Shown here: positions 1 through 56,232 of the stretch, piece after piece
How positions within the stretch are numbered: the first letter of the stretch is position 1
Layout of the letters: each line of letters begins with the position of its first letter
Made by a program: the position numbers and the translations under genes
Assembly (NCBI GenBank): GCA_017460915.1
Contig: JAFUAA010000041.1
Coordinates: 1 to 56,232, forward strand
Length of the DNA: 56,232 bases
Source: Bacteroidales bacterium
GTDB lineage: Bacteria; Bacteroidota; Bacteroidia; Bacteroidales; F082
Reading direction: 5' to 3'
Notes under the pieces: generated by a model
Seen by the model: the letters and a program-made list of their open reading frames with translations, nothing else
What the model was told of the DNA's origin: nothing
The model's database searches: none

Positions 1-211
1 CAATCATCGAACGGGCCTTGTTGTCGCCTCCACCGTGGTCCTTGATGAACCATTTCCCGCCTTTTTGAAAGATGCTGGCCGAGGGATGGTCATCGTCGTC
101 GCGCACCTTCACTAGGTTGGACGATTTGCCCGGGTCGAAGTCGGGGAAGTAGAACTTGAAGAGGTCGGCGCCGCCGTTGGTGGCTTCATATAGTTTGTCG
201 GTGTTGATCAT
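1..211 (-). CDS. Phage-type DNA primase, N-terminal part (runs off window)
   Basis: The frame is open from an ATG at 211 to the window edge, giving 70 residues of an N-terminus. It resembles the start of toprim/CHC2-like primases of Bacteroidales phages and integrative elements: an early TNGG motif, a YFPDFDPG-like stretch, then DDDDHPSASIF and WFIKDHGGG, which fits the zinc-binding/primase fold that reads DNA templates for primer synthesis. It is the last visible gene of a leftward operon of small phage genes and overlaps the preceding 46-codon frame. The catalytic toprim part lies outside the window, so helicase fusion cannot be judged. The assignment is from motif memory and gene context. 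Confidence 0.6.
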   Translation of the reverse strand, partial: MINTDKLYEATNGGADLFKFYFPDFDPGKSSNLVKVRDDDDHPSASIFQKGGKWFIKDHGGGDNKARSMI

Positions 212-326
212 TGTGTCGTGGTTTATAGTGTTCAAAGAATTTGCGAACTTCCTCCTTGAAGGCTTCGCATTTCCAGCGGTATTGCTGTTGTTGTTCGTAG
301 AATATGGCGCGTTCCTCGTCGGTCAC
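186..326 (-). CDS. Small prophage protein, GTG start, 46 aa
   Basis: A 46-residue frame starts with GTG at 326, overlapping the TGA of the upstream 35-aa gene (GTGA), and its 3' end overlaps the primase start by 26 bp. The product is charged and helix-prone (EERAIFYEQQQQYRW, then KEEVRKFFEHYKP). No function is recognised. The stop/start coupling seen throughout this operon is the main reason to believe it; the non-ATG start lowers confidence. Confidence 0.45.
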   Translation of the reverse strand: MTDEERAIFYEQQQQYRWKCEAFKEEVRKFFEHYKPRHNDQHRQTI

Positions 327-430
327 GGCTTTTCTTCTCTATCCAATTCGGCAATGAGGGAGTCGGCATATTTTACAGCCATAATAGCCATAGTTTCTTC
401 GAATTTCATTAGTTCTTTCAAGTTCGCCAT
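323..430 (-). CDS. Small prophage protein, 35 aa, helical
   Basis: An ATG at 430 opens a 35-codon frame whose product ends in VKYADSLIAELDREEKP. Short helical proteins ending in an ADxLIAEL-like segment are common in early operons of Bacteroidales prophages. It lies almost entirely inside the 3' part of the 98-aa gene in another frame, and its stop is coupled to the next GTG start. Either both genes are real and overlap by about 92 bp, or the 98-aa gene has a spurious tail. Function unknown. Confidence 0.5.
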   Translation of the reverse strand: MANLKELMKFEETMAIMAVKYADSLIAELDREEKP

Positions 431-635
431 TTAGCCATTCGGGAACGTTTTCGTCCAGCACAAAACGCTCGTAGTAAAGTTTTCCCAGCAAGGCTTCAGG
501 TACTTCTTTCCACCATCCGAATTTAAAGCCCCCTTTTTCGATTGTCATGTCGTAGCCCAAAGCACGGACAGCCTTTGCGATGGTGGCGAGGTTGCTCTTG
601 GTGGATAGTCTGTATTTGAATTTGTATTTTCTCAT
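339..635 (-). CDS. Hypothetical prophage protein, 98 aa
   Basis: This frame starts at 635 after a good Shine-Dalgarno (AAGGAG) placed just behind the stop of the ASCH-domain gene. The first ~70 residues are basic and aromatic with no recognised domain. The last ~30 residues (RRNYGYYGCKICRLPHC) overlap the 35-aa gene in a different frame and look less protein-like, so the C-terminus may be the result of a frameshift. It belongs to the same leftward early operon. Function unknown. Confidence 0.5.
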   Translation of the reverse strand: MRKYKFKYRLSTKSNLATIAKAVRALGYDMTIEKGGFKFGWWKEVPEALLGKLYYERFVLDENVPEWLNGELERTNEIRRNYGYYGCKICRLPHCRIG

Positions 636-650
636 TGTTTGTTTCTCCTT

Positions 651-1205
651 TCAGAATTGAATTTTCCAAATGCGTTGCTTGCCAGGAATAAACTTCAAGG
701 GATTGTCAAGCCTAATGGGGTCGTTCACCGGCCATTCATACATCTTGTATGGAGCTCCGTACTTGATTCCGTCGAATGGGCCTTGGCTTTCGCCAAACAC
801 AACCGAGCCGAGAATCATTTGAGAAAGATCCTTGGCCATGGCTTCATCCCTACATTGGTAGAAAGGCTCTTCATCTGAATAGTGCTTGTCCCAGTTATAG
901 TGAAGGTTTTTCCCTGCGTGGATGAAGATCCTTTGGCCGACATATTGCTGCGGCAGCTTCCAGTTGCGGTATTCGATTTTCTTCACGCCTTTGACCAGCA
1001 TCAGCGCGTAAGGCTGATGCACGCTCAGGACGGGGAACTCCAATCCCTTGACGCAATGGATTACGTTTTTATCATCCTTGATTTCGGGGTTCTTGCAATG
1101 GGAACAAATATCCTCATCGGGCGTTGGCCACCAGCAGAAGCCATATTTATAGCTTAAGCATGGGTTTTTCCATGTGCAGCCACACACTTTGCAAACGCCT
1201 TTCAT
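651..1205 (-). CDS. ASCH/PUA-fold domain protein with N-terminal cysteine cluster
   Basis: 184 residues. The N-terminal ~40 residues hold a cysteine cluster (C-x2-C-x5-C, then CSHC) that could bind zinc. From about residue 58 the sequence has the hallmarks of an ASCH domain: LSVHQPYALMLVKGVKKIEYR, then QRIFIHAGK. ASCH is a PUA-related RNA-binding or nucleotide-processing fold often found in phages. The start codon overlaps the preceding stop as ATGA. In phages such proteins may act on modified nucleosides or RNA, but the target cannot be inferred here. Confidence 0.7.
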   Translation of the reverse strand: MKGVCKVCGCTWKNPCLSYKYGFCWWPTPDEDICSHCKNPEIKDDKNVIHCVKGLEFPVLSVHQPYALMLVKGVKKIEYRNWKLPQQYVGQRIFIHAGKNLHYNWDKHYSDEEPFYQCRDEAMAKDLSQMILGSVVFGESQGPFDGIKYGAPYKMYEWPVNDPIRLDNPLKFIPGKQRIWKIQF

Positions 1206-1660
1206 TGGTCGCCTCCTTCCTTGACTTTGAAGTTGTCGGCCATGTCATTCAGCCCCATCAGGCGCATGGCGTGTTGGAGTTCGTGGACATACTGGGCCTT
1301 GATTGACACCACGGCTTCGGGACCGCGCTGGATGCGGAACCGCCAGCGGTTGCCCTCCTTGTAGGCTTGAAGTTCACAAAGGCACTCTGGGTCTTCGTGA
1401 AGCCATGTTTCCACGCCGTCAAGGTCGGTATGGCAACTGAATCCGATGGCGCGATATGTTTCCGGTGCAATAGGCATTGGTTCCACCAGTGCCAGTTCAT
1501 TTTTGCCGATGTGTCGTGTCCCGTTGTCGGAGCATTTCTCAAAGGCATCCTCTCCAAGTGTCATGGGGATGAACGCCGAGCATGAGCAAAGGTCTATGAC
1601 CTTCCACGGCTTGCATCGGTAAAGCACCAAGTCATGGATCATAAAGTCGGTGAGTTTCAT
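1202..1660 (-). CDS. Prophage protein with C-terminal 'HELQHAMRL' motif (paralogue A)
   Basis: The ATG at 1660 is chosen over the upstream one at 1705 because it is preceded by AAGGAGG and overlaps the previous stop (ATGA). The 152-aa product has a segment ALVEPMPIAPETYRAIGF and ends in YVHELQHAMRLMGLNDMADNF. The same two elements appear in the 136-aa protein encoded at 1923-2333, so the two are paralogues in one operon. This family is familiar from Bacteroidales phages, where its role is unknown. Confidence 0.65.
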   Translation of the reverse strand: MKLTDFMIHDLVLYRCKPWKVIDLCSCSAFIPMTLGEDAFEKCSDNGTRHIGKNELALVEPMPIAPETYRAIGFSCHTDLDGVETWLHEDPECLCELQAYKEGNRWRFRIQRGPEAVVSIKAQYVHELQHAMRLMGLNDMADNFKVKEGGDQ

Positions 1661-1926
1661 TGCGCACCTCCTTCCTCTTTCAAAGGCTTGCCGCAATAAG
1701 GACAAAATCCGGGGAGCATATTCACATCGAATTTCCGAATGGATTTACCAATTCTAACACGCCCAACGGTAGGGTTTTTAAGAATTAGGGATGTTGTTCC
1801 ATTATCATTAAAAACAAGCGTCTTGTTTTGGAACTCTACAGGCTCAATCACTTCACCGTTGGGAAACTTTTCCATCATCTTCTCGGTAAGCAAGCCTTCC
1901 ACTCTTTTGATGCAATCGCAACTCAT
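1657..1926 (-). CDS. Small prophage protein with C-terminal CxxC zinc knuckle
   Basis: 89 residues. The C-terminal GFCPYCGKPL is a rubredoxin-like knuckle, and the N-terminus carries CDC, so a single zinc site is plausible. The middle (VEFQNKTLVFNDNGTTSLIL) looks like a small beta domain. Both ends are ATGA-coupled to neighbours, and the last codons (EEGGAQ) are the Shine-Dalgarno of the next gene. Function unknown. Confidence 0.6.
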   Translation of the reverse strand: MSCDCIKRVEGLLTEKMMEKFPNGEVIEPVEFQNKTLVFNDNGTTSLILKNPTVGRVRIGKSIRKFDVNMLPGFCPYCGKPLKEEGGAQ

Positions 1927-2333
1927 TGGGCACCTCCTTTCGTGATGACGAAGTTGTCAGCCATTTCGTTGAGACCTGCCACACGGAGCAGGTGCTGCAT
2001 CTCATGCACATAGTGGACTTCGCATTTTAGCTGGTAGGCGTATTGGCGATTAACCATTCTTTTCAAATCGAACCAGTTTTGGTCTAAGCGATATTCGATT
2101 GTGGAGTGGTTGTCGAAGTCATAGAGGTTGATATAAATCCTTCTCACGTTACCGTATCCGCGGAAATTGTTGGCTTCGATGATTTCTGCGGTGATTGGAA
2201 TGGGGTTAAATCTGTCGAAGAAATTGTCAGAAGCTGCAAAATCGGCTTGCTCCATTTGGTGCATCTCAGTTTCGTTGGTGTCCGGGTCTTGGAACATGAC
2301 CCAATCGCCAATCATAACTTCGTTGTTTCTCAT
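1923..2333 (-). CDS. Prophage protein with C-terminal 'HEMQHLLRV' motif (paralogue B)
   Basis: 136 residues, paralogous to the product at 1202-1660: both have a NPIPIT/EPMPIAPE segment followed by aromatic beta strands and end in Y-VHE-QH-LR--GLNEMADNF. The N-terminus (NNEVMIGDWVMF) resembles a small beta-barrel. The start is ATGA-coupled to the upstream gene and preceded by AAAGGAGG. Function unknown; duplication within one operon suggests variants of one role. Confidence 0.65.
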   Translation of the reverse strand: MRNNEVMIGDWVMFQDPDTNETEMHQMEQADFAASDNFFDRFNPIPITAEIIEANNFRGYGNVRRIYINLYDFDNHSTIEYRLDQNWFDLKRMVNRQYAYQLKCEVHYVHEMQHLLRVAGLNEMADNFVITKGGAQ

Positions 2334-2512
2334 CGCACACCTCCTTTCTCAAGCAAGGCAAATTTGCTATGCTTGTTGCAGGTTGGTAGTGCAATGTAGT
2401 CCGGAATTGGATTGCCAGTCTTGCGGCAATAGGTCGACAGAAGGCCGCTTCTTCCGATGAAGAAGCCGCTATCATCGCAGTTGTCGCATGTGAGTTTTGT
2501 TGTTGTTGCCAT
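2330..2512 (-). CDS. Small zinc-ribbon prophage protein, 60 aa
   Basis: 60 residues with LTCDNCDDSGF near the N-terminus and further cysteines at YCRK and PTCNKH, giving a likely C4 zinc site. The fold resembles small DnaJ-type or phage zinc fingers. It precedes the paralogue-B gene and overlaps its start by ATGA; its final KGGVR codons contain that gene's Shine-Dalgarno. Function unknown. Confidence 0.55.
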   Translation of the reverse strand: MATTTKLTCDNCDDSGFFIGRSGLLSTYCRKTGNPIPDYIALPTCNKHSKFALLEKGGVR

Positions 2513-2545
2513 GTTGTTGTTGATTTTGAGTTAGTGAATGATTGG

Positions 2546-2758
2546 TTAGGATTCCTCGACGATTTCTACCTCAAAGTTGTCTTTGATGTAGGAAAAAAGG
2601 GCTTCACGATTGAGACCTTTCGGGTTGCGTGTTTCCAGCATCCAAGACCTTACGGTTTCGATGGAGTTTTGGCATTTCTCCGAAACCTCGAGGAGAATCC
2701 TGTTCTTACGACCAGTGCTGCAATCGTCCCAAAATTCCCTTAATTTCATCTTTTTCAT
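2546..2758 (-). CDS. Cro-like small helix-turn-helix protein, first gene of the early operon
   Basis: The ATG at 2758 (MKKMKLREFW) is preferred; the upstream in-frame ATG at 2824 would translate the low-complexity promoter region. The 70-residue product is helical, with NRILLEVSEKCQNSIETVRSWML reading as a tri-helical DNA-binding unit, then a stretch like NREALFSYIKDNF. Placed first in the leftward operon and divergent from the CI-like repressor gene at 2896, it is best explained as the Cro-type partner. This is inference from position and fold pattern. Confidence 0.5.
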   Translation of the reverse strand: MKKMKLREFWDDCSTGRKNRILLEVSEKCQNSIETVRSWMLETRNPKGLNREALFSYIKDNFEVEIVEES

Positions 2759-2773
2759 TGCTGTAATTATTTT

Positions 2774-2850
2774 AATTTGTATTTTCGTTTGTATTTTCAT
2801 TTGCAAAAATAGAGAATTTCTCAATACACAACATCAAAAGTTGAGATTTT
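2774..2850. promoter_or_regulatory. Divergent lysogeny-control promoter/operator region
   Basis: The AT-rich gap between the Cro-like and CI-like genes holds a leftward -7 box (TATTTTTG on the minus strand, 2804-2811), an 11-bp palindrome GAGAATTTCTC (2812-2822) directly behind it, and two copies of TTTGTATTTTC in a 12-bp direct repeat (about 2777-2800). These are candidate operators for the flanking regulators. Confidence 0.4.
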
Positions 2851-2895
2851 TTCAATTCAACTTGTAATTTAGAAACAATACAAACAAAATAAACG

Positions 2896-3258
2896 ATGGA
2901 AAATATTGTAAAAGAACGACTTCTGCAATTTATCAACTCAATTGGAAGTACACAAAAAGCATTCGAAAAAACAATCAATGCTAGCCAAGGTTACATCAAT
3001 AATATCTCAAAAAGCATAGGTTTTGAGAAATTAAACGCCATAAAATTGAATTATTCTCAATTAAATATTGAATGGCTCTTAACTGGTGCTGGTGAAATGC
3101 TGGGCGGAAAAAGGATTGGAGATTCTGGCGAGGCCGATAAAGACAAATATATCATCACCCTTGAAAAATACAATGAAAGGCTGGAACATGATATTAAATC
3201 ACTCGAAAAGCGTCTCGCCCAATATGAGGGCAAAGATCCTATTCAAAAAGTTGGGTAA
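2896..3258 (+). CDS. CI-like phage repressor (HTH)
   Basis: 120 residues. The N-terminal ~60 residues form an HTH domain (KERLLQFINSIGSTQKAFEK, then a second helix pair), followed by LNIEWLLTGAGEMLGG, a signature of Bacteroidales prophage repressors. The C-terminus is a coiled coil (LEKYNERLEHDIKSLEKRL), probably for dimerisation. There is no LexA/S24 peptidase domain, so induction would need something other than RecA-stimulated self-cleavage. It is transcribed away from the early operon across a shared control region. Confidence 0.75.
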   Translation: MENIVKERLLQFINSIGSTQKAFEKTINASQGYINNISKSIGFEKLNAIKLNYSQLNIEWLLTGAGEMLGGKRIGDSGEADKDKYIITLEKYNERLEHDIKSLEKRLAQYEGKDPIQKVG

Positions 3259-3279
3259 TTATCAAAGGAGGGAAATACT

Positions 3280-3408
3280 ATGAATAACATTGATTTTGTA
3301 GCCCTTGACTTTGAGACGGCCATCAAGTTCCAGAACCGCGCCATCCATCCTATCGCACCCGCGCATGTCGCGCCCATAGCGGATGCGAAACCTATTCTAT
3401 CTTCTTGA
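3280..3408 (+). pseudogene. Remnant of DnaQ-type 3'-5' exonuclease gene
   Basis: Behind a strong AAAGGAGG at about 3266, an ATG at 3280 opens with NNIDFVALDFETA, the Exo I motif of the DnaQ/epsilon exonuclease fold (catalytic D and E of DFE). Homology ends after about 20 residues and the frame stops at codon 43. The rest of the enzyme is missing, so this is a 5' remnant. It marks a deletion or recombination boundary at the right edge of the prophage-like region. Confidence 0.5.
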
Positions 3409-3563
3409 AAGGGAATGAGAAAGCCGCGCCAGAATCGTGCCAATAACAAGTCAAAAACGAGTCAAACAACAAATACTAACCCTTAAAAAATGCCTGCACA
3501 ACGCAGTAATAAAGAAGCCGTTACGAGATTTGACGATAGTTCAATTCTCATTCCCGCTACTTC

Positions 3564-3590
3564 AAAGCAAGGTGACAGCCTTGCTTTTTC
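3564..3590 (+). terminator. Rho-independent terminator
   Basis: AAAGCAAGG and CCTTGCTTT form a perfect 9-bp stem with a 6-nt loop, followed by a short T run. It ends transcription leaving the prophage-remnant side before the lipoprotein gene. No gene is recognised in 3409-3563. Confidence 0.65.
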
Positions 3591-3683
3591 TGTTTTATGG
3601 AACAAAATTCCCGATTTTTCCTTGCGGATCATTTTTTCTTCGTACATTTGTCGGACAAAAACGCCATTCTAAACAACCGAATT

Positions 3684-4259
3684 ATGAAAAGATTTTGGTA
3701 TGCAGCAACCCTTTCAATAGCATTGCTCTTCGTGGGCTATTCCTGTGGCAACAAAGCTGCTGACAAATCATCCTCGACCCCAACCGAGATCAAGCAAACG
3801 GACGATTTCGCCTCACTCCCTGCAGACATGGAAACCGACACCCTTGACGATGAGGATGACGGCGCCCCCAACATCAAAGCCGCTTCGGTAGACCACATGA
3901 AGATGGTCATCGACAGCCGCGGGAACGTGGAAGGGCGTTATGTTCGCACCAATCAAACCTCATACACCGTTGCGGTGCAAGACGACATGGAAGTCCCGAA
4001 AATCGGGCATAAGATTGTGACTTACAGCGCAAAGAACGGCCAAGGCATCGTCTACACCCAAAGGACACACGTCAATGTCAGAAAAGAGCCCAACATGGAA
4101 TCCATCGTAATCACACAGATTTCCACCGAGAAAGGCGAAATGCCCGAGACCTATCCTTGCTTAGGCAAGACCAGGGGCTGGTACAAAATCAAAGTGAAAA
4201 ATGCCGTGGGCTATGTGCGCCACGACCTCGTGATTTGGGACGGCATGGACACTTTCTGA
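3684..4259 (+). CDS. SH3-domain lipoprotein
   Basis: 191 residues from the ATG at 3684, which begins a lipoprotein signal (MKRFWYAAT...LLFVGYSC, with Cys about residue 20). A low-complexity acidic linker (PADMETDTLDDEDDG) follows. The C-terminal half has a bacterial SH3 domain (THVNVRKEPN...GWYKIKV...GYVRHDLV). Such proteins sit in the outer membrane or periplasm and bind peptidoglycan or partner proteins. An upstream in-frame ATG at 3597 would place residues before the signal and is rejected. Convergent with atoE, 2 bp apart. Confidence 0.75.
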   Translation: MKRFWYAATLSIALLFVGYSCGNKAADKSSSTPTEIKQTDDFASLPADMETDTLDDEDDGAPNIKAASVDHMKMVIDSRGNVEGRYVRTNQTSYTVAVQDDMEVPKIGHKIVTYSAKNGQGIVYTQRTHVNVRKEPNMESIVITQISTEKGEMPETYPCLGKTRGWYKIKVKNAVGYVRHDLVIWDGMDTF

Positions 4260-4261
4260 GC

Positions 4262-5611
4262 CTAAGCCCAAAACAACAAACCGCAGCAGATTATCAATCC
4301 CGTGACAAACAAATCAATGATGCAGAAGCCCATGATGTCTTTTGCGTTCAGTTTGGCTATGGCCAATGCAGGCAAAGCCCAGAAAGGCTGAATCAGGTTG
4401 GTCCAAGCATCGCCCCAAGAAATGGCCATACCCGTCAAGCCTGGAGCCACGCCCAAGGCGGCACCCGCCGTGAACATAATCGGGGCCTGGATGGCCCAAT
4501 GACCACCACCCGACGGCACAAACATGTTGAGAATGGCGGCACAGAAGAAAGTAAACAAAGGATAAGTCTTTGGCGTTGAGATGGCTACGCAGGCATTACT
4601 TACCACCTCGCCCAAACAGATGCCCGATTCTCCTACGCCCGTAATGATGCCCATGATGCCCGCATAGAACGGAAATTGCAGCAAGATGCCAGCCGCACCG
4701 CCCACCGACTTGCCAAACGCCTTGACGTAAGCCAAGGGCGTGCCGTGCAAGATGATGCCCAAAAACAGGAACAGCATAATGACTGAGCCCAAATCGAACG
4801 TGCCACCCTTGAAGAACAACTTGATGACCAAATAGGAAAGCCCCAACAAGGCAATAATCCACGAAAGGACATGGCTGTTTTCCAACTTCTCGGCAGGCGT
4901 GGTGGCTTTCGGAAGCGGCGTGGGTTCCTCTTCAAACAGCAGCGAGGGTTCAATCGCAACCACTTGATTTCCTTTTGGATGCATCACTGCATTGACCACC
5001 ACGATGGACACGATGACCGCCGCCACCATGATAAGGTTTTGCGGAGCCAAAATCGTCTGCCCAATGGGCACGGGCTGCGTCAGTGCACCTTGCGTCACGG
5101 TTTCGAGATTGCTTCCAGGCGTGGCCATCGTCAGCGGGATGGAGCCCGAGAGGCCTGCGTGCCACACCACGAAGCCGCTATAGGCAGAGGCGATGAGCAA
5201 ACGATAGTCGACGCCTTTCAGCTTCTTCGCTATTTCCTTGGCAAAGATGACGCCCACGATAAGGCCGAAGCCCCAGTTGAGCCAACAAGCCAACGCCGAA
5301 ATGCCCGTCACCAAAGCGATGGCACCAGCAGGTGTTTTGGGTTTGGCCGCCAAAGCACTGATGCCTCTTTTGATGGATGGCGCTGCCGCCAAAGCCGAAC
5401 CGCTCACCAGCACCAAGGCCATCTGCATGGCAAACGCCAGCAACGACCAAACGCCGTTGCCCCAATGCTCAACCACCTCGATGGGCGACTGATGGCAAAT
5501 CGGCATGGCGATGACGAAGGCCAACAAAGTAAGGATAACGGCAAAAATGAAAGGTTCAGGCAAGTATTTCTGAACAAGCTTGACACAGAAATGGATGATT
5601 TTCTGGAACAT
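4262..5611 (-). CDS. atoE: Short-chain fatty acid transporter, AtoE family
   Basis: 449 residues, hydrophobic throughout with roughly 10-12 membrane segments; length matches AtoE. Typical features are the N-terminal LVQKYLPEPFIFAVILTLL, the segment ACWLNWGFGLIVG, the charged loop KEIAKKLKGVDYRLL, and SGGGHWAIQAPI near the C-terminus. The family moves short-chain fatty acids such as butyrate or acetoacetate across the inner membrane. No ato catabolic genes are nearby, so substrate and direction are unknown; in a fermenter export is as likely as uptake. It ends in TAG. Confidence 0.85.
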   Translation of the reverse strand: MFQKIIHFCVKLVQKYLPEPFIFAVILTLLAFVIAMPICHQSPIEVVEHWGNGVWSLLAFAMQMALVLVSGSALAAAPSIKRGISALAAKPKTPAGAIALVTGISALACWLNWGFGLIVGVIFAKEIAKKLKGVDYRLLIASAYSGFVVWHAGLSGSIPLTMATPGSNLETVTQGALTQPVPIGQTILAPQNLIMVAAVIVSIVVVNAVMHPKGNQVVAIEPSLLFEEEPTPLPKATTPAEKLENSHVLSWIIALLGLSYLVIKLFFKGGTFDLGSVIMLFLFLGIILHGTPLAYVKAFGKSVGGAAGILLQFPFYAGIMGIITGVGESGICLGEVVSNACVAISTPKTYPLFTFFCAAILNMFVPSGGGHWAIQAPIMFTAGAALGVAPGLTGMAISWGDAWTNLIQPFWALPALAIAKLNAKDIMGFCIIDLFVTGLIICCGLLFWA

Positions 5612-5652
5612 TTGGGGTTAAAGATTTAATGATTCAAAATTTAAAATTGGTC

Positions 5653-5721
5653 GGGCCTTCGACAGGCTCAGGCACCTTCAACTCTTGCATCAATCAAGGT
5701 CCCTGAGCTTGTCGAAGGGCC
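5653..5721. repeat. Imperfect palindromic repeat with CTTCGACA(A/G)GCTCAGG core
   Basis: Arms 5653-5678 and 5696-5721 are inverted copies matching at 23 of 26 positions, with a 17-nt centre. The core motif is widely dispersed in bacterial genomes. One arm encodes the C-terminus of TruA; the hairpin could also act as a transcript end between truA and atoE. Confidence 0.75.
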
Positions 5722-6455
5722 AGCTTATACTCCACTTCTTCCAAAAACAACGCATGGGCAGGTACCGACGTCCCAGCTTCGCAACGGTCTTTCCGCTCGA
5801 TGACGGCACGGAACTCCTCCTGGCTCATGCGCCCCTTCCCCACTTCCAACAACGTGCCGACGATGGCACGCACCATATTGCGCAAGAAGCGGTCGGCCTT
5901 GATGCGAAACACCAGCAGGCCATCCTGCTCAAACCAACGCGCCTCCATGATTTTGCAGTTATTGGTCTTCACTTGGGTATGGACTTTTGAAAAACTCGTA
6001 AAATCCTCATATTCAAAGAGAAGATTAGCGGTCTCCTGCATTTTCTCCACGTTCAGGTCGCCATAAAGGAAGTAAGCGTCGGCGGTGTGGAACGGATTCT
6101 TCGTCCGCGTGATGTAATAATGATACGTGCGCGAAACGGCATCGAAACGGGCATGAAATTCGGGCGCGACCTGCCAAATCCGAAATATCGCGATATCCAT
6201 GGGCAGAAATGCATTCATCTGATGGACAAGCCTTTGCGTATCCTGGATTTCTTTCTCGAAATCGAAATGAGCGTAGTAGTTTCGCGCATGAACACCAGTG
6301 TCGGTACGGCCACAACCTGTGATTGAGACCGTTTGACCCAGTTTCAGGCTGAGGCATTTCTCAACCGTCTCCTGAACGCTTGGGGCATCAGGCTGAATCT
6401 GATAGCCGTTATAGCGGCTGCCGTTATAGGCCATATGGATGAAATAACGCGGCAT
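5694..6455 (-). CDS. truA: tRNA pseudouridine synthase A
   Basis: 253 residues from the ATG at 6455 (MPRYFIHMAYNGSRYNG). TruA converts uridines 38-40 of the tRNA anticodon arm to pseudouridine. The catalytic aspartate is Asp52 in GRTDTGVHA; DISVF/DIAIF-like and SRTYHYYI motifs and the C-terminal KADRFLRNMVRAIVGTLLEVG are also present. The upstream frame to 6509 covers the promoter and is not coding. The last residues (LRQAQGP) are encoded by a dispersed repeat, so the end is not ancestral. Divergent from aat. Confidence 0.93.
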   Translation of the reverse strand: MPRYFIHMAYNGSRYNGYQIQPDAPSVQETVEKCLSLKLGQTVSITGCGRTDTGVHARNYYAHFDFEKEIQDTQRLVHQMNAFLPMDIAIFRIWQVAPEFHARFDAVSRTYHYYITRTKNPFHTADAYFLYGDLNVEKMQETANLLFEYEDFTSFSKVHTQVKTNNCKIMEARWFEQDGLLVFRIKADRFLRNMVRAIVGTLLEVGKGRMSQEEFRAVIERKDRCEAGTSVPAHALFLEEVEYKLALRQAQGP

Positions 6456-6472
6456 TGTTTTCAATGGAAATG

Positions 6473-6501
6473 CAAAAATAGGGAAAATAGTATTACCTTT
6501 G
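6473..6501. promoter_or_regulatory. Back-to-back -7 boxes of truA and aat
   Basis: TATTTTTG on the minus strand (6473-6480) fits the truA -7 box and TACCTTTG on the plus strand (6494-6501) fits that of aat. The two are 13 bp apart, so the polymerases probably compete. Confidence 0.5.
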
Positions 6502-6519
6502 CGCCACATTTGATTTGAA

Positions 6520-7302
6520 ATGCAACTGCTTTATCAACTGAACGACGACGACTGTTTCTTCCCGCCTGCCGACCGAGCCACGAAAGAAGGATTGTTGGCC
6601 TTTGGTGGCGACCTTTCGCCTCAACGCCTGATTGTGGCTTACGCCAACGGCATCTTCCCGTGGTACAGCGAAGACGAACCTTTGCTGTGGTGGTCGCTCG
6701 ACCCGAGACTAATCATCCGGCCTGGCGAGATGAAAGTCAGCAAATCGTTGAGGCGCACCTTGAAGTCGGGAAAGTTTGAGACAAGAATCGACACGAACTT
6801 TCGCGAGGTGATGCTGCATTGCGCCGATACACCTCGTAAAGACCAAGACGGCACTTGGATTCAGGACGAGATGGTGGAAGCCTACACACATCTTCACGAG
6901 CTCGGCCTTGCCCACTCGTTCGAGTCGTATCTTGAGGGCGAACTGGTCGGAGGGCTGTATGGCGTTTCCATCGGCCAAGTGTTTTTCGGCGAGTCGATGT
7001 TCCACACCGAGACTGATGCCTCCAAGGTAGCTTTTTTCCGTCTACACCAATTTTTGCTGCAACACGATTTCAAGCTCATTGATTGCCAGCAAGAAACAGA
7101 GCACCTGATGAATCTCGGTGCCTTTAGCATCCCTCGCAGCGAGTTCATCCACGAACTCAAGTCGTTAACCCGCGAGGCCTCCATGGTCGGAAATTGGGGC
7201 TCGGGCCAATGGGAGTGGCTCTATCTCAACATCGGGCAGCCCGAGAAATTGAAGTTCAGGTCGTACAACATTGACGAAGATGCGGCCTTGTTTGACGAAT
7301 GA
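6520..7302 (+). CDS. aat: Leucyl/phenylalanyl-tRNA--protein transferase
   Basis: 260 residues covering the whole family: FFPPADRATKEGLLAFGGDLSP at the N-terminus, then GIFPWY and WWSLDPR, and the GNAT-like core with LAHSFESYLEGELVGGLYGVSIG and GESMFH. Aat moves Leu or Phe from tRNA to N-terminal Lys/Arg of proteins, marking them for ClpS-ClpAP degradation. The TAnnTTTG -7 box lies about 19 bp before the ATG, so the leader is short. Confidence 0.93.
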   Translation: MQLLYQLNDDDCFFPPADRATKEGLLAFGGDLSPQRLIVAYANGIFPWYSEDEPLLWWSLDPRLIIRPGEMKVSKSLRRTLKSGKFETRIDTNFREVMLHCADTPRKDQDGTWIQDEMVEAYTHLHELGLAHSFESYLEGELVGGLYGVSIGQVFFGESMFHTETDASKVAFFRLHQFLLQHDFKLIDCQQETEHLMNLGAFSIPRSEFIHELKSLTREASMVGNWGSGQWEWLYLNIGQPEKLKFRSYNIDEDAALFDE

Positions 7303-7324
7303 ACAACAATTTTCCACTTTTTTC

Positions 7325-7355
7325 TTTGGCAATCGCCAAAATATTCCTAATTTTG
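7325..7355 (+). promoter_or_regulatory. Promoter of the arginine deiminase gene
   Basis: TTTG (7325-7328), a 19-bp spacer and TAATTTTG (7348-7355) match the Bacteroidota -33/-7 consensus. The leader to the ATG at 7415 is about 50 nt. Confidence 0.6.
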
Positions 7356-7414
7356 CACGCATATTTGGAGCCTTGATTACCTAAGGCTCTTATTGTTTCA
7401 CAAAATTGTCTTTT

Positions 7415-8665
7415 ATGGATTCACAAGAAGGAATCAATGTCAGTGTCAACTCAGAGATTGGAAAACTCCAACACGTTTTGGTTCACACTCCGGGCCCGGA
7501 ACTTGAAAAAGTAACCCCCGAAAACGCGCACACTTTCCTTTTCAGCGATATTTTGAACATGCAAGTCGCTCAAAAGGAATACGGATACTTCAAAAAAGTG
7601 TTGCAAAAAGTGGCAAAGGTGCATGAAGTTGGCGACCTGCTGACCGACATCCTGCAATCAGAGAATGTCAAAATGGGATTAATCGACCGCATCTGCAAAG
7701 CCGAGGACAAAGGCTTCCTCGCCCCTTACCTTAAGTCGCTGCCTGCCGAGGAACTCTCGCGTCAGCTCATCGAAGGCGTCCAATTGGACGACATCACCTA
7801 TATCAACAACGAGCAATTCGCCTTGCAGCCCATCCCCAACCTGTTTTTCATGCGCGATGCCTCGTTCTCGATGTTCGACAACATCTTAATCAGCAATATG
7901 GCCACGAAGGTGCGCATGCGCGAATGCCTCATCTTGAACAGCATCTACAATATCCATCCCCTGTTCGACGCCAAAGTCATCAACCCTGTGCTGAACTATG
8001 ACATCCACGGCGAAGGCACAGTGGAAGGCGGCGATGTGCAAATCATCCGCGACAACGTGGTGATTTGCGGTTTGGGCTCACGCACCAACATGCATGGCGT
8101 GGAGGCCCTGGTCGAACACCTGAAGACCAAACCTGGCGTCAAGCACCTGATTTTCCAGGAATTGCCTCTCGATCCCGAGTCATTCATCCATCTTGACATG
8201 GTGTTTACCATGCTAGATGTCGACAAATGCATGGTTTACAAACCCGTGATCATGAACCCAGCGTTCAAGACCTTCCACATCACCATCGACGGCCAGAAAG
8301 CCATCGGAAAGGAGACCTCGGATTTGCTCACCGGCCTGAAGGAGATTGGCATCGATCTGGAGCCTGTTTACTGTGGCAACGGCGACAGCTCTTTTGCCTC
8401 GCGCGAGCAATGGCACAGTGGCTGCAACTTCTTCTGCCTTGCCCCTGGCCAATTCCTTGGCTATGGCCGCAACCAACGCACACTGCAAGTCCTCAACAAC
8501 GCAGGCTTCAACGTGGTGACAGCTGCCGATGTGGTCAACAACAAGTTCAACCTCGCCACAGGAAAGAAATGCATTGTTGCCTTTGAGGGCAACGAGCTCT
8601 CACGCGGGGGTGGCGGCGCTCGGTGCATGACGATGCCGATACAAAGAACGGCTGTGGATTGGTAA
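7415..8665 (+). CDS. arcA: Arginine deiminase
   Basis: 416 residues from ATG 7415; the in-frame TTG 9 bp upstream is less likely. The enzyme hydrolyses arginine to citrulline and ammonia. All core motifs are visible: PNLFFMRD (Asp148), EGGDV (204-208), the catalytic histidine in FIHLDMVF (His259) and the nucleophile Cys404 in RCMTMPIQR. No arcB, arcC or arginine/ornithine antiporter gene is adjacent, so ATP yield through a full ADI pathway cannot be shown here; ammonia release for acid tolerance is another use. Confidence 0.93.
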   Translation: MDSQEGINVSVNSEIGKLQHVLVHTPGPELEKVTPENAHTFLFSDILNMQVAQKEYGYFKKVLQKVAKVHEVGDLLTDILQSENVKMGLIDRICKAEDKGFLAPYLKSLPAEELSRQLIEGVQLDDITYINNEQFALQPIPNLFFMRDASFSMFDNILISNMATKVRMRECLILNSIYNIHPLFDAKVINPVLNYDIHGEGTVEGGDVQIIRDNVVICGLGSRTNMHGVEALVEHLKTKPGVKHLIFQELPLDPESFIHLDMVFTMLDVDKCMVYKPVIMNPAFKTFHITIDGQKAIGKETSDLLTGLKEIGIDLEPVYCGNGDSSFASREQWHSGCNFFCLAPGQFLGYGRNQRTLQVLNNAGFNVVTAADVVNNKFNLATGKKCIVAFEGNELSRGGGGARCMTMPIQRTAVDW

Positions 8666-8670
8666 AAATG

Positions 8671-8704
8671 AAAAACGTCGTTTGGAAACCAAACGACGTT
8701 TTTG
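8671..8704. terminator. Bidirectional terminator between arcA and the YgjP-like gene
   Basis: AAAAACGTCGTTTGG and its complement form a 13-15 bp stem with a tiny loop. A-run and T-run flank both sides, so it can stop both converging genes. Confidence 0.8.
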
Positions 8705-8705
8705 T

Positions 8706-9359
8706 TCACAAACTATTCCCATACTTATCCAGCCAAGCCTGTGCTTGTTCACAGTCAGGACAATGGGAACGCAGAAAGGTTTGGAAACGCACCGTGTGCT
8801 TCATGATGATGGTGTGGCATAATTCATGGATGATGACATAGTCGATCACAAATTCTGGAGCCTTGACGATGCGCCAGTTGATGGAAATGTTCTTTTCTTT
8901 TGAGCAATTGCCCCATTTCCGTTTCTGGCTTCTGATATAGAGTTTGTCATAAGGCAACAGCAAGGCTTCCGACAGGGCGTCGATGCGATTGGAAATGTGT
9001 TTTTTTGCCACCGATTTCAGCCATTTTTCCTGCACACTGACATTCAGCAAGTCGCGTTTTGCCTGAATGGTCTTGCTCTCGTGGTTTACCACCACTTTGT
9101 TTTGATACTTAGACGAATAGAAATAGGCATACCGGTTCCCGAAAAGCAAAATCTCATTTCGTCGTAGCTTGATTTGCGTTTTTTTCGCGAAAAACGTCCG
9201 CTTTGACTCAATCCATTGCTTTTTCTTTTCCAGCAAGCTCTCAATTTGTTCGTCAGTGAAAGAAAGTGGGACAAACAACTGCACCGCACCGTCTTCACAA
9301 ACACGGAGACGGGCATTTTTCACATCGCGGCGGGTTACGGTATAGTTTTCGGGCAGCAT
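8706..9359 (-). CDS. YgjP/SprT-like zinc metallopeptidase (DUF45)
   Basis: 217 residues. The C-terminal half has WGNCSKEKNISINWRIVKAP and the zinc motif HELCH followed by a distal MKH, as in the YgjP family. These are commonly encoded at the 3' end of type I restriction operons, which is exactly its position here; its role there is unknown. The start at 9359 lies 1 bp after the preceding stop, so it is co-transcribed with the hsd remnants. It is intact although the restriction genes are not. Confidence 0.8.
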   Translation of the reverse strand: MLPENYTVTRRDVKNARLRVCEDGAVQLFVPLSFTDEQIESLLEKKKQWIESKRTFFAKKTQIKLRRNEILLFGNRYAYFYSSKYQNKVVVNHESKTIQAKRDLLNVSVQEKWLKSVAKKHISNRIDALSEALLLPYDKLYIRSQKRKWGNCSKEKNISINWRIVKAPEFVIDYVIIHELCHTIIMKHTVRFQTFLRSHCPDCEQAQAWLDKYGNSL

Positions 9360-9360
9360 A

Positions 9361-10197
9361 TCAATTTAAACTGAAGTTTTTCAGAATAGAGTACATAAGC
9401 ATGTCGCCCAAAGGACCATCGATGTCGATATTCAGGGACTCGTATTTCGGATTTACAGAAAGCAATTCCATGTCGGCCTTAAATCGGTTGTATTCCTGTG
9501 TCACCTCCTGCCAGCCGATGTAAACCTTGGATTGGATTTGTCTGGCCTCGTCTTCGGCAAACGATCGAAGCAAACCCTCGTCGAAATCAGGTTGTTCGTT
9601 CTTGAGGATCTGATAAATCTCAAAAGTGCCCTTGTCGGCAAAGCCCATCTTTTTTGGAATCTCTATCGCCTCGTCCACCTTCGAGAGGATATTGGCGATG
9701 GCGGTTTGCTCGGACTTATCAGGATAATGGATATCCATACTTCTCAAATACCGAATATCCAAATTTCCAAGTCCCGTTGTGCCTTCTGAAACAGAAGTGA
9801 TTCGTTCTTGCACGGAATGGGAAGACAACCATCTGAAAAAATACTCGGGTAATATGTCAGAACCTTCCTTTGGTTTAAACGCGGTCAAAAAAGAAGCAAA
9901 CAAATAATCGGTATCGTCTTTAATAAACACGGCATTACCAATCCTTTTTCTATTTCCATTTGAACTTACAGCGATACACCAATCTTTACTCACCGCCTTT
10001 TCTTTCCTGTCCTTTTCACTTACCCCTTGCAAATACAATTCCTCCGTCAAATCCAATTCTTTCTGGATATTAGTCACAGTCAAGACTCTCACAGAAAAAG
10101 GCTCATAGGCTTTCAACTCCTGCTCCTTTGACCATGTATAACCAGATTTATATTGAATCTGATTCTTGAATTTATCTGTTTTCCAACCTTTCATCAT
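9361..10197 (-). CDS. HsdS half-subunit, probably fused to the tail of HsdR
   Basis: 278 residues. Residues 1 to about 175 match one target-recognition domain plus the start of a conserved helix of a type I specificity subunit (WKTDKF, AVSSNGNRKRIGN, SEGTTGLGNLDIRYLRSMDI, SEQTAIANILSKVDEAIE). A second TRD should follow, but the sequence switches to MGFADKGTFEIYQILKN and a helical tail ending SILKNFSLN, which resembles the C-terminal helical part of HsdR. A deletion joining hsdS to hsdR would explain both the missing half and the missing nuclease/helicase gene. The HsdR-tail assignment is moderate. Confidence 0.6.
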   Translation of the reverse strand: MMKGWKTDKFKNQIQYKSGYTWSKEQELKAYEPFSVRVLTVTNIQKELDLTEELYLQGVSEKDRKEKAVSKDWCIAVSSNGNRKRIGNAVFIKDDTDYLFASFLTAFKPKEGSDILPEYFFRWLSSHSVQERITSVSEGTTGLGNLDIRYLRSMDIHYPDKSEQTAIANILSKVDEAIEIPKKMGFADKGTFEIYQILKNEQPDFDEGLLRSFAEDEARQIQSKVYIGWQEVTQEYNRFKADMELLSVNPKYESLNIDIDGPLGDMLMYSILKNFSLN

Positions 10198-10844
10198 TGT
10201 TCATTGTCAATTGTAAATTGTTCATTTCCAATCACTTCACAATGCCCGCCACTAGTATTGCCACAATGCTTAATGACACCTTTCTGCTGTAGAACGGCAA
10301 GGTCTCTTTCGACAGTTCGTTGAACTACCGACAAAACTTCCGACATTGTTTTCGCTGATACATTTGGATTCTCTTTTAGAATAAGACATATTTTCTTTTG
10401 TCTATCAGTAAGTTGAATTTCCGACAAACTTCCGACATTATTTTTCTCGTCATACAAATCTTCTATTTGGGCATTGGTCATCGGTTCGGCAGCCGTACCC
10501 ACACGCATAAAACAACCTTTTTCGGACAGCCCGTATTTTGTTTTGTAATAAGGCTTTTCGCTTCCGCTGGCTATGAAAACCTTGATCACGGGAGTGTTCC
10601 CAATGTGTTCCACCATAACGTCAAACAAGCCTATCGGCGAAGGCGAGACACCCGTTCGGATACGGTCTTTGATCTTGAGTATATCGCCGTCGATGTCTTT
10701 CACTCCCACTGCATTGCCATCGTCATCGATGCCGAAGTAGATGATGCCGCCCTCACGGTAGTTGAGAAACGCCATCACTTCGCGTTCCAAATCAAGGTCG
10801 CGGGTCAGCTCTCGCTTGAATTCTATACGGTTTGTCTCTGTCAT
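10194..10844 (-). CDS. AlbA_2/Schlafen-domain DNA-binding protein with winged helix
   Basis: About 216 residues. The N-terminal 110 residues form an AlbA_2 (Schlafen-like) domain: NRIEFKRELTRDLDLEREVMAF, GGIIYFGIDDDG, SEKPYYKTKYGLSEKGCFMRVG. A C-terminal winged helix (LTDRQKKICLILKENPNVSA...RTVERDLAVLQQKGVI) follows. Such genes are frequent passengers inside type I R-M operons between hsdM and hsdS, as here, and probably regulate the locus. The start overlaps the hsdM stop (ATGATGA). The final residues (FTIDNEQ) come from a dispersed low-complexity repeat. Confidence 0.75.
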   Translation of the reverse strand: MTETNRIEFKRELTRDLDLEREVMAFLNYREGGIIYFGIDDDGNAVGVKDIDGDILKIKDRIRTGVSPSPIGLFDVMVEHIGNTPVIKVFIASGSEKPYYKTKYGLSEKGCFMRVGTAAEPMTNAQIEDLYDEKNNVGSLSEIQLTDRQKKICLILKENPNVSAKTMSEVLSVVQRTVERDLAVLQQKGVIKHCGNTSGGHCEVIGNEQFTIDNEQ

Positions 10845-12880
10845 CATTGTAAATTCTTCAGTAACTCATTCAGTTCCTTTTCCAGCGCCGCTTCGGACTG
10901 CACCGCCTTCTGGAAATCGACGATGGCTTCCTTCATGTCGATCTGCTCTTCGGGTTCAAAGGTGTCCACATAGCGGGGGATGTTGAGGTTGAACTCGTTT
11001 TCCTCAATCTCGTCCATATCCACGATGGAGAAATAACGCTTGCGCCGTTCGGGGTCGGCAAACATCTCCAGCAGTTCGGTCTCCACATCGGCGATAGCTT
11101 GGCGTTGCTTCTCGGCTTTTTCATAGGCGGCGTTTTCGCGCGAGGTCTTTTCGGCAAGCACCTTGTCCAAAGCCTTTAAAGCAGTTTCCCACGCCTTGCG
11201 TTCCCCAGCTGTCGGTTTTTTGCCCGCAGTTTCCTTCTCCTTCACTGCGGTTTCGGCTTTGTCCAAACGACTTTGCAGTCTTGCGATTTCTTCCGCCAAA
11301 TCGTTTTCGATCTCAGAGAACCGGAAATCCACTTCGTCCTCAATCTGGTTATGCAGACGGTTTTTCTGTTGCTTAATCCAATCCTTGGCTATTTCAATGT
11401 CGCCCCAACTTTCCAACATCGTGGAAATGCGCAAGACATCCTGCGGCTCCAACACGCTCATGTTGGCCTCCTCGCGGTACCAGCCTTTCTTGGCGGCATA
11501 CACCATCAGCACCTTGTTTTTGCGGTCGGCAGGCTTGTCCTTGTCAAAGAAGATAATGGCTCCGGGGATGGTGGTGCCGTAAAACAGATTGCCCGGCAAC
11601 ACCACTATGGCATCAATGATATTGATATGCTACTTGAAATCAATCCCTTGCAGAAAACCACGACGGATGGTGTATTCCACATCGGCCTTGCGGTTCTGCC
11701 CGTCTTCCTCCTCGGTCTTTTCGGGCTGACCACGGAACAACACACCTTGCGGGCACACCACGCCGGCCTTGCCGTTCTCGTCCAACGAAGCAATGATATG
11801 CTGCAAAAAAGCGAAATCACCATTGCTGTAGGGTGGTACGCCATACACCAAGCGGTTGTAGGGGTCGGTGAATTCCTTCTTGTATTCAATCTGAGGCGTG
11901 CCGTCCTTTTTGTTTACGGTGTTGCCTTTCTTGTCTTTCTTGGGTTCACCGTTTTGTGCCCAGTTCTCCATCGAGAAGGGAAAGTTGGCCATCACCTTGT
12001 CGAAACGACGAAGTTCCAGTTCGTTTTCCTCATCCTTGAATTTCGGGTCGCGGATGGTGTCGCCCTGTTCAATGCGGGCATCCAAGCCGTGCAGAATCAT
12101 GTTGATGTTGCAGATGGCCCAGGTATTCTACACCAGTTCCTGTCCGAATAGGCGGATGCTTTTTTGCGTCTCATAACTGGAACGGGCATATTTGGCGGCA
12201 TTGAGCAGGAAACCGCCCGAACCGCAGGTGGGGTCATACACGGTCTCGCCCTTCTGGGGTTTCAGGTAACGGACAATGATGTCAACCACCTCCTGAGGCG
12301 TGTAGAACTGTCCCGCCATGGTGCCGCCTTTGTTCTCGTCGGCAAAACGTTTGATAAGATATTCGTAGGCGTCACCCAACACATCCACCGTGACATTGTT
12401 GTTGCTCAAATCCACAGCACTCAAGTAGTTGATGAGGTTGGTGAGCACTTCAGGGTCAAGTTTTTTGCCACCGGAGCCATCGGGAGCGGGTTCGTTCCAG
12501 CGCACGGTGTTGATGATTCCCTTAAGGAAATACTTGCCGTTTTTATCTACATTTTGATCGGCAATAGCGTTCACGGCTTCATCCAACTTCTCGTTTTTCT
12601 TGTCAATGGAAGCCAGCCAGACATCTTCCCAGAAGTGTCCCTCAGGGATGAGAAAGTCATGCTTTTTCTTCGTAATCACTTCCAATTCCCGTGGAGAAGG
12701 CCCGCGAACATAATCTATCTTGAAATTGTTTTTCGCGTTCTCGATTTCCCACTGGTAATTGTCTGACAAACGTTTGAAAAAAAGCAAAGAAAGGATATAC
12801 GACTTGTAGTCCTCCACCTTGTCACGGAGGATGTCGGCCATGCCGAAAAGGATGTTGCCTAAGGCTTGTTTGGTAATCAT
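10844..12880 (-). pseudogene. hsdM: Type I DNA methyltransferase subunit HsdM, interrupted by two TAG codons
   Basis: One frame of 678 codons reads as a complete HsdM: N-terminal helical domain from MITKQALGN, SAM-binding DPTCGSGG (codons 216-223), catalytic NFPF in VMANFPFS, and a long C-terminal coiled coil. It is cut by TAG at codon 251 (12128-12130) and codon 417 (11630-11632); no frameshift occurs. The conserved flanks (FGQELV|NTWAIC and QGIDFK|HINIIDAI) show nothing is missing but the two codons. Without readthrough no active N6-adenine methyltransferase is made. A -7 box TATTTTTG (minus, about 12912-12919) precedes it. Confidence 0.85.
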
Positions 12881-12951
12881 AACACTACGGATCCGTTATT
12901 GTTAACACCTACAAAAATACGTTTTTTTCATAAACTCATCATGCATCAAAA

Positions 12952-16938
<3,987 letters not shown>

Positions 16939-16946
<8 letters not shown>

Positions 16947-17337
16947 TTTCGCCAATCAACAACTTTCGTTCAGCATCGGGAATGCGTTCCGATTTGTTGG
17001 CCTCGCGGTCGAAATACACCACCACGGCGTGGCACAGCGTCTTGATTTCGCCCGTCTTGGCATCTTTGAGGCACTGTTCCATCTTGAAGCTGGAGTTGCC
17101 CATTTCGGTGACGCGGCTTTCGCAGACAATCGGGTCGTGGAAATGGACGGGATGACGGAAGTCCAAGTCCACGTGGACGAGGACGTATTTGAAAGTAAGC
17201 CAGTCGATTTCGGTTTGGAAGACGTGCTCGAAGTAGCGACTTCTTCCCATGTCGAAGTAATGGCATTGCGACCCGTTGTTGACGTGGTTGTAAGGGTCGA
17301 GGTCGCTCATGCGGATTTGGATGGGGCACGAAAACAT
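16939..17337 (-). CDS. Acyl-CoA thioesterase, hotdog fold (4HBT)
   Basis: 132 residues with the YbgC/FadM-type opening RMSDLDPYNHVNNG, where Asp and the HVNN helix form the active site, then VHVDLDFRHPVHFHDPI. The family hydrolyses acyl-CoA thioesters in the cytoplasm. It precedes the GH2 gene and follows nadE on the same strand; the 5-bp gap to nadE suggests co-transcription. Its 3' end touches the dispersed element, so the last residues may vary. Confidence 0.82.
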
Positions 17338-17342
17338 GGCGA

Positions 17343-18092
17343 TTATTTCATTTCAAAATGCGGAATCGGCAACAACTTGAAGAGGTTGGCTGCATGCTTG
17401 CGGTCGATAAGGGCTTTGGTTTCAGGATCCTCGCAGATACCCGTGCGGATATACTTGTCCAACACGGCGTATGTGAAGCCGAGGTTGTCCTCGTCGCTCT
17501 TGTTGGTAAGACCATCAGATGGCGTCTTCTCCACCAACTCGATGGGCAAACCCAACTCCTTCCCTATCGCTTTGACTTCCTGCACGGTGAGTCCGCCAAG
17601 CGGCGAAAAATCGCCAGCGGCATCGCCATAGCGCGTCGAGTAACCCACCCAATCCTCGGAGAGGTTGCAGGTGTTGGCCACACGACCGTTCATCGATTGC
17701 GAGATGGCGTACAACGTGCTCATTCTCAAGCGCGGTGGCAAGTTGATGGTGGTCTGACGACTGACTTCAGCATCCAAGGTGCCCAACTGTTCACGTACTG
17801 CTTCGATAAGCGTATTATAGGTGTCACCGATATTGACACAACAGTGGCGAATGCCAAGGTGGTTGATGAGTTTCATGCTGTCGTCGATGTCGGGTTGCAC
17901 GCCATTGGGCATAGTCACGCCGATGACACGATCCGTGCCAAGAGCCTCGACACAAAGACCAGCGACGACGCTACTGTCCTTGCCGCCCGAGATGCCGATG
18001 ACGGCATTGCAGCCTTTTCCGTTCACTTCAAACCAGTCGCGAATCCATTGCACGACTTGGTCTTTTACTTGTTTTGCATTGAAATTATCCAT
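17343..18092 (-). CDS. nadE: NH3-dependent NAD+ synthetase
   Basis: 249 residues, the short ammonia-dependent form without a glutaminase domain. The PP-loop SGGKDSS (35-41) binds ATP; NLPPRLRMSTLYAI, NTCNLSEDWVGYSTRYGD and GDFSPLGGLTVQEV, with KTPSDGL after it, are the deamido-NAD and ATP sites. It makes the last step of NAD synthesis. Likely in one unit with the kinase upstream and the thioesterase downstream. Confidence 0.93.
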   Translation of the reverse strand: MDNFNAKQVKDQVVQWIRDWFEVNGKGCNAVIGISGGKDSSVVAGLCVEALGTDRVIGVTMPNGVQPDIDDSMKLINHLGIRHCCVNIGDTYNTLIEAVREQLGTLDAEVSRQTTINLPPRLRMSTLYAISQSMNGRVANTCNLSEDWVGYSTRYGDAAGDFSPLGGLTVQEVKAIGKELGLPIELVEKTPSDGLTNKSDEDNLGFTYAVLDKYIRTGICEDPETKALIDRKHAANLFKLLPIPHFEMK

Positions 18093-18110
18093 AATGGTTG
18101 TTTATTATTT

Positions 18111-19778
18111 TTACATAAAACTGCTGCCGCCAATGAATTGCCGCAGCATGGATGTGGCCGGAATCTCCTTGTCGGAGACAGGCGTGAAATAATTGAGGAA
18201 GCGCCGCAAACGGTGCGCCTCGGTGTATTCGGGACAGTTGTTCGGGACGGTGGCCAGGATGCTCTCTGCATGGTTGCGCATCACGGCAAACTCCAAGAGA
18301 TAGGCCGAATTGAACATCACGTCGGCGTTCTCCTGATAAGGGTTGATCCACTTCTCCTCGGCGGCACACACGCTGGGCCATTGGCTGATTGTCTGCCGTG
18401 CCGTGAACGCTCCTTTGTTATAATCGCGCACGATGCGTCGCAAGAGGCGGTTGTCGTCGGTGGGAATCATGTTGTGGTCGTCCAAAGCGGTGCTGGTCAA
18501 CGTGGAGATGAAGATACGGAACTTGGTCGATTCAGGGATTTGTTCCGTCAACATGGGGTTCAGGGCATGGATGCCTTCGAGCAACAGAACCGAGCCTTCC
18601 TTAAGCTGCAAACGTTTTCCATTATACTCGCGCATTCCCGTAACAAAATTATACTCAGGCACTTCTATTTCCTCACCATCCAGCAAGGCAATCAAGTCGC
18701 GCTCGAGGGCGGCATGATCGACGGTCTCGAAATTGTCGAAGTCGTAGGTTCCGTCGGGTAGTTTAGGAGTATCCTCTCTATTGACGAAATAGTCGTCGGT
18801 CGAGAAAGAAATCGGCTTCAGTCCGCAGGCCTTCAATTGGATGCTCACGCGGCTGCAAAACGTGGTCTTGCCACTGCTGCTCGGCCCCGTAATCAATACC
18901 AATCGGACTGGGGTCTCGCTGTGATACCTTCGGTCGATCTCCTCCGCAATCTGCACGATTTTCTTTTCTTGCAAGGCTTCGGCCACTTGCACCAACTCGC
19001 GCGCCATCCCGTTCTGAATCGCATGGTTGACGTCGCCCACCGTGCTCAGTCCCATGATGTCGTTCCACTTCAGGCTTTCCGAGAACACCTCGAAGGTCTT
19101 CGGTTGGTCCTTCAACTCGGCCAGGCGGTTGGGGTCGTCACGGTCGGGGATACGCATCAAGATGCCGTCGCAATAAGCCTCGATATCCCAGATTTTAAGA
19201 TACCCTGTCGAGGGCACCAGACGACCGTAAAAATAGTCGGTAGCATTATCAAGAGTGTAATAATCGGTATAAGCTTTCCCACTGGTTTCCAATAGTTTCA
19301 CCTTGTCATCCAAGCCCAATTCACTGAACATACGGATAGCGTCGTCGATACGCGCCTCATGACGGTGGAACTGGATGTCGTCAGCAACGATAACCCTCAT
19401 TCGTACACGAAGCGAAGCTATGTCGTTGGCAGTCAACAGCTCGCCGTCATTTTTGCGAATGCGGCAAAACAAGCCTTTTGAAATGGGATGCTCCATATTG
19501 AGTTTGCAGCCAGGGAACAAGTCGAGGGCGGCTTTGTAAAGCAGGAAACACAATGAACGGAAATACACAAGCAAGGCGGTGTGGTCGCGGACGTCCAGAA
19601 ATTCGACGTCGCGGCTGTTGTAAACACGGAATTTGAGTCCCTGCGACACATTGTTGACCTTCGCCGAAACGATGGGATAAGGCCTGTCGAACTCGAACTC
19701 AGGAAGCATTTCCAGCAAGGTCATGCCCTCCTTGAATTCTTTGGTTGTGTGGTTATTGACGCAGTATATCTGAAGCAT
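18111..19778 (-). CDS. Uridine kinase-like protein with N-terminal TGS/ThrRS-editing-like region
   Basis: 555 residues. The N-terminal ~200 residues look like the TGS and second additional domains of threonyl-tRNA synthetase (FKEGMTLLEMLPEF at the start). The C-terminal half is a P-loop kinase of the uridine kinase/phosphoribulokinase family: GPSSSGKTT at 298-306, FSTDDYFVNRE, YDFDNFETVDHAAL. This two-part architecture is common in Bacteroidetes and Firmicutes; the substrate is not established, and the former editing domain may bind nucleoside or RNA. 19 bp upstream of nadE. Confidence 0.82.
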   Translation of the reverse strand: MLQIYCVNNHTTKEFKEGMTLLEMLPEFEFDRPYPIVSAKVNNVSQGLKFRVYNSRDVEFLDVRDHTALLVYFRSLCFLLYKAALDLFPGCKLNMEHPISKGLFCRIRKNDGELLTANDIASLRVRMRVIVADDIQFHRHEARIDDAIRMFSELGLDDKVKLLETSGKAYTDYYTLDNATDYFYGRLVPSTGYLKIWDIEAYCDGILMRIPDRDDPNRLAELKDQPKTFEVFSESLKWNDIMGLSTVGDVNHAIQNGMARELVQVAEALQEKKIVQIAEEIDRRYHSETPVRLVLITGPSSSGKTTFCSRVSIQLKACGLKPISFSTDDYFVNREDTPKLPDGTYDFDNFETVDHAALERDLIALLDGEEIEVPEYNFVTGMREYNGKRLQLKEGSVLLLEGIHALNPMLTEQIPESTKFRIFISTLTSTALDDHNMIPTDDNRLLRRIVRDYNKGAFTARQTISQWPSVCAAEEKWINPYQENADVMFNSAYLLEFAVMRNHAESILATVPNNCPEYTEAHRLRRFLNYFTPVSDKEIPATSMLRQFIGGSSFM

Positions 19779-19801
19779 AATTACCTATGGAGGATTATCG
19801 T

Positions 19802-20830
19802 TCATTCTTCTCTTTGAATCCGATTCAAGGCATCGATGGCCAAACGGTAGTCGGGCTGAATCTTGAGCACCTCTTTGTAGATGTCGACCGCCCGACTGTA
19901 GTCGCCCATTTGTTCCAACACACGACCTTTGTTGTAGTAAGCGTCGATGTAGTTGGGATTGGCGTTCAAGGCGCGATCGAAATAGTCAAGGGCTACCTCG
20001 TTGTTTTCAAGGTAAACATAATTGACATAGCCAATGTTAAACAGCAAGATGTAGTTGTCGGGGAGCTGCATCAGCAGGGTGTCGTAATGGCGCACGGCTT
20101 CTTCGGGGAAGCCATGGCTTTGCATGTACAAGGCCAACTCGTAACGCGGTGTGGCTATATCGGGGAACTGATGCTGCGCCTTGCGAAGATAGTCTAACGT
20201 GTAGGGCAGCTGTTGGGCGGCATAGATGCGGCTGATTTGCTCCACGGGGTCGTAGAATCCGGCATCCTGCTCCGAAGCCAGTTGGAAATTGCGCAATGCG
20301 CTGACTGTGTCTTGTTTGGCAGCCATGTAGCACATGCCTTTGATGAAATACGCCCTGGGATTGTAGGATGACAGTCCCAAGGCTTTGTCGACATAGCCAA
20401 ATGCAAGGTTGAAGTTCTGTTGCAACAGGTTGAGTTCGGCCAGCTTCACCAAAGGGCGAGGATCCATCGTATTGATTTCCGCCGCACGGTTGAGCGTAGA
20501 GGCAATGTTGTCCTGGTCACCCAATGCATAATACAAGTCAGCTAACAGCAAATATGTGTTGACGTTTCTAGGGTCAATCTGGAGCGACTTGTTGATATCA
20601 ATCATGGCCTGACCAATCTGTTCATTGGCAAAATAGGCTTTGGCACGATTGGCATACAAGAGTGCATCGGTGCTATCCAAGGCAATGGAATCGCTGATAC
20701 GTTGTATCGCTTCGCTAACTGTCACTGGTGCCGAAGGCTCCTGGTGCGTATCCTTGGGCTCTGGTTGGGGCGTGTTGTTGCAGGCCAGCATGGCGAGCAA
20801 GGCGCCGACAAATAGTAGGTTTTTCTTCAT
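19802..20830 (-). CDS. TPR-repeat lipoprotein
   Basis: 342 residues with a lipoprotein signal (MKKNLLFVGALLAMLACNN, Cys17) and a Pro/Glu/Thr-rich linker. From about residue 40 the whole protein is tetratricopeptide repeats (ALLYANRAKAYFANEQ, TYLLLADLYYALGD, DAYYNKGRVLEQMGDYSRA). It is probably tethered to the outer membrane facing the periplasm and acts as a scaffold. Nothing in the neighbours (kinase, recA) points to a partner. Confidence 0.8.
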   Translation of the reverse strand: MKKNLLFVGALLAMLACNNTPQPEPKDTHQEPSAPVTVSEAIQRISDSIALDSTDALLYANRAKAYFANEQIGQAMIDINKSLQIDPRNVNTYLLLADLYYALGDQDNIASTLNRAAEINTMDPRPLVKLAELNLLQQNFNLAFGYVDKALGLSSYNPRAYFIKGMCYMAAKQDTVSALRNFQLASEQDAGFYDPVEQISRIYAAQQLPYTLDYLRKAQHQFPDIATPRYELALYMQSHGFPEEAVRHYDTLLMQLPDNYILLFNIGYVNYVYLENNEVALDYFDRALNANPNYIDAYYNKGRVLEQMGDYSRAVDIYKEVLKIQPDYRLAIDALNRIQREE

Positions 20831-20844
20831 TTTTATTGTTTTGT

Positions 20845-20932
20845 TACACGCTTTGCGTCACTGCGAGGAACGAAGCGGTCCAGAAAAACAGGGGTTCCCT
20901 AGATTGCTTCGCTCGCAATGACACTTACTGCG
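20845..20932. repeat. Dispersed palindromic element, copy B
   Basis: Begins ACACGCTTTGCGTCACTGCG and ends in CTTCGCTCGCAATGACAC, with GCGGTCCAG and TAGATTGC inside, matching copies A and D. It sits between recA and the TPR lipoprotein gene. Confidence 0.75.
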
Positions 20933-20941
20933 TCTGGAATC

Positions 20942-21970
20942 TTATTCTTCCGAATTCTCCAACGCCTCGAAAATCTTGGCGGAAAGCTCTTCGGCCAGCT
21001 CGGGATTGTCCTCGATGAGTTTCTTCACCGAGTCGCGACCTTGGGCCAACTTCGAGTCGCCGTAGCTGAACCATGAGCCGCTCTTCTTGATGATGCCCGT
21101 CTCCACGCCGAGGTCGACGATTTCGCCGGAGCGCGAGATGCCTTCGCCGTAAAGGATGTCGAACTCAGCCTTGCGGAACGGCGGAGCCACCTTGTTCTTG
21201 ACGACTTTCACCTTGACGCGGCTACCCATCACGTTCTCGCCGTCCTTGATTTGGCTGACCTTGCGGATGTCGATGCGCACGGAGCTGTAGAACTTCAAGG
21301 CATTGCCGCCAGTGGTCGTCTCGGGGTTGCCGAACAGCACACCGATCTTTTCGCGCAACTGGTTGATGAAGATGCAGATGCAGCCCGTCTTGTTGATGGT
21401 GGCGGTGAGTTTGCGCATGGCTTGGCTCATCAAGCGGGCCTGGAGGCCCATCTTGCTGTCGCCCATCTCGCCTTCGATTTCGCTCTTGGGCGTCAGTGCA
21501 GCCACGGAATCGACCACGATGACATCGATGGCGCCAGAACGAATCAGGTTCTCAGCGATTTCGAGGGCCTGCTCGCCGTAGTCGGGCTGAGAGATGAGCA
21601 GGTTTTCGATATCCACGCCCAGTTTGGCGGCATAGAAACGGTCGAAGGCGTGTTCCGCGTCGATGAAGGCGGCAATGCCACCCTTCTTTTGGGCTTCGGC
21701 CACCACGTGCAGGGCCAGCGTCGTCTTACCCGAACTCTCGGGTCCGTAGATTTCGATGATTCTTCCTTTTGGGAGACCGCCCACGCCAAGGGCATAGTCG
21801 AGGCCGATGGAGCCCGTGGAGATGCTTTCCATCTTCTCCGCCTCGGCGCCAAGGCGCATGATCGAGCCTTTGCCGAAACTCTTCTCAATGTTACCTAACG
21901 TGGCTTCAAGGGCCTTCAGTTTCTCCTGCTTCAGTTTTGCAGCTTCCTCTTGTGTTTTTTCCGTAGTCAT
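20942..21970 (-). CDS. recA: Recombinase RecA
   Basis: 342 residues, normal length. Walker [10 protein letters not shown] (76-84), Walker [19 protein letters not shown], the loop L1/L2 regions ([44 protein letters not shown]) and the C-terminal domain are present. It drives homologous recombination and LexA-type repressor cleavage. A minus-strand -7 box TATCTTTG (about 22099-22106) gives a leader of over 100 nt. No LexA-box is recognised. Confidence 0.97.
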
Positions 21971-22035
21971 GATTGTGGGTTTTTAATTAGTTAGTATTTA
22001 ATGATTTAAGATTTAAAGACTCAAAATTCAATGTT

Positions 22036-22072
22036 TTGACGCGGGACTGCGAGACGCGGGACGCGAGACACT
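22036..22072. repeat. GC-rich GCGGGAC/GCGAGAC short repeat
   Basis: The recA leader contains alternating GCGGGAC and GCGAGAC units. A related run of GAGAC/GGGAC units occurs at 30991-31022. Both follow an AT-rich ATTCAA/ATTTCAAG stretch. Confidence 0.4.
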
Positions 22073-22277
22073 TTACACGCGATTCATTTATAAAGGGACA
22101 AAGATAGTAATTTTTGGCATACCGACTCGTTTTGCTTCGAATTATTTTCATGCTGCAAAATTACAACGTTTGTCAAGACCGAGCCGTTGATTAAACGTTT
22201 GTTGTCGACAGTAGTCGTTTGTTGTCGTTTGCTGTCGGGTAGATTGTTGGTTTATATAATTTTACATTTTCTTGATA

Positions 22278-22350
22278 GCGAGGATTGAAATCCCCGCTTG
22301 ACATATTATCGCCCTTTGACTTCGTCGAATCTTCGATTTCAGGGCTTTGA
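22278..22350 (-). repeat. REP copy 1 (upstream of transposase)
   Basis: Read on the minus strand it starts AGCCCTGAAATCGAAGATTC and ends GGGGATTTCAATCCTCGC; it is nearly identical to the unit at 26269-26337. The region 22195-22238 next to it also holds three CGTTTG(T/C)TGTCG copies. Confidence 0.75.
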
Positions 22351-22430
22351 GGAAACGACAATACGAGTTGGCACTGCAAACTTTTCAACCAAACTATTTC
22401 ATAATATAACTAGTTTCCCTATTTTTGTGC

Positions 22431-22494
22431 GTTGAAGTCCAACAAAGTCCTGAAAGGACGACCCGACTTCAACGGGTGATTTCAATCCTCCGCC
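22431..22494 (+). repeat. REP-like unit directly 5' of the transposase gene
   Basis: Contains GTCCTGAAAGGACGACCCG and ends GGGTGATTTCAATCCTCCGCC, a diverged version of the REP units; it also carries the pair GTTGAAGT / ACTTCAAC, giving an extended hairpin. This placement is typical for the ends of REP-transposase loci. Confidence 0.65.
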
Positions 22495-22523
22495 TCAAAG
22501 CAAAGAGAAAAAACCTCAACACC

Positions 22524-22985
22524 ATGGGCTGCTCACTCGTAAAAAACGACATCCACCTCGTCTTCCACATCAAGTGCCATAGTATGGAGATACGCGACGA
22601 GGACCTCGACCAAGTCTTTGCCTACATCGGCGGCATCATCAACAACATGAACGGCATCCCGATAGCCGTTGGCGGTATCGGCAACCACATCCACATCCTG
22701 ACCACCCTGCCCAAGGCCATCGCCCTGACCGAGTTCGTCAAGAATATCAAAGCCTACAGCAGCAAGTGGATCAAGACCTTGGACGAACGCTACTACGAGG
22801 GCTTCGCTTGGCAAGCGGGCTACGGTGCCTTCTCCGTTGATTACAGGCACCTTGACCAAACCGCGCAATACATCCGCAACCAAGCCGAGCACCACCACCG
22901 CACGGAATGGCGCGAGGAATACAAGCGACTCCTCGATGATGCAGGTGTTGAGTATGACGAGCGGTATGCTTTTGAGACGGATTGA
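22524..22985 (+). CDS. REP-associated tyrosine transposase (RAYT, IS200-like Y1)
   Basis: 153 residues from ATG 22524; the frame is open to 22425, but that part is the REP unit. It opens with GCSLVKNDIHLVFHIK. The HUH metal site is HIH (His55, His57 in GNHIHILTTL) and the likely nucleophile is Tyr116 in AQYIRNQAEHH, after the family motif WQAGYGAFSVDYRH. RAYTs nick and join single-stranded DNA at REP hairpins and are thought to spread them. REP units flank it on both sides. Confidence 0.88.
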   Translation: MGCSLVKNDIHLVFHIKCHSMEIRDEDLDQVFAYIGGIINNMNGIPIAVGGIGNHIHILTTLPKAIALTEFVKNIKAYSSKWIKTLDERYYEGFAWQAGYGAFSVDYRHLDQTAQYIRNQAEHHHRTEWREEYKRLLDDAGVEYDERYAFETD

Positions 22986-22986
22986 G

Positions 22987-23044
22987 CGGGGGATGAAGCG
23001 GGGATTGAAATCGCCCGATAACATCTGTCGCCCTTTCAGGGCTA
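22987..23044 (-). repeat. REP copy 3 (downstream of transposase)
   Basis: On the minus strand: AGCCCTGAAAGGGCGACAG, then TATCGGGCGATTTCAATCCC. It matches the unit at 26346-26392 and bounds the transposase gene together with copies 1 and 2. Confidence 0.75.
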
Positions 23045-23049
23045 TCACT

Positions 23050-24830
23050 CTAAACAGGAAAGACATGAACCGCTAAGTCATACAAATACTGACCGCGCAA
23101 TTCAATTGCTTGTTCATCCCAAACATCTTTTGAAAGAGCTTCTTCAGCAATTTGGATTCCTGTCCCATATCTTTTCAAACCTCCCTTGTATTCTTTTCCA
23201 TTTAACTTGCCATTCTGCATCACGAATAGCAGCATTTAATGATTGAGTAATAATCGTCAAATTACCCATCGTAAGAAGCAATTTATCTCTTCTATCCTGT
23301 TCTTCCTTTGTGTCAAGTTGTCCCCAATGATTACGCCATTTCTTAGGCATCATATGCTCCAAACTATATTTACTTAACCCTAGTAATTGGGTAGAATAAT
23401 TATTTCTATCTCTAATCTTGGTTTCAATGAAATACAATATACTTGCTGCGGTCTTATCGACATAAACCTGATTGGCAAAAGCATACTGCAACTCTTTACC
23501 GGAAGGCATTTTATTCACTGTATCATCTTCAGTCTGGTTGTTGATGTACTCCTGAAACTGTCCTCTAGTAACAATTTTATTAAGAATACATCTATCAGTA
23601 AACAATTGATTATAATTCTTATTATTAGCCCTAACAATGATACGACGCACAATGAATGTTTCAATATAATCAAATAGATTATTAACTTCGTCGTCGTCTT
23701 TTTGCTCATGCAAAACATACAACACATATGGAATAAGCGTAGAATTATCAAGGCCAAATATTAATGCGTTAATTCTATCCATGCCTGCTTTATCAGTCAA
23801 TTCTCGATCCAGTATTGAAGGAGCGAAACTGTTTGCAAAAACAATCGCATATTCCTTAATTTCTTGGAGCATTTTTTGTTTATCAACGCAATAGTTCTTG
23901 ATGAATTTCTTGTATGACTCAAAAAGTGTTTCCACTCTCGAGAATTCTATCTTGTCCTCGGTCGAAACATTTCCTGTGATTTGCGGTTCTTGTATCTTAA
24001 TTTGAAAATATGCGTAAAAGAAAAGGTCAATAAAAGACCTGCGAAATCTACCAGTTACAATTTCCGTGTCCCAATAATTTTTGGTCGCTTCGTCTTTCTC
24101 AAACACATCTTTCCAATACGAGCAGTATGAATCGTAATCCCTATTGAAAAAATAATTCTTGAGAAGTTCGGCTGTAGTTAAAGTAACCCCAAGTGAATTG
24201 ATAGTGTCGAAAATTTGTTGTTCATCCTCGTCCACTGCCACATCTATCCCAATAAAAAGGATATTATTCAATATCGAATAGTAATTCAGTCTTTCGGGAT
24301 TGATATTATTCACAAAATACGTATAGGCTTTTGAAATACGATCGGTTTTCTTAGAGAGGTCTTCTATTGAATCCATATTCATAATGTGATTGAACATCTC
24401 AATGTCATTGTGACTATGGCGCAAAGACAATTCTTTTAATCCGTTTGACGAAGGGAAATGCACTCGGAACAAATCTTTCAACAAGTAATTGTCCCCAGTT
24501 TTTAACCCCAACACTTTGAAGAACAAATTAAGCGTAGTCAATCGTTGCTGTCCATCAATGACTGTTCTGACATCCCCAACCTTTGCCCCAGAAAGGGTAG
24601 GCTTCTGTTTTAGAATTACAGACCCCATAAAGTATGGTCGTGAATGCGTACTGATGTTTTTCCATATCCTCCAACCTTTTCACCAGCTCCCCCATTCCAT
24701 CACTCGCCTTTGCCCGAATGTGCCTGAAGCCATACGGCACGCCACCCTTTATCTCGTTCGGGTCGATGAGATACTTGGGAATCTCTTTAGGAGCACAATC
24801 AACTAACCCTGCCGCAGTTTCTCTTGATTT
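23050..24830 (-). pseudogene. DUF262/DUF1524 (GmrSD-like) protein gene, frameshifted
   Basis: Three frame segments join into one protein. The 5' segment (about 24830-24627) carries CAPKEIPKYLIDPNEI and continues through a G4 run at 24623-24626; removing one G gives YGSVILKQK. The main segment holds the DUF262 motif VIDGQQRLTTL and the C-terminal HNH-like EHMMPKKWRNHW and GNLTI. Near 23200-23213 a second shift leads to GLKRYGTGIQ, the family's usual C-terminus, ending at 23050. The family includes GmrSD-type IV restriction enzymes against modified phage DNA. AT-rich relative to neighbours; no intact start codon. Confidence 0.75.
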
Positions 24831-25155
24831 TGATAGTCAGATTCACTTGCTGTTCAGGATGCACCTTTTCATTGACTTGGTTGATGCGGCACTCAAAAAT
24901 GTTTGCATAACCCATATCCATCAGTAGGGCAATGGTGTTGTTCTGTGCTCTTGGGATGTAGCCGAGGCAAACCTGCTCATCTTGTTCTTCGTCGTTGTAG
25001 CAAACCATCACTGCGTTAGGGTCGTAGCGGTTGTCGTCCTCTCGCACCAATTGCACTACCGTGCCCACTTTCAGCTTGTCCCAAACCTCATCGGCTTCGT
25101 GATACATTCTGCCTGCCAGATGGCAATCCATGAAATACTTCTTTTTTGCGTCCAT
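24799..25155 (-). CDS. HIRAN-domain protein
   Basis: 118 residues forming a single HIRAN domain: LAGRMYHEADEVWDKL, VQLVREDDNRYDPNAVMV and LGYIPRAQNN. HIRAN binds single-stranded 3' DNA ends in helicases such as HLTF; stand-alone versions in Bacteroidales occur in repair or defence neighbourhoods. Its stop overlaps the DUF262 remnant in another frame, and the WYL regulator gene lies upstream on the same strand, so the three probably formed one module. The last residues (GRVS) may reflect the junction. Confidence 0.78.
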   Translation of the reverse strand: MDAKKKYFMDCHLAGRMYHEADEVWDKLKVGTVVQLVREDDNRYDPNAVMVCYNDEEQDEQVCLGYIPRAQNNTIALLMDMGYANIFECRINQVNEKVHPEQQVNLTIKIKRNCGRVS

Positions 25156-25245
25156 AATTGTAGTGTTTTTAAGGGTTTAACTTCAATTCACGCTGCAAAA
25201 TTAGAAGCACCTTGTCCCATATTGCAGTACAAGTTCAAAGTTTTT

Positions 25246-26160
25246 TCATTTTTCCTCGTAGATTTTCGCGGAATCGGCGTGCCAATTCCGAATCTCATCG
25301 GCAAGCCATTGGGGTTCAAGCACTTTCAGGCTTGTTCCTCTTGAAAGCAGTTGCCCCATGAAATCGTAAGTAGGGCGCAGGTACAACTCAAAGTCGGCAA
25401 AATCGCCTTCCTCCGAGGTCTGAATCTCCTTTTGCGTGTGATGCAGCGGAAGGTCGCGCAGGTAGTATTTCTCAATGCCAAACGCCCTTAGCACGACGCG
25501 TTCCGGCTGGCTGCCGTCGCCAATGACCACACCATAGCACTCGCCGAAGAAAGCATTCGCATCGAAATCCTTGTCCATCTTGAACGGTTCATCGGTAATC
25601 CTCAAATCCTCCATGCGGTCGAAGGAAAACATGGCAAAGCCGCCGTCGGTGAAGCGTCCGAGAAGATACCACCGCTGCCGGAACAACTTGATACAATAGG
25701 GCGAAAGCAAGAAAGTCCTCGCCTCCAGCGACTGGTAACGCCGATAGCGAATCTCTATCCGCTTATTTTCTTTCATCGCCGAAATCACGCTTTCAAGGTG
25801 CTCGCCCTCAGACGGGATGTTTTCGAGCACGATACGGCTCTGAATGCTCAGGCTCTCGCTGATAAGGTTGTTGACGGTGAGGGTCGAAAGCATCCAATTC
25901 TGGACCGTATTCTCGAGCAGAACATCCTCGTTGCCAATAAAATAGCGATAACCATCGCGGCGGTCGCAGTCGATGTAGATGCCGAAAATGTCCTCGATGG
26001 CATCCTTGTGGCGGTTGAAGGTGGTGCGGCTCAGCGGCATTCCCTCGCTCATCTCGGTGCGTTGCCACCGCTCGTTGATTTCCGCCAACGAAATGCGCTT
26101 TGCTCGGCTGATAGTGTTCACCAACCAAATATATTGCTTGAACAAGGTGGGAATTTTCAT
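25246..26160 (-). CDS. WYL-domain transcriptional regulator
   Basis: 304 residues. An N-terminal winged helix (residues 1-80, with PLSRTTFNRHKDAIEDIFG) is followed by a WYL domain (IEIRYRRYQSLEARTFLLSPYCIKLFRQRWYLLGRF) and the WCX tail. WYL proteins sense nucleic acids or nucleotides and control defence or DNA-damage genes. Position upstream of the HIRAN and DUF262 genes on the same strand suggests it controlled that module. Confidence 0.85.
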   Translation of the reverse strand: MKIPTLFKQYIWLVNTISRAKRISLAEINERWQRTEMSEGMPLSRTTFNRHKDAIEDIFGIYIDCDRRDGYRYFIGNEDVLLENTVQNWMLSTLTVNNLISESLSIQSRIVLENIPSEGEHLESVISAMKENKRIEIRYRRYQSLEARTFLLSPYCIKLFRQRWYLLGRFTDGGFAMFSFDRMEDLRITDEPFKMDKDFDANAFFGECYGVVIGDGSQPERVVLRAFGIEKYYLRDLPLHHTQKEIQTSEEGDFADFELYLRPTYDFMGQLLSRGTSLKVLEPQWLADEIRNWHADSAKIYEEK

Positions 26161-26268
26161 GGCTTTTCGTGTTTTGCTTGTGCAAAACTACAAAAACTTC
26201 TTCAAATCGGTGTATTTTCACACTTTGCGATAATAATTCGCAGAACTTGCGTCTTACCAGAGCCCCAG

Positions 26269-26392
26269 AGCCCTGAAATCGAAGATTCGACGAAGTCAAA
26301 GGGCGACCCTATGTCAAGCGGGGATTTCAATCCTCGCTACAAAAAAGCCCTGAAAGGGCGGCCCTACCTCATCGGGCGATTTCAATCCCCGC
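26269..26392 (+). repeat. Composite of two REP units, 3.3 kb from the transposase
   Basis: Unit 26269-26337 is nearly identical to the copy at 22278-22350, and unit 26346-26392 matches 22987-23044. They are in direct orientation between the MATE and WYL genes, so both REP types found beside the transposase occur together here as a BIME-like pair. Confidence 0.75.
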
Positions 26393-26402
26393 AAAAAAAA
26401 CC

Positions 26403-27731
26403 TCAAATCCTCTTTCGCCGCCAGTCAGCCTTCCAAATGTAGACGAACGAAATCACGCCGATGGCGAAGTTGTAGAGCCACTCGGCGGTCCAGACGGTGG
26501 CGATGGTGGCGGTCTTGGTCATCAGGTAGATGTAAACGATGTAAACGAGCAGCACACCAAACTCCAAAGCCATGGCCGCCGTGGTGTTGCCCGTGCCCGA
26601 GACGGCCTCGAAAAAGACCATCGCCACGGCACCGATGAGGGTAGCCACAGCAATGACATAGACCGATGGCACCGCCGCTTGCGCCAAGGCAATGTCGTCA
26701 GTGTAGATGTGAAGGACGAGTTCGGGAATGATAAAAGTGATTACCACCAAAACAGAGGCACACAGAATACTGTTTTTCACCACTTTCCAAAGCATTGCCA
26801 TCACCTCGTCGCTCTTGCCCTCGCCGATGATGCGACTCGTCAGCGTGTTGGCCGTGGAAGCGAAGGCGAAGCCCGGAATGATGAGAATCATATACGTGCT
26901 TCTGACCACTGACGATACGCCGATGGCCATCTCGCCCATCTTCTCAATCAGCACGAAGAAGACAAACCACGCGCCGAAAGAGAACAGCCGCTGGATCATA
27001 CTCGGGAAAGCAACCTTGAGGATGTCGCCCATCAGCGCAGGCTGAAGTTTGTGCCAGCGAAACATGCCATATTCCTCGGGCGGCACGGTGAAATAGGTGT
27101 AAATCCAAAAGAAACAAAACGCCGTGATTTCAGCCATCAGCGAGGCCAAGGCCGCGCCACAGATGCCCATCTCGGGCAGACCGACATGGCCGAAAACCAA
27201 AGCCCAATCGAAGAAGATGTTCACCACGGCCATGATGATGGTCGAGAAAGTGATGACTTTCGTGTTGCTGATGCCGACATAAAACGAGCGGAACAGGAAG
27301 TTGAACACCACGAAAACAATGCCGAACTGCCTGAACCTCAGATACTCCCCTGCCGCCTCATAGATATTCTCCGACTCGATGATGACATGCAGCAGCTTGT
27401 GGCTGAAGAAGAACAAAATCGAGAACAGCACTATGCCCAAACCCAGCACAAACAAAGCCCCGTGCTGGAACACCACGCCGATTTTCTTGAAATCGCCCTC
27501 GCCGAAGCGCCGCGCAATGAAAATCTGGATGCCCACGGCAAAACCCATCGCCAAAGTGGTGAAGACATAATAATACAAGCCCGCCATCATGGAAGCGCTC
27601 AGCTCGATGGTGCCGAGGTGCCCCAGGAAAGCGGTATCCGTAAAAGTGATGATGGTCTGCGCCAAATTCCCCAACATGATGGGATACGCAATGCGCCAGA
27701 TTTCGCGGTTGGAGATGGTAGTTTTAATCAT
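26403..27731 (-). CDS. MATE family multidrug/Na+ antiporter
   Basis: 442 residues with about 12 membrane segments in two homologous halves. The start NREIWRIAYPIMLGNLAQTII and the repeat-type motif TDTAFLGHLG are typical MATE, and the second half carries SMIQRLFSFGAWFVFF. It exports cationic drugs or metabolites coupled to Na+ or H+. Substrate cannot be deduced. The REP pair lies immediately downstream. Confidence 0.85.
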   Translation of the reverse strand: MIKTTISNREIWRIAYPIMLGNLAQTIITFTDTAFLGHLGTIELSASMMAGLYYYVFTTLAMGFAVGIQIFIARRFGEGDFKKIGVVFQHGALFVLGLGIVLFSILFFFSHKLLHVIIESENIYEAAGEYLRFRQFGIVFVVFNFLFRSFYVGISNTKVITFSTIIMAVVNIFFDWALVFGHVGLPEMGICGAALASLMAEITAFCFFWIYTYFTVPPEEYGMFRWHKLQPALMGDILKVAFPSMIQRLFSFGAWFVFFVLIEKMGEMAIGVSSVVRSTYMILIIPGFAFASTANTLTSRIIGEGKSDEVMAMLWKVVKNSILCASVLVVITFIIPELVLHIYTDDIALAQAAVPSVYVIAVATLIGAVAMVFFEAVSGTGNTTAAMALEFGVLLVYIVYIYLMTKTATIATVWTAEWLYNFAIGVISFVYIWKADWRRKRI

Positions 27732-27752
27732 GCGGCAAAAGTACGAAATAAT

Positions 27753-29261
27753 TCACTTCGCCCGCAGTGCCCCATACGCCTTCCCCAAATGCTCCACAAT
27801 ATCCCCAGCAATCAAGGCCTCCTGCCCCATCTCCTCGGTGGCAAGGTCGCCGGCCAAGCCGTGGAGATAGACGCCCAAGACGGCGGCCTCCTCGGGCGAA
27901 TAGCGTTGCGCCAAGAGCGAGAGGATGATGCCCGTCAGCACATCGCCACTGCCCGCCGTGGCCATGCCAGGATTGCCCGTCGTGTTGAAGAAACAAGTGC
28001 CGTTGGGCATCGTGATGGAGGTGTGCGCGCCTTTCAAGACGATGATAATGTTGTTCTTCACCGAGAGTTCGCGCTGTTTTTCGAGGCGTTCAAACGAGGT
28101 CGTGGTCTTCCCAACGAGGCGCTCAAACTCCTTGGAATGGGGCGTCAGGATGGTCTTGGCGGGCAGGAAGGCCAGCCAGATCGGGTTTTCGGAGAGGATG
28201 TTCAGGGCATCGGCATCCATCACGAGGGGCACCTGCACCTCTTGAATGAGGCGCTTCAGGGCGCGTTGCGTCTCGTCGGCCTTGCCCAAACCTGGGCCCA
28301 CGCCCACGGCGGAATAGGCATCCAAGCCCTTGAACATCGTGAAGCAAGTCTCCGACTCGTCGCCGTCAATCATCGCCTCGGGAATGGCGGTCTGCAAAGG
28401 CAGTTGCGCCATCTTGGGCAAGTGGACACTCAGCAAGCCCACGCCAGTGCGCAGACAGGCTTTTGCGCCGAGCAAAGCCGCACCTGTCTTGCCTTCGGAA
28501 CCGGCAATGAGCAGGGCGTGACCGTAAGTGCCTTTGTGGGAATATTTTGTGCGCGTGTGCAAAATCGGCTTCACCATCGCCTTGACGGTGAGCAGGTTGC
28601 GCGTCTCCACTTCCTCAATATAACGCGGGTGCAAGCCGATGTCCAAAATCTCGAAGCGGCCCACATACGGGTCGTTTTCGGGGAAGAGAAACGCCAGCTT
28701 CGGGAACTGGAACGAGAGCGTGTAGTCGGCCTTGAAGATGAAGCCCAAGGCGCTAGGCTGGTCGGCGAAAAGACCCGAAGGCACATCGATGGCCACGCGA
28801 ATAGCGCGGCTTTGGTTGAGGAAGGCAATCAGGTCGGCGGTCATGCCTTGCGGCGGACGGTTGAGGCCCGAGCCGAAGATGGCATCGACCACCACATCGT
28901 CGGGGCCGACATTCGGGAAGTCGTCTTCGCCCAAGATGTCGAACATCGGAACCTTGGTCTCGTTCACGAGGCGGTAGTAGTTCACCTCGCAGTCGTGGCT
29001 CATGCGGTCGCTGTGGCGCACCATAAACACCTGCGGGACCATCTCCTGCTCGTTGAGCATCCTTGCCACGGCGAGACCGTCGCCCCCGTTGTTGCCCATA
29101 CCACAGAAGATCTTGATGGTCTTCTCGCGCGGCGTGCGGCGATAGAGCCACTCAAAGACCTTTCGGACCGCCCGTTCCATCAAGTCGATGGACTCGATGG
29201 GTTCGTTTTCTATCGTGTATTTGTCCGCTTCGCGGATTTGATTGACTGATAATACTTTCAT
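27753..29261 (-). CDS. nnr: Bifunctional NAD(P)H-hydrate epimerase / ADP-dependent dehydratase
   Basis: 502 residues. The N-terminal ~215 form the YjeF_N epimerase (CGMGNNGGDGLAVAR, VVDAIFGSGLNRPP); the rest is the ribokinase-like dehydratase with KGTYGHALLIAGSEGKTGAA and the signature ATAGSGDVLTG. Together they repair hydrated NADH and NADPH. The first ~15 codons occur a second time, diverged, at 30911-30954. Confidence 0.93.
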   Translation of the reverse strand: MKVLSVNQIREADKYTIENEPIESIDLMERAVRKVFEWLYRRTPREKTIKIFCGMGNNGGDGLAVARMLNEQEMVPQVFMVRHSDRMSHDCEVNYYRLVNETKVPMFDILGEDDFPNVGPDDVVVDAIFGSGLNRPPQGMTADLIAFLNQSRAIRVAIDVPSGLFADQPSALGFIFKADYTLSFQFPKLAFLFPENDPYVGRFEILDIGLHPRYIEEVETRNLLTVKAMVKPILHTRTKYSHKGTYGHALLIAGSEGKTGAALLGAKACLRTGVGLLSVHLPKMAQLPLQTAIPEAMIDGDESETCFTMFKGLDAYSAVGVGPGLGKADETQRALKRLIQEVQVPLVMDADALNILSENPIWLAFLPAKTILTPHSKEFERLVGKTTTSFERLEKQRELSVKNNIIIVLKGAHTSITMPNGTCFFNTTGNPGMATAGSGDVLTGIILSLLAQRYSPEEAAVLGVYLHGLAGDLATEEMGQEALIAGDIVEHLGKAYGALRAK

Positions 29262-29264
29262 GGT

Positions 29265-29447
29265 TTAATCCTCCACTTTCCAGACATAACCGCAGTCTCT
29301 GCACTTACATACAATATCACGACTACCGAGGAAACCTGCGAGAAAACCATTATCACCAAGGAACAATGAGCCAAGAATGCCATTTCTCCAACTAAATCCT
29401 CTTTTACCAGTCACAATTCTTTGACTTCCACATTTCGGACAATACAT
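29265..29447 (-). CDS. Small zinc-ribbon protein with glycine-rich centre
   Basis: 60 residues: YCPKCGS at the N-terminus and CKCRDCGYVW at the C-terminus give a four-cysteine zinc ribbon, with a hydrophobic glycine-rich middle (GILGSLFLGDNGFLAGFLG). Only 3 bp separate it from nnr, so it may be read together. Function unknown. Confidence 0.6.
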   Translation of the reverse strand: MYCPKCGSQRIVTGKRGFSWRNGILGSLFLGDNGFLAGFLGSRDIVCKCRDCGYVWKVED

Positions 29448-29522
29448 AATGTGTTCTTTTATAAGTTATCTGCAAAAATACGCATTTATTCCTAAAAAAC
29501 GACAATATAGAATCCTTGTTTT

Positions 29523-29606
29523 TGGAAAAAAGTTGCAAAAACGGCGTTGAAATACTGGAAAAAAGTTGTAATTTTGCATCGAAATAAGTGGAAAAAAGTT
29601 GCAAAA
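29523..29606 (+). promoter_or_regulatory. Three direct repeats with 33-bp period on the ATPase-1 promoter
   Basis: TGGAAAAAAGTTG starts at 29523, 29556 and 29589, exactly 33 bp apart. Copies 1 and 3 continue GCAAAA, copy 2 continues TAATT. The -33 GTTG (29546-29549) and -7 TAATTTTG (29569-29576), 19 bp apart, place the second copy inside the core promoter and the third between the start point and the ATG at 29606. This geometry is that of an operator, most simply for autoregulation. Confidence 0.75.
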
Positions 29607-30904
29607 TGTTACATCGTAAAGCCATAAAAAACCTTGAAAACTGGTATGAGTCAACGCATAAGAAAGCCGCACTAGTAACGGGAGCGCGACAGGTCGGAAA
29701 AACAACTGCCATCAGGGAATTTGCGCGTCAACATTACCAGCATTTCGTGGAAGTCAATTTCGTGAAACGGCCTGTTGCACGACAAGCCTTTGACGGTGAC
29801 CTTGACACCAGTACCATCGTTTCCAACCTCTCGGCCATGGGTTTCGGACCTTTCGTCGAAGGAGAAACCTTGGTCTTTTTCGACGAAATCCAAGAATGCC
29901 CCAACGCACGCACCGCCATCAAGTTTTTGGTCGAAGAGCATCGCTATGACTTTGTCGAATCAGGCTCGTTGTTAGGCATCAATTACAAGGAAGTGCCTTC
30001 CTACCCTGTCGGTTTTGAGCAAGAATACACAATGTTTCCACTCGATTTTGAGGAGTTCCTATGGGCAAAAGGGATTGGGGACGACACCATCCAACTCATG
30101 CGGCATTCCTATGAAACCCATCAATCTTTGCCCGAGTTCATCCACAACCAATTTTTCAAGTATTTTCGCGAATTTCTAGTGGTTGGTGGAATGCCCGAAG
30201 TGGTTCAGACTTACATCGACAATGAGGATTTTCGCTTGACCACAGAGGTGCAGCGTTCCATCCTGACCACCTATCGTGCCGACATCTCGAAATATGCGGG
30301 CAAGGCGCAAACCCTCGTCAAACGAATTTTCGACGCCATCCCGTCAGAATTGGGCAAACAAGACAAGCGTTTTATCCTTGCCGACATTGAACATGGTGCC
30401 TCACGCAGAAAATACGAAGCCCCAACCCAATGGCTCATTGATGCAGGTATCGCCTACTATTCCTTCAACACTTCCGCATTTGAACTGCCCTTTGAAGCCA
30501 CTGAAAACCGTAAACTTTATAAATTGTACATGGTCGACACTGGAGTGCTCAGTCGAATGCTACTGAAAGGACTGCAATTCAATGTGATGCACGGCGACAT
30601 TGACCTCAACGAAGGCGCCCTGACCGAAAATTTTGTGGCCTGTGCCTTGTCGGGAAAAGGAATTCCCCTGCACTATTTTGACAGAAAAAGCAAGCAGGAA
30701 TTGGATTTCATTATCGAAGAGGATAACGCCATCTCCATCGTTGAAGTCAAATCGGGCGACAATTTCACCCGACACGCCTCGCTCGATGCAGCCATCAAGT
30801 CATTCCCTGAAAAAATCGGAAGATCCATCGTCTTTTGCAAGTCCAATGTCTTTGAAAAAGACAGGGTTCTTTATCTTCCGCTTTATATGGCTACGATGCT
30901 ATAG
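29606..30904 (+). CDS. AAA+ ATPase with C-terminal DUF4143 nuclease-like domain (ATPase 1)
   Basis: 432 residues from ATG 29606 (an upstream in-frame ATG at 29588 lies within the repeats). The N-terminal AAA domain has Walker A GARQVGKTT (26-34) and Walker B VFFDEIQ (Asp93-Glu94). A winged-helix region is expected in the middle. The C-terminal DUF4143 part has ELDF (Asp367) and IVEVKSG (Glu380, Lys382), the pattern of PD-(D/E)xK nuclease folds. This COG1373 family is abundant in Bacteroidales and archaea, often in many copies; its role is not established. Ends in TAG. The repeat array on its promoter and the nnr fragment behind it suggest a transferred cassette. Confidence 0.88.
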   Translation: MLHRKAIKNLENWYESTHKKAALVTGARQVGKTTAIREFARQHYQHFVEVNFVKRPVARQAFDGDLDTSTIVSNLSAMGFGPFVEGETLVFFDEIQECPNARTAIKFLVEEHRYDFVESGSLLGINYKEVPSYPVGFEQEYTMFPLDFEEFLWAKGIGDDTIQLMRHSYETHQSLPEFIHNQFFKYFREFLVVGGMPEVVQTYIDNEDFRLTTEVQRSILTTYRADISKYAGKAQTLVKRIFDAIPSELGKQDKRFILADIEHGASRRKYEAPTQWLIDAGIAYYSFNTSAFELPFEATENRKLYKLYMVDTGVLSRMLLKGLQFNVMHGDIDLNEGALTENFVACALSGKGIPLHYFDRKSKQELDFIIEEDNAISIVEVKSGDNFTRHASLDAAIKSFPEKIGRSIVFCKSNVFEKDRVLYLPLYMATML

Positions 30905-30910
30905 AAAAGC

Positions 30911-30954
30911 AATTTGTCCGCTTCGCGGATTTGTTCGACTGAGAGGATTTTCAT
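30911..30954 (-). pseudogene. Duplicate fragment of the nnr 5' end
   Basis: Read leftward from 30954 it encodes MKILSVEQIREADK, closely matching the start of the NnrE-NnrD protein (MKVLSVNQIREADK). The 44 bp agree with 29218-29261 at 37 positions. The rest of the gene is absent. It lies just behind ATPase 1, so the zinc-ribbon/ATPase segment is bracketed by two nnr starts in direct orientation. Confidence 0.75.
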
Positions 30955-30977
30955 ATTGATTTCAAGATTTTATTATT

Positions 30978-31892
30978 TCAAGATTTGTTTGACACGAGAC
31001 TGCGGGTCACGAGACACGGGACTTTCTTTTTTTCGCTTTGCGTCACTACGAGGCTCGAAGCAGTCCATCTACTCGTAATACTCGTACTGATACACAGCAA
31101 AATAATACTCATACAAATCCGCCCCTGGCTTCCATTATCATGCCAACGTGTTTCGTGCATAGTCTTTTTAACAACGCTATCATTCTTGTCATATTTGTAT
31201 CTTGTCCTCGTTTTTGTAAGCGCTGCAATCCCATTATGCTCGTTTCTTTCAAAAGTAACATTTCCTCTCGAATCAAATTCATAATAAATTCTACTTTGCC
31301 CCATCATGCCTCCAAAATACTCAGACCTGCGCAAACCGCCATTCCTATCGTACTTTCCATTGAAAAGTTCCACGACCGAATCACCTACAACAACTTTACG
31401 TTCCAGAAGGTTTCCCTTTGAATCGTACACCCATCGGCTTGAACGATTATGACGTCTTTTCTCCAAAAACCTTCCCTCGCCATCATAATTGAAACTTACC
31501 GTGTCACTCTGCGAAACGCCATTCACTACAATTTCTTTCAACATTCTTCCTTGATTATCATATTCGTACTGATAACGAGCATCACCAATTTTAGTACGAT
31601 TATCGAATGAATCATACTCTTTGCTATAACATTCCTTACCACTTACAGGATTAAGGCTATCAGCAAAAGAAAGCATTTTGTCCGAATCGAATCCACACTG
31701 ATAGAAACGCATCATGAAATCATCATGATTGATGGAATCACTCGTTTTGAACCGATAATGACATTCCACAAAAGACTTCACTTTACCGATTAACATATCT
31801 TCTTCCTTATCCGTTTTTTGACCAAAGGAAGCCAAAACAACGGAAACAAGCAAAAGGGAAAGAATCGTTGGTTTATCGACAAGGTTTCTCAT
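30978..31892 (-). CDS. Secreted YD-repeat-like protein with a repeat-derived C-terminus
   Basis: 304 residues with a signal sequence (PTILSLLLVSVVLASFGQK). The middle has YD/RHS-like beta units (YQYEYDNQGRMLKEIVV, VSFNYDGEGRFLEKR, RWVYDSKGNLLERK, YYEFDSRGNVTFERN). From about residue 250 similarity to this pattern ends, and the C-terminus (SLVVTQSEKKKVP...) is translated from the dispersed element copy C and the GAGAC repeat, so the original end has been lost. Probably a periplasmic or surface protein. AT-rich, an accessory gene. Confidence 0.6.
   Translation of the reverse strand: MRNLVDKPTILSLLLVSVVLASFGQKTDKEEDMLIGKVKSFVECHYRFKTSDSINHDDFMMRFYQCGFDSDKMLSFADSLNPVSGKECYSKEYDSFDNRTKIGDARYQYEYDNQGRMLKEIVVNGVSQSDTVSFNYDGEGRFLEKRRHNRSSRWVYDSKGNLLERKVVVGDSVVELFNGKYDRNGGLRRSEYFGGMMGQSRIYYEFDSRGNVTFERNEHNGIAALTKTRTRYKYDKNDSVVKKTMHETRWHDNGSQGRICMSIILLCISTSITSRWTASSLVVTQSEKKKVPCLVTRSLVSNKS
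31034..31070. repeat. Dispersed palindromic element, partial copy C
   Basis: CGCTTTGCGTCACTACGAGG and CGAAGCAGTCCA match one arm of copies A, B and D; the second arm is missing. It lies inside the 3' end of the YD-repeat gene. Confidence 0.6.
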
Positions 31893-31930
31893 AATTCATA
31901 CGATTTTTGAACGATTTTTCATAAAGATTT

Positions 31931-32533
31931 TCATAGGATTTCTTTGCAAAGCAAATCCCGTTCTAGTTTTTCTCTCCCCTCAAACAAAATCCCCACAATC
32001 CCAACGCCATTCGTCGCCGCCACATTGTTTGGGTTGTCGTCAATGAAAACGGTCTCCTCGGCGCGGATGCCGAAGCGCTGCAAGGCCAGTTGGAAAATCC
32101 TCGGGTCGGGCTTCATCACCTTTTCGATGCCCGAAATCACCATGTCCTCCATCAGGTTGAGGATGGGATAGACTGGCCGCACCAAGGCGAAGGTCTCCTC
32201 CGACCAGTTGGACAGCCCGAAGACGCGGAAACCTTTGTCCTTCAGCTGCTTGATGTATTCCTCCATCCCAGGAATCTGCCCGCCCATCATCTTCATGAAC
32301 TCGCCATAGTACATTTCGATTTCCTTGCGCCACACGGGGTGTTCGGCAACCAGTTCCGCCGTGCCTTCCGCCACGAGCCTACCGCCGTCGTGCTGGGCGT
32401 TCCACTCGTAGGTGCAGATGTGCGTGAGGAACCATTCGGCCTTCTCTGCATCGCCGAAATAAGGGTCATACAGGTAATGCGGGTTCCAGTCGAGGAGCAC
32501 ACCGCCGTAATCAAAGATGATGTTTTTAATCAT
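31931..32533 (-). CDS. HAD-family phosphatase (subfamily IA)
   Basis: 200 residues: motif I FDYGGVLLDWN, where Asp9 is the expected nucleophile and the second Asp of the usual DxD is Gly, as in the YihX-type sugar phosphatases; motif II GLSNWS; motif III Lys in MKPDPRIF; motif IV VFIDDNPNNV. Probably a cytoplasmic phosphatase of a sugar phosphate. 28 bp downstream of the BRO fragment on the same strand. Confidence 0.85.
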   Translation of the reverse strand: MIKNIIFDYGGVLLDWNPHYLYDPYFGDAEKAEWFLTHICTYEWNAQHDGGRLVAEGTAELVAEHPVWRKEIEMYYGEFMKMMGGQIPGMEEYIKQLKDKGFRVFGLSNWSEETFALVRPVYPILNLMEDMVISGIEKVMKPDPRIFQLALQRFGIRAEETVFIDDNPNNVAATNGVGIVGILFEGREKLERDLLCKEIL

Positions 32534-32561
32534 TGTTCGTTTCTTTTTTGAGTTGCTTTTT

Positions 32562-32897
32562 TTAAGTCACTTGCGCCATCCATTGTTTGAAAGGTTCTGC
32601 TTTAGGCGATGGGATGGATTGGATGAGACGAAAAAGTTGCTCTGTATCAGCGATATACGTATTTCTCATTTTACCATCAGGGGCGAGCATTTTCAAACCG
32701 TGACAAATTGTCACGGTTTCATTTCCTTCTTCTTTTAGTCTTTGTTTCAGCTTACGCCAATATGCAGTTGGATCAACGCTATCTGTCAAAACCGCAATTG
32801 CATCGACCACCGAAAAGTACCATTTCTCGACCTCGTCATCCCAAATGGCGCGGACTTTTCTCTGTTCAAACAGTTGAATTTTATTGTGCTGTGTCAT
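32562..32897 (-). pseudogene. Truncated BRO-N antirepressor / DinD-like protein
   Basis: 111 residues that match only the Bro-N domain: VRAIWDDEVEKWYFSVVDAIAVLTDS, YWRKLKQRL, VTICHGLKMLAPDGK, and IQSIPSPKAEPFKQWMAQV. Family members usually continue with over 150 more residues, but here the frame stops right after QV. Bro-N binds DNA and appears in phage antirepressors and DNA-damage-inducible proteins. Its own promoter is visible (minus strand TAACTTTG at about 32907-32914, TTTG 21 bp upstream in the end of the ATPase gene). A stand-alone Bro-N product is possible. Confidence 0.7.
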
Positions 32898-32928
32898 AAA
32901 ACTTATTTTGCTGCAAAGTTACAAAAAA

Positions 32929-34134
32929 TCAATACAAAAACCCAAACAGCCAAAGCGGAATCTTGTTTCCTCTACCAAGCTCCACATCGTCGATGGCCAA
33001 ATAGCTGTCCGGCGAGTCCTTGATTTGCTCGAAACGCTTGTCGGCGCCGCCCACTTCGAAGGTGTATTTCACGTCAACGAGGAAATCGCCTTGCTTCGGC
33101 GCGTTGAGTTCATGGTTGTGACAAGTCTGATTATAGAAATAGGTTTCTCTCACCGTTCCAATCTCGGGATGAGAATTGAAAGCGTACATCAGATTGGAGT
33201 TGTCCCAAAACAACTTCTCCGGTGCTGACATCTGTTTGAAGGCCTTGGCACGGGTCTTCAGTTGTCCCAGCAAGGCTCCTCTTTCCAACAAATCCAACAA
33301 CTTGAGGCCCTGCTCGCGGCTGGTCTCCAATTGGCGATACAATTCTTCCATCTTCGGCGTGAACGGCACTTGCAAAGCAATGATACCCAGCAACTTCTTC
33401 AGTTTCCGAACCGTGACGTACTCCACTTTCTCCACGGCCGGCATATCTAATTCTATAGTCTGCTGCGCCACTTCCATCAGTTTGGCGTGGAAGCCGTCCA
33501 AGTCCTCCTTATAAAACGGATAGTAACCGTGGCGACAATAACGCTCAAAATGCGGCAAGATGCGCATTTTGTCGGCAATGTCGGAGGCAATCTGCACATG
33601 ACGGGTCAGTATGTCGTCCAACGATAGCTTCTCATGGTGCAGAATGTCCTCAAACATCAGGTATTCACGGAACGAGAGACCGTTCATCGTGTGCATGGCC
33701 ACGCGGCGCGAAAGGTCGCCTTCGCCCTTGGACAATTTCAGCATCGAACTGACCGTAAACACCACGTTCATCGTCGGATAGTCGTCATAGATGTTCTTAA
33801 TGTAGGTCTGCCAATGCTCGTATTTATGTACCTCGTCAAGGAAAAGGTGCGTGCCGCCGTGCGTGTAATGGTATTCCACCAAGTCGGCAAGAGTGTTGTT
33901 GGCAAACCACATGTTGTCCAACGACACATACAACGCCTTGCTGTCATCGGCACCAAAAGCTTCCTTGATGCGCTGCTTGAGCAATGTGGACTTTCCAACA
34001 CCTTTCGGCCCTTTGATGCCGATGATACGCGCATTCCAATTGATGCTGTGCAGCAGTTCCCTTTGGAACTTCATGCTCACCTGCTTGACGCTTCGTTGTG
34101 AGTTTCTATAGAGTATGTCCAGACTTTCATTCAT
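32929..34134 (-). CDS. AAA+ ATPase, COG1373-like (ATPase 2)
   Basis: 401 residues. Walker A GPKGVGKST (42-50), Walker B HLFLDEVH (Asp100-Glu101). The C-terminus has GDFLVDVKYTFEVGG, the equivalent of the DUF4143 nuclease-like core, but with GG where the E-x-K lysine is expected, so catalysis there is doubtful. It is a diverged relative of ATPase 1 (different subfamily). A strong Shine-Dalgarno (AAAGGAGG) and minus-strand -7 box TAATTTTG (34160-34167) precede it, and the repeat array starts 6 bp behind that box. Confidence 0.87.
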   Translation of the reverse strand: MNESLDILYRNSQRSVKQVSMKFQRELLHSINWNARIIGIKGPKGVGKSTLLKQRIKEAFGADDSKALYVSLDNMWFANNTLADLVEYHYTHGGTHLFLDEVHKYEHWQTYIKNIYDDYPTMNVVFTVSSMLKLSKGEGDLSRRVAMHTMNGLSFREYLMFEDILHHEKLSLDDILTRHVQIASDIADKMRILPHFERYCRHGYYPFYKEDLDGFHAKLMEVAQQTIELDMPAVEKVEYVTVRKLKKLLGIIALQVPFTPKMEELYRQLETSREQGLKLLDLLERGALLGQLKTRAKAFKQMSAPEKLFWDNSNLMYAFNSHPEIGTVRETYFYNQTCHNHELNAPKQGDFLVDVKYTFEVGGADKRFEQIKDSPDSYLAIDDVELGRGNKIPLWLFGFLY

Positions 34135-34172
34135 AATTTCCTCCTTTGTTTTGCCGCTGCAAAATTACAAAA

Positions 34173-34352
34173 CAATATTCAAATATTGATAATTATGCAG
34201 AAAAAGAATATTTAGATATTGAAAATTTATCAGATAATCACTATTTAAATATTGATTTTTAATATAATAATAATATTCAATTATTGATATATTTGATAAA
34301 AAACAATATCTGAGTATTGAAAAATCAAAGAAAAACAATATTTAAATATTGA
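34173..34352. promoter_or_regulatory. Six palindromic 17-bp repeats with 32-33 bp period upstream of ATPase 2
   Basis: Units near CAATATTTAAATATTGA start at 34173, 34206, 34239, 34271, 34304 and 34336 (steps 33, 33, 32, 33, 32). Each is a near-palindrome; the 15-16 bp between them is AT-rich and not conserved. The first unit overlaps the -33 region of the ATPase-2 promoter; the last ends 16 bp before the tex -33 box. About three helical turns per unit would place all sites on one DNA face, so an oligomer could bind along it. Too short a repeat and no unique spacer length for CRISPR. Confidence 0.85.
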
Positions 34353-34367
34353 AATAACAAAATCACC

Positions 34368-34398
34368 TTTGTCTTCAAGGGAAAAACACTTATTTTTG
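34368..34398 (+). promoter_or_regulatory. Promoter of tex
   Basis: TTTG (34368-34371), 19-bp spacer, TATTTTTG (34391-34398): a full match to the Bacteroidota consensus, 18 bp before the tex ATG. Confidence 0.65.
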
Positions 34399-34416
34399 CG
34401 CCAAAATTTGAACATA

Positions 34417-36549
<2,133 letters not shown>

Positions 36550-36557
36550 TTCGGACT

Positions 36558-36656
36558 GCCGCTTCGCGTCATTGCGAGCGAAGCGAAGCCATCCAGAAAA
36601 AAATCTTATAGCTGGATTGTTTCGTCATACCTCCTCGCAATGACGCAAAGCGTGTC
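36558..36656. repeat. Dispersed palindromic element, copy D
   Basis: GCTTCGCGTCATTGCGAGCG at one end and CTCCTCGCAATGACGCAAAG at the other, with ATCCAG and GGATTGTTTCG inside. It is the most complete copy and fills most of the gap between tex and the Spi-domain gene. Confidence 0.75.
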
Positions 36657-36713
36657 CAAAGCATTCGATATCAGATTTTTTGCATTTTTACGTCTGCACA
36701 ACACTTTACTTCC

Positions 36714-37157
36714 ATGAAAAAATCCCTGATTATAAGCACTTTGTTAGGGGCATTCCTGACCTCACTCGCCCGACCCATCGACCTGCAAACAGCAGAATCC
36801 ATTGCCACAAAATTCATGGGAACCAACAACTTGCATTTGGTTTCCACTTATAAGACGGACGAAAACGCCGCTTCGTTTTACGTCTTCAACACTTCCGACG
36901 GCTTCGTCATCGTGTCCGCCGACAACTGCGAGACGCCCATCATCGCCTATTCGCATGAAGGCCGCTTCGACCCCGAGAATGTCCCCGTCCAAATGCAAGA
37001 CTACCTACAAGCTTTTGTCGAAAGGATGCAATACGGCATTGAAAACCAAATCTTCAGACCGACGAATCTAACGTCATAAAAATCATCGAAGACGGCCATA
37101 TCGTCATCATCAAGGACGGGAAACGATACAATGTTTCGGGGCCGCGTCTGAATTGAG
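36714..37157 (+). pseudogene. Spi-type inhibitor/propeptide domain protein, frameshifted, without protease domain
   Basis: A signal sequence (MKKSLIISTLLGAFLTSLA) is followed by a domain typical of the propeptide of C10 (streptopain-like) cysteine proteases: TAESIATKFM, ASFYVFNTSDGFVIVSADN, PIIAYSHEGRF. The frame stops at 37079. In another frame the DNA continues with VIKIIEDGHIVIIKDGKRYN to a stop at about 37157, which resembles the short C-terminal tail of Bacteroidales secreted proteins, so an indel near 37060 separates the two. The catalytic Cys/His domain is absent. It may be an internally deleted protease gene or a stand-alone inhibitor. Confidence 0.6.
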
Positions 37158-37230
37158 GATTATTTGTAATTTTGCAGCGCGTTTGCAATAAAAAAAGGAT
37201 TATTCAGTTTTTCAACAAAACGAAATCACG

Positions 37231-38070
37231 ATGAGAAGAGTCAGCATATTTGCTTTGGTTTTGGCCTTTTTGGTCGCCGCCCCCACCCTGCTCCACGCCC
37301 AAATCATCAAAGGCGAAGTGTTCTTTGGCGGCAACGCCTGTCAGGTGGACGGCGACGAATGCTACGGCTTCAAGAAATTCGGTGTACACGCCGGCGCGGG
37401 AGCCTTGATTCCCATCACCAGTTTTATGGACGTGGGCCTCGAAGTGCTTTTCAACCAGAAAGGGGCCTACAAAAAGAACGCCCACACCTCGAACAGCACC
37501 TTCCCCTATGCCTATCATCTGAAGCTCAACTACGCCGAGATTCCGCTGATGATTTACCTGACCGACAAAGATGCGGTCTCGGTCGGCATTGGCGTTTCCT
37601 ACGGGCGCGTCGTCGGCCTCAACGAACTCGTCAACGGCGAGCCTTCGAATTACGAAGGCGTCGGCATCGGCATTGGCGATGGACAATTGCATTGGAGACA
37701 AAACGAGGACAAACTCCCCGACATCGGCCACATCATCGACATCAACGAGCTTTCAGAAATCGTATATAAGGAAGGTTTTCCGGCCACCACCCATGTTTCG
37801 GAGGTGATTGCCAACTCCAACACCTATCGCGGCAACGACTTCAACATCTGCGCCGATGCGCGTTTCCGCCTTTGGGAAGGCGTCCATGCCGAACTGCGCT
37901 ACCAGTATTCGTTGCGTCCCATCCGCTACCGAATGTTCTACGAAGACCCCAACCTCGTGCTGGCCAACCAAATCAGGGCCCAATACAACAACAGCATTAC
38001 GCTGAGGGTGGTTTACATCTTCAACGAACACCGCAGCAAGTCGAATAAGGAAAGCTCGAAAAAAGAATGA
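37231..38070 (+). CDS. Outer-membrane beta-barrel protein, PorT-like
   Basis: 279 residues with signal peptide (MRRVSIFALVLAFLVAAPTLLHAQ). Alternating hydrophobic strands ending in aromatic residues (FFGGNACQVDG, GVHAGAGALIP, YHLKLNYAEIPLMIYL, AVSVGIGVSYGRVVG, HAELRYQYSLRPI, ITLRVVYIF) fit an 8-stranded barrel of the PorT/OMP_b-brl_2 type. The soluble C-terminal tail is lysine/serine-rich. Some family members serve T9SS assembly; a T9SS cargo occurs in this window, but the link is not shown. Confidence 0.72.
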   Translation: MRRVSIFALVLAFLVAAPTLLHAQIIKGEVFFGGNACQVDGDECYGFKKFGVHAGAGALIPITSFMDVGLEVLFNQKGAYKKNAHTSNSTFPYAYHLKLNYAEIPLMIYLTDKDAVSVGIGVSYGRVVGLNELVNGEPSNYEGVGIGIGDGQLHWRQNEDKLPDIGHIIDINELSEIVYKEGFPATTHVSEVIANSNTYRGNDFNICADARFRLWEGVHAELRYQYSLRPIRYRMFYEDPNLVLANQIRAQYNNSITLRVVYIFNEHRSKSNKESSKKE

Positions 38071-38088
38071 GATTCCCCGAGAGGAAAC

Positions 38089-38802
38089 CTACAATCCCAA
38101 ATAATAATCCTTCAGGAATGCATTGTATTGCGAAGTGAAGCGTTTGTCAGCGGCGCGAATGACGAATGATTCCTCAACAACAGCATCACACTTCCCGAAG
38201 CCAAATTCCAAATTGAAACGATTTGGCTCCTTGCCTTCTATCGGAATGATAGTCAAACGCTTATGAAGGAAAAAACCACTTCTTGAAGCCATTTGCAAAA
38301 AATCTTTCGACACATCGACGGGCAACACCAAAGCAAAACGTCCGTCAGGCTTCAAAAGGCGACGCGCCACGGCGCAAAGCGAAGCATAGGAAAGCGACAT
38401 GTCGTTGTGCCTCGCGCGACTTTTCCGCTCTTCGTCGCACTTGGAATAACGGTTGAAAAACGGTGGATTGGAGACAATCAAATCAAACTTCCTTCTCGGT
38501 TGGAAATCATTGATGTCGATGCAAAAGGCATGCAGTTGGTCGCGCCACTGCGAAGCCTCGAAATTGACGGTGGCCTCCTCAATGGAAGCCTGGTCGATGT
38601 CGACCGCATCCACTTGGGCCACACCTTTTTGCGCAAGCATCAAAGGCAATAGGCCACAGCCCGTGCCGATGTCCAAAACTACATCCGTCGGTTTCACCTC
38701 CGTCCAGCGACCCAGCAAAATGGCGTCGGTGCCTACCTTCATCGTCGAGCGATGATGGTAGAGGCTGAAATGCTTGAAGTGGAACGGGCGTGCGTCGGTC
38801 AT
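38089..38802 (-). CDS. trmN6: tRNA1(Val) (adenine-37-N6)-methyltransferase
   Basis: 237 residues. F-HF-LYHHRSTMKVGTDAILLG is the family's N-terminal signature; SAM binding by DIGTGCGLLPLM; the catalytic motif NPPF in IVSNPPFFNRY; then RARHND. It modifies A37 next to the anticodon of tRNA-Val. Start overlaps the rimM stop by ATGA, so the two are translationally coupled. Confidence 0.9.
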   Translation of the reverse strand: MTDARPFHFKHFSLYHHRSTMKVGTDAILLGRWTEVKPTDVVLDIGTGCGLLPLMLAQKGVAQVDAVDIDQASIEEATVNFEASQWRDQLHAFCIDINDFQPRRKFDLIVSNPPFFNRYSKCDEERKSRARHNDMSLSYASLCAVARRLLKPDGRFALVLPVDVSKDFLQMASRSGFFLHKRLTIIPIEGKEPNRFNLEFGFGKCDAVVEESFVIRAADKRFTSQYNAFLKDYYLGL

Positions 38803-39323
38803 TGCAAGTACATGTCTATCAAGCCCTCAGGGGCTGTTATCGTCAGGATTTTATGGTCGCGTTCAACCTTTTGTATGACTTGGTCGAGAATCGGGATGAG
38901 GATTTCCTTCTTGCCTTTCATGACTTGCAGGATGGCTTGGGTGGGATATTCAAGCACTTCGGTGACGGGACCGAGCTCGCCTTTTTCGGTGTCGATGACC
39001 GTAAACCCCACGATTTCATGGAAATAGAACTGTTTACCGCTCAGTTTGGGCAACATCTCCAAAGGCAAATACACGGGTTTCCCGACCAGGTTTTGCGCCT
39101 GTTCGACGGTCTTCACGTCCTGCACGCTGACGAAAAACTTGTCGCCATTGGGCGTGATTTTCTCCACAAAGAACGGCGTCAGCACCTTGTTGATTTCGAG
39201 GAAGAAATGCTTCATTTCAAGGTAAGCCGAGGGGTCGTCGGCCTCCAATTTGATGGTCACCTCCCCTTTCAGGCCGTGCGTCTTGGCCACGCGGCCCAGA
39301 TAAAAACAGTCTTCTTTTTTCAT
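38799..39323 (-). CDS. rimM: Ribosome maturation factor RimM
   Basis: 174 residues from ATG 39323 (MKKEDCFYLGRVAKTHGLKGEV). N-terminal RimM barrel, then the PRC-barrel with YFHEIVGFTV and LEYPTQAILQV and ILIPIL. It helps assemble the 30S head by binding S19. The extension to 39347 would cover the -7 box. Pairing with trmN6 makes a small RNA-maturation operon. Confidence 0.92.
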   Translation of the reverse strand: MKKEDCFYLGRVAKTHGLKGEVTIKLEADDPSAYLEMKHFFLEINKVLTPFFVEKITPNGDKFFVSVQDVKTVEQAQNLVGKPVYLPLEMLPKLSGKQFYFHEIVGFTVIDTEKGELGPVTEVLEYPTQAILQVMKGKKEILIPILDQVIQKVERDHKILTITAPEGLIDMYLQ

Positions 39324-39344
39324 CGTTTCTTTCAAATTTGCCTG

Positions 39345-39377
39345 CAAAATTATAAAAAATCTATCGATATTATCAAA
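39345..39377 (-). promoter_or_regulatory. Promoter of rimM-trmN6
   Basis: Minus strand: TTTG (39374-39377), 21-bp spacer, TAATTTTG (39345-39352), a good Bacteroidota promoter ending 21 bp before the rimM ATG. Confidence 0.6.
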
Positions 39378-39484
39378 TTTATCGGAAAATAATAAAAAGA
39401 TATCATATTGGTTATAAGCTAATTATATCTATTTTCGATAAATATTTCAAAAAAAAACACTTGACAAACTACAATTATTTTGTA

Positions 39485-39985
39485 TATTTTTGCCATCGGA
39501 AAAGCGAATGCTTTGACCCGTCATAAAAAAGACGATTGTTTAACCCAGCACGAACACCTAATTAAAACGATGCGACACAGAGCTGGACATTGGGCGACAA
39601 AGCTGAAAAGGTGGACGAACCGCCTTGCATCGTGTGTTTGTGCTTTTCTTTCTCCCACAATGGTTATTCTGAGAACGAATCGCATGTATGATGAAAAGGT
39701 TCTGTTTCCTCATGTGGAGAGAATGTACCTCTGTCATTCACACAACCTATCTTGGCGCGTGGACGAATGGCACCTCTGCAAAACCAAATGGCCAATACCG
39801 TGGCTTCGGCAGCAGGTCTCACAGGTTCTTTGCCAACCGCCGAAGCCCTTTCCGACCTCGCCTCGGAAACGCCTATAGGACCTCGGAAGGAAAAAAGGTC
39901 TCCCCTGTTTTGGCCTCCTTCCGCAAAAAGACGGGGAACGGAGTTTGCCGAAAAACCGTTTGAAATAAGAGAGTAGGCAATCATT
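39485..39985 (+). ncRNA. Candidate structured RNA, class unknown
   Basis: This ~670-bp gap has no convincing gene. CTTG (39460-39463), a 21-bp spacer and TATTTTTG (39485-39492) make a strong rightward promoter. The DNA after it has several paired segments: CGATGC/GCATCG extended by CACGAACAC/GTGTTTGTG, AAGGTGG-ACGAA-CCGCCTT, GGCTTCGGC/GCCGAAGCC, and GGAAGGA/TCCTTCC. Open frames here have no domain pattern. It may be a stable RNA or a long leader of the lipoprotein gene at 39996. No RNase P, tmRNA or SRP consensus was recognised. The stretch 39378-39459 is AT-rich with nothing recognised. Confidence 0.3.
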
Positions 39986-39995
39986 CCACCCTCCA

Positions 39996-40688
39996 ATGAA
40001 TATGAAAAACAAATTCATGTATTTAACAGCCATAATTTTTGTTATTGTGGCTGTTGTGCTTGTTGGATGCAAGAAAGATAAAGAAAAGAGATTGGAAGAT
40101 AATACTTCCAATATCCACAATCCAACCTGTAGAGTTTGTGAGATTTCCTATAATGATGTCTCAGAAAACGAAAAAGAAATGGTGATGAGAAATCTTTCAT
40201 CATTAAGAGGGAACAACAATGATTATGAGATTATCGGGAGTATTCCTACTCAATACGATACTTTGAGTCTAAATTCGTATGTTCTAAGAAAATGCGAATC
40301 CGAGTCAGATTTCCATGTAATCACTTTTGAAGACGGAAGCGATGTTGCCGTTTATTCATTGGCAACAACAATTTCCAAAACACAAGAGTTAAGCAGTGTA
40401 AAGACTTATGTCGTAGAAATGAAGAACAATGGAGAGAATTATTTTGGTTTCTCTTTTGAGTATAATTCTTCAAATAATACATTTCAGGCTTTAGAAGGAC
40501 CAATTTGCTATGGCCCAACTATAGGTAATAATGTTTTAGAATGCATTGCAATAGTATACAGTGCATGTGTATCCGATCCAGAATGCGATCAACTTTGTGG
40601 ATACGCACCTGAGTATTGCGTAACAGCAATAATAGTATCTTGTGCCATTCATCATCTCAAAGGTGGTGCTGCAGTAGCAAACTCCTAA
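39996..40688 (+). CDS. AT-rich lipoprotein with hydrophobic cysteine-rich C-terminus
   Basis: 230 residues; a second ATG at 40002 is equally possible. Lipoprotein signal (YLTAIIFVIVAVVLVGCKK), then a polar domain of about 150 residues with no recognised family. The last ~50 residues change character: six cysteines, hydrophobic runs (ECIAIVYSACV, CVTAIIVSCAIHH) and KGGAAVANS at the end. Such a tail could be a second membrane or disulfide module. Base composition is clearly AT-richer than the rimM and heavy-metal exporter genes, so acquisition is likely. Function unknown. Confidence 0.6.
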   Translation: MNMKNKFMYLTAIIFVIVAVVLVGCKKDKEKRLEDNTSNIHNPTCRVCEISYNDVSENEKEMVMRNLSSLRGNNNDYEIIGSIPTQYDTLSLNSYVLRKCESESDFHVITFEDGSDVAVYSLATTISKTQELSSVKTYVVEMKNNGENYFGFSFEYNSSNNTFQALEGPICYGPTIGNNVLECIAIVYSACVSDPECDQLCGYAPEYCVTAIIVSCAIHHLKGGAAVANS

Positions 40689-40707
40689 ACCATAAGAATG
40701 CATTGAC

Positions 40708-40883
40708 ATGATCAAAGCATTATACACAATACTTGTAATACTAACTATCCTCTTGGACATTTGGGCGCTATACACCATTTTTAAAGAGAGAGAGGGAGTC
40801 TATGGTGGGTAATAATCATTTTGGCGTTACCTGCATTAGGCGCTATTGCATACTTTCAACTGAAAAGATTCAAACAAAAGTAA
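40708..40883 (+). pseudogene. PLDc_N-type small membrane protein, frameshifted in an AG run
   Basis: ATG 40708 opens KALYTILVILTILLDIWALY and stops after 34 codons at 40812. In another frame the DNA continues LWWVIIILALPALGAIAYF and ends at 40883. The two halves form the two-helix PLDc_N pattern (Asp in the first helix, then a LW..I..LP..GA.AYF helix). The shift falls in (AG)5 at about 40787-40796; loss of one AG restores FKERGSLWW. It follows the AT-rich lipoprotein gene by 19 bp and is probably its partner. Confidence 0.6.
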
Positions 40884-40949
40884 TCAAAAATGAATGGGAG
40901 AAGGTTTTCTCCCATTTTTCTTTTATCTTTGCGCCGCAATTCTACCACT

Positions 40950-42068
40950 ATGCACAGTTTTCCGCATTTGTTCTTGGATGTGCTGAGAAACAGCGTTTTA
41001 ATCACCGGTTTAGTGATTATCATGATGCTGTTGCTTGAGTTTGTCAACCTCAATTCGCATGGAAAATGGTTTGCAAGACTGCGCCAAAGGAGTTTCGGGC
41101 AGGTGGTTTTGGGCGCCGGCTTGGGTCTCATTCCAGGCTGCATGGGCGGTTTTGCTGCCGTGTCGATGTACTCACATAAGTTGTTGAGTTTCGGCGCGTT
41201 AATTGCGATGATGATTGCCTCGTCGGGCGACGAAGCCTTTGTGATGTTCGCCATGATTCCCAAACAGGCCTTGCTGCTAATGGCGGTTTTGTTTGTCGTG
41301 GCGGTGCTTGCCGGTTGGTTGGTGGACAAGCTATCTTTCCGTTTGCCTTTTATAGATGCCCGAAGGCATGACATAAAAGGCAAGCACAAACACGAAGGCT
41401 GCGAAGAAGGCTACCAAATCCACGAGGAAGACCACCACGAGGGGACGCACCATCCGGAAAAAGCCACCTTGCGCAACATGAAGCACGCCAGCGCGGAGCG
41501 CATTGCCCTGCTGCTTGGCATCCTTCTTTTCATCGTCGCTCTGGCTTTCGGAATGTTGGAGCATGACCACGAAGAAGCCACCGCGACACACCTTAATATA
41601 TTTGACGAGTATTGGCTGAACCTCATCTTTGCCGTCATCAGCCTGTTCGTGGTGGGATTCATCGCCACCGCGCCCGAGCATGTCGTCAAGGAGCATCTTT
41701 GGGAGCACATCATCCGAAAGCATTTCCTGAGCGTCTTCCTTTGGACCTTCGGTGCACTTTTGGTCATCCAAGTCGGGCTGCACTATTTCGACCTTGAGCA
41801 GTTGATTTCCAGCAATATACCTTGGATGATCCTGTTGGCCATTTTGGTGGGCATCATCCCCGAGTCGGGGCCGCATTTGCTGTTCGTCACCTTGTTTGCC
41901 ACGGGTACGGTGCCGTTTTCGGTACTCTTGGCCAACAGCATCTCGCAGGACGGGCACGCCTCGTTGCCCCTCTTGGCCGAGAGCAAGCGAAGTTTCGTCA
42001 AGGCAAAGATAATCAACGCTTTGGTGGCAGCGATTTTCGGTTATTTGTGTTATTTTGTCGGTTTTTGA
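40950..42068 (+). CDS. Putative 10-TM heavy-metal exporter (ArsP_2-like)
   Basis: 372 residues from ATG 40950 (MHSFPHLFLDVLRNSVLITG). About ten membrane segments; GLIPGCMGGFAAVSMYSH and the mirror-related GIIPESGPHLLFVTLFATG are inverted-repeat motifs. A histidine- and acid-rich loop in the middle (KGKHKHEGCEEGYQIHEEDHHEGTHH) could bind divalent metal. The family is annotated as a heavy-metal or manganese exporter without direct proof. Confidence 0.75.
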   Translation: MHSFPHLFLDVLRNSVLITGLVIIMMLLLEFVNLNSHGKWFARLRQRSFGQVVLGAGLGLIPGCMGGFAAVSMYSHKLLSFGALIAMMIASSGDEAFVMFAMIPKQALLLMAVLFVVAVLAGWLVDKLSFRLPFIDARRHDIKGKHKHEGCEEGYQIHEEDHHEGTHHPEKATLRNMKHASAERIALLLGILLFIVALAFGMLEHDHEEATATHLNIFDEYWLNLIFAVISLFVVGFIATAPEHVVKEHLWEHIIRKHFLSVFLWTFGALLVIQVGLHYFDLEQLISSNIPWMILLAILVGIIPESGPHLLFVTLFATGTVPFSVLLANSISQDGHASLPLLAESKRSFVKAKIINALVAAIFGYLCYFVGF

Positions 42069-42210
42069 GCAACGGAACGAAATTTTCCGTTCGAGCGGAT
42101 TTGCAATCCGATCGCATTGAATATGAGCATTTGTAATGCGAAAAAAGTATCGGATTACAAATCCTTATATTCATTGCAAATCCAACCGAACAGCGTTTGA
42201 ATAGTTTTTT

Positions 42211-42240
42211 CTTGCTGAAAAGAAAAAAAGTGTAATTTTG
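42211..42240 (+). promoter_or_regulatory. Promoter upstream of the TPP riboswitch
   Basis: CTTG (42211-42214), 18-bp spacer, TAATTTTG (42233-42240); transcription would begin just before the riboswitch at 42255. Confidence 0.55.
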
Positions 42241-42254
42241 CCGCCTGAAAACAA

Positions 42255-42340
42255 AGGGGTGCCTTCCCTGCTTCGGCAGGATGAAAACGGCTGAGATCAT
42301 ACCCTCTAACCTGATCCGGATAATGCTGGCGTAGGGATTG
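42255..42340 (+). promoter_or_regulatory. TPP (THI-element) riboswitch
   Basis: All conserved blocks are present: GGGGTGCC at the 5' strand, a P3-type hairpin (CCTGCTTCGGCAGG), ACGGCTGAGATCATACCC, and CCTGATCCGGATAATGCTGGCGTAGGGA. It binds thiamine pyrophosphate. The ATG of the TonB receptor is about 50 nt downstream; no clear terminator stem with a T run follows, so translation control is more likely. Confidence 0.95.
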
Positions 42341-42391
42341 GATATTTTCAAACTTTCCCCTTCACATTTGTATAACTAAAAGTTCAAAAAG

Positions 42392-44770
42392 ATGAAAAGA
42401 CTCTTTTTTGGTATCGCTGCATTGTTTTTTGCAGCCAATGTGAATGCCCAAAGCAACGATGTGGTGCTCGACACCATGAAACTCGAAACCCTTAACGAGG
42501 TGGTGGTCAGCGGCGTGCGCGTACAGAAAAACGCGCCGTTTGCCGTCACCAACATCAAGAAGGTGGAACTCAACGACTTCTCGAAAACCGGTCAGGAGCT
42601 TCCTTTCCTCTTCGCCAAGTCCCCTGGCGTCATCGCATGGAGCGAGAACGGCATCGGCTCAGGCACGTCCTACATGCGCATCCGTGGTGCAGGCGACTCG
42701 CGCATCAACGTCACCTTGGACGGCGTGGCACTCAACTCGCCCGAAGACCAATGCGTGTTTTGGGCCAACATGAACAGTTATGGCTCGCTTTTAGGCTCGG
42801 TGCAAATCCAGCGCGGCGTGGGCACCTCCACCAACGGCGACGGTGCCTTCGGCGGCACGGTGGCTTTGTCCTCGGCAACGCCGTCATTCGTGCCAAGTGC
42901 CGAAATCACTGGTTCTTATGGCTCGTTCAACACGCTTAATTTCGGCGCAAAGGCCTCCACAGGATTGTTGTGGAACCACCTCATCGTCGACGGGGCCTAC
43001 CACGAGACCCACACTAACGGCTTCATGCACGGCACCAAAGGTCGCAGCGGTAGCTACTACGGTGGCATCACCTACGTCAACAACAACTTCCAGCTGCGCT
43101 ACAAGAACATCGGCAACTTCGAGATGACCGGTCAGGCCTGGAACGGCGTGACGGCGGGTGACAACGACATGAGCCTCATGGACGGCACCTACGGCATCCC
43201 GACGGGCATCAAGACCTACGCCGACCTGTGGAATGTGGGCTTGGGCCAGTACAATTCCTTGTATGAATACCTTGTTTACGACGATGAGGGCAATTTCCTG
43301 AAAGACGAGAACGGCAACTACGTCACTGCCCGTTACCAATTGAACGACGGTGCTTTCTGGGACCGCACCACCGACAATTTCTGGCAAGACCACAACATCC
43401 TCTCTGCCGCCTGGGACATCAACGAACATTGGACGACCTCGGCCACGCTGCATTACACCTACGGATACGGCTATTATGAGGAATTCCGTCCCAACAACAA
43501 GCTCTCCAAATTCGGCATGACCTACACTGACGGCGAAGGCAACAACGTGAAACGCACCGATTTCATCCGTCAGAAAGGTCTCACGCAACACACCTACGGC
43601 CTTGTTTGGAACGCCAACTACAAAGACGAGCGTTGGGACGTCATCGGTGGCCTTTCGTTGCAGAACTTCGACGGCAACCATTTTGGCTACGTCACATACA
43701 TCGCCAACGCAGGTGTCGCCGAAAAATACCTTACTAACGGAAAACTCCAATACTACGACTCCGACGCCCACAAACTCGATGGCAATGTCTTCATGAAAGC
43801 CGCCTTCAACATCACGAAGCAATGGGCCGTGTTTGGCGACGTGCAATACCGTTATGTGAACTACAAGACCGACGGCATCAACGACAAGTTCTACGACGAC
43901 GAGAGCGGCTACTACAACCAGCCTTTAGACATCCATGAGACTTACAACTTTTTCAACCCCAAGGCGGGTCTGTCATGGCAAAACAAAGGCCATCACGCCT
44001 ATGCTTCCGTGGCCATGAGCCACCGCGAGCCTGAGCGCAACAACTTCACCGACAACGGCTCCTACCCTGCTCCCGTGCCTGAGCAACTCCTTGACTACGA
44101 AGCCGGTTACAACTTCAACAGTTCGAGATTCAACCTTGGAGCCAATCTCTATTATATGGACTACACCAACCAATTCGTGCAAACAGGCGAAGTGAGCGAC
44201 ATCGGCGAAGCCCTGACCACCAACATCAAGGACTCGTATCGCATGGGCGTTGAGCTTCAGGCTGGCGTCAATGTCACCAATTGGCTGACCATCGAAGGCA
44301 ATGCCGCCTTGAGCCAAAACAAGATCAAGGACTTCGACGAAGTGGTTGAAGACTGGGACAACGGCACCACGACCATTCATTACGACAACTCCACCTTGGC
44401 TTTTTCGCCTTCGGCCATCTTGAACGGCTTCGTCACCTTCCACCATAAGGGTTTTGCGGCCACTTGGCACACCAACTACGTCTCGCGCCAATACCTCGAC
44501 AACACCGAAAACCTCGACCGCTCCTTGCCCGCCTTCTCGACTTCGAACGTGAGCCTCAGCTACACGTTCAAGCCCAAGAAAGTCGTCAAGGAAACCATTT
44601 TCAAGGTGAACTTCAACAACATCTTCAACAAGCGCTACGCCGCCAGCGGCTGGGTCTACTCCGCCATTTGCGACAACTACGGTCACCCGAACGACAACCG
44701 CTACTACCAAATCGGCTTCATCCCGATGTCGGGTTTCACCGTCATGGGCAACCTGACGCTGCGGTTCTGA
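42392..44770 (+). CDS. TonB-dependent outer-membrane receptor, probably for thiamine
   Basis: 792 residues. Signal peptide (MKRLFFGIAALFFAANVNAQ), TonB-box/plug start (LNEVVVSGVRVQKNAPFAV), plug motifs MRIRGAGDSRINVTLDGVALN and VQIQRGVGTSTNGDGAFGG, and a 22-strand barrel ending in TVMGNLTLRF with the terminal Phe needed by the BAM machinery. No carboxypeptidase-like N-terminal extension or SusD partner is present. The TPP riboswitch directly upstream argues that it imports thiamine or a precursor when TPP is low, as known for riboswitch-controlled TonB receptors of Bacteroides. No pnuT or kinase gene follows. Confidence 0.93.
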   Translation: MKRLFFGIAALFFAANVNAQSNDVVLDTMKLETLNEVVVSGVRVQKNAPFAVTNIKKVELNDFSKTGQELPFLFAKSPGVIAWSENGIGSGTSYMRIRGAGDSRINVTLDGVALNSPEDQCVFWANMNSYGSLLGSVQIQRGVGTSTNGDGAFGGTVALSSATPSFVPSAEITGSYGSFNTLNFGAKASTGLLWNHLIVDGAYHETHTNGFMHGTKGRSGSYYGGITYVNNNFQLRYKNIGNFEMTGQAWNGVTAGDNDMSLMDGTYGIPTGIKTYADLWNVGLGQYNSLYEYLVYDDEGNFLKDENGNYVTARYQLNDGAFWDRTTDNFWQDHNILSAAWDINEHWTTSATLHYTYGYGYYEEFRPNNKLSKFGMTYTDGEGNNVKRTDFIRQKGLTQHTYGLVWNANYKDERWDVIGGLSLQNFDGNHFGYVTYIANAGVAEKYLTNGKLQYYDSDAHKLDGNVFMKAAFNITKQWAVFGDVQYRYVNYKTDGINDKFYDDESGYYNQPLDIHETYNFFNPKAGLSWQNKGHHAYASVAMSHREPERNNFTDNGSYPAPVPEQLLDYEAGYNFNSSRFNLGANLYYMDYTNQFVQTGEVSDIGEALTTNIKDSYRMGVELQAGVNVTNWLTIEGNAALSQNKIKDFDEVVEDWDNGTTTIHYDNSTLAFSPSAILNGFVTFHHKGFAATWHTNYVSRQYLDNTENLDRSLPAFSTSNVSLSYTFKPKKVVKETIFKVNFNNIFNKRYAASGWVYSAICDNYGHPNDNRYYQIGFIPMSGFTVMGNLTLRF

Positions 44771-44796
44771 CGGCAAAACCCACAGAAACCAAGAAG

Positions 44797-44830
44797 CTCC
44801 CGTCCAGCCAAGGATGGGAGTTTCTTTTTG
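44797..44830 (+). terminator. Terminator after the TonB receptor
   Basis: CTCCCGTCC (44797-44805) pairs with GGATGGGAG (44812-44820) with one G-T pair, followed by TTTCTTTTT. A second hairpin at about 44864-44890 (AAAATCCC/GGGATTTT) follows. The rest of the 44771-45121 gap holds no gene I recognise. Confidence 0.7.
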
Positions 44831-45121
44831 TATCCTACCTGTTCAGCAACCACCATAACAAGAAAATCCCAGCCGAAGCCGGGATTTTCAAGAACCAAAA
44901 ACCAAAATTTATGAAACCTTTTACTTGTATCCGATTGCTCGGACACAGGTCTTTATGATAAGAACCGCTGCAAAAGTATCACTTTTTCATACACGGAAGA
45001 ACTCTTTTTCTTCGATTTTTTTGGATTTGGACAACAAATCCAATATAATTCGAATCACAGGGGATAAAGCGCTATTATCTTGTCCTTTGAGACCAATTTT
45101 CACGTTTTTTTTCGACATCGA

Positions 45122-45153
45122 CTTGACAAAAGTCCTTTTTCTTGCTATATTTG
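45122..45153 (+). promoter_or_regulatory. Promoter of the 79-aa gene
   Basis: CTTG (45122-45125), 20-bp spacer, TATATTTG (45146-45153). Confidence 0.55.
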
Positions 45154-45180
45154 CAACCTAATCATAAAAAACACATCCCC

Positions 45181-45420
45181 ATGGAAAGATTAATGGACAA
45201 ACTCACCGAGATGATCATGACCCATGACGGTCTGAACGAAACCGAAGCCAAAGCCAAACTCAACCTCATTTACATCAAAATGGGACAATCGGAAATCAAG
45301 GAATTCGTCGACGAATACATCATTTGGCTGATGCGCGAAAAGCAAATGAACTACAAGGCCATCCTGCAAACGCCTGACCACCAGCTTCACGACTTCTTCC
45401 TGTTTGAATTCAAGCACTAA
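45181..45420 (+). CDS. Small acidic helical protein, 79 aa, unknown
   Basis: 79 residues from ATG 45181 (MERLMDKLTEMIMTHDG), with a good promoter and a 27-nt leader. All helical by eye, with amphipathic KAKLNLIYIKMG and FVDEYIIWLMREKQMNYKAIL. No cysteines, signal or membrane helix. The stop codon overlaps the end of the convergent ecsC-like gene by 4 bp. Function unknown. Confidence 0.6.
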   Translation: MERLMDKLTEMIMTHDGLNETEAKAKLNLIYIKMGQSEIKEFVDEYIIWLMREKQMNYKAILQTPDHQLHDFFLFEFKH

Positions 45421-46157
45421 TACCCATCGTGGCGCATGTCGTACAGTTCGTCGAGATGCTTCTTCAGTCTGCGCGCCATGGGGCTGAAAGTATAATAGGT
45501 GATGGTGGCCGAGATGGGTGCCCCCACCAACGGCAACACCTTGCCCACTCCCTTGGCGAAGCCTTCCTTGGTCATGTTGATGCCGATCCATTGCGCAATC
45601 TTGATGGCATAGTGCGCCATCACGCCCTCCGAAATCCTGACGCCAGCATTCTTCGATATCTGTCCAACCACCTTGGTCAATGCCTCGACGGCCAACTTGT
45701 TGCCCATCATCGCACCCACGAAGAGCGTCATGATGTTGAGCGACTCATCGTCCAACTGGTTGTTGACATCGGTCAGCGAAGGCCATCCGTATAGGTAAAT
45801 CAGTTTCTGCATCAGGGCGAGGATGTGACCATAAAATTGGGTGAGGTCGGTGGGGATGGTGCCTGCCATCCACCAGCCTCCCGGCAAGCCCATCAAGGCC
45901 GAGGTGCCGCACACCATGGTCAGATGATAGCTGATGCATTGGTTGGCCAGCTTGTCGATTTCCTTCTTGCTCAACACCTTAATTGGCGTGTCATCCAAGG
46001 CCGTCATCACCTCCATCGGGGTGCAGAACTTGGTCAGTTCCTTGGTCAGGAACTCTTGCCTGTCGACCTTCACGAACGGCAGTTTCAGGCTACCAGCCAG
46101 CACCTTGTTCCACAAGGTGACGCTTTGCGTGGTTTTATCTTTGTTTTGCTCTTCCAT
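45417..46157 (-). CDS. EcsC-like protein
   Basis: 246 residues of the EcsC family (PF12787-like): paired helices with the glycine-rich turn SALMGLPGGWWMAGTIPTDL and a long run of small residues in the C-terminal half (EGFAKGVGKVLPLVGAPISATI). EcsC-type proteins are membrane-associated with uncertain roles, some linked to ABC exporters in Firmicutes. No transporter is adjacent. rarA is upstream on the same strand. Confidence 0.72.
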   Translation of the reverse strand: MEEQNKDKTTQSVTLWNKVLAGSLKLPFVKVDRQEFLTKELTKFCTPMEVMTALDDTPIKVLSKKEIDKLANQCISYHLTMVCGTSALMGLPGGWWMAGTIPTDLTQFYGHILALMQKLIYLYGWPSLTDVNNQLDDESLNIMTLFVGAMMGNKLAVEALTKVVGQISKNAGVRISEGVMAHYAIKIAQWIGINMTKEGFAKGVGKVLPLVGAPISATITYYTFSPMARRLKKHLDELYDMRHDGY

Positions 46158-46173
46158 CGTATTTTATTCTGTC

Positions 46174-46192
46174 GGACACACGCGGTGTGTCC
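46174..46192. repeat. Short palindrome GGACACAC-gcg-GTGTGTCC
   Basis: Perfect 8-bp arms with a 3-nt centre between rarA and the ecsC-like gene, followed by CCCTACAA. The flank TTGTAGGG is shared with the longer palindrome at 49289-49323. Confidence 0.6.
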
Positions 46193-46198
46193 CTACAA

Positions 46199-47482
46199 CT
46201 AATAACCGTATTTCTCCTTCCATTTCTCGCGCAGGTTCTTGCGCAGTTCGCGTTCGCGAGGGTTGTCTTGAGGCTCATACAAAACCGTGCCAGAAATCTC
46301 CGTTGGCAGAAATTCCTGTTCCACGAAATTGCCTTCGTAGGCGTGGGCGTACTTGTAGCCATCATGATAGCCGAGGTCTATCATCAGTTTGGTCGGGGCG
46401 TTGCGAAGGTGCAGCGGCACTGACAAATCGCCGGTTTCGCGTACCAAGGCCTGTGCCGCGTCGATGGCAGCCACGGCGGCGTTGCTCTTGGGCGACGAGG
46501 CCAAATAGATGACTGTCTGGGCCAAGATGATGCGGCTTTCGGGCCAGCCGATTTTGTTGACCGCGTCGAAGCAGGCGTTGGCCAACAACAAGGCATTGGG
46601 ATTGGCGTTGCCGATGTCCTCCGACGAGAGAATCAGCATCCTTCGGGCGATGAAAAGCGGGTCCTCCCCTGCCTCGATCATGCGGGCGAGGTAATACAAA
46701 GCCGCGTTTGGGTCGCTGCCGCGCATCGATTTGATGAAGGCCGAGATGATGTCGTAGTGCATTTCGCCCTGCTTGTCGTATTTGACGAGGTTGCTTTGGA
46801 TGCAGTGGGTGGTGAAGTCGTTGGTGACGACCAATTCCGTGGCTGTCTCGTCCAAATCGTTCAGAGAAGTGACGACCAACTCCACGGCATTCAGCAGCTT
46901 ACGTCCGTCTCCGCCGCTGATTTGCATCAAGGCTTCGGGTTCCTTGACAGTGATTTTCTTTCCGAAATCATATTCCAACGCCTTCACCGCTTTGGCCAAC
47001 AGGATTTCCAAGTCTTCCTTCTCCAACGACTTGAGAACATACACCTGACAACGTGACAGCAACGGCGAAATGACCTCGAATGAGGGATTCTCCGTCGTCG
47101 CGCCGATAAGCGTGACCAAACCTTTTTCGACCGCACCCAGTAGCGAGTCCTGCTGCGACTTGCTGAAACGGTGGATTTCGTCGATAAATAATATAGGTGC
47201 TTCGGGCAGCATGCGTGCGCGGTCGATGACCTCGCGCACATCCTTCACGCCGCTGCTGACGGCACTCAGCTGGAAGAACTGCCGTCGCACCTGCTTGGAG
47301 ATGATGAAAGCGAGCGTCGTCTTGCCCACGCCAGGCGGTCCCCAGAAAATCATCGAAGGCACGCGCCCCGTCTCGATGGCGCGGCGCAGCACGGCGTGCT
47401 CGCCGATGATGTGCTTCTGCCCGATATAGTCGTCGAGCGAGGTCGGGCGCAGGCGTTCCGCTAAGGGAATGGTGGATTGCAT
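46199..47482 (-). CDS. rarA: Replication-associated recombination AAA+ ATPase RarA (MgsA)
   Basis: 427 residues from ATG 47482 (MQSTIPLAERLRPTSLDDYIGQ). Walker A GPPGVGKTT, Walker B LFIDEIHRF, sensor 1 IGATTENPSF, arginine finger SRCQVYVL, and the C-terminal tetramerisation domain (MRGSDPNAALYYLARMIEAGEDP). RarA acts at stalled forks. The frame stays open 800 bp further upstream antisense to the C69 gene, which is not coding. A minus-strand TACTTTTG (47499-47506) is its -7 box. Confidence 0.95.
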   Translation of the reverse strand: MQSTIPLAERLRPTSLDDYIGQKHIIGEHAVLRRAIETGRVPSMIFWGPPGVGKTTLAFIISKQVRRQFFQLSAVSSGVKDVREVIDRARMLPEAPILFIDEIHRFSKSQQDSLLGAVEKGLVTLIGATTENPSFEVISPLLSRCQVYVLKSLEKEDLEILLAKAVKALEYDFGKKITVKEPEALMQISGGDGRKLLNAVELVVTSLNDLDETATELVVTNDFTTHCIQSNLVKYDKQGEMHYDIISAFIKSMRGSDPNAALYYLARMIEAGEDPLFIARRMLILSSEDIGNANPNALLLANACFDAVNKIGWPESRIILAQTVIYLASSPKSNAAVAAIDAAQALVRETGDLSVPLHLRNAPTKLMIDLGYHDGYKYAHAYEGNFVEQEFLPTEISGTVLYEPQDNPRERELRKNLREKWKEKYGY

Positions 47483-47494
47483 TACAACTATTTT

Positions 47495-47527
47495 TTTGCA
47501 AAAGTAAACAAAAAAACCATACTTTTG
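47495..47527. promoter_or_regulatory. Overlapping divergent promoters of rarA and the C69 peptidase gene
   Basis: Plus strand: TTTG (47495-47498), 21 bp, TACTTTTG (47520-47527). Minus strand: TACTTTTG at 47499-47506. The rarA -7 box lies inside the spacer of the other promoter, so both cannot be occupied at once. Confidence 0.6.
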
Positions 47528-47548
47528 CCCCCAAAAGAAAACATCATC

Positions 47549-49273
47549 ATGAAATCCATCAAAACGTTCCTTTTCATCGTCCTGCTCGCCGCCTTCAACG
47601 TGGCGCAGGCCTGCACCAACTTCCTGATTACCAAAGGTATCACCGTGGATGGCTCCAACTTCATCAGTTATTGCGCCGACTCGCACATCCGCTACGGTGA
47701 GCTCTACTTCACCCCTGCCGCCGACTGGCCGGCGGGCAGCATGCGCGTGTGCTACGACCGTGGCACCAACGCGCCGCGCGGCAGCGTGCCGCAACCCGCT
47801 CACACCTATCAAGTGGTGGGCTATATCAACGAGAACCAAGTCGCCTTGGGCGAGACAACTTTTGGCGGTCGTGAGGAACTCATCGACCCGACGGGCATCG
47901 TGGATTACGGTAGCCTTATGTTCATTGCCTTGGAAAGAAGCACTTCCGCCCGCGAAGTCATCAAAATCATGGCCGACTTGGTGGAGGAATACGGCTACGG
48001 CAGCGACGGTGAGTCTTTCAGCATCAGCGATGCCAACGAGGTGTGGTACATGGAAATCATGCCCAAAGGCTACACGCCTCAGGTGACCAAAAGCGGCGAC
48101 ACCATCAACGCCGACCGCGGCGCGGTGTGGGTGGCCATCCGCATCCCCGACGGCTACGTGAGCGGTCACGCCAACGCTGCTCGCATCACCACCTTCCCCT
48201 TGCGCGACGGCAAAAAAACCATTACCGACAAGGATTGGAAAAAACTTTATAATGAGAAAGTTGAGGTGATTTACAAGCACGACGTCATCGACTTTGCGCG
48301 ACGCAAGGGCTACTTCAACGGCAAGGACAAGGATTTTGATTTTTCAGCCGCCTACGCCCCCGTCGATTTCAGCGCGGCCCGCGTGTGCGACTTGCGCGTT
48401 TGGACGATGTTCAACAAGGTTTGCGACGGCATGGACGAGTATTGGGATTACGTCACGGGAAAGGACTTGACGCATCGTATGCCGCTGTACGTCAAGCCCA
48501 ACCGCAAAATCAGCCTCAGCGACATGATGGCTTTCCAACGCGACCATTTCCAAGGTACCGAATTGGACAAAACCCTTGACGTGGGCGGCGGTCCCTTCAG
48601 CTCGCCGTTCCGCTTCAATCCGCTGTATTGGGAATATGAAGGCCAGCCCTACCTCAACGAAAGGAGCATTGAGGTCGTCCAGACCGGTTTCTCCTTCATC
48701 GCGCAAAGCCGCAGTTGGCTGCCCAACCCCATCGGCGGCATCATCTGGTTTGGCGTGGACGACACCAACTCAACGGTCTACACACCCTTCTACTGCTCCA
48801 TTACAGAAGTGCCCATTGAGTATCGCGTGGGCAACGGCGACATGCTGACCTACAGCGACAACGCCGCCTTCTGGGTCTTCAACCGCTTGGCTCATTTCAA
48901 ATACCTCTTTTATAATCGCGTCATCGGCGACATCCAAGCCGTGCAAAACGAGTTGGAAAGCGGCTATCAGGAGCAGGTGAAGGCCAACGACAAGTTGGCG
49001 CTGGACCTTTACGAGCAAGACCCGCAGCAAGCCATTCATCTGCTCACCTACTTCTCCAACCAAGCCGGACACCACACCGTGGCACGTTGGAAGGAATTGA
49101 ACAACTATCTGTTGGTGAAATATTTAGACAGCAACGTCAAGCAAGAGGAAAACGGCCAGTTCAAGCGCAACGGCTATGGCTATCCTGCCAAGCCGAAGCA
49201 GCCCGGCTATCCCGATTCGTGGAAAAAGGCCGTAATCGAGCAGACGGGCGACCGTTTCAGGAGACCTGAATGA
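47549..49273 (+). CDS. Secreted C69-family dipeptidase (Ntn hydrolase)
   Basis: 574 residues from ATG 47549. The signal (MKSIKTFLFIVLLAAFNVAQA) ends right before CTNFLITKG, so Cys22 becomes the N-terminal nucleophile of the Ntn fold. Other PepD motifs: ENQVALGETTFGGREEL, EEYGYGSDGESFSISDANEVWYMEI. The family cleaves dipeptides; a signal makes this a periplasmic enzyme that can feed peptide-derived amino acids to the cell. Confidence 0.9.
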   Translation: MKSIKTFLFIVLLAAFNVAQACTNFLITKGITVDGSNFISYCADSHIRYGELYFTPAADWPAGSMRVCYDRGTNAPRGSVPQPAHTYQVVGYINENQVALGETTFGGREELIDPTGIVDYGSLMFIALERSTSAREVIKIMADLVEEYGYGSDGESFSISDANEVWYMEIMPKGYTPQVTKSGDTINADRGAVWVAIRIPDGYVSGHANAARITTFPLRDGKKTITDKDWKKLYNEKVEVIYKHDVIDFARRKGYFNGKDKDFDFSAAYAPVDFSAARVCDLRVWTMFNKVCDGMDEYWDYVTGKDLTHRMPLYVKPNRKISLSDMMAFQRDHFQGTELDKTLDVGGGPFSSPFRFNPLYWEYEGQPYLNERSIEVVQTGFSFIAQSRSWLPNPIGGIIWFGVDDTNSTVYTPFYCSITEVPIEYRVGNGDMLTYSDNAAFWVFNRLAHFKYLFYNRVIGDIQAVQNELESGYQEQVKANDKLALDLYEQDPQQAIHLLTYFSNQAGHHTVARWKELNNYLLVKYLDSNVKQEENGQFKRNGYGYPAKPKQPGYPDSWKKAVIEQTGDRFRRPE

Positions 49274-49288
49274 TTGTTTAAATTAATG

Positions 49289-49323
49289 CTTGTAGGGCTG
49301 CCATGATATGGCAGCCCTACAAG
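49289..49323. terminator. Perfect 16-bp palindrome after the C69 gene
   Basis: CTTGTAGGGCTGCCAT and ATGGCAGCCCTACAAG are exact inverted copies with a 3-nt loop. No T run follows, so it may be a dispersed repeat or a Rho-independent-like barrier for the converging genes rather than a classical terminator. Confidence 0.6.
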
Positions 49324-49339
49324 TCTCGTTCCCTTCACA

Positions 49340-50572
49340 TTATTCTTCGATGAGCCGTTCTATCTCATCCATGTCGCCGAAATGGATCTCCTCTATGACC
49401 GGTGTGCGTTTGGCGATGCTGACGGTTGTGGCGGGTTTGTCGTCCTCTTGCTCGGTCTTTTTGCCATTGACGAAATCAATCAACTGATAATAAGAGCCTC
49501 TGCCATCGGGCCATACCATAGACTGCTCAAACTCTATGAGACGAAGATAACCGTAGCCATTGTCGCGGAATGTATAGGACTTTTCAGACTCCGTAGTGGC
49601 ATTGACAATCAGGTTGCCTTCCTCGATGTAGGCATACGTTTCGGTGTCTTTGTCGAAACTTTTGCCCTGAAAAACAATATTGTAGCTGCCGTTAGTACTC
49701 TTGTAATAAACTGCGAATGTCGAATTGAGGGCATTGACGACCAAGTCAGGAATGCCGTCATTATTGAGATTGCCCTCCTCGTAGGTCGGATTGTGCTCCT
49801 CAGCACAAAGCTCTTCTTTGGTGTTACCAGAATACTCAAAGATACCCAAGCCATCGTCTTCAACGTACTCGTCGAACGAGCATACCTCTTCGCCAATGCT
49901 GAAATCCGAAAGTTTCTTCAGCGAGACATCCTTCAGTTCGTAGGTATCCGTCCTATGATGATCGATATCCGTATCTATTTCGTGCCAATCCGTGTCTACG
50001 ACCAGCTTTTTGTCCATCAAGTCATAATTGTAGACGGTGTAATCGTCACTGGTAATATCCAAGCTATATGACATAAGATAAAACTCATCGTCCAAAAACT
50101 TCACGAGGTATTTTTGATCGACATCCCCATCCGTGTTGTACTGTTCATGAATGAGTAGCTGACCTTCATCGCCGATGAGAAGGTTCATCCAATTGGCAAA
50201 AAACTCGTCGGGATGCGTGTTGACGGCATACTTGCTGAACAATGTATACCGTCCGTTGGCGTCGCCGAAATAGATTCTCAGTCCGTCGCCCTACACAGGT
50301 TCGACTCCCTCTTCTCTATTGCGGTACACTTCCTTTCTTGCGATGAAAGCCAAATCCTCTATGCCGTCGTGGTTGAGGTCGCCCAACGCAAAAAAGTCAT
50401 CTTCCTCACCCGAGACGATGTCGTCGAAGCCAAGCGTCAATGGTTCCTCAACGACTTGATTGACTGGTTGCTCTGGATTATTTTGGCTCTGGTCTTGAGG
50501 CTGATTGTTGCCCGAGCCGCACGAGCACAAGGCCAAGGCCACTGCTGCAGAAACGATAGACAGTTTTTTCAT
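49340..50572 (-). pseudogene. FG-GAP-like lipoprotein interrupted by one TAG
   Basis: From ATG 50572 the frame encodes a lipoprotein signal (KKLSIVSAAVALALCSC), a Gln/Asn/Pro-rich linker, and GDLNHDGIEDLAFIARKEV, an FG-GAP/VCBS-type calcium loop. TAG at 50291-50293 interrupts it after GVEPV; the same frame goes on with GDGLRIYFGDANGRYTLF and a second loop NLNNDGIPDLVVNAL, ending at 49340. Total 410 codons. The flanks fit so well that only one codon seems altered. Without readthrough a 93-residue lipopeptide is made. Ligand unknown. Confidence 0.75.
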
Positions 50573-50647
50573 TTGGAAAATGTTTTGGATTTCAGGGGGG
50601 CAAAGATAGGACAACCATTCCTATTGTCCAAACTTTTTTGAACGCAC

Positions 50648-51589
50648 CTAATGGTTTTCACCATCTGATTGGGCGAAAAAGCCCTTGATTTCATCCTCGC
50701 GCATGTTGCGGAAGCCGTATTCGTGCGCCACCTCGCCGTTTTCCATGAAAACGATGACGGGGAAATTCCCGTTGACGGACTTCAGCAAGCCGACGACATC
50801 GGGATACAGCACGTCACGATACCTCGCCGACTCCGACTTTTCGTAGAACCGAGCCACGCCCTCCTCGTTGCCCATGAAGACGAATGTGACGTTTTCGGCA
50901 GGAAAGCCGTAGAACTGCTGCATCAGCGAAAGCTTGCGCGCCGCCATCTGGCAATATTCGCACCCCGTCGAGAAAATGCCGACGATTTGCCGGCCTTTGT
51001 CCAGATGCAACGTATCCAAAGGCGAAGCAGTCACGATGTCGCTGAATAGTTCCACATTCAGGTTTTGCTCTGGGTCGGCATTAGAGGTGAGGTTGTCGGG
51101 CGGAGAAATCACAAAAACGGCAACGCTTGAAGCCATTACGGCAAGGCACAACATAAGCCAACGAAACGACGTGCGCCAGTCATCCATCTTGCGAATCGGG
51201 AGGAAAAACAGCATCAGAGCCAGATTCTTGGCGAGGCTTTGCTTAGGGTCGAGTTGCAGCACGTCGCCGAAGCAATGGCAGCTGTCGGTACGGCCCAGAT
51301 GAAGGGCATACAACAATAATAAGGTGTAGCCCAACAACATCGCCATGCTGCCCCACCAATAGAGTTTGTGCAAGGTATGGGAAATCAATCCGACACCCAG
51401 CACCAGTTCAGCAATGATGGCTGCACGTGCCGCCAGAAACGAGAGATTGAGGCTAAAGAAATGATAACTGTAGACGTAGATATCGAAACTGTCCAAGTCA
51501 ACAATCTTCAGCACCGCCGAAGCGATGAACACGAGGCCCAGCAGGACCTTCAGCACCGATTTGCCCAACGCATCGGTGGCACCCATCAT
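50648..51589 (-). CDS. MauE/DoxX-like membrane domain fused to a thioredoxin-fold domain
   Basis: 313 residues. Four membrane helices in the first ~150 residues (KVLLGLVFIASAVLKIVDL...) with SCHCFGDVLQLD between them, like the MauE/DoxX family that supports disulfide formation. A fifth helix leads to a periplasmic thioredoxin-like domain with the redox pair in TGCEYCQMA and a cis-Pro-type segment NFPVIVF. Likely a membrane-bound disulfide or reductant carrier. Start overlaps the preceding small lipoprotein gene (ATGA). Confidence 0.8.
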   Translation of the reverse strand: MMGATDALGKSVLKVLLGLVFIASAVLKIVDLDSFDIYVYSYHFFSLNLSFLAARAAIIAELVLGVGLISHTLHKLYWWGSMAMLLGYTLLLLYALHLGRTDSCHCFGDVLQLDPKQSLAKNLALMLFFLPIRKMDDWRTSFRWLMLCLAVMASSVAVFVISPPDNLTSNADPEQNLNVELFSDIVTASPLDTLHLDKGRQIVGIFSTGCEYCQMAARKLSLMQQFYGFPAENVTFVFMGNEEGVARFYEKSESARYRDVLYPDVVGLLKSVNGNFPVIVFMENGEVAHEYGFRNMREDEIKGFFAQSDGENH

Positions 51590-51867
51590 TTGGGTTTGTT
51601 ATTGTTACCGAACAAGTCGTCCCACCAGTGGTGTTCCTCGCCGGTCACCTCCGACTCGGACACTTCGGTGCAAATCACCTGGCCCCAGCCGACGATTTCC
51701 TTAGAGCGGTCGTTGCACGAGGAGCCGTCCTCGATGGAATAATAGTCCTCGCCCAGGTTGACGACTTCGTCGTTTTGGATGGTCGTGCAACGACAGTAGC
51801 GTGTCTTCTTGCATGAAGGCAAGGCCAAGACCAATAATGCAACGGCAATGATCAAACCTCTTTTCAT
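51586..51867 (-). CDS. Small lipoprotein, 93 aa
   Basis: From ATG 51867: signal MKRGLIIAVALLVLALPSC with lipobox Cys19, followed by five further cysteines (RYCRCTT, SSCNDR, VICTE) and an acidic, tryptophan-containing end. The cysteines and the ATGA coupling to the MauE-thioredoxin gene suggest it is that enzyme's substrate or partner. Longer starts to 51915 lack a signal at the N-terminus. Confidence 0.65.
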   Translation of the reverse strand: MKRGLIIAVALLVLALPSCKKTRYCRCTTIQNDEVVNLGEDYYSIEDGSSCNDRSKEIVGWGQVICTEVSESEVTGEEHHWWDDLFGNNNKPK

Positions 51868-51978
51868 TCCTCTAGAATTTATTTTGCGCAAAAATAGAAA
51901 AATTTGAGTTATCATGATAAAAACGAGAAAAAATAACTAATATTGCAGTGGAAAAAACAACCCCTAAAAACAAGCAAT

Positions 51979-54927
51979 ATGAACAGACGTTTATTCTTTA
52001 CCGCACTGCTGACGCTGGCATTCTCGGGCAGCATTTGGGCCCAACGCCAGAACGTCATGACCACAACCGACCTTCAGAAAGGCATGAGCCGTGAGTTCGC
52101 CATCGGCAACCTGCCGACCGACCGCGCCACTTTAGACGAGCCCGCCATCCTTTGGCAGAAGTTCGAAAACGGCGCCGTGCCCGACGACGTGTTCTACATC
52201 GACGCCACGGGCGACTATCTCGTTTATTACGGCCTCAACGACAAGCGCGTCGTCCTCTTCGATGCCAACGGCAACGTGAAATGGGAGCAACCCGCTGTCA
52301 CGGGCGGACGCGCCGCCGTCAGCACCTTGGGCAACATCGTCGCCTATTCCGACGACAACGTGCTGTATGTGGTGAGCGCCGCCACAGGCGAGGAAATCTT
52401 CAGCGAGACCTTCGACTATCCCGTCAGCCACATCAAGCTCGATGCCGAAGGCATACGCGTCTACGTCACCTACGGACGCTACGAGGACAACTATTACGCC
52501 GTGGCCTGCTATAATTTCGGCGTCACGAGAAGCGAACCCGTCTGGATGCTCGGCGACCTCACTGTCAACCCCGTGGGACTGAGCCTCTCGAAAAACGGCG
52601 AACGCCTTGTGGTGGCCTTTGCGCAAGGCTACAAAACCATCTGGGTCCTCGACCCGATGACGGGCGACGTCCTGCAAGACGACCTCTACTACTACAACAA
52701 CTCGCCCACCCAAGACCCCGCCCTGAGTGCCAACGGCGACTACCTTGCCTACGCCGACTTCAGCGGCATGGCCTACCTCTACAAATGGAACGGTCAGCGC
52801 TTTGAGAGCGTTTGGACCGCCAGCGTGGCTGGTCCCGGTGCCTCGTCTACCTGGGGTGCGGCCAACGCCATCAGCGACGACGGCAGCCTCATCGCCATCG
52901 GCACCCTCGACTTCGTCGCCTCGGGCTACGACGGCTGCTGCTACCTTTTCAACAACTACTCCAACACGCCCATTTGGAGTTACACCGGCTGCGGAGACGA
53001 AGTGACGCAAGCCGCCATGAGTGCTGATGGCAGCCTCATCGGCTTCGCCACTTGGGGCCCGATCGACCACAGCGCGCCCGACCTCTTCCTCTTCCGCAAG
53101 CAAAGCAACCAACCCGTCGCCGAACTCAACACGGCCGGCTCGATGGAGCACATCGACATCGCTGACGACGGCACCTACTGCATCGTGGGCGGAAAGGCAG
53201 TCCACTGTCGCGAGATGGGCAGCGGCAGCCGTGTGTTCGCCCTCCAATGCCTCACCGACGACATGGGCACGCTGAGCGGCACCGTCAACCTCATTGGCAA
53301 CGACAACAACAGCGGCGTCAACGTCAGCATCGACGAGCTGGAAGACTACTTCGAGGTGACCGCCGAAAACGGCAGCTACGCGATCCGCGCCATCCCCGAA
53401 GGCCATTATTCGCTCACCGCAAGAATCCCCGGCTACATAACGCAAAACGTTGATTTCGATATCGTTGGCAGCCAAACCACCACTCTGGACATCGACATGG
53501 AAGCCGTGGGCACACCCATCACGGACCTCTATGCTTCGCAAGGCGCTTATGACTATGTGGAACTCACTTGGAGCGAACAAGATGGTGCACAAGGTTACAA
53601 CATCTACCGCAAAAACGCCATGAACGCCCCGTTCAGCGAGCCTATCGCCACCATCGGCATGGGCGAAGGCTACTTTGAGGACCACAGCGTCATCCCGACG
53701 CAACAATATTACTACACGGTGACGACACAACTCGATGCCACCTTGGAGACACCTTATTCCAACATCTGCCTCGGCTATGCCACCACCGCCTACATCGTCA
53801 ATGCCATCGACGTGTACGATGGCACCGCCCCCACCATCGACGGCATCATGAGCGAAGGCGAATGGGACGACGCCTTCCGCGTGGACGTGAGCAACTACCT
53901 CCTGCCCGCCGAGATGGGCAGCGTCACCCTGCACTTCAAGATGGACGACAACTACCTCTACGTCTGCTCCGAGAACCGCCTCGACACCGAATGGACCGCC
54001 AACGATGGCGTGGCCCTCTACATTGACGACAACAACGACGGCTCCTATCCGCCCGCTGACGACAATAGCGAAGGCAACTACTGGATGTACTACGGCAACC
54101 CCAACACTGTGCGCTATCGTCCCATCTATGAAACTGGCGGCGTGGGCGACGTGATGAATCTGCCTGAGGAAATCATCGCCTGCGACATGAGCCAGGGCTA
54201 CGAGACCATCGAGTTCGCCCTGCCTTTGGGCGACGACGAGGACTGGAAAATCAACACCGACAACGGCTGCAGCGGCCTCTATCTCTTCGTGCGCGACGCC
54301 GCCACCGCCACCATGTTCGGCAAATGGCCTGCCGAGAACAACGAGACCTTCGCCCCGACCTACTACGGCGTGATGAACTACCACGTGACCAATGCCGTGC
54401 CCGAGCCTCCCACCAACCTCCGCATCGACGAGGAAGTGAGTGCCCTGGGTCACTACACTCCCATCATGTGGGACATGCCCGTGATGAATGACTTCGACCA
54501 CTTCAACCTATATTTCGTTAACAATCAGCACAATCCAGTGGAAATCTATGGCACCCAGTGGATTTTCGAGGTGGACGACGAAGAGGAAGTGAGCATCTAC
54601 GTCACCACCGTCGACCAAGCCGGACAAGAGTCCGTGCCTTCCGAGACCTTGACCTTCCGCCCAGGCACCGAAGGCGTGGACGAAACGACAACATCCCTAT
54701 TGAGCCTCTACCCCAACCCCGCCCAATCGACGCTCTGCCTCAACGCTGAGCTGGCGGGCCGCACCGAGGTGAAGCTCATCGACCTGAGCGGCCGCACGGT
54801 GAAGCACTACGTTGCCAATGGCCTGAGCGAGATGCGCCTCAACGTGAGCGACCTGCCCAGCGGCGTGTATTACGTTAGCGTGAGCAACGAGGCCACCACC
54901 ATCGTGGGCAAGTTCGTGAAGGAATAA
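51979..54927 (+). CDS. Large secreted protein with beta-propeller, CBM9-like domain and T9SS sorting domain
   Basis: 982 residues from ATG 51979; signal MNRRLFFTALLTLAFSGSIWAQ. Residues about 50-430 are WD/PQQ-like propeller strands (YLVYYGLNDKRVVLFDANGNVKW). Then a carboxypeptidase-regulatory-like domain (GTVNLIGNDNNSGVNVSI), a fibronectin III domain (VELTWSEQDGAQGYNIYRK), a CBM9/DOMON-like domain (TIDGIMSEGEWDDAFRVDVS), a second FnIII-like segment and a C-terminal type A sorting domain (LYPNPAQSTLCL...VKLIDLSGR...LPSGVYYVSV). It should be exported by T9SS and anchored on or released from the cell surface. Ligand unknown. Confidence 0.85.
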   Translation: MNRRLFFTALLTLAFSGSIWAQRQNVMTTTDLQKGMSREFAIGNLPTDRATLDEPAILWQKFENGAVPDDVFYIDATGDYLVYYGLNDKRVVLFDANGNVKWEQPAVTGGRAAVSTLGNIVAYSDDNVLYVVSAATGEEIFSETFDYPVSHIKLDAEGIRVYVTYGRYEDNYYAVACYNFGVTRSEPVWMLGDLTVNPVGLSLSKNGERLVVAFAQGYKTIWVLDPMTGDVLQDDLYYYNNSPTQDPALSANGDYLAYADFSGMAYLYKWNGQRFESVWTASVAGPGASSTWGAANAISDDGSLIAIGTLDFVASGYDGCCYLFNNYSNTPIWSYTGCGDEVTQAAMSADGSLIGFATWGPIDHSAPDLFLFRKQSNQPVAELNTAGSMEHIDIADDGTYCIVGGKAVHCREMGSGSRVFALQCLTDDMGTLSGTVNLIGNDNNSGVNVSIDELEDYFEVTAENGSYAIRAIPEGHYSLTARIPGYITQNVDFDIVGSQTTTLDIDMEAVGTPITDLYASQGAYDYVELTWSEQDGAQGYNIYRKNAMNAPFSEPIATIGMGEGYFEDHSVIPTQQYYYTVTTQLDATLETPYSNICLGYATTAYIVNAIDVYDGTAPTIDGIMSEGEWDDAFRVDVSNYLLPAEMGSVTLHFKMDDNYLYVCSENRLDTEWTANDGVALYIDDNNDGSYPPADDNSEGNYWMYYGNPNTVRYRPIYETGGVGDVMNLPEEIIACDMSQGYETIEFALPLGDDEDWKINTDNGCSGLYLFVRDAATATMFGKWPAENNETFAPTYYGVMNYHVTNAVPEPPTNLRIDEEVSALGHYTPIMWDMPVMNDFDHFNLYFVNNQHNPVEIYGTQWIFEVDDEEEVSIYVTTVDQAGQESVPSETLTFRPGTEGVDETTTSLLSLYPNPAQSTLCLNAELAGRTEVKLIDLSGRTVKHYVANGLSEMRLNVSDLPSGVYYVSVSNEATTIVGKFVKE

Positions 54928-54948
54928 TCTTCCCAATGACACAAGCCC

Positions 54949-54980
54949 AACGCCGCCATATTTCTGGCGGCGTTTTTTTT
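54949..54980 (+). terminator. Terminator after the T9SS cargo gene
   Basis: AACGCCGCC and GGCGGCGTT pair with an 8-nt loop and are followed by six T residues. Confidence 0.85.
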
Positions 54981-55024
54981 GGCGTTTTTCGCACGCAATT
55001 GGATTATTTCCTATTTTTGCACCC

Positions 55025-56232
55025 ATGAAATTTCGCCATGGCATATTGGTTTTGCTGCTGTTGGCTTTGGCTGGCTGCGACAGCACCACGCATGAGGCGC
55101 GCCGCATGGTGCGCCGTGCCGAGCAGCTGGCCGACACCCTGCCCGACAGCACCGTGCGCCTGATTGACAGCGTGCTGCGCATGCCAGCGAGCTTCAAAGA
55201 AAGCGAGCGCATGGACATGGCCCTGCTGCAAGCCGAGGCCCTCTTCGGCGACCGTGGGCAGGAGATTTCGCCCGTGATGGACGACGACTTCTTCGACGAC
55301 CGCCCCAACCTCAGCACCAGCCCCGAGCTGGAGCGTGCCGCCGACTATTACGCCGGGGAAAAAGAGTATGCCAAGGCCGCCCATGCCGCGCTCTACAGCG
55401 GCTTCGTGCAGCAACACTACGACGAAAAGGAAGCCGCCATGCAGTCGTTTAAGGAGGCAGAACAATATGGAAATATCATAGGCGATAGCCTTACCATGGC
55501 AAGGGCTGAGTACAAAATGGGAAAGATGCTTCTTGATGAATACATGAAGCAAGATGCTCTAGACATATTAAAAAGCGCAGAACTAGGTTTCGGCAAGAAT
55601 TTTGCCGAAAGATCCTTGGCGGAAAATCTAATGGCAGTATGTCATCTGGTGCTTGGCGACTATGAAAATGCCGAGATTTGTCTGCAGAATAGCCTATCAT
55701 TTGCAGAAAACGGCCACTATTCTAAACTAAGGCTAAAGGCCTTGAATAATTATGCTGTATTGTATCAATTGAAAGGCGATTATACCAAGGCTTTAGATTG
55801 CCTAAAATCTACAGTTGACAATCTGGAGATTAGCGACACAAGAAGGGTATTGTATTATCTCAACTTGGGTGACCTCTACGTGGACAAAAACGAAATGGAT
55901 TCGGCTGCGTTCTATTATCATCTGTTGGAATCTTATTTGACTGACCAAAACGTCAAAGTACAGACTAAAGCTTCTGCGTATGGGGGCTTTGTCGCATTTC
56001 ACAGAACTTCAAGGCGACAATGCCACGTCATTGCAATACTTAAAGGAATACGAAAAGAATGCTTCGGTAATACTTGCGAATCGTGAACAAAAAAGCATCT
56101 ACCGCATCCAAAGGCAATTCGATTACGAGAGCCTGCAAAATGCAATGACCCAGAAAATCATTTCTAGGCATCGCATAATAATAATAATCAGCGCATTGCT
56201 ATTAGCGGCATCTATCGTTATTATAGCTTTGC
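55025..56232 (+). pseudogene. TPR lipoprotein/membrane protein with a G5 frameshift (runs off window)
   Basis: From ATG 55025: lipoprotein signal (GILVLLLLALAGC), then TPR helices (KLRLKALNNYAVLYQLKGDYTKAL, RRVLYYLNLGDLYVDKNEMDSA). At GGGGG (55982-55986) the frame moves: the original runs to a stop at 56086 with unrelated residues, while removing one G continues the family pattern (YGALSHFTELQGDN) through a linker QREFDYE-like region and a membrane helix (IIIIISALLLAASIVIIAL) to the window end. Such TPR-TM proteins in Bacteroidales often end in a regulatory domain. Error, slippage or true decay cannot be separated. A TATTTTTG (55012-55019) lies only 5 bp before the ATG. Confidence 0.65.

Follow-up and report, generated by a model that had tools for sequence, protein, structure and literature searches.

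Two related ATPase genes in one stretch of DNA carry promoter repeats that differ in sequence but agree in period, which raises the question of what such repeats do and whether they belong to the single gene or to the family. The stretch analyzed here (the window) comprises 56,232 nucleotides of contig JAFUAA010000041.1 from a Bacteroidales genome. An earlier note on this DNA had proposed, as a family-wide principle, that every ATPase is paired with a cognate repeat of its own, whose spacing is fixed and set by the protein. Based on sequence comparisons, we assign a probability of roughly 0.7 to the reading that each ATPase would bind its own array and control its own promoter, i.e., to autoregulation through a private operator.

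The promoter arrays of ATPase 1 and ATPase 2

The word TGGAAAAAAGTTG occurs as three exact copies on the plus strand, at 29523–29535, 29556–29568, and 29589–29601. Exact search and Tandem Repeats Finder (29523–29606, period 33, score 98) both confirmed the previously noted starts and their spacing of exactly 33 bp. Copy 2 lies directly 5′ of a TAATTTTG box (29569–29576, plus strand), which it abuts and which we take to be a −7 promoter box of the Bacteroidota type. Copy 3 is situated in the 5′ leader, 5 bases before the ATG of ATPase 1 (29606–29608), so that the array extends over the core promoter up to the start codon, as had been claimed. Because the array spans the promoter, its simplest reading is that of an operator. 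The repeat score of the 200 bp upstream of ATPase 1 exceeded those of all 60 dinucleotide shuffles, and a search of the 2.98-Mb, 79-contig assembly for further exact copies of the 13-mer found none beyond the three in this array. A scan for sigma-70-type promoters placed no site on the ATPase 1 array, as expected for a Bacteroidota promoter. An RNA-level element was considered and rejected: an Rfam scan of 29200–31000 gave no match at gathering scores, and the units flank the promoter box on both sides and are direct, not inverted.

ATPase 2 (401 aa, AAA_14; 32929–34134, minus strand), a distant PDC-S01 relative according to Pfam and PADLOC profiles, is preceded by an array of palindromic CAATATTTAAATATTG-like units (34169–34352, minus strand; Tandem Repeats Finder score 152). 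These units are unrelated in sequence to the ATPase 1 repeat and yet have the same 33-bp period, in agreement with the earlier description. By eye, words of ATPase-2-type genes are palindromic and those of ATPase-1-type genes mostly are not.

An ortholog of ATPase 1 with 89% identity was found in the uncultured Bacteroidia bacterium RUG14786 (L034), and it was the one close relative detected in the named genome collection. According to blastn, the two orthologs occupy the same genomic place, and the block common to the window and L034 begins at copy 1 (29523). The L034 ortholog retains all three repeat copies at the same positions. Just 3′ of ATPase 1, at 30912–30958 (plus strand), 47 bp of the window nearly repeat the beginning of the upstream yjeF-type gene (95.7% identity to L034 1310–1356); blastn detected no equivalent after the L034 ortholog. 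The segment 32535–34428 (ATPase 2, its array, and a Bro-N gene) is missing from the corresponding place in RUG14786 and is a presence/absence polymorphism relative to L034.

Distribution of the arrays among related ATPases

Repeats were scored at every lag from 14 to 70 in the 200 bp upstream of each gene and compared with 60 dinucleotide shuffles, and an array was called if the best lag was 31–35 or 62–70 and the score exceeded all shuffles. By this definition, arrays precede 18 of the 20 full-length paralogs in the genome of the window (own genome) and 73 of 84 congeneric genes, where the words are often different; together, these are 91 of 104 PDC-S01-type genes. Arrays with palindromic words precede 22 of 26 ATPase-2-type genes, a group with two genes from the own genome. 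The own set excludes L009, whose upstream region is identical to that of L008, as well as L026 (partial), L030 and L033 (both distant), and L006 (broken). The congeneric set is a sample from 29 genomes rather than all matches there, from which four of 88 loci were dropped for too little upstream sequence (L044, L065, L116, and L117); four of 30 ATPase-2-type loci were also dropped. On reading, a different short repeat stands before nearly every full-length own paralog, for example AAATCTCAAAAAGGTGTA, TTATCCCTTGAAAAAGTGTA, and TTCCCTCATAAAAATG. Many Bacteroidota words have in common an A-rich core near GAAAAAGTGT. In L097 and L118, this core is reversed in orientation (CACTTTTTAGTC), which suggests that the reader can be turned round.

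A TAnnTTTG match was present within 130 bp of the ATG in 95 of 100 arrays from the genus (a raw count without chance control). Of the 95 arrays that have such a −7-like box, 80 place a unit over the core promoter and 42 have one within the leader. No clear array was found for two of the 20 own and 11 of the 84 congeneric genes (L048, L054, L058, L062, L084, L099, L111–L114, and L123). Instead of an array, L016 and L111–L114, which are alike, have inverted sequences about the promoter, as judged by eye (AAAACTCT...AGAGTTTT). Upstream of L006 (own contig C22, 33261–34130), a broken relative of ATPase 1 with 52% identity over residues 143–431 and one internal stop, CTGCAAAAAGTTACTA still occurs three times in exact and once in degenerate form.

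The controls were 339 upstream regions, taken from the window plus twenty 20-kb stretches, and include those of ATPase 1 and 2. They replaced a first set of 92 regions, which had contained genes divergent from ATPases and sharing their array. All 60 shuffles were exceeded by 33 of the 339 controls, at scattered lags, and eight qualified as arrays. Four of the eight are the family's own (ATPase 1, ATPase 2, the gene divergent from the ATPase 2 array, and an orphan array described below), and the other four (z 3.3–5.2) had no visible link to the PDC-S01-type family. Among the 25 controls with z ≥ 4, seven were AAA_14 or ATPase_2 ATPases; these included ATPase 1 and 2, and the remaining five had other geometries (the Pfam match of one, L130 6616–7050, was below the cut-off). 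Chance or low-complexity A-rich DNA does produce repeats in some control regions, four of them at qualifying lags and outside the family as far as seen. Nevertheless, the shuffles and the frequency of 91/104 versus 8/339, together with the retention of exact words in orthologs, rule it out as the source of the arrays, and we give it a practically negligible probability.

Arrays were also found beyond the genus. Among relatives in IMG/VR (32 found, 31 analyzed), 20 exceeded all shuffles, 19 of them at lag 33–34, several being near-duplicates; 12 of the 31 had no significant lag of 33–34. From 61 matching plasmid records, 11 were picked for diversity and analyzed over 250 bp upstream of the annotated start. 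Nine of these exceeded all shuffles, eight of them at 32–33 bp or double that distance, in six phyla (Collinsella, Bacteroides, Fusobacterium, Vibrio, Acinetobacter, Criblamydia, Agathobacter, and Segatella); the exceptions were Vescimonas with a peak at 42, and Ruminococcus albus and Runella with none.

DUF4143 proteins of other Bacteroidota families, which are mostly shorter, behaved differently. Ten of 28 testable loci (of 30) exceeded the shuffles, at lags of 14 (one), 22 (three), 23 (one), 32 (four), and 34 (one), and several others had, by eye, a single palindrome in place of an array. Taken together, the shorter DUF4143 and the ATPase_2-type proteins have spacings of 14–15, 22–23, or 52 bp, or single palindromes. 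Lags of 22 and 33 would both be near whole helical turns. As these other groups deviate, the 33-bp rule appears to be mainly one of the long PDC-S01-type subfamily and the ATPase-2 subfamily. Hence, the part of the earlier proposal that concerned an own repeat with fixed spacing stood for the own, congeneric, and ATPase-2-type sets, where periods were not scattered and about 33 bp was preferred, whereas a spacing common to all related ATPases did not hold.

Promoter repeats also occur before ATPase_2-type genes in L130, L142, and L127 (10293–11711), and a long palindrome (TTTCACAAGTCTGTGTAACACAAAT and its complement) is located upstream of an ATPase_2 gene in L141 (about 9150–9220). Private operators may therefore extend to the ATPase_2 family. 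The L127 gene, a member of PDC-S27/ATPase_2-DUF234, is like ATPase 1 in having promoter repeats and unlike it in that its units are inverted (GGGCGGAATCGA) with a best lag of 52.

A predicted winged-helix reader and its co-variation with the word

ATPase 1 (432 aa; 29606–30904, plus strand) matched the PADLOC profile of PDC-S01, a phage defence candidate (single gene 01) with an ATPase fused to a PD-(D/E)XK domain, over its full length (residues 1–432, E = 9.8e-151), as did all 40 members of alignment A1 at E ≤ 1e-30. Pfam detected AAA_14, DUF4143, and related P-loop families only; NCBIfam gave nothing above cut-off for the six ATPases scanned, and a sequence search for solved homologs brought up no more than P-loop stretches of midasin and HslU. 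At E ≤ 10 and with fragments counted, ATPase 1 has 35 matches in the own genome, which contains 41 DUF4143 domains.

An AlphaFold2 model of ATPase 1 based on a 23-sequence alignment reached a mean pLDDT of 88.4, with low confidence at about residues 250–270; modelled alone, the winged helix reached 57.5. In the model, a P-loop AAA+ core is followed by a helical domain and a winged helix, which is the arrangement of STAND NTPases. Foldseek matched residues 1–320 to the archaeal Walker ATPases 2qen and 2fna and to NLR and CED-4 cores, with Orc1/Cdc6 next, and the rows also include Avs proteins and DNA-bound Orc1/Cdc6 structures. In a whole-protein search, the matches mostly span residues 1–347. 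On the evidence of the model, the core of ATPase 1 is a predicted STAND-like fold with a winged helix, which we place at residues 231–310 (30296–30535, plus strand) according to the model, the fold matches, and the co-variation described below.

The C-terminal region, about residues 325–432 (30578–30901, plus strand), is a predicted PD-(D/E)XK nuclease-like domain, as judged from its conserved residues. The earlier note had pointed to Asp367, Glu380, and Lys382 as nuclease-like, and these residues are indeed conserved: E365, E380, and K382 are invariant and D367 is present in at least 90% of 40 aligned members, and all four are invariant in 23 sequences, 21 of them outside the first set. The Walker residues are conserved in the family alignments as well. 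The domain may be an active nuclease. PDC-S01-type ATPase-nucleases are candidate antiviral defence systems. According to PMC12988326, PDC-S01 is an ATPase fused to a PD-(D/E)XK member that ranks as the fourth commonest defence across prokaryotes, with validation pending for most PDCs; the rumen survey PMC13356809 met it more often than any other individual locus and counts 10,358 loci in rumen genomes.

We compared repeat words with the proteins encoded behind them. Units were taken from 145 loci, 125 of which had a score ≥25, and 103 remained below 90% protein identity. Word similarity tracked protein identity (Mantel r = 0.274; maximum of 500 permutations 0.091; n = 103), mainly through the winged helix: the per-domain weights were 0.268 for the winged helix, 0.056 for the nuclease, 0.039 for the helical domain, and 0.004 for the AAA domain. 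The best windows were residues 273–284 (partial r = 0.215) and 265–276 (0.192), which correspond to the predicted recognition helix (residues 265–284; 30398–30457, plus strand). The permuted maximum, from a coarser window grid, was 0.134, and two nuclease windows at residues 357–372 also exceeded it (0.147–0.154). Of the 25 best single columns, 13 are in the winged helix and eight in the nuclease domain. Since the helical domain is the least conserved part in most identity bands and yet correlates weakly with the word, the winged-helix signal does not merely reflect variability.

Within clades linked at 50% identity, the weight was 0.451 for the winged helix and 0.163 for the AAA domain, and none of 1000 within-clade permutations reached 0.451. 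Four other scoring settings gave the same winged-helix result. Among pairs with 55–70% identity, recognition-helix identity was 0.629 if the words were similar (60 pairs) and 0.481 if they were dissimilar (147 pairs), while AAA and nuclease identity did not differ. In the 14 pairs of greatest contrast, 13 of which come from one group, the AAA and nuclease domains are 60–74% identical and the winged helix is 28–40% identical, indicating that the reader can diverge faster than the rest. The pattern was not uniform: in the largest clade (17 members), the word did not correlate with the winged helix (rho = −0.17), and one clade of 12 members had a better correlation for the nuclease than for the winged helix. 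Our data support a cognate relationship between protein and repeat as had been proposed, with a co-variation that is modest overall, absent in one clade, and strongest at the predicted recognition helix.

Proposed private operators and alternative explanations

The arrays are near-private within the genome. For 13 of 18 own words, no match with up to one mismatch was found in another own array, the other five having such a match, and matches with one mismatch elsewhere numbered 0–5 per word for the 18 own arrays in 456 kb sampled. This bears on the explanation that another host regulator binds the arrays. The A-rich core of many Bacteroidota words would fit a common regulator, but the missing matches among those 13 words and the co-variation with the ATPase's own winged helix argue against it, and we regard it as highly improbable.

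Words are also more conserved than their surroundings. In 64 related pairs (protein identity ≥70%), words were 81.6% identical as compared to 67.3% for spacers plus leader, and the words were the more identical part in 55 of these non-independent pairs. In L144, a 62% relative from IMG/VR, the exact word occurs once together with two variants in the same register, an array that does not exceed its shuffles (4/60 reach its score).

An orphan array was observed in the own genome (contig C22 near 135.9 kb; L127 about 5880–5965), with three perfect TGGAAAAATGACAAAA units at 33 bp. It adjoins a protein kinase gene (Pkinase-AAA fusion), and no ATPase gene was seen there. At the syntenic place, the congeneric genome G018 carries the array and an ATPase gene, whose nearest own paralog in the alignment is 38% identical. 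Between the two arrays, units are identical at 48/48 positions and spacers at 19/34 (Fisher p = 1.9e-7), and the exact pattern was found in these two genomes only, out of 30. Either the loss of the gene is recent, or the array has retained some use, perhaps for the divergent kinase. Perfect words in an array without its gene count against plain autoregulation, which does not require them.

The earlier note had also left room for a role in defence or mobility with the array as a self-mark. The nuclease residues are conserved and the protein is a defence candidate, so that the array may serve in this way, but an operator is the simpler reading. A selfish or mobile unit, whose nuclease takes the array as its address for homing or transposition, would agree with the patchy copy number of PDC-S01-type genes (23 matches in the own genome versus 0–22 in 29 congeners at E 1e-15, several genomes being incomplete), with the start of the block shared with L034 at copy 1, with the ATPase 2 segment and its array that L034 lacks, and with the 47-bp flank copy. 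We consider it very unlikely, as the orthologs in the window and L034 share one place and the orphan array is uncut and syntenic, as gene loss would leave it.

The most economical way to read a word that is near-private, a winged helix that co-varies with it, and a predicted STAND-like fold is autoregulation via a private operator. Each PDC-S01-type gene would be self-contained: it would encode a STAND-like ATPase with a winged helix that reads DNA and a PD-(D/E)XK nuclease at the C-terminus, and before it, across core promoter and leader, would lie a private array in which the word recognised by that winged helix is repeated 2–7 times. The protein would probably form a nucleotide-controlled oligomer with protomers on the same helix face every three turns (about 33 bp), which may occupy the array and hold down its own transcription. 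Such autorepression would keep a potentially toxic nuclease scarce, and private words would let a genome hold some 20 paralogs without cross-regulation.

Alternatively, an immune sensor might use the array as its tether at rest and as its self-address: a STAND nuclease would be inactive on its own promoter array until phage events that strip or replicate the array DNA release or activate it. The full-length match to PDC-S01, the conserved Walker and nuclease residues, the NLR, CED-4, and Avs proteins among the fold matches, and the perfect words of the orphan array are consistent with this scenario. We nevertheless judge it unlikely, because autoregulation explains the position of the arrays on promoters without further assumptions and a search of IMG/VR for TGGAAAAAAGTTG pairs 19–21 bases apart gave no exact match. 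A combination of operator and sensor platform is similarly doubtful: PDC-S01 might represent a large set of insulated, self-recognising immune units, in which the winged helix and the gene's own array, spaced by 33 bp, diversify rapidly together and a disturbance at the array, such as phage-directed transcription, replication, or DNA loss, is sensed.

STAND regulators that act on direct repeats are not new in kind, as MalT and its direct-repeat boxes show. MalT, which lacks a nuclease, combines a TPR sensor with a LuxR-type HTH at the C-terminus and regulates other genes. A structure titled after the maltose system (8bob) is among the Foldseek rows for ATPase 1. Unlike MalT, ATPase 1 would read DNA with an internal winged helix and target its own gene, and it possesses the nuclease-like domain; a TPR sensor and a LuxR-type HTH are absent according to Pfam. 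Archaeal Orc1/Cdc6 proteins, which have paralog-specific repeats near their genes, are similar in combining an AAA+ core with a winged helix and appear in DNA-bound form among the matches. They differ from the present family, for which no replication role is indicated and which has some 20 copies per chromosome with the array on the promoter. The alignment with the archaeal Walker-type ATPases 2qen and 2fna (SSO1545) ends before the nuclease domain of ATPase 1. According to PMC4381067 and PMC6468293, MalT is a STAND ATPase that multimerises and activates its targets.

In titles and abstract starts of open-access papers, we found no description of promoter arrays before DUF4143, COG1373, AAA_14, STAND, or PDC-S01 ATPases. 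None of these describes a defence candidate that carries a nuclease and has, before most of its paralogs, an array that is private to the gene and locked in its spacing; an earlier description elsewhere is possible. PDC-S01 is very abundant, yet the accessible parts of PMC12988326 and PMC13356809 give abundance and architecture, with no promoter array and no mechanism beyond the domains. The arrays offer a handle on this family, as they provide a defined DNA target for each paralog and a swappable predicted reading domain. The 103 non-redundant pairs of protein and word constitute a data set for a winged-helix recognition code, and the fixed 33-bp geometry limits how an oligomer could sit on the DNA.
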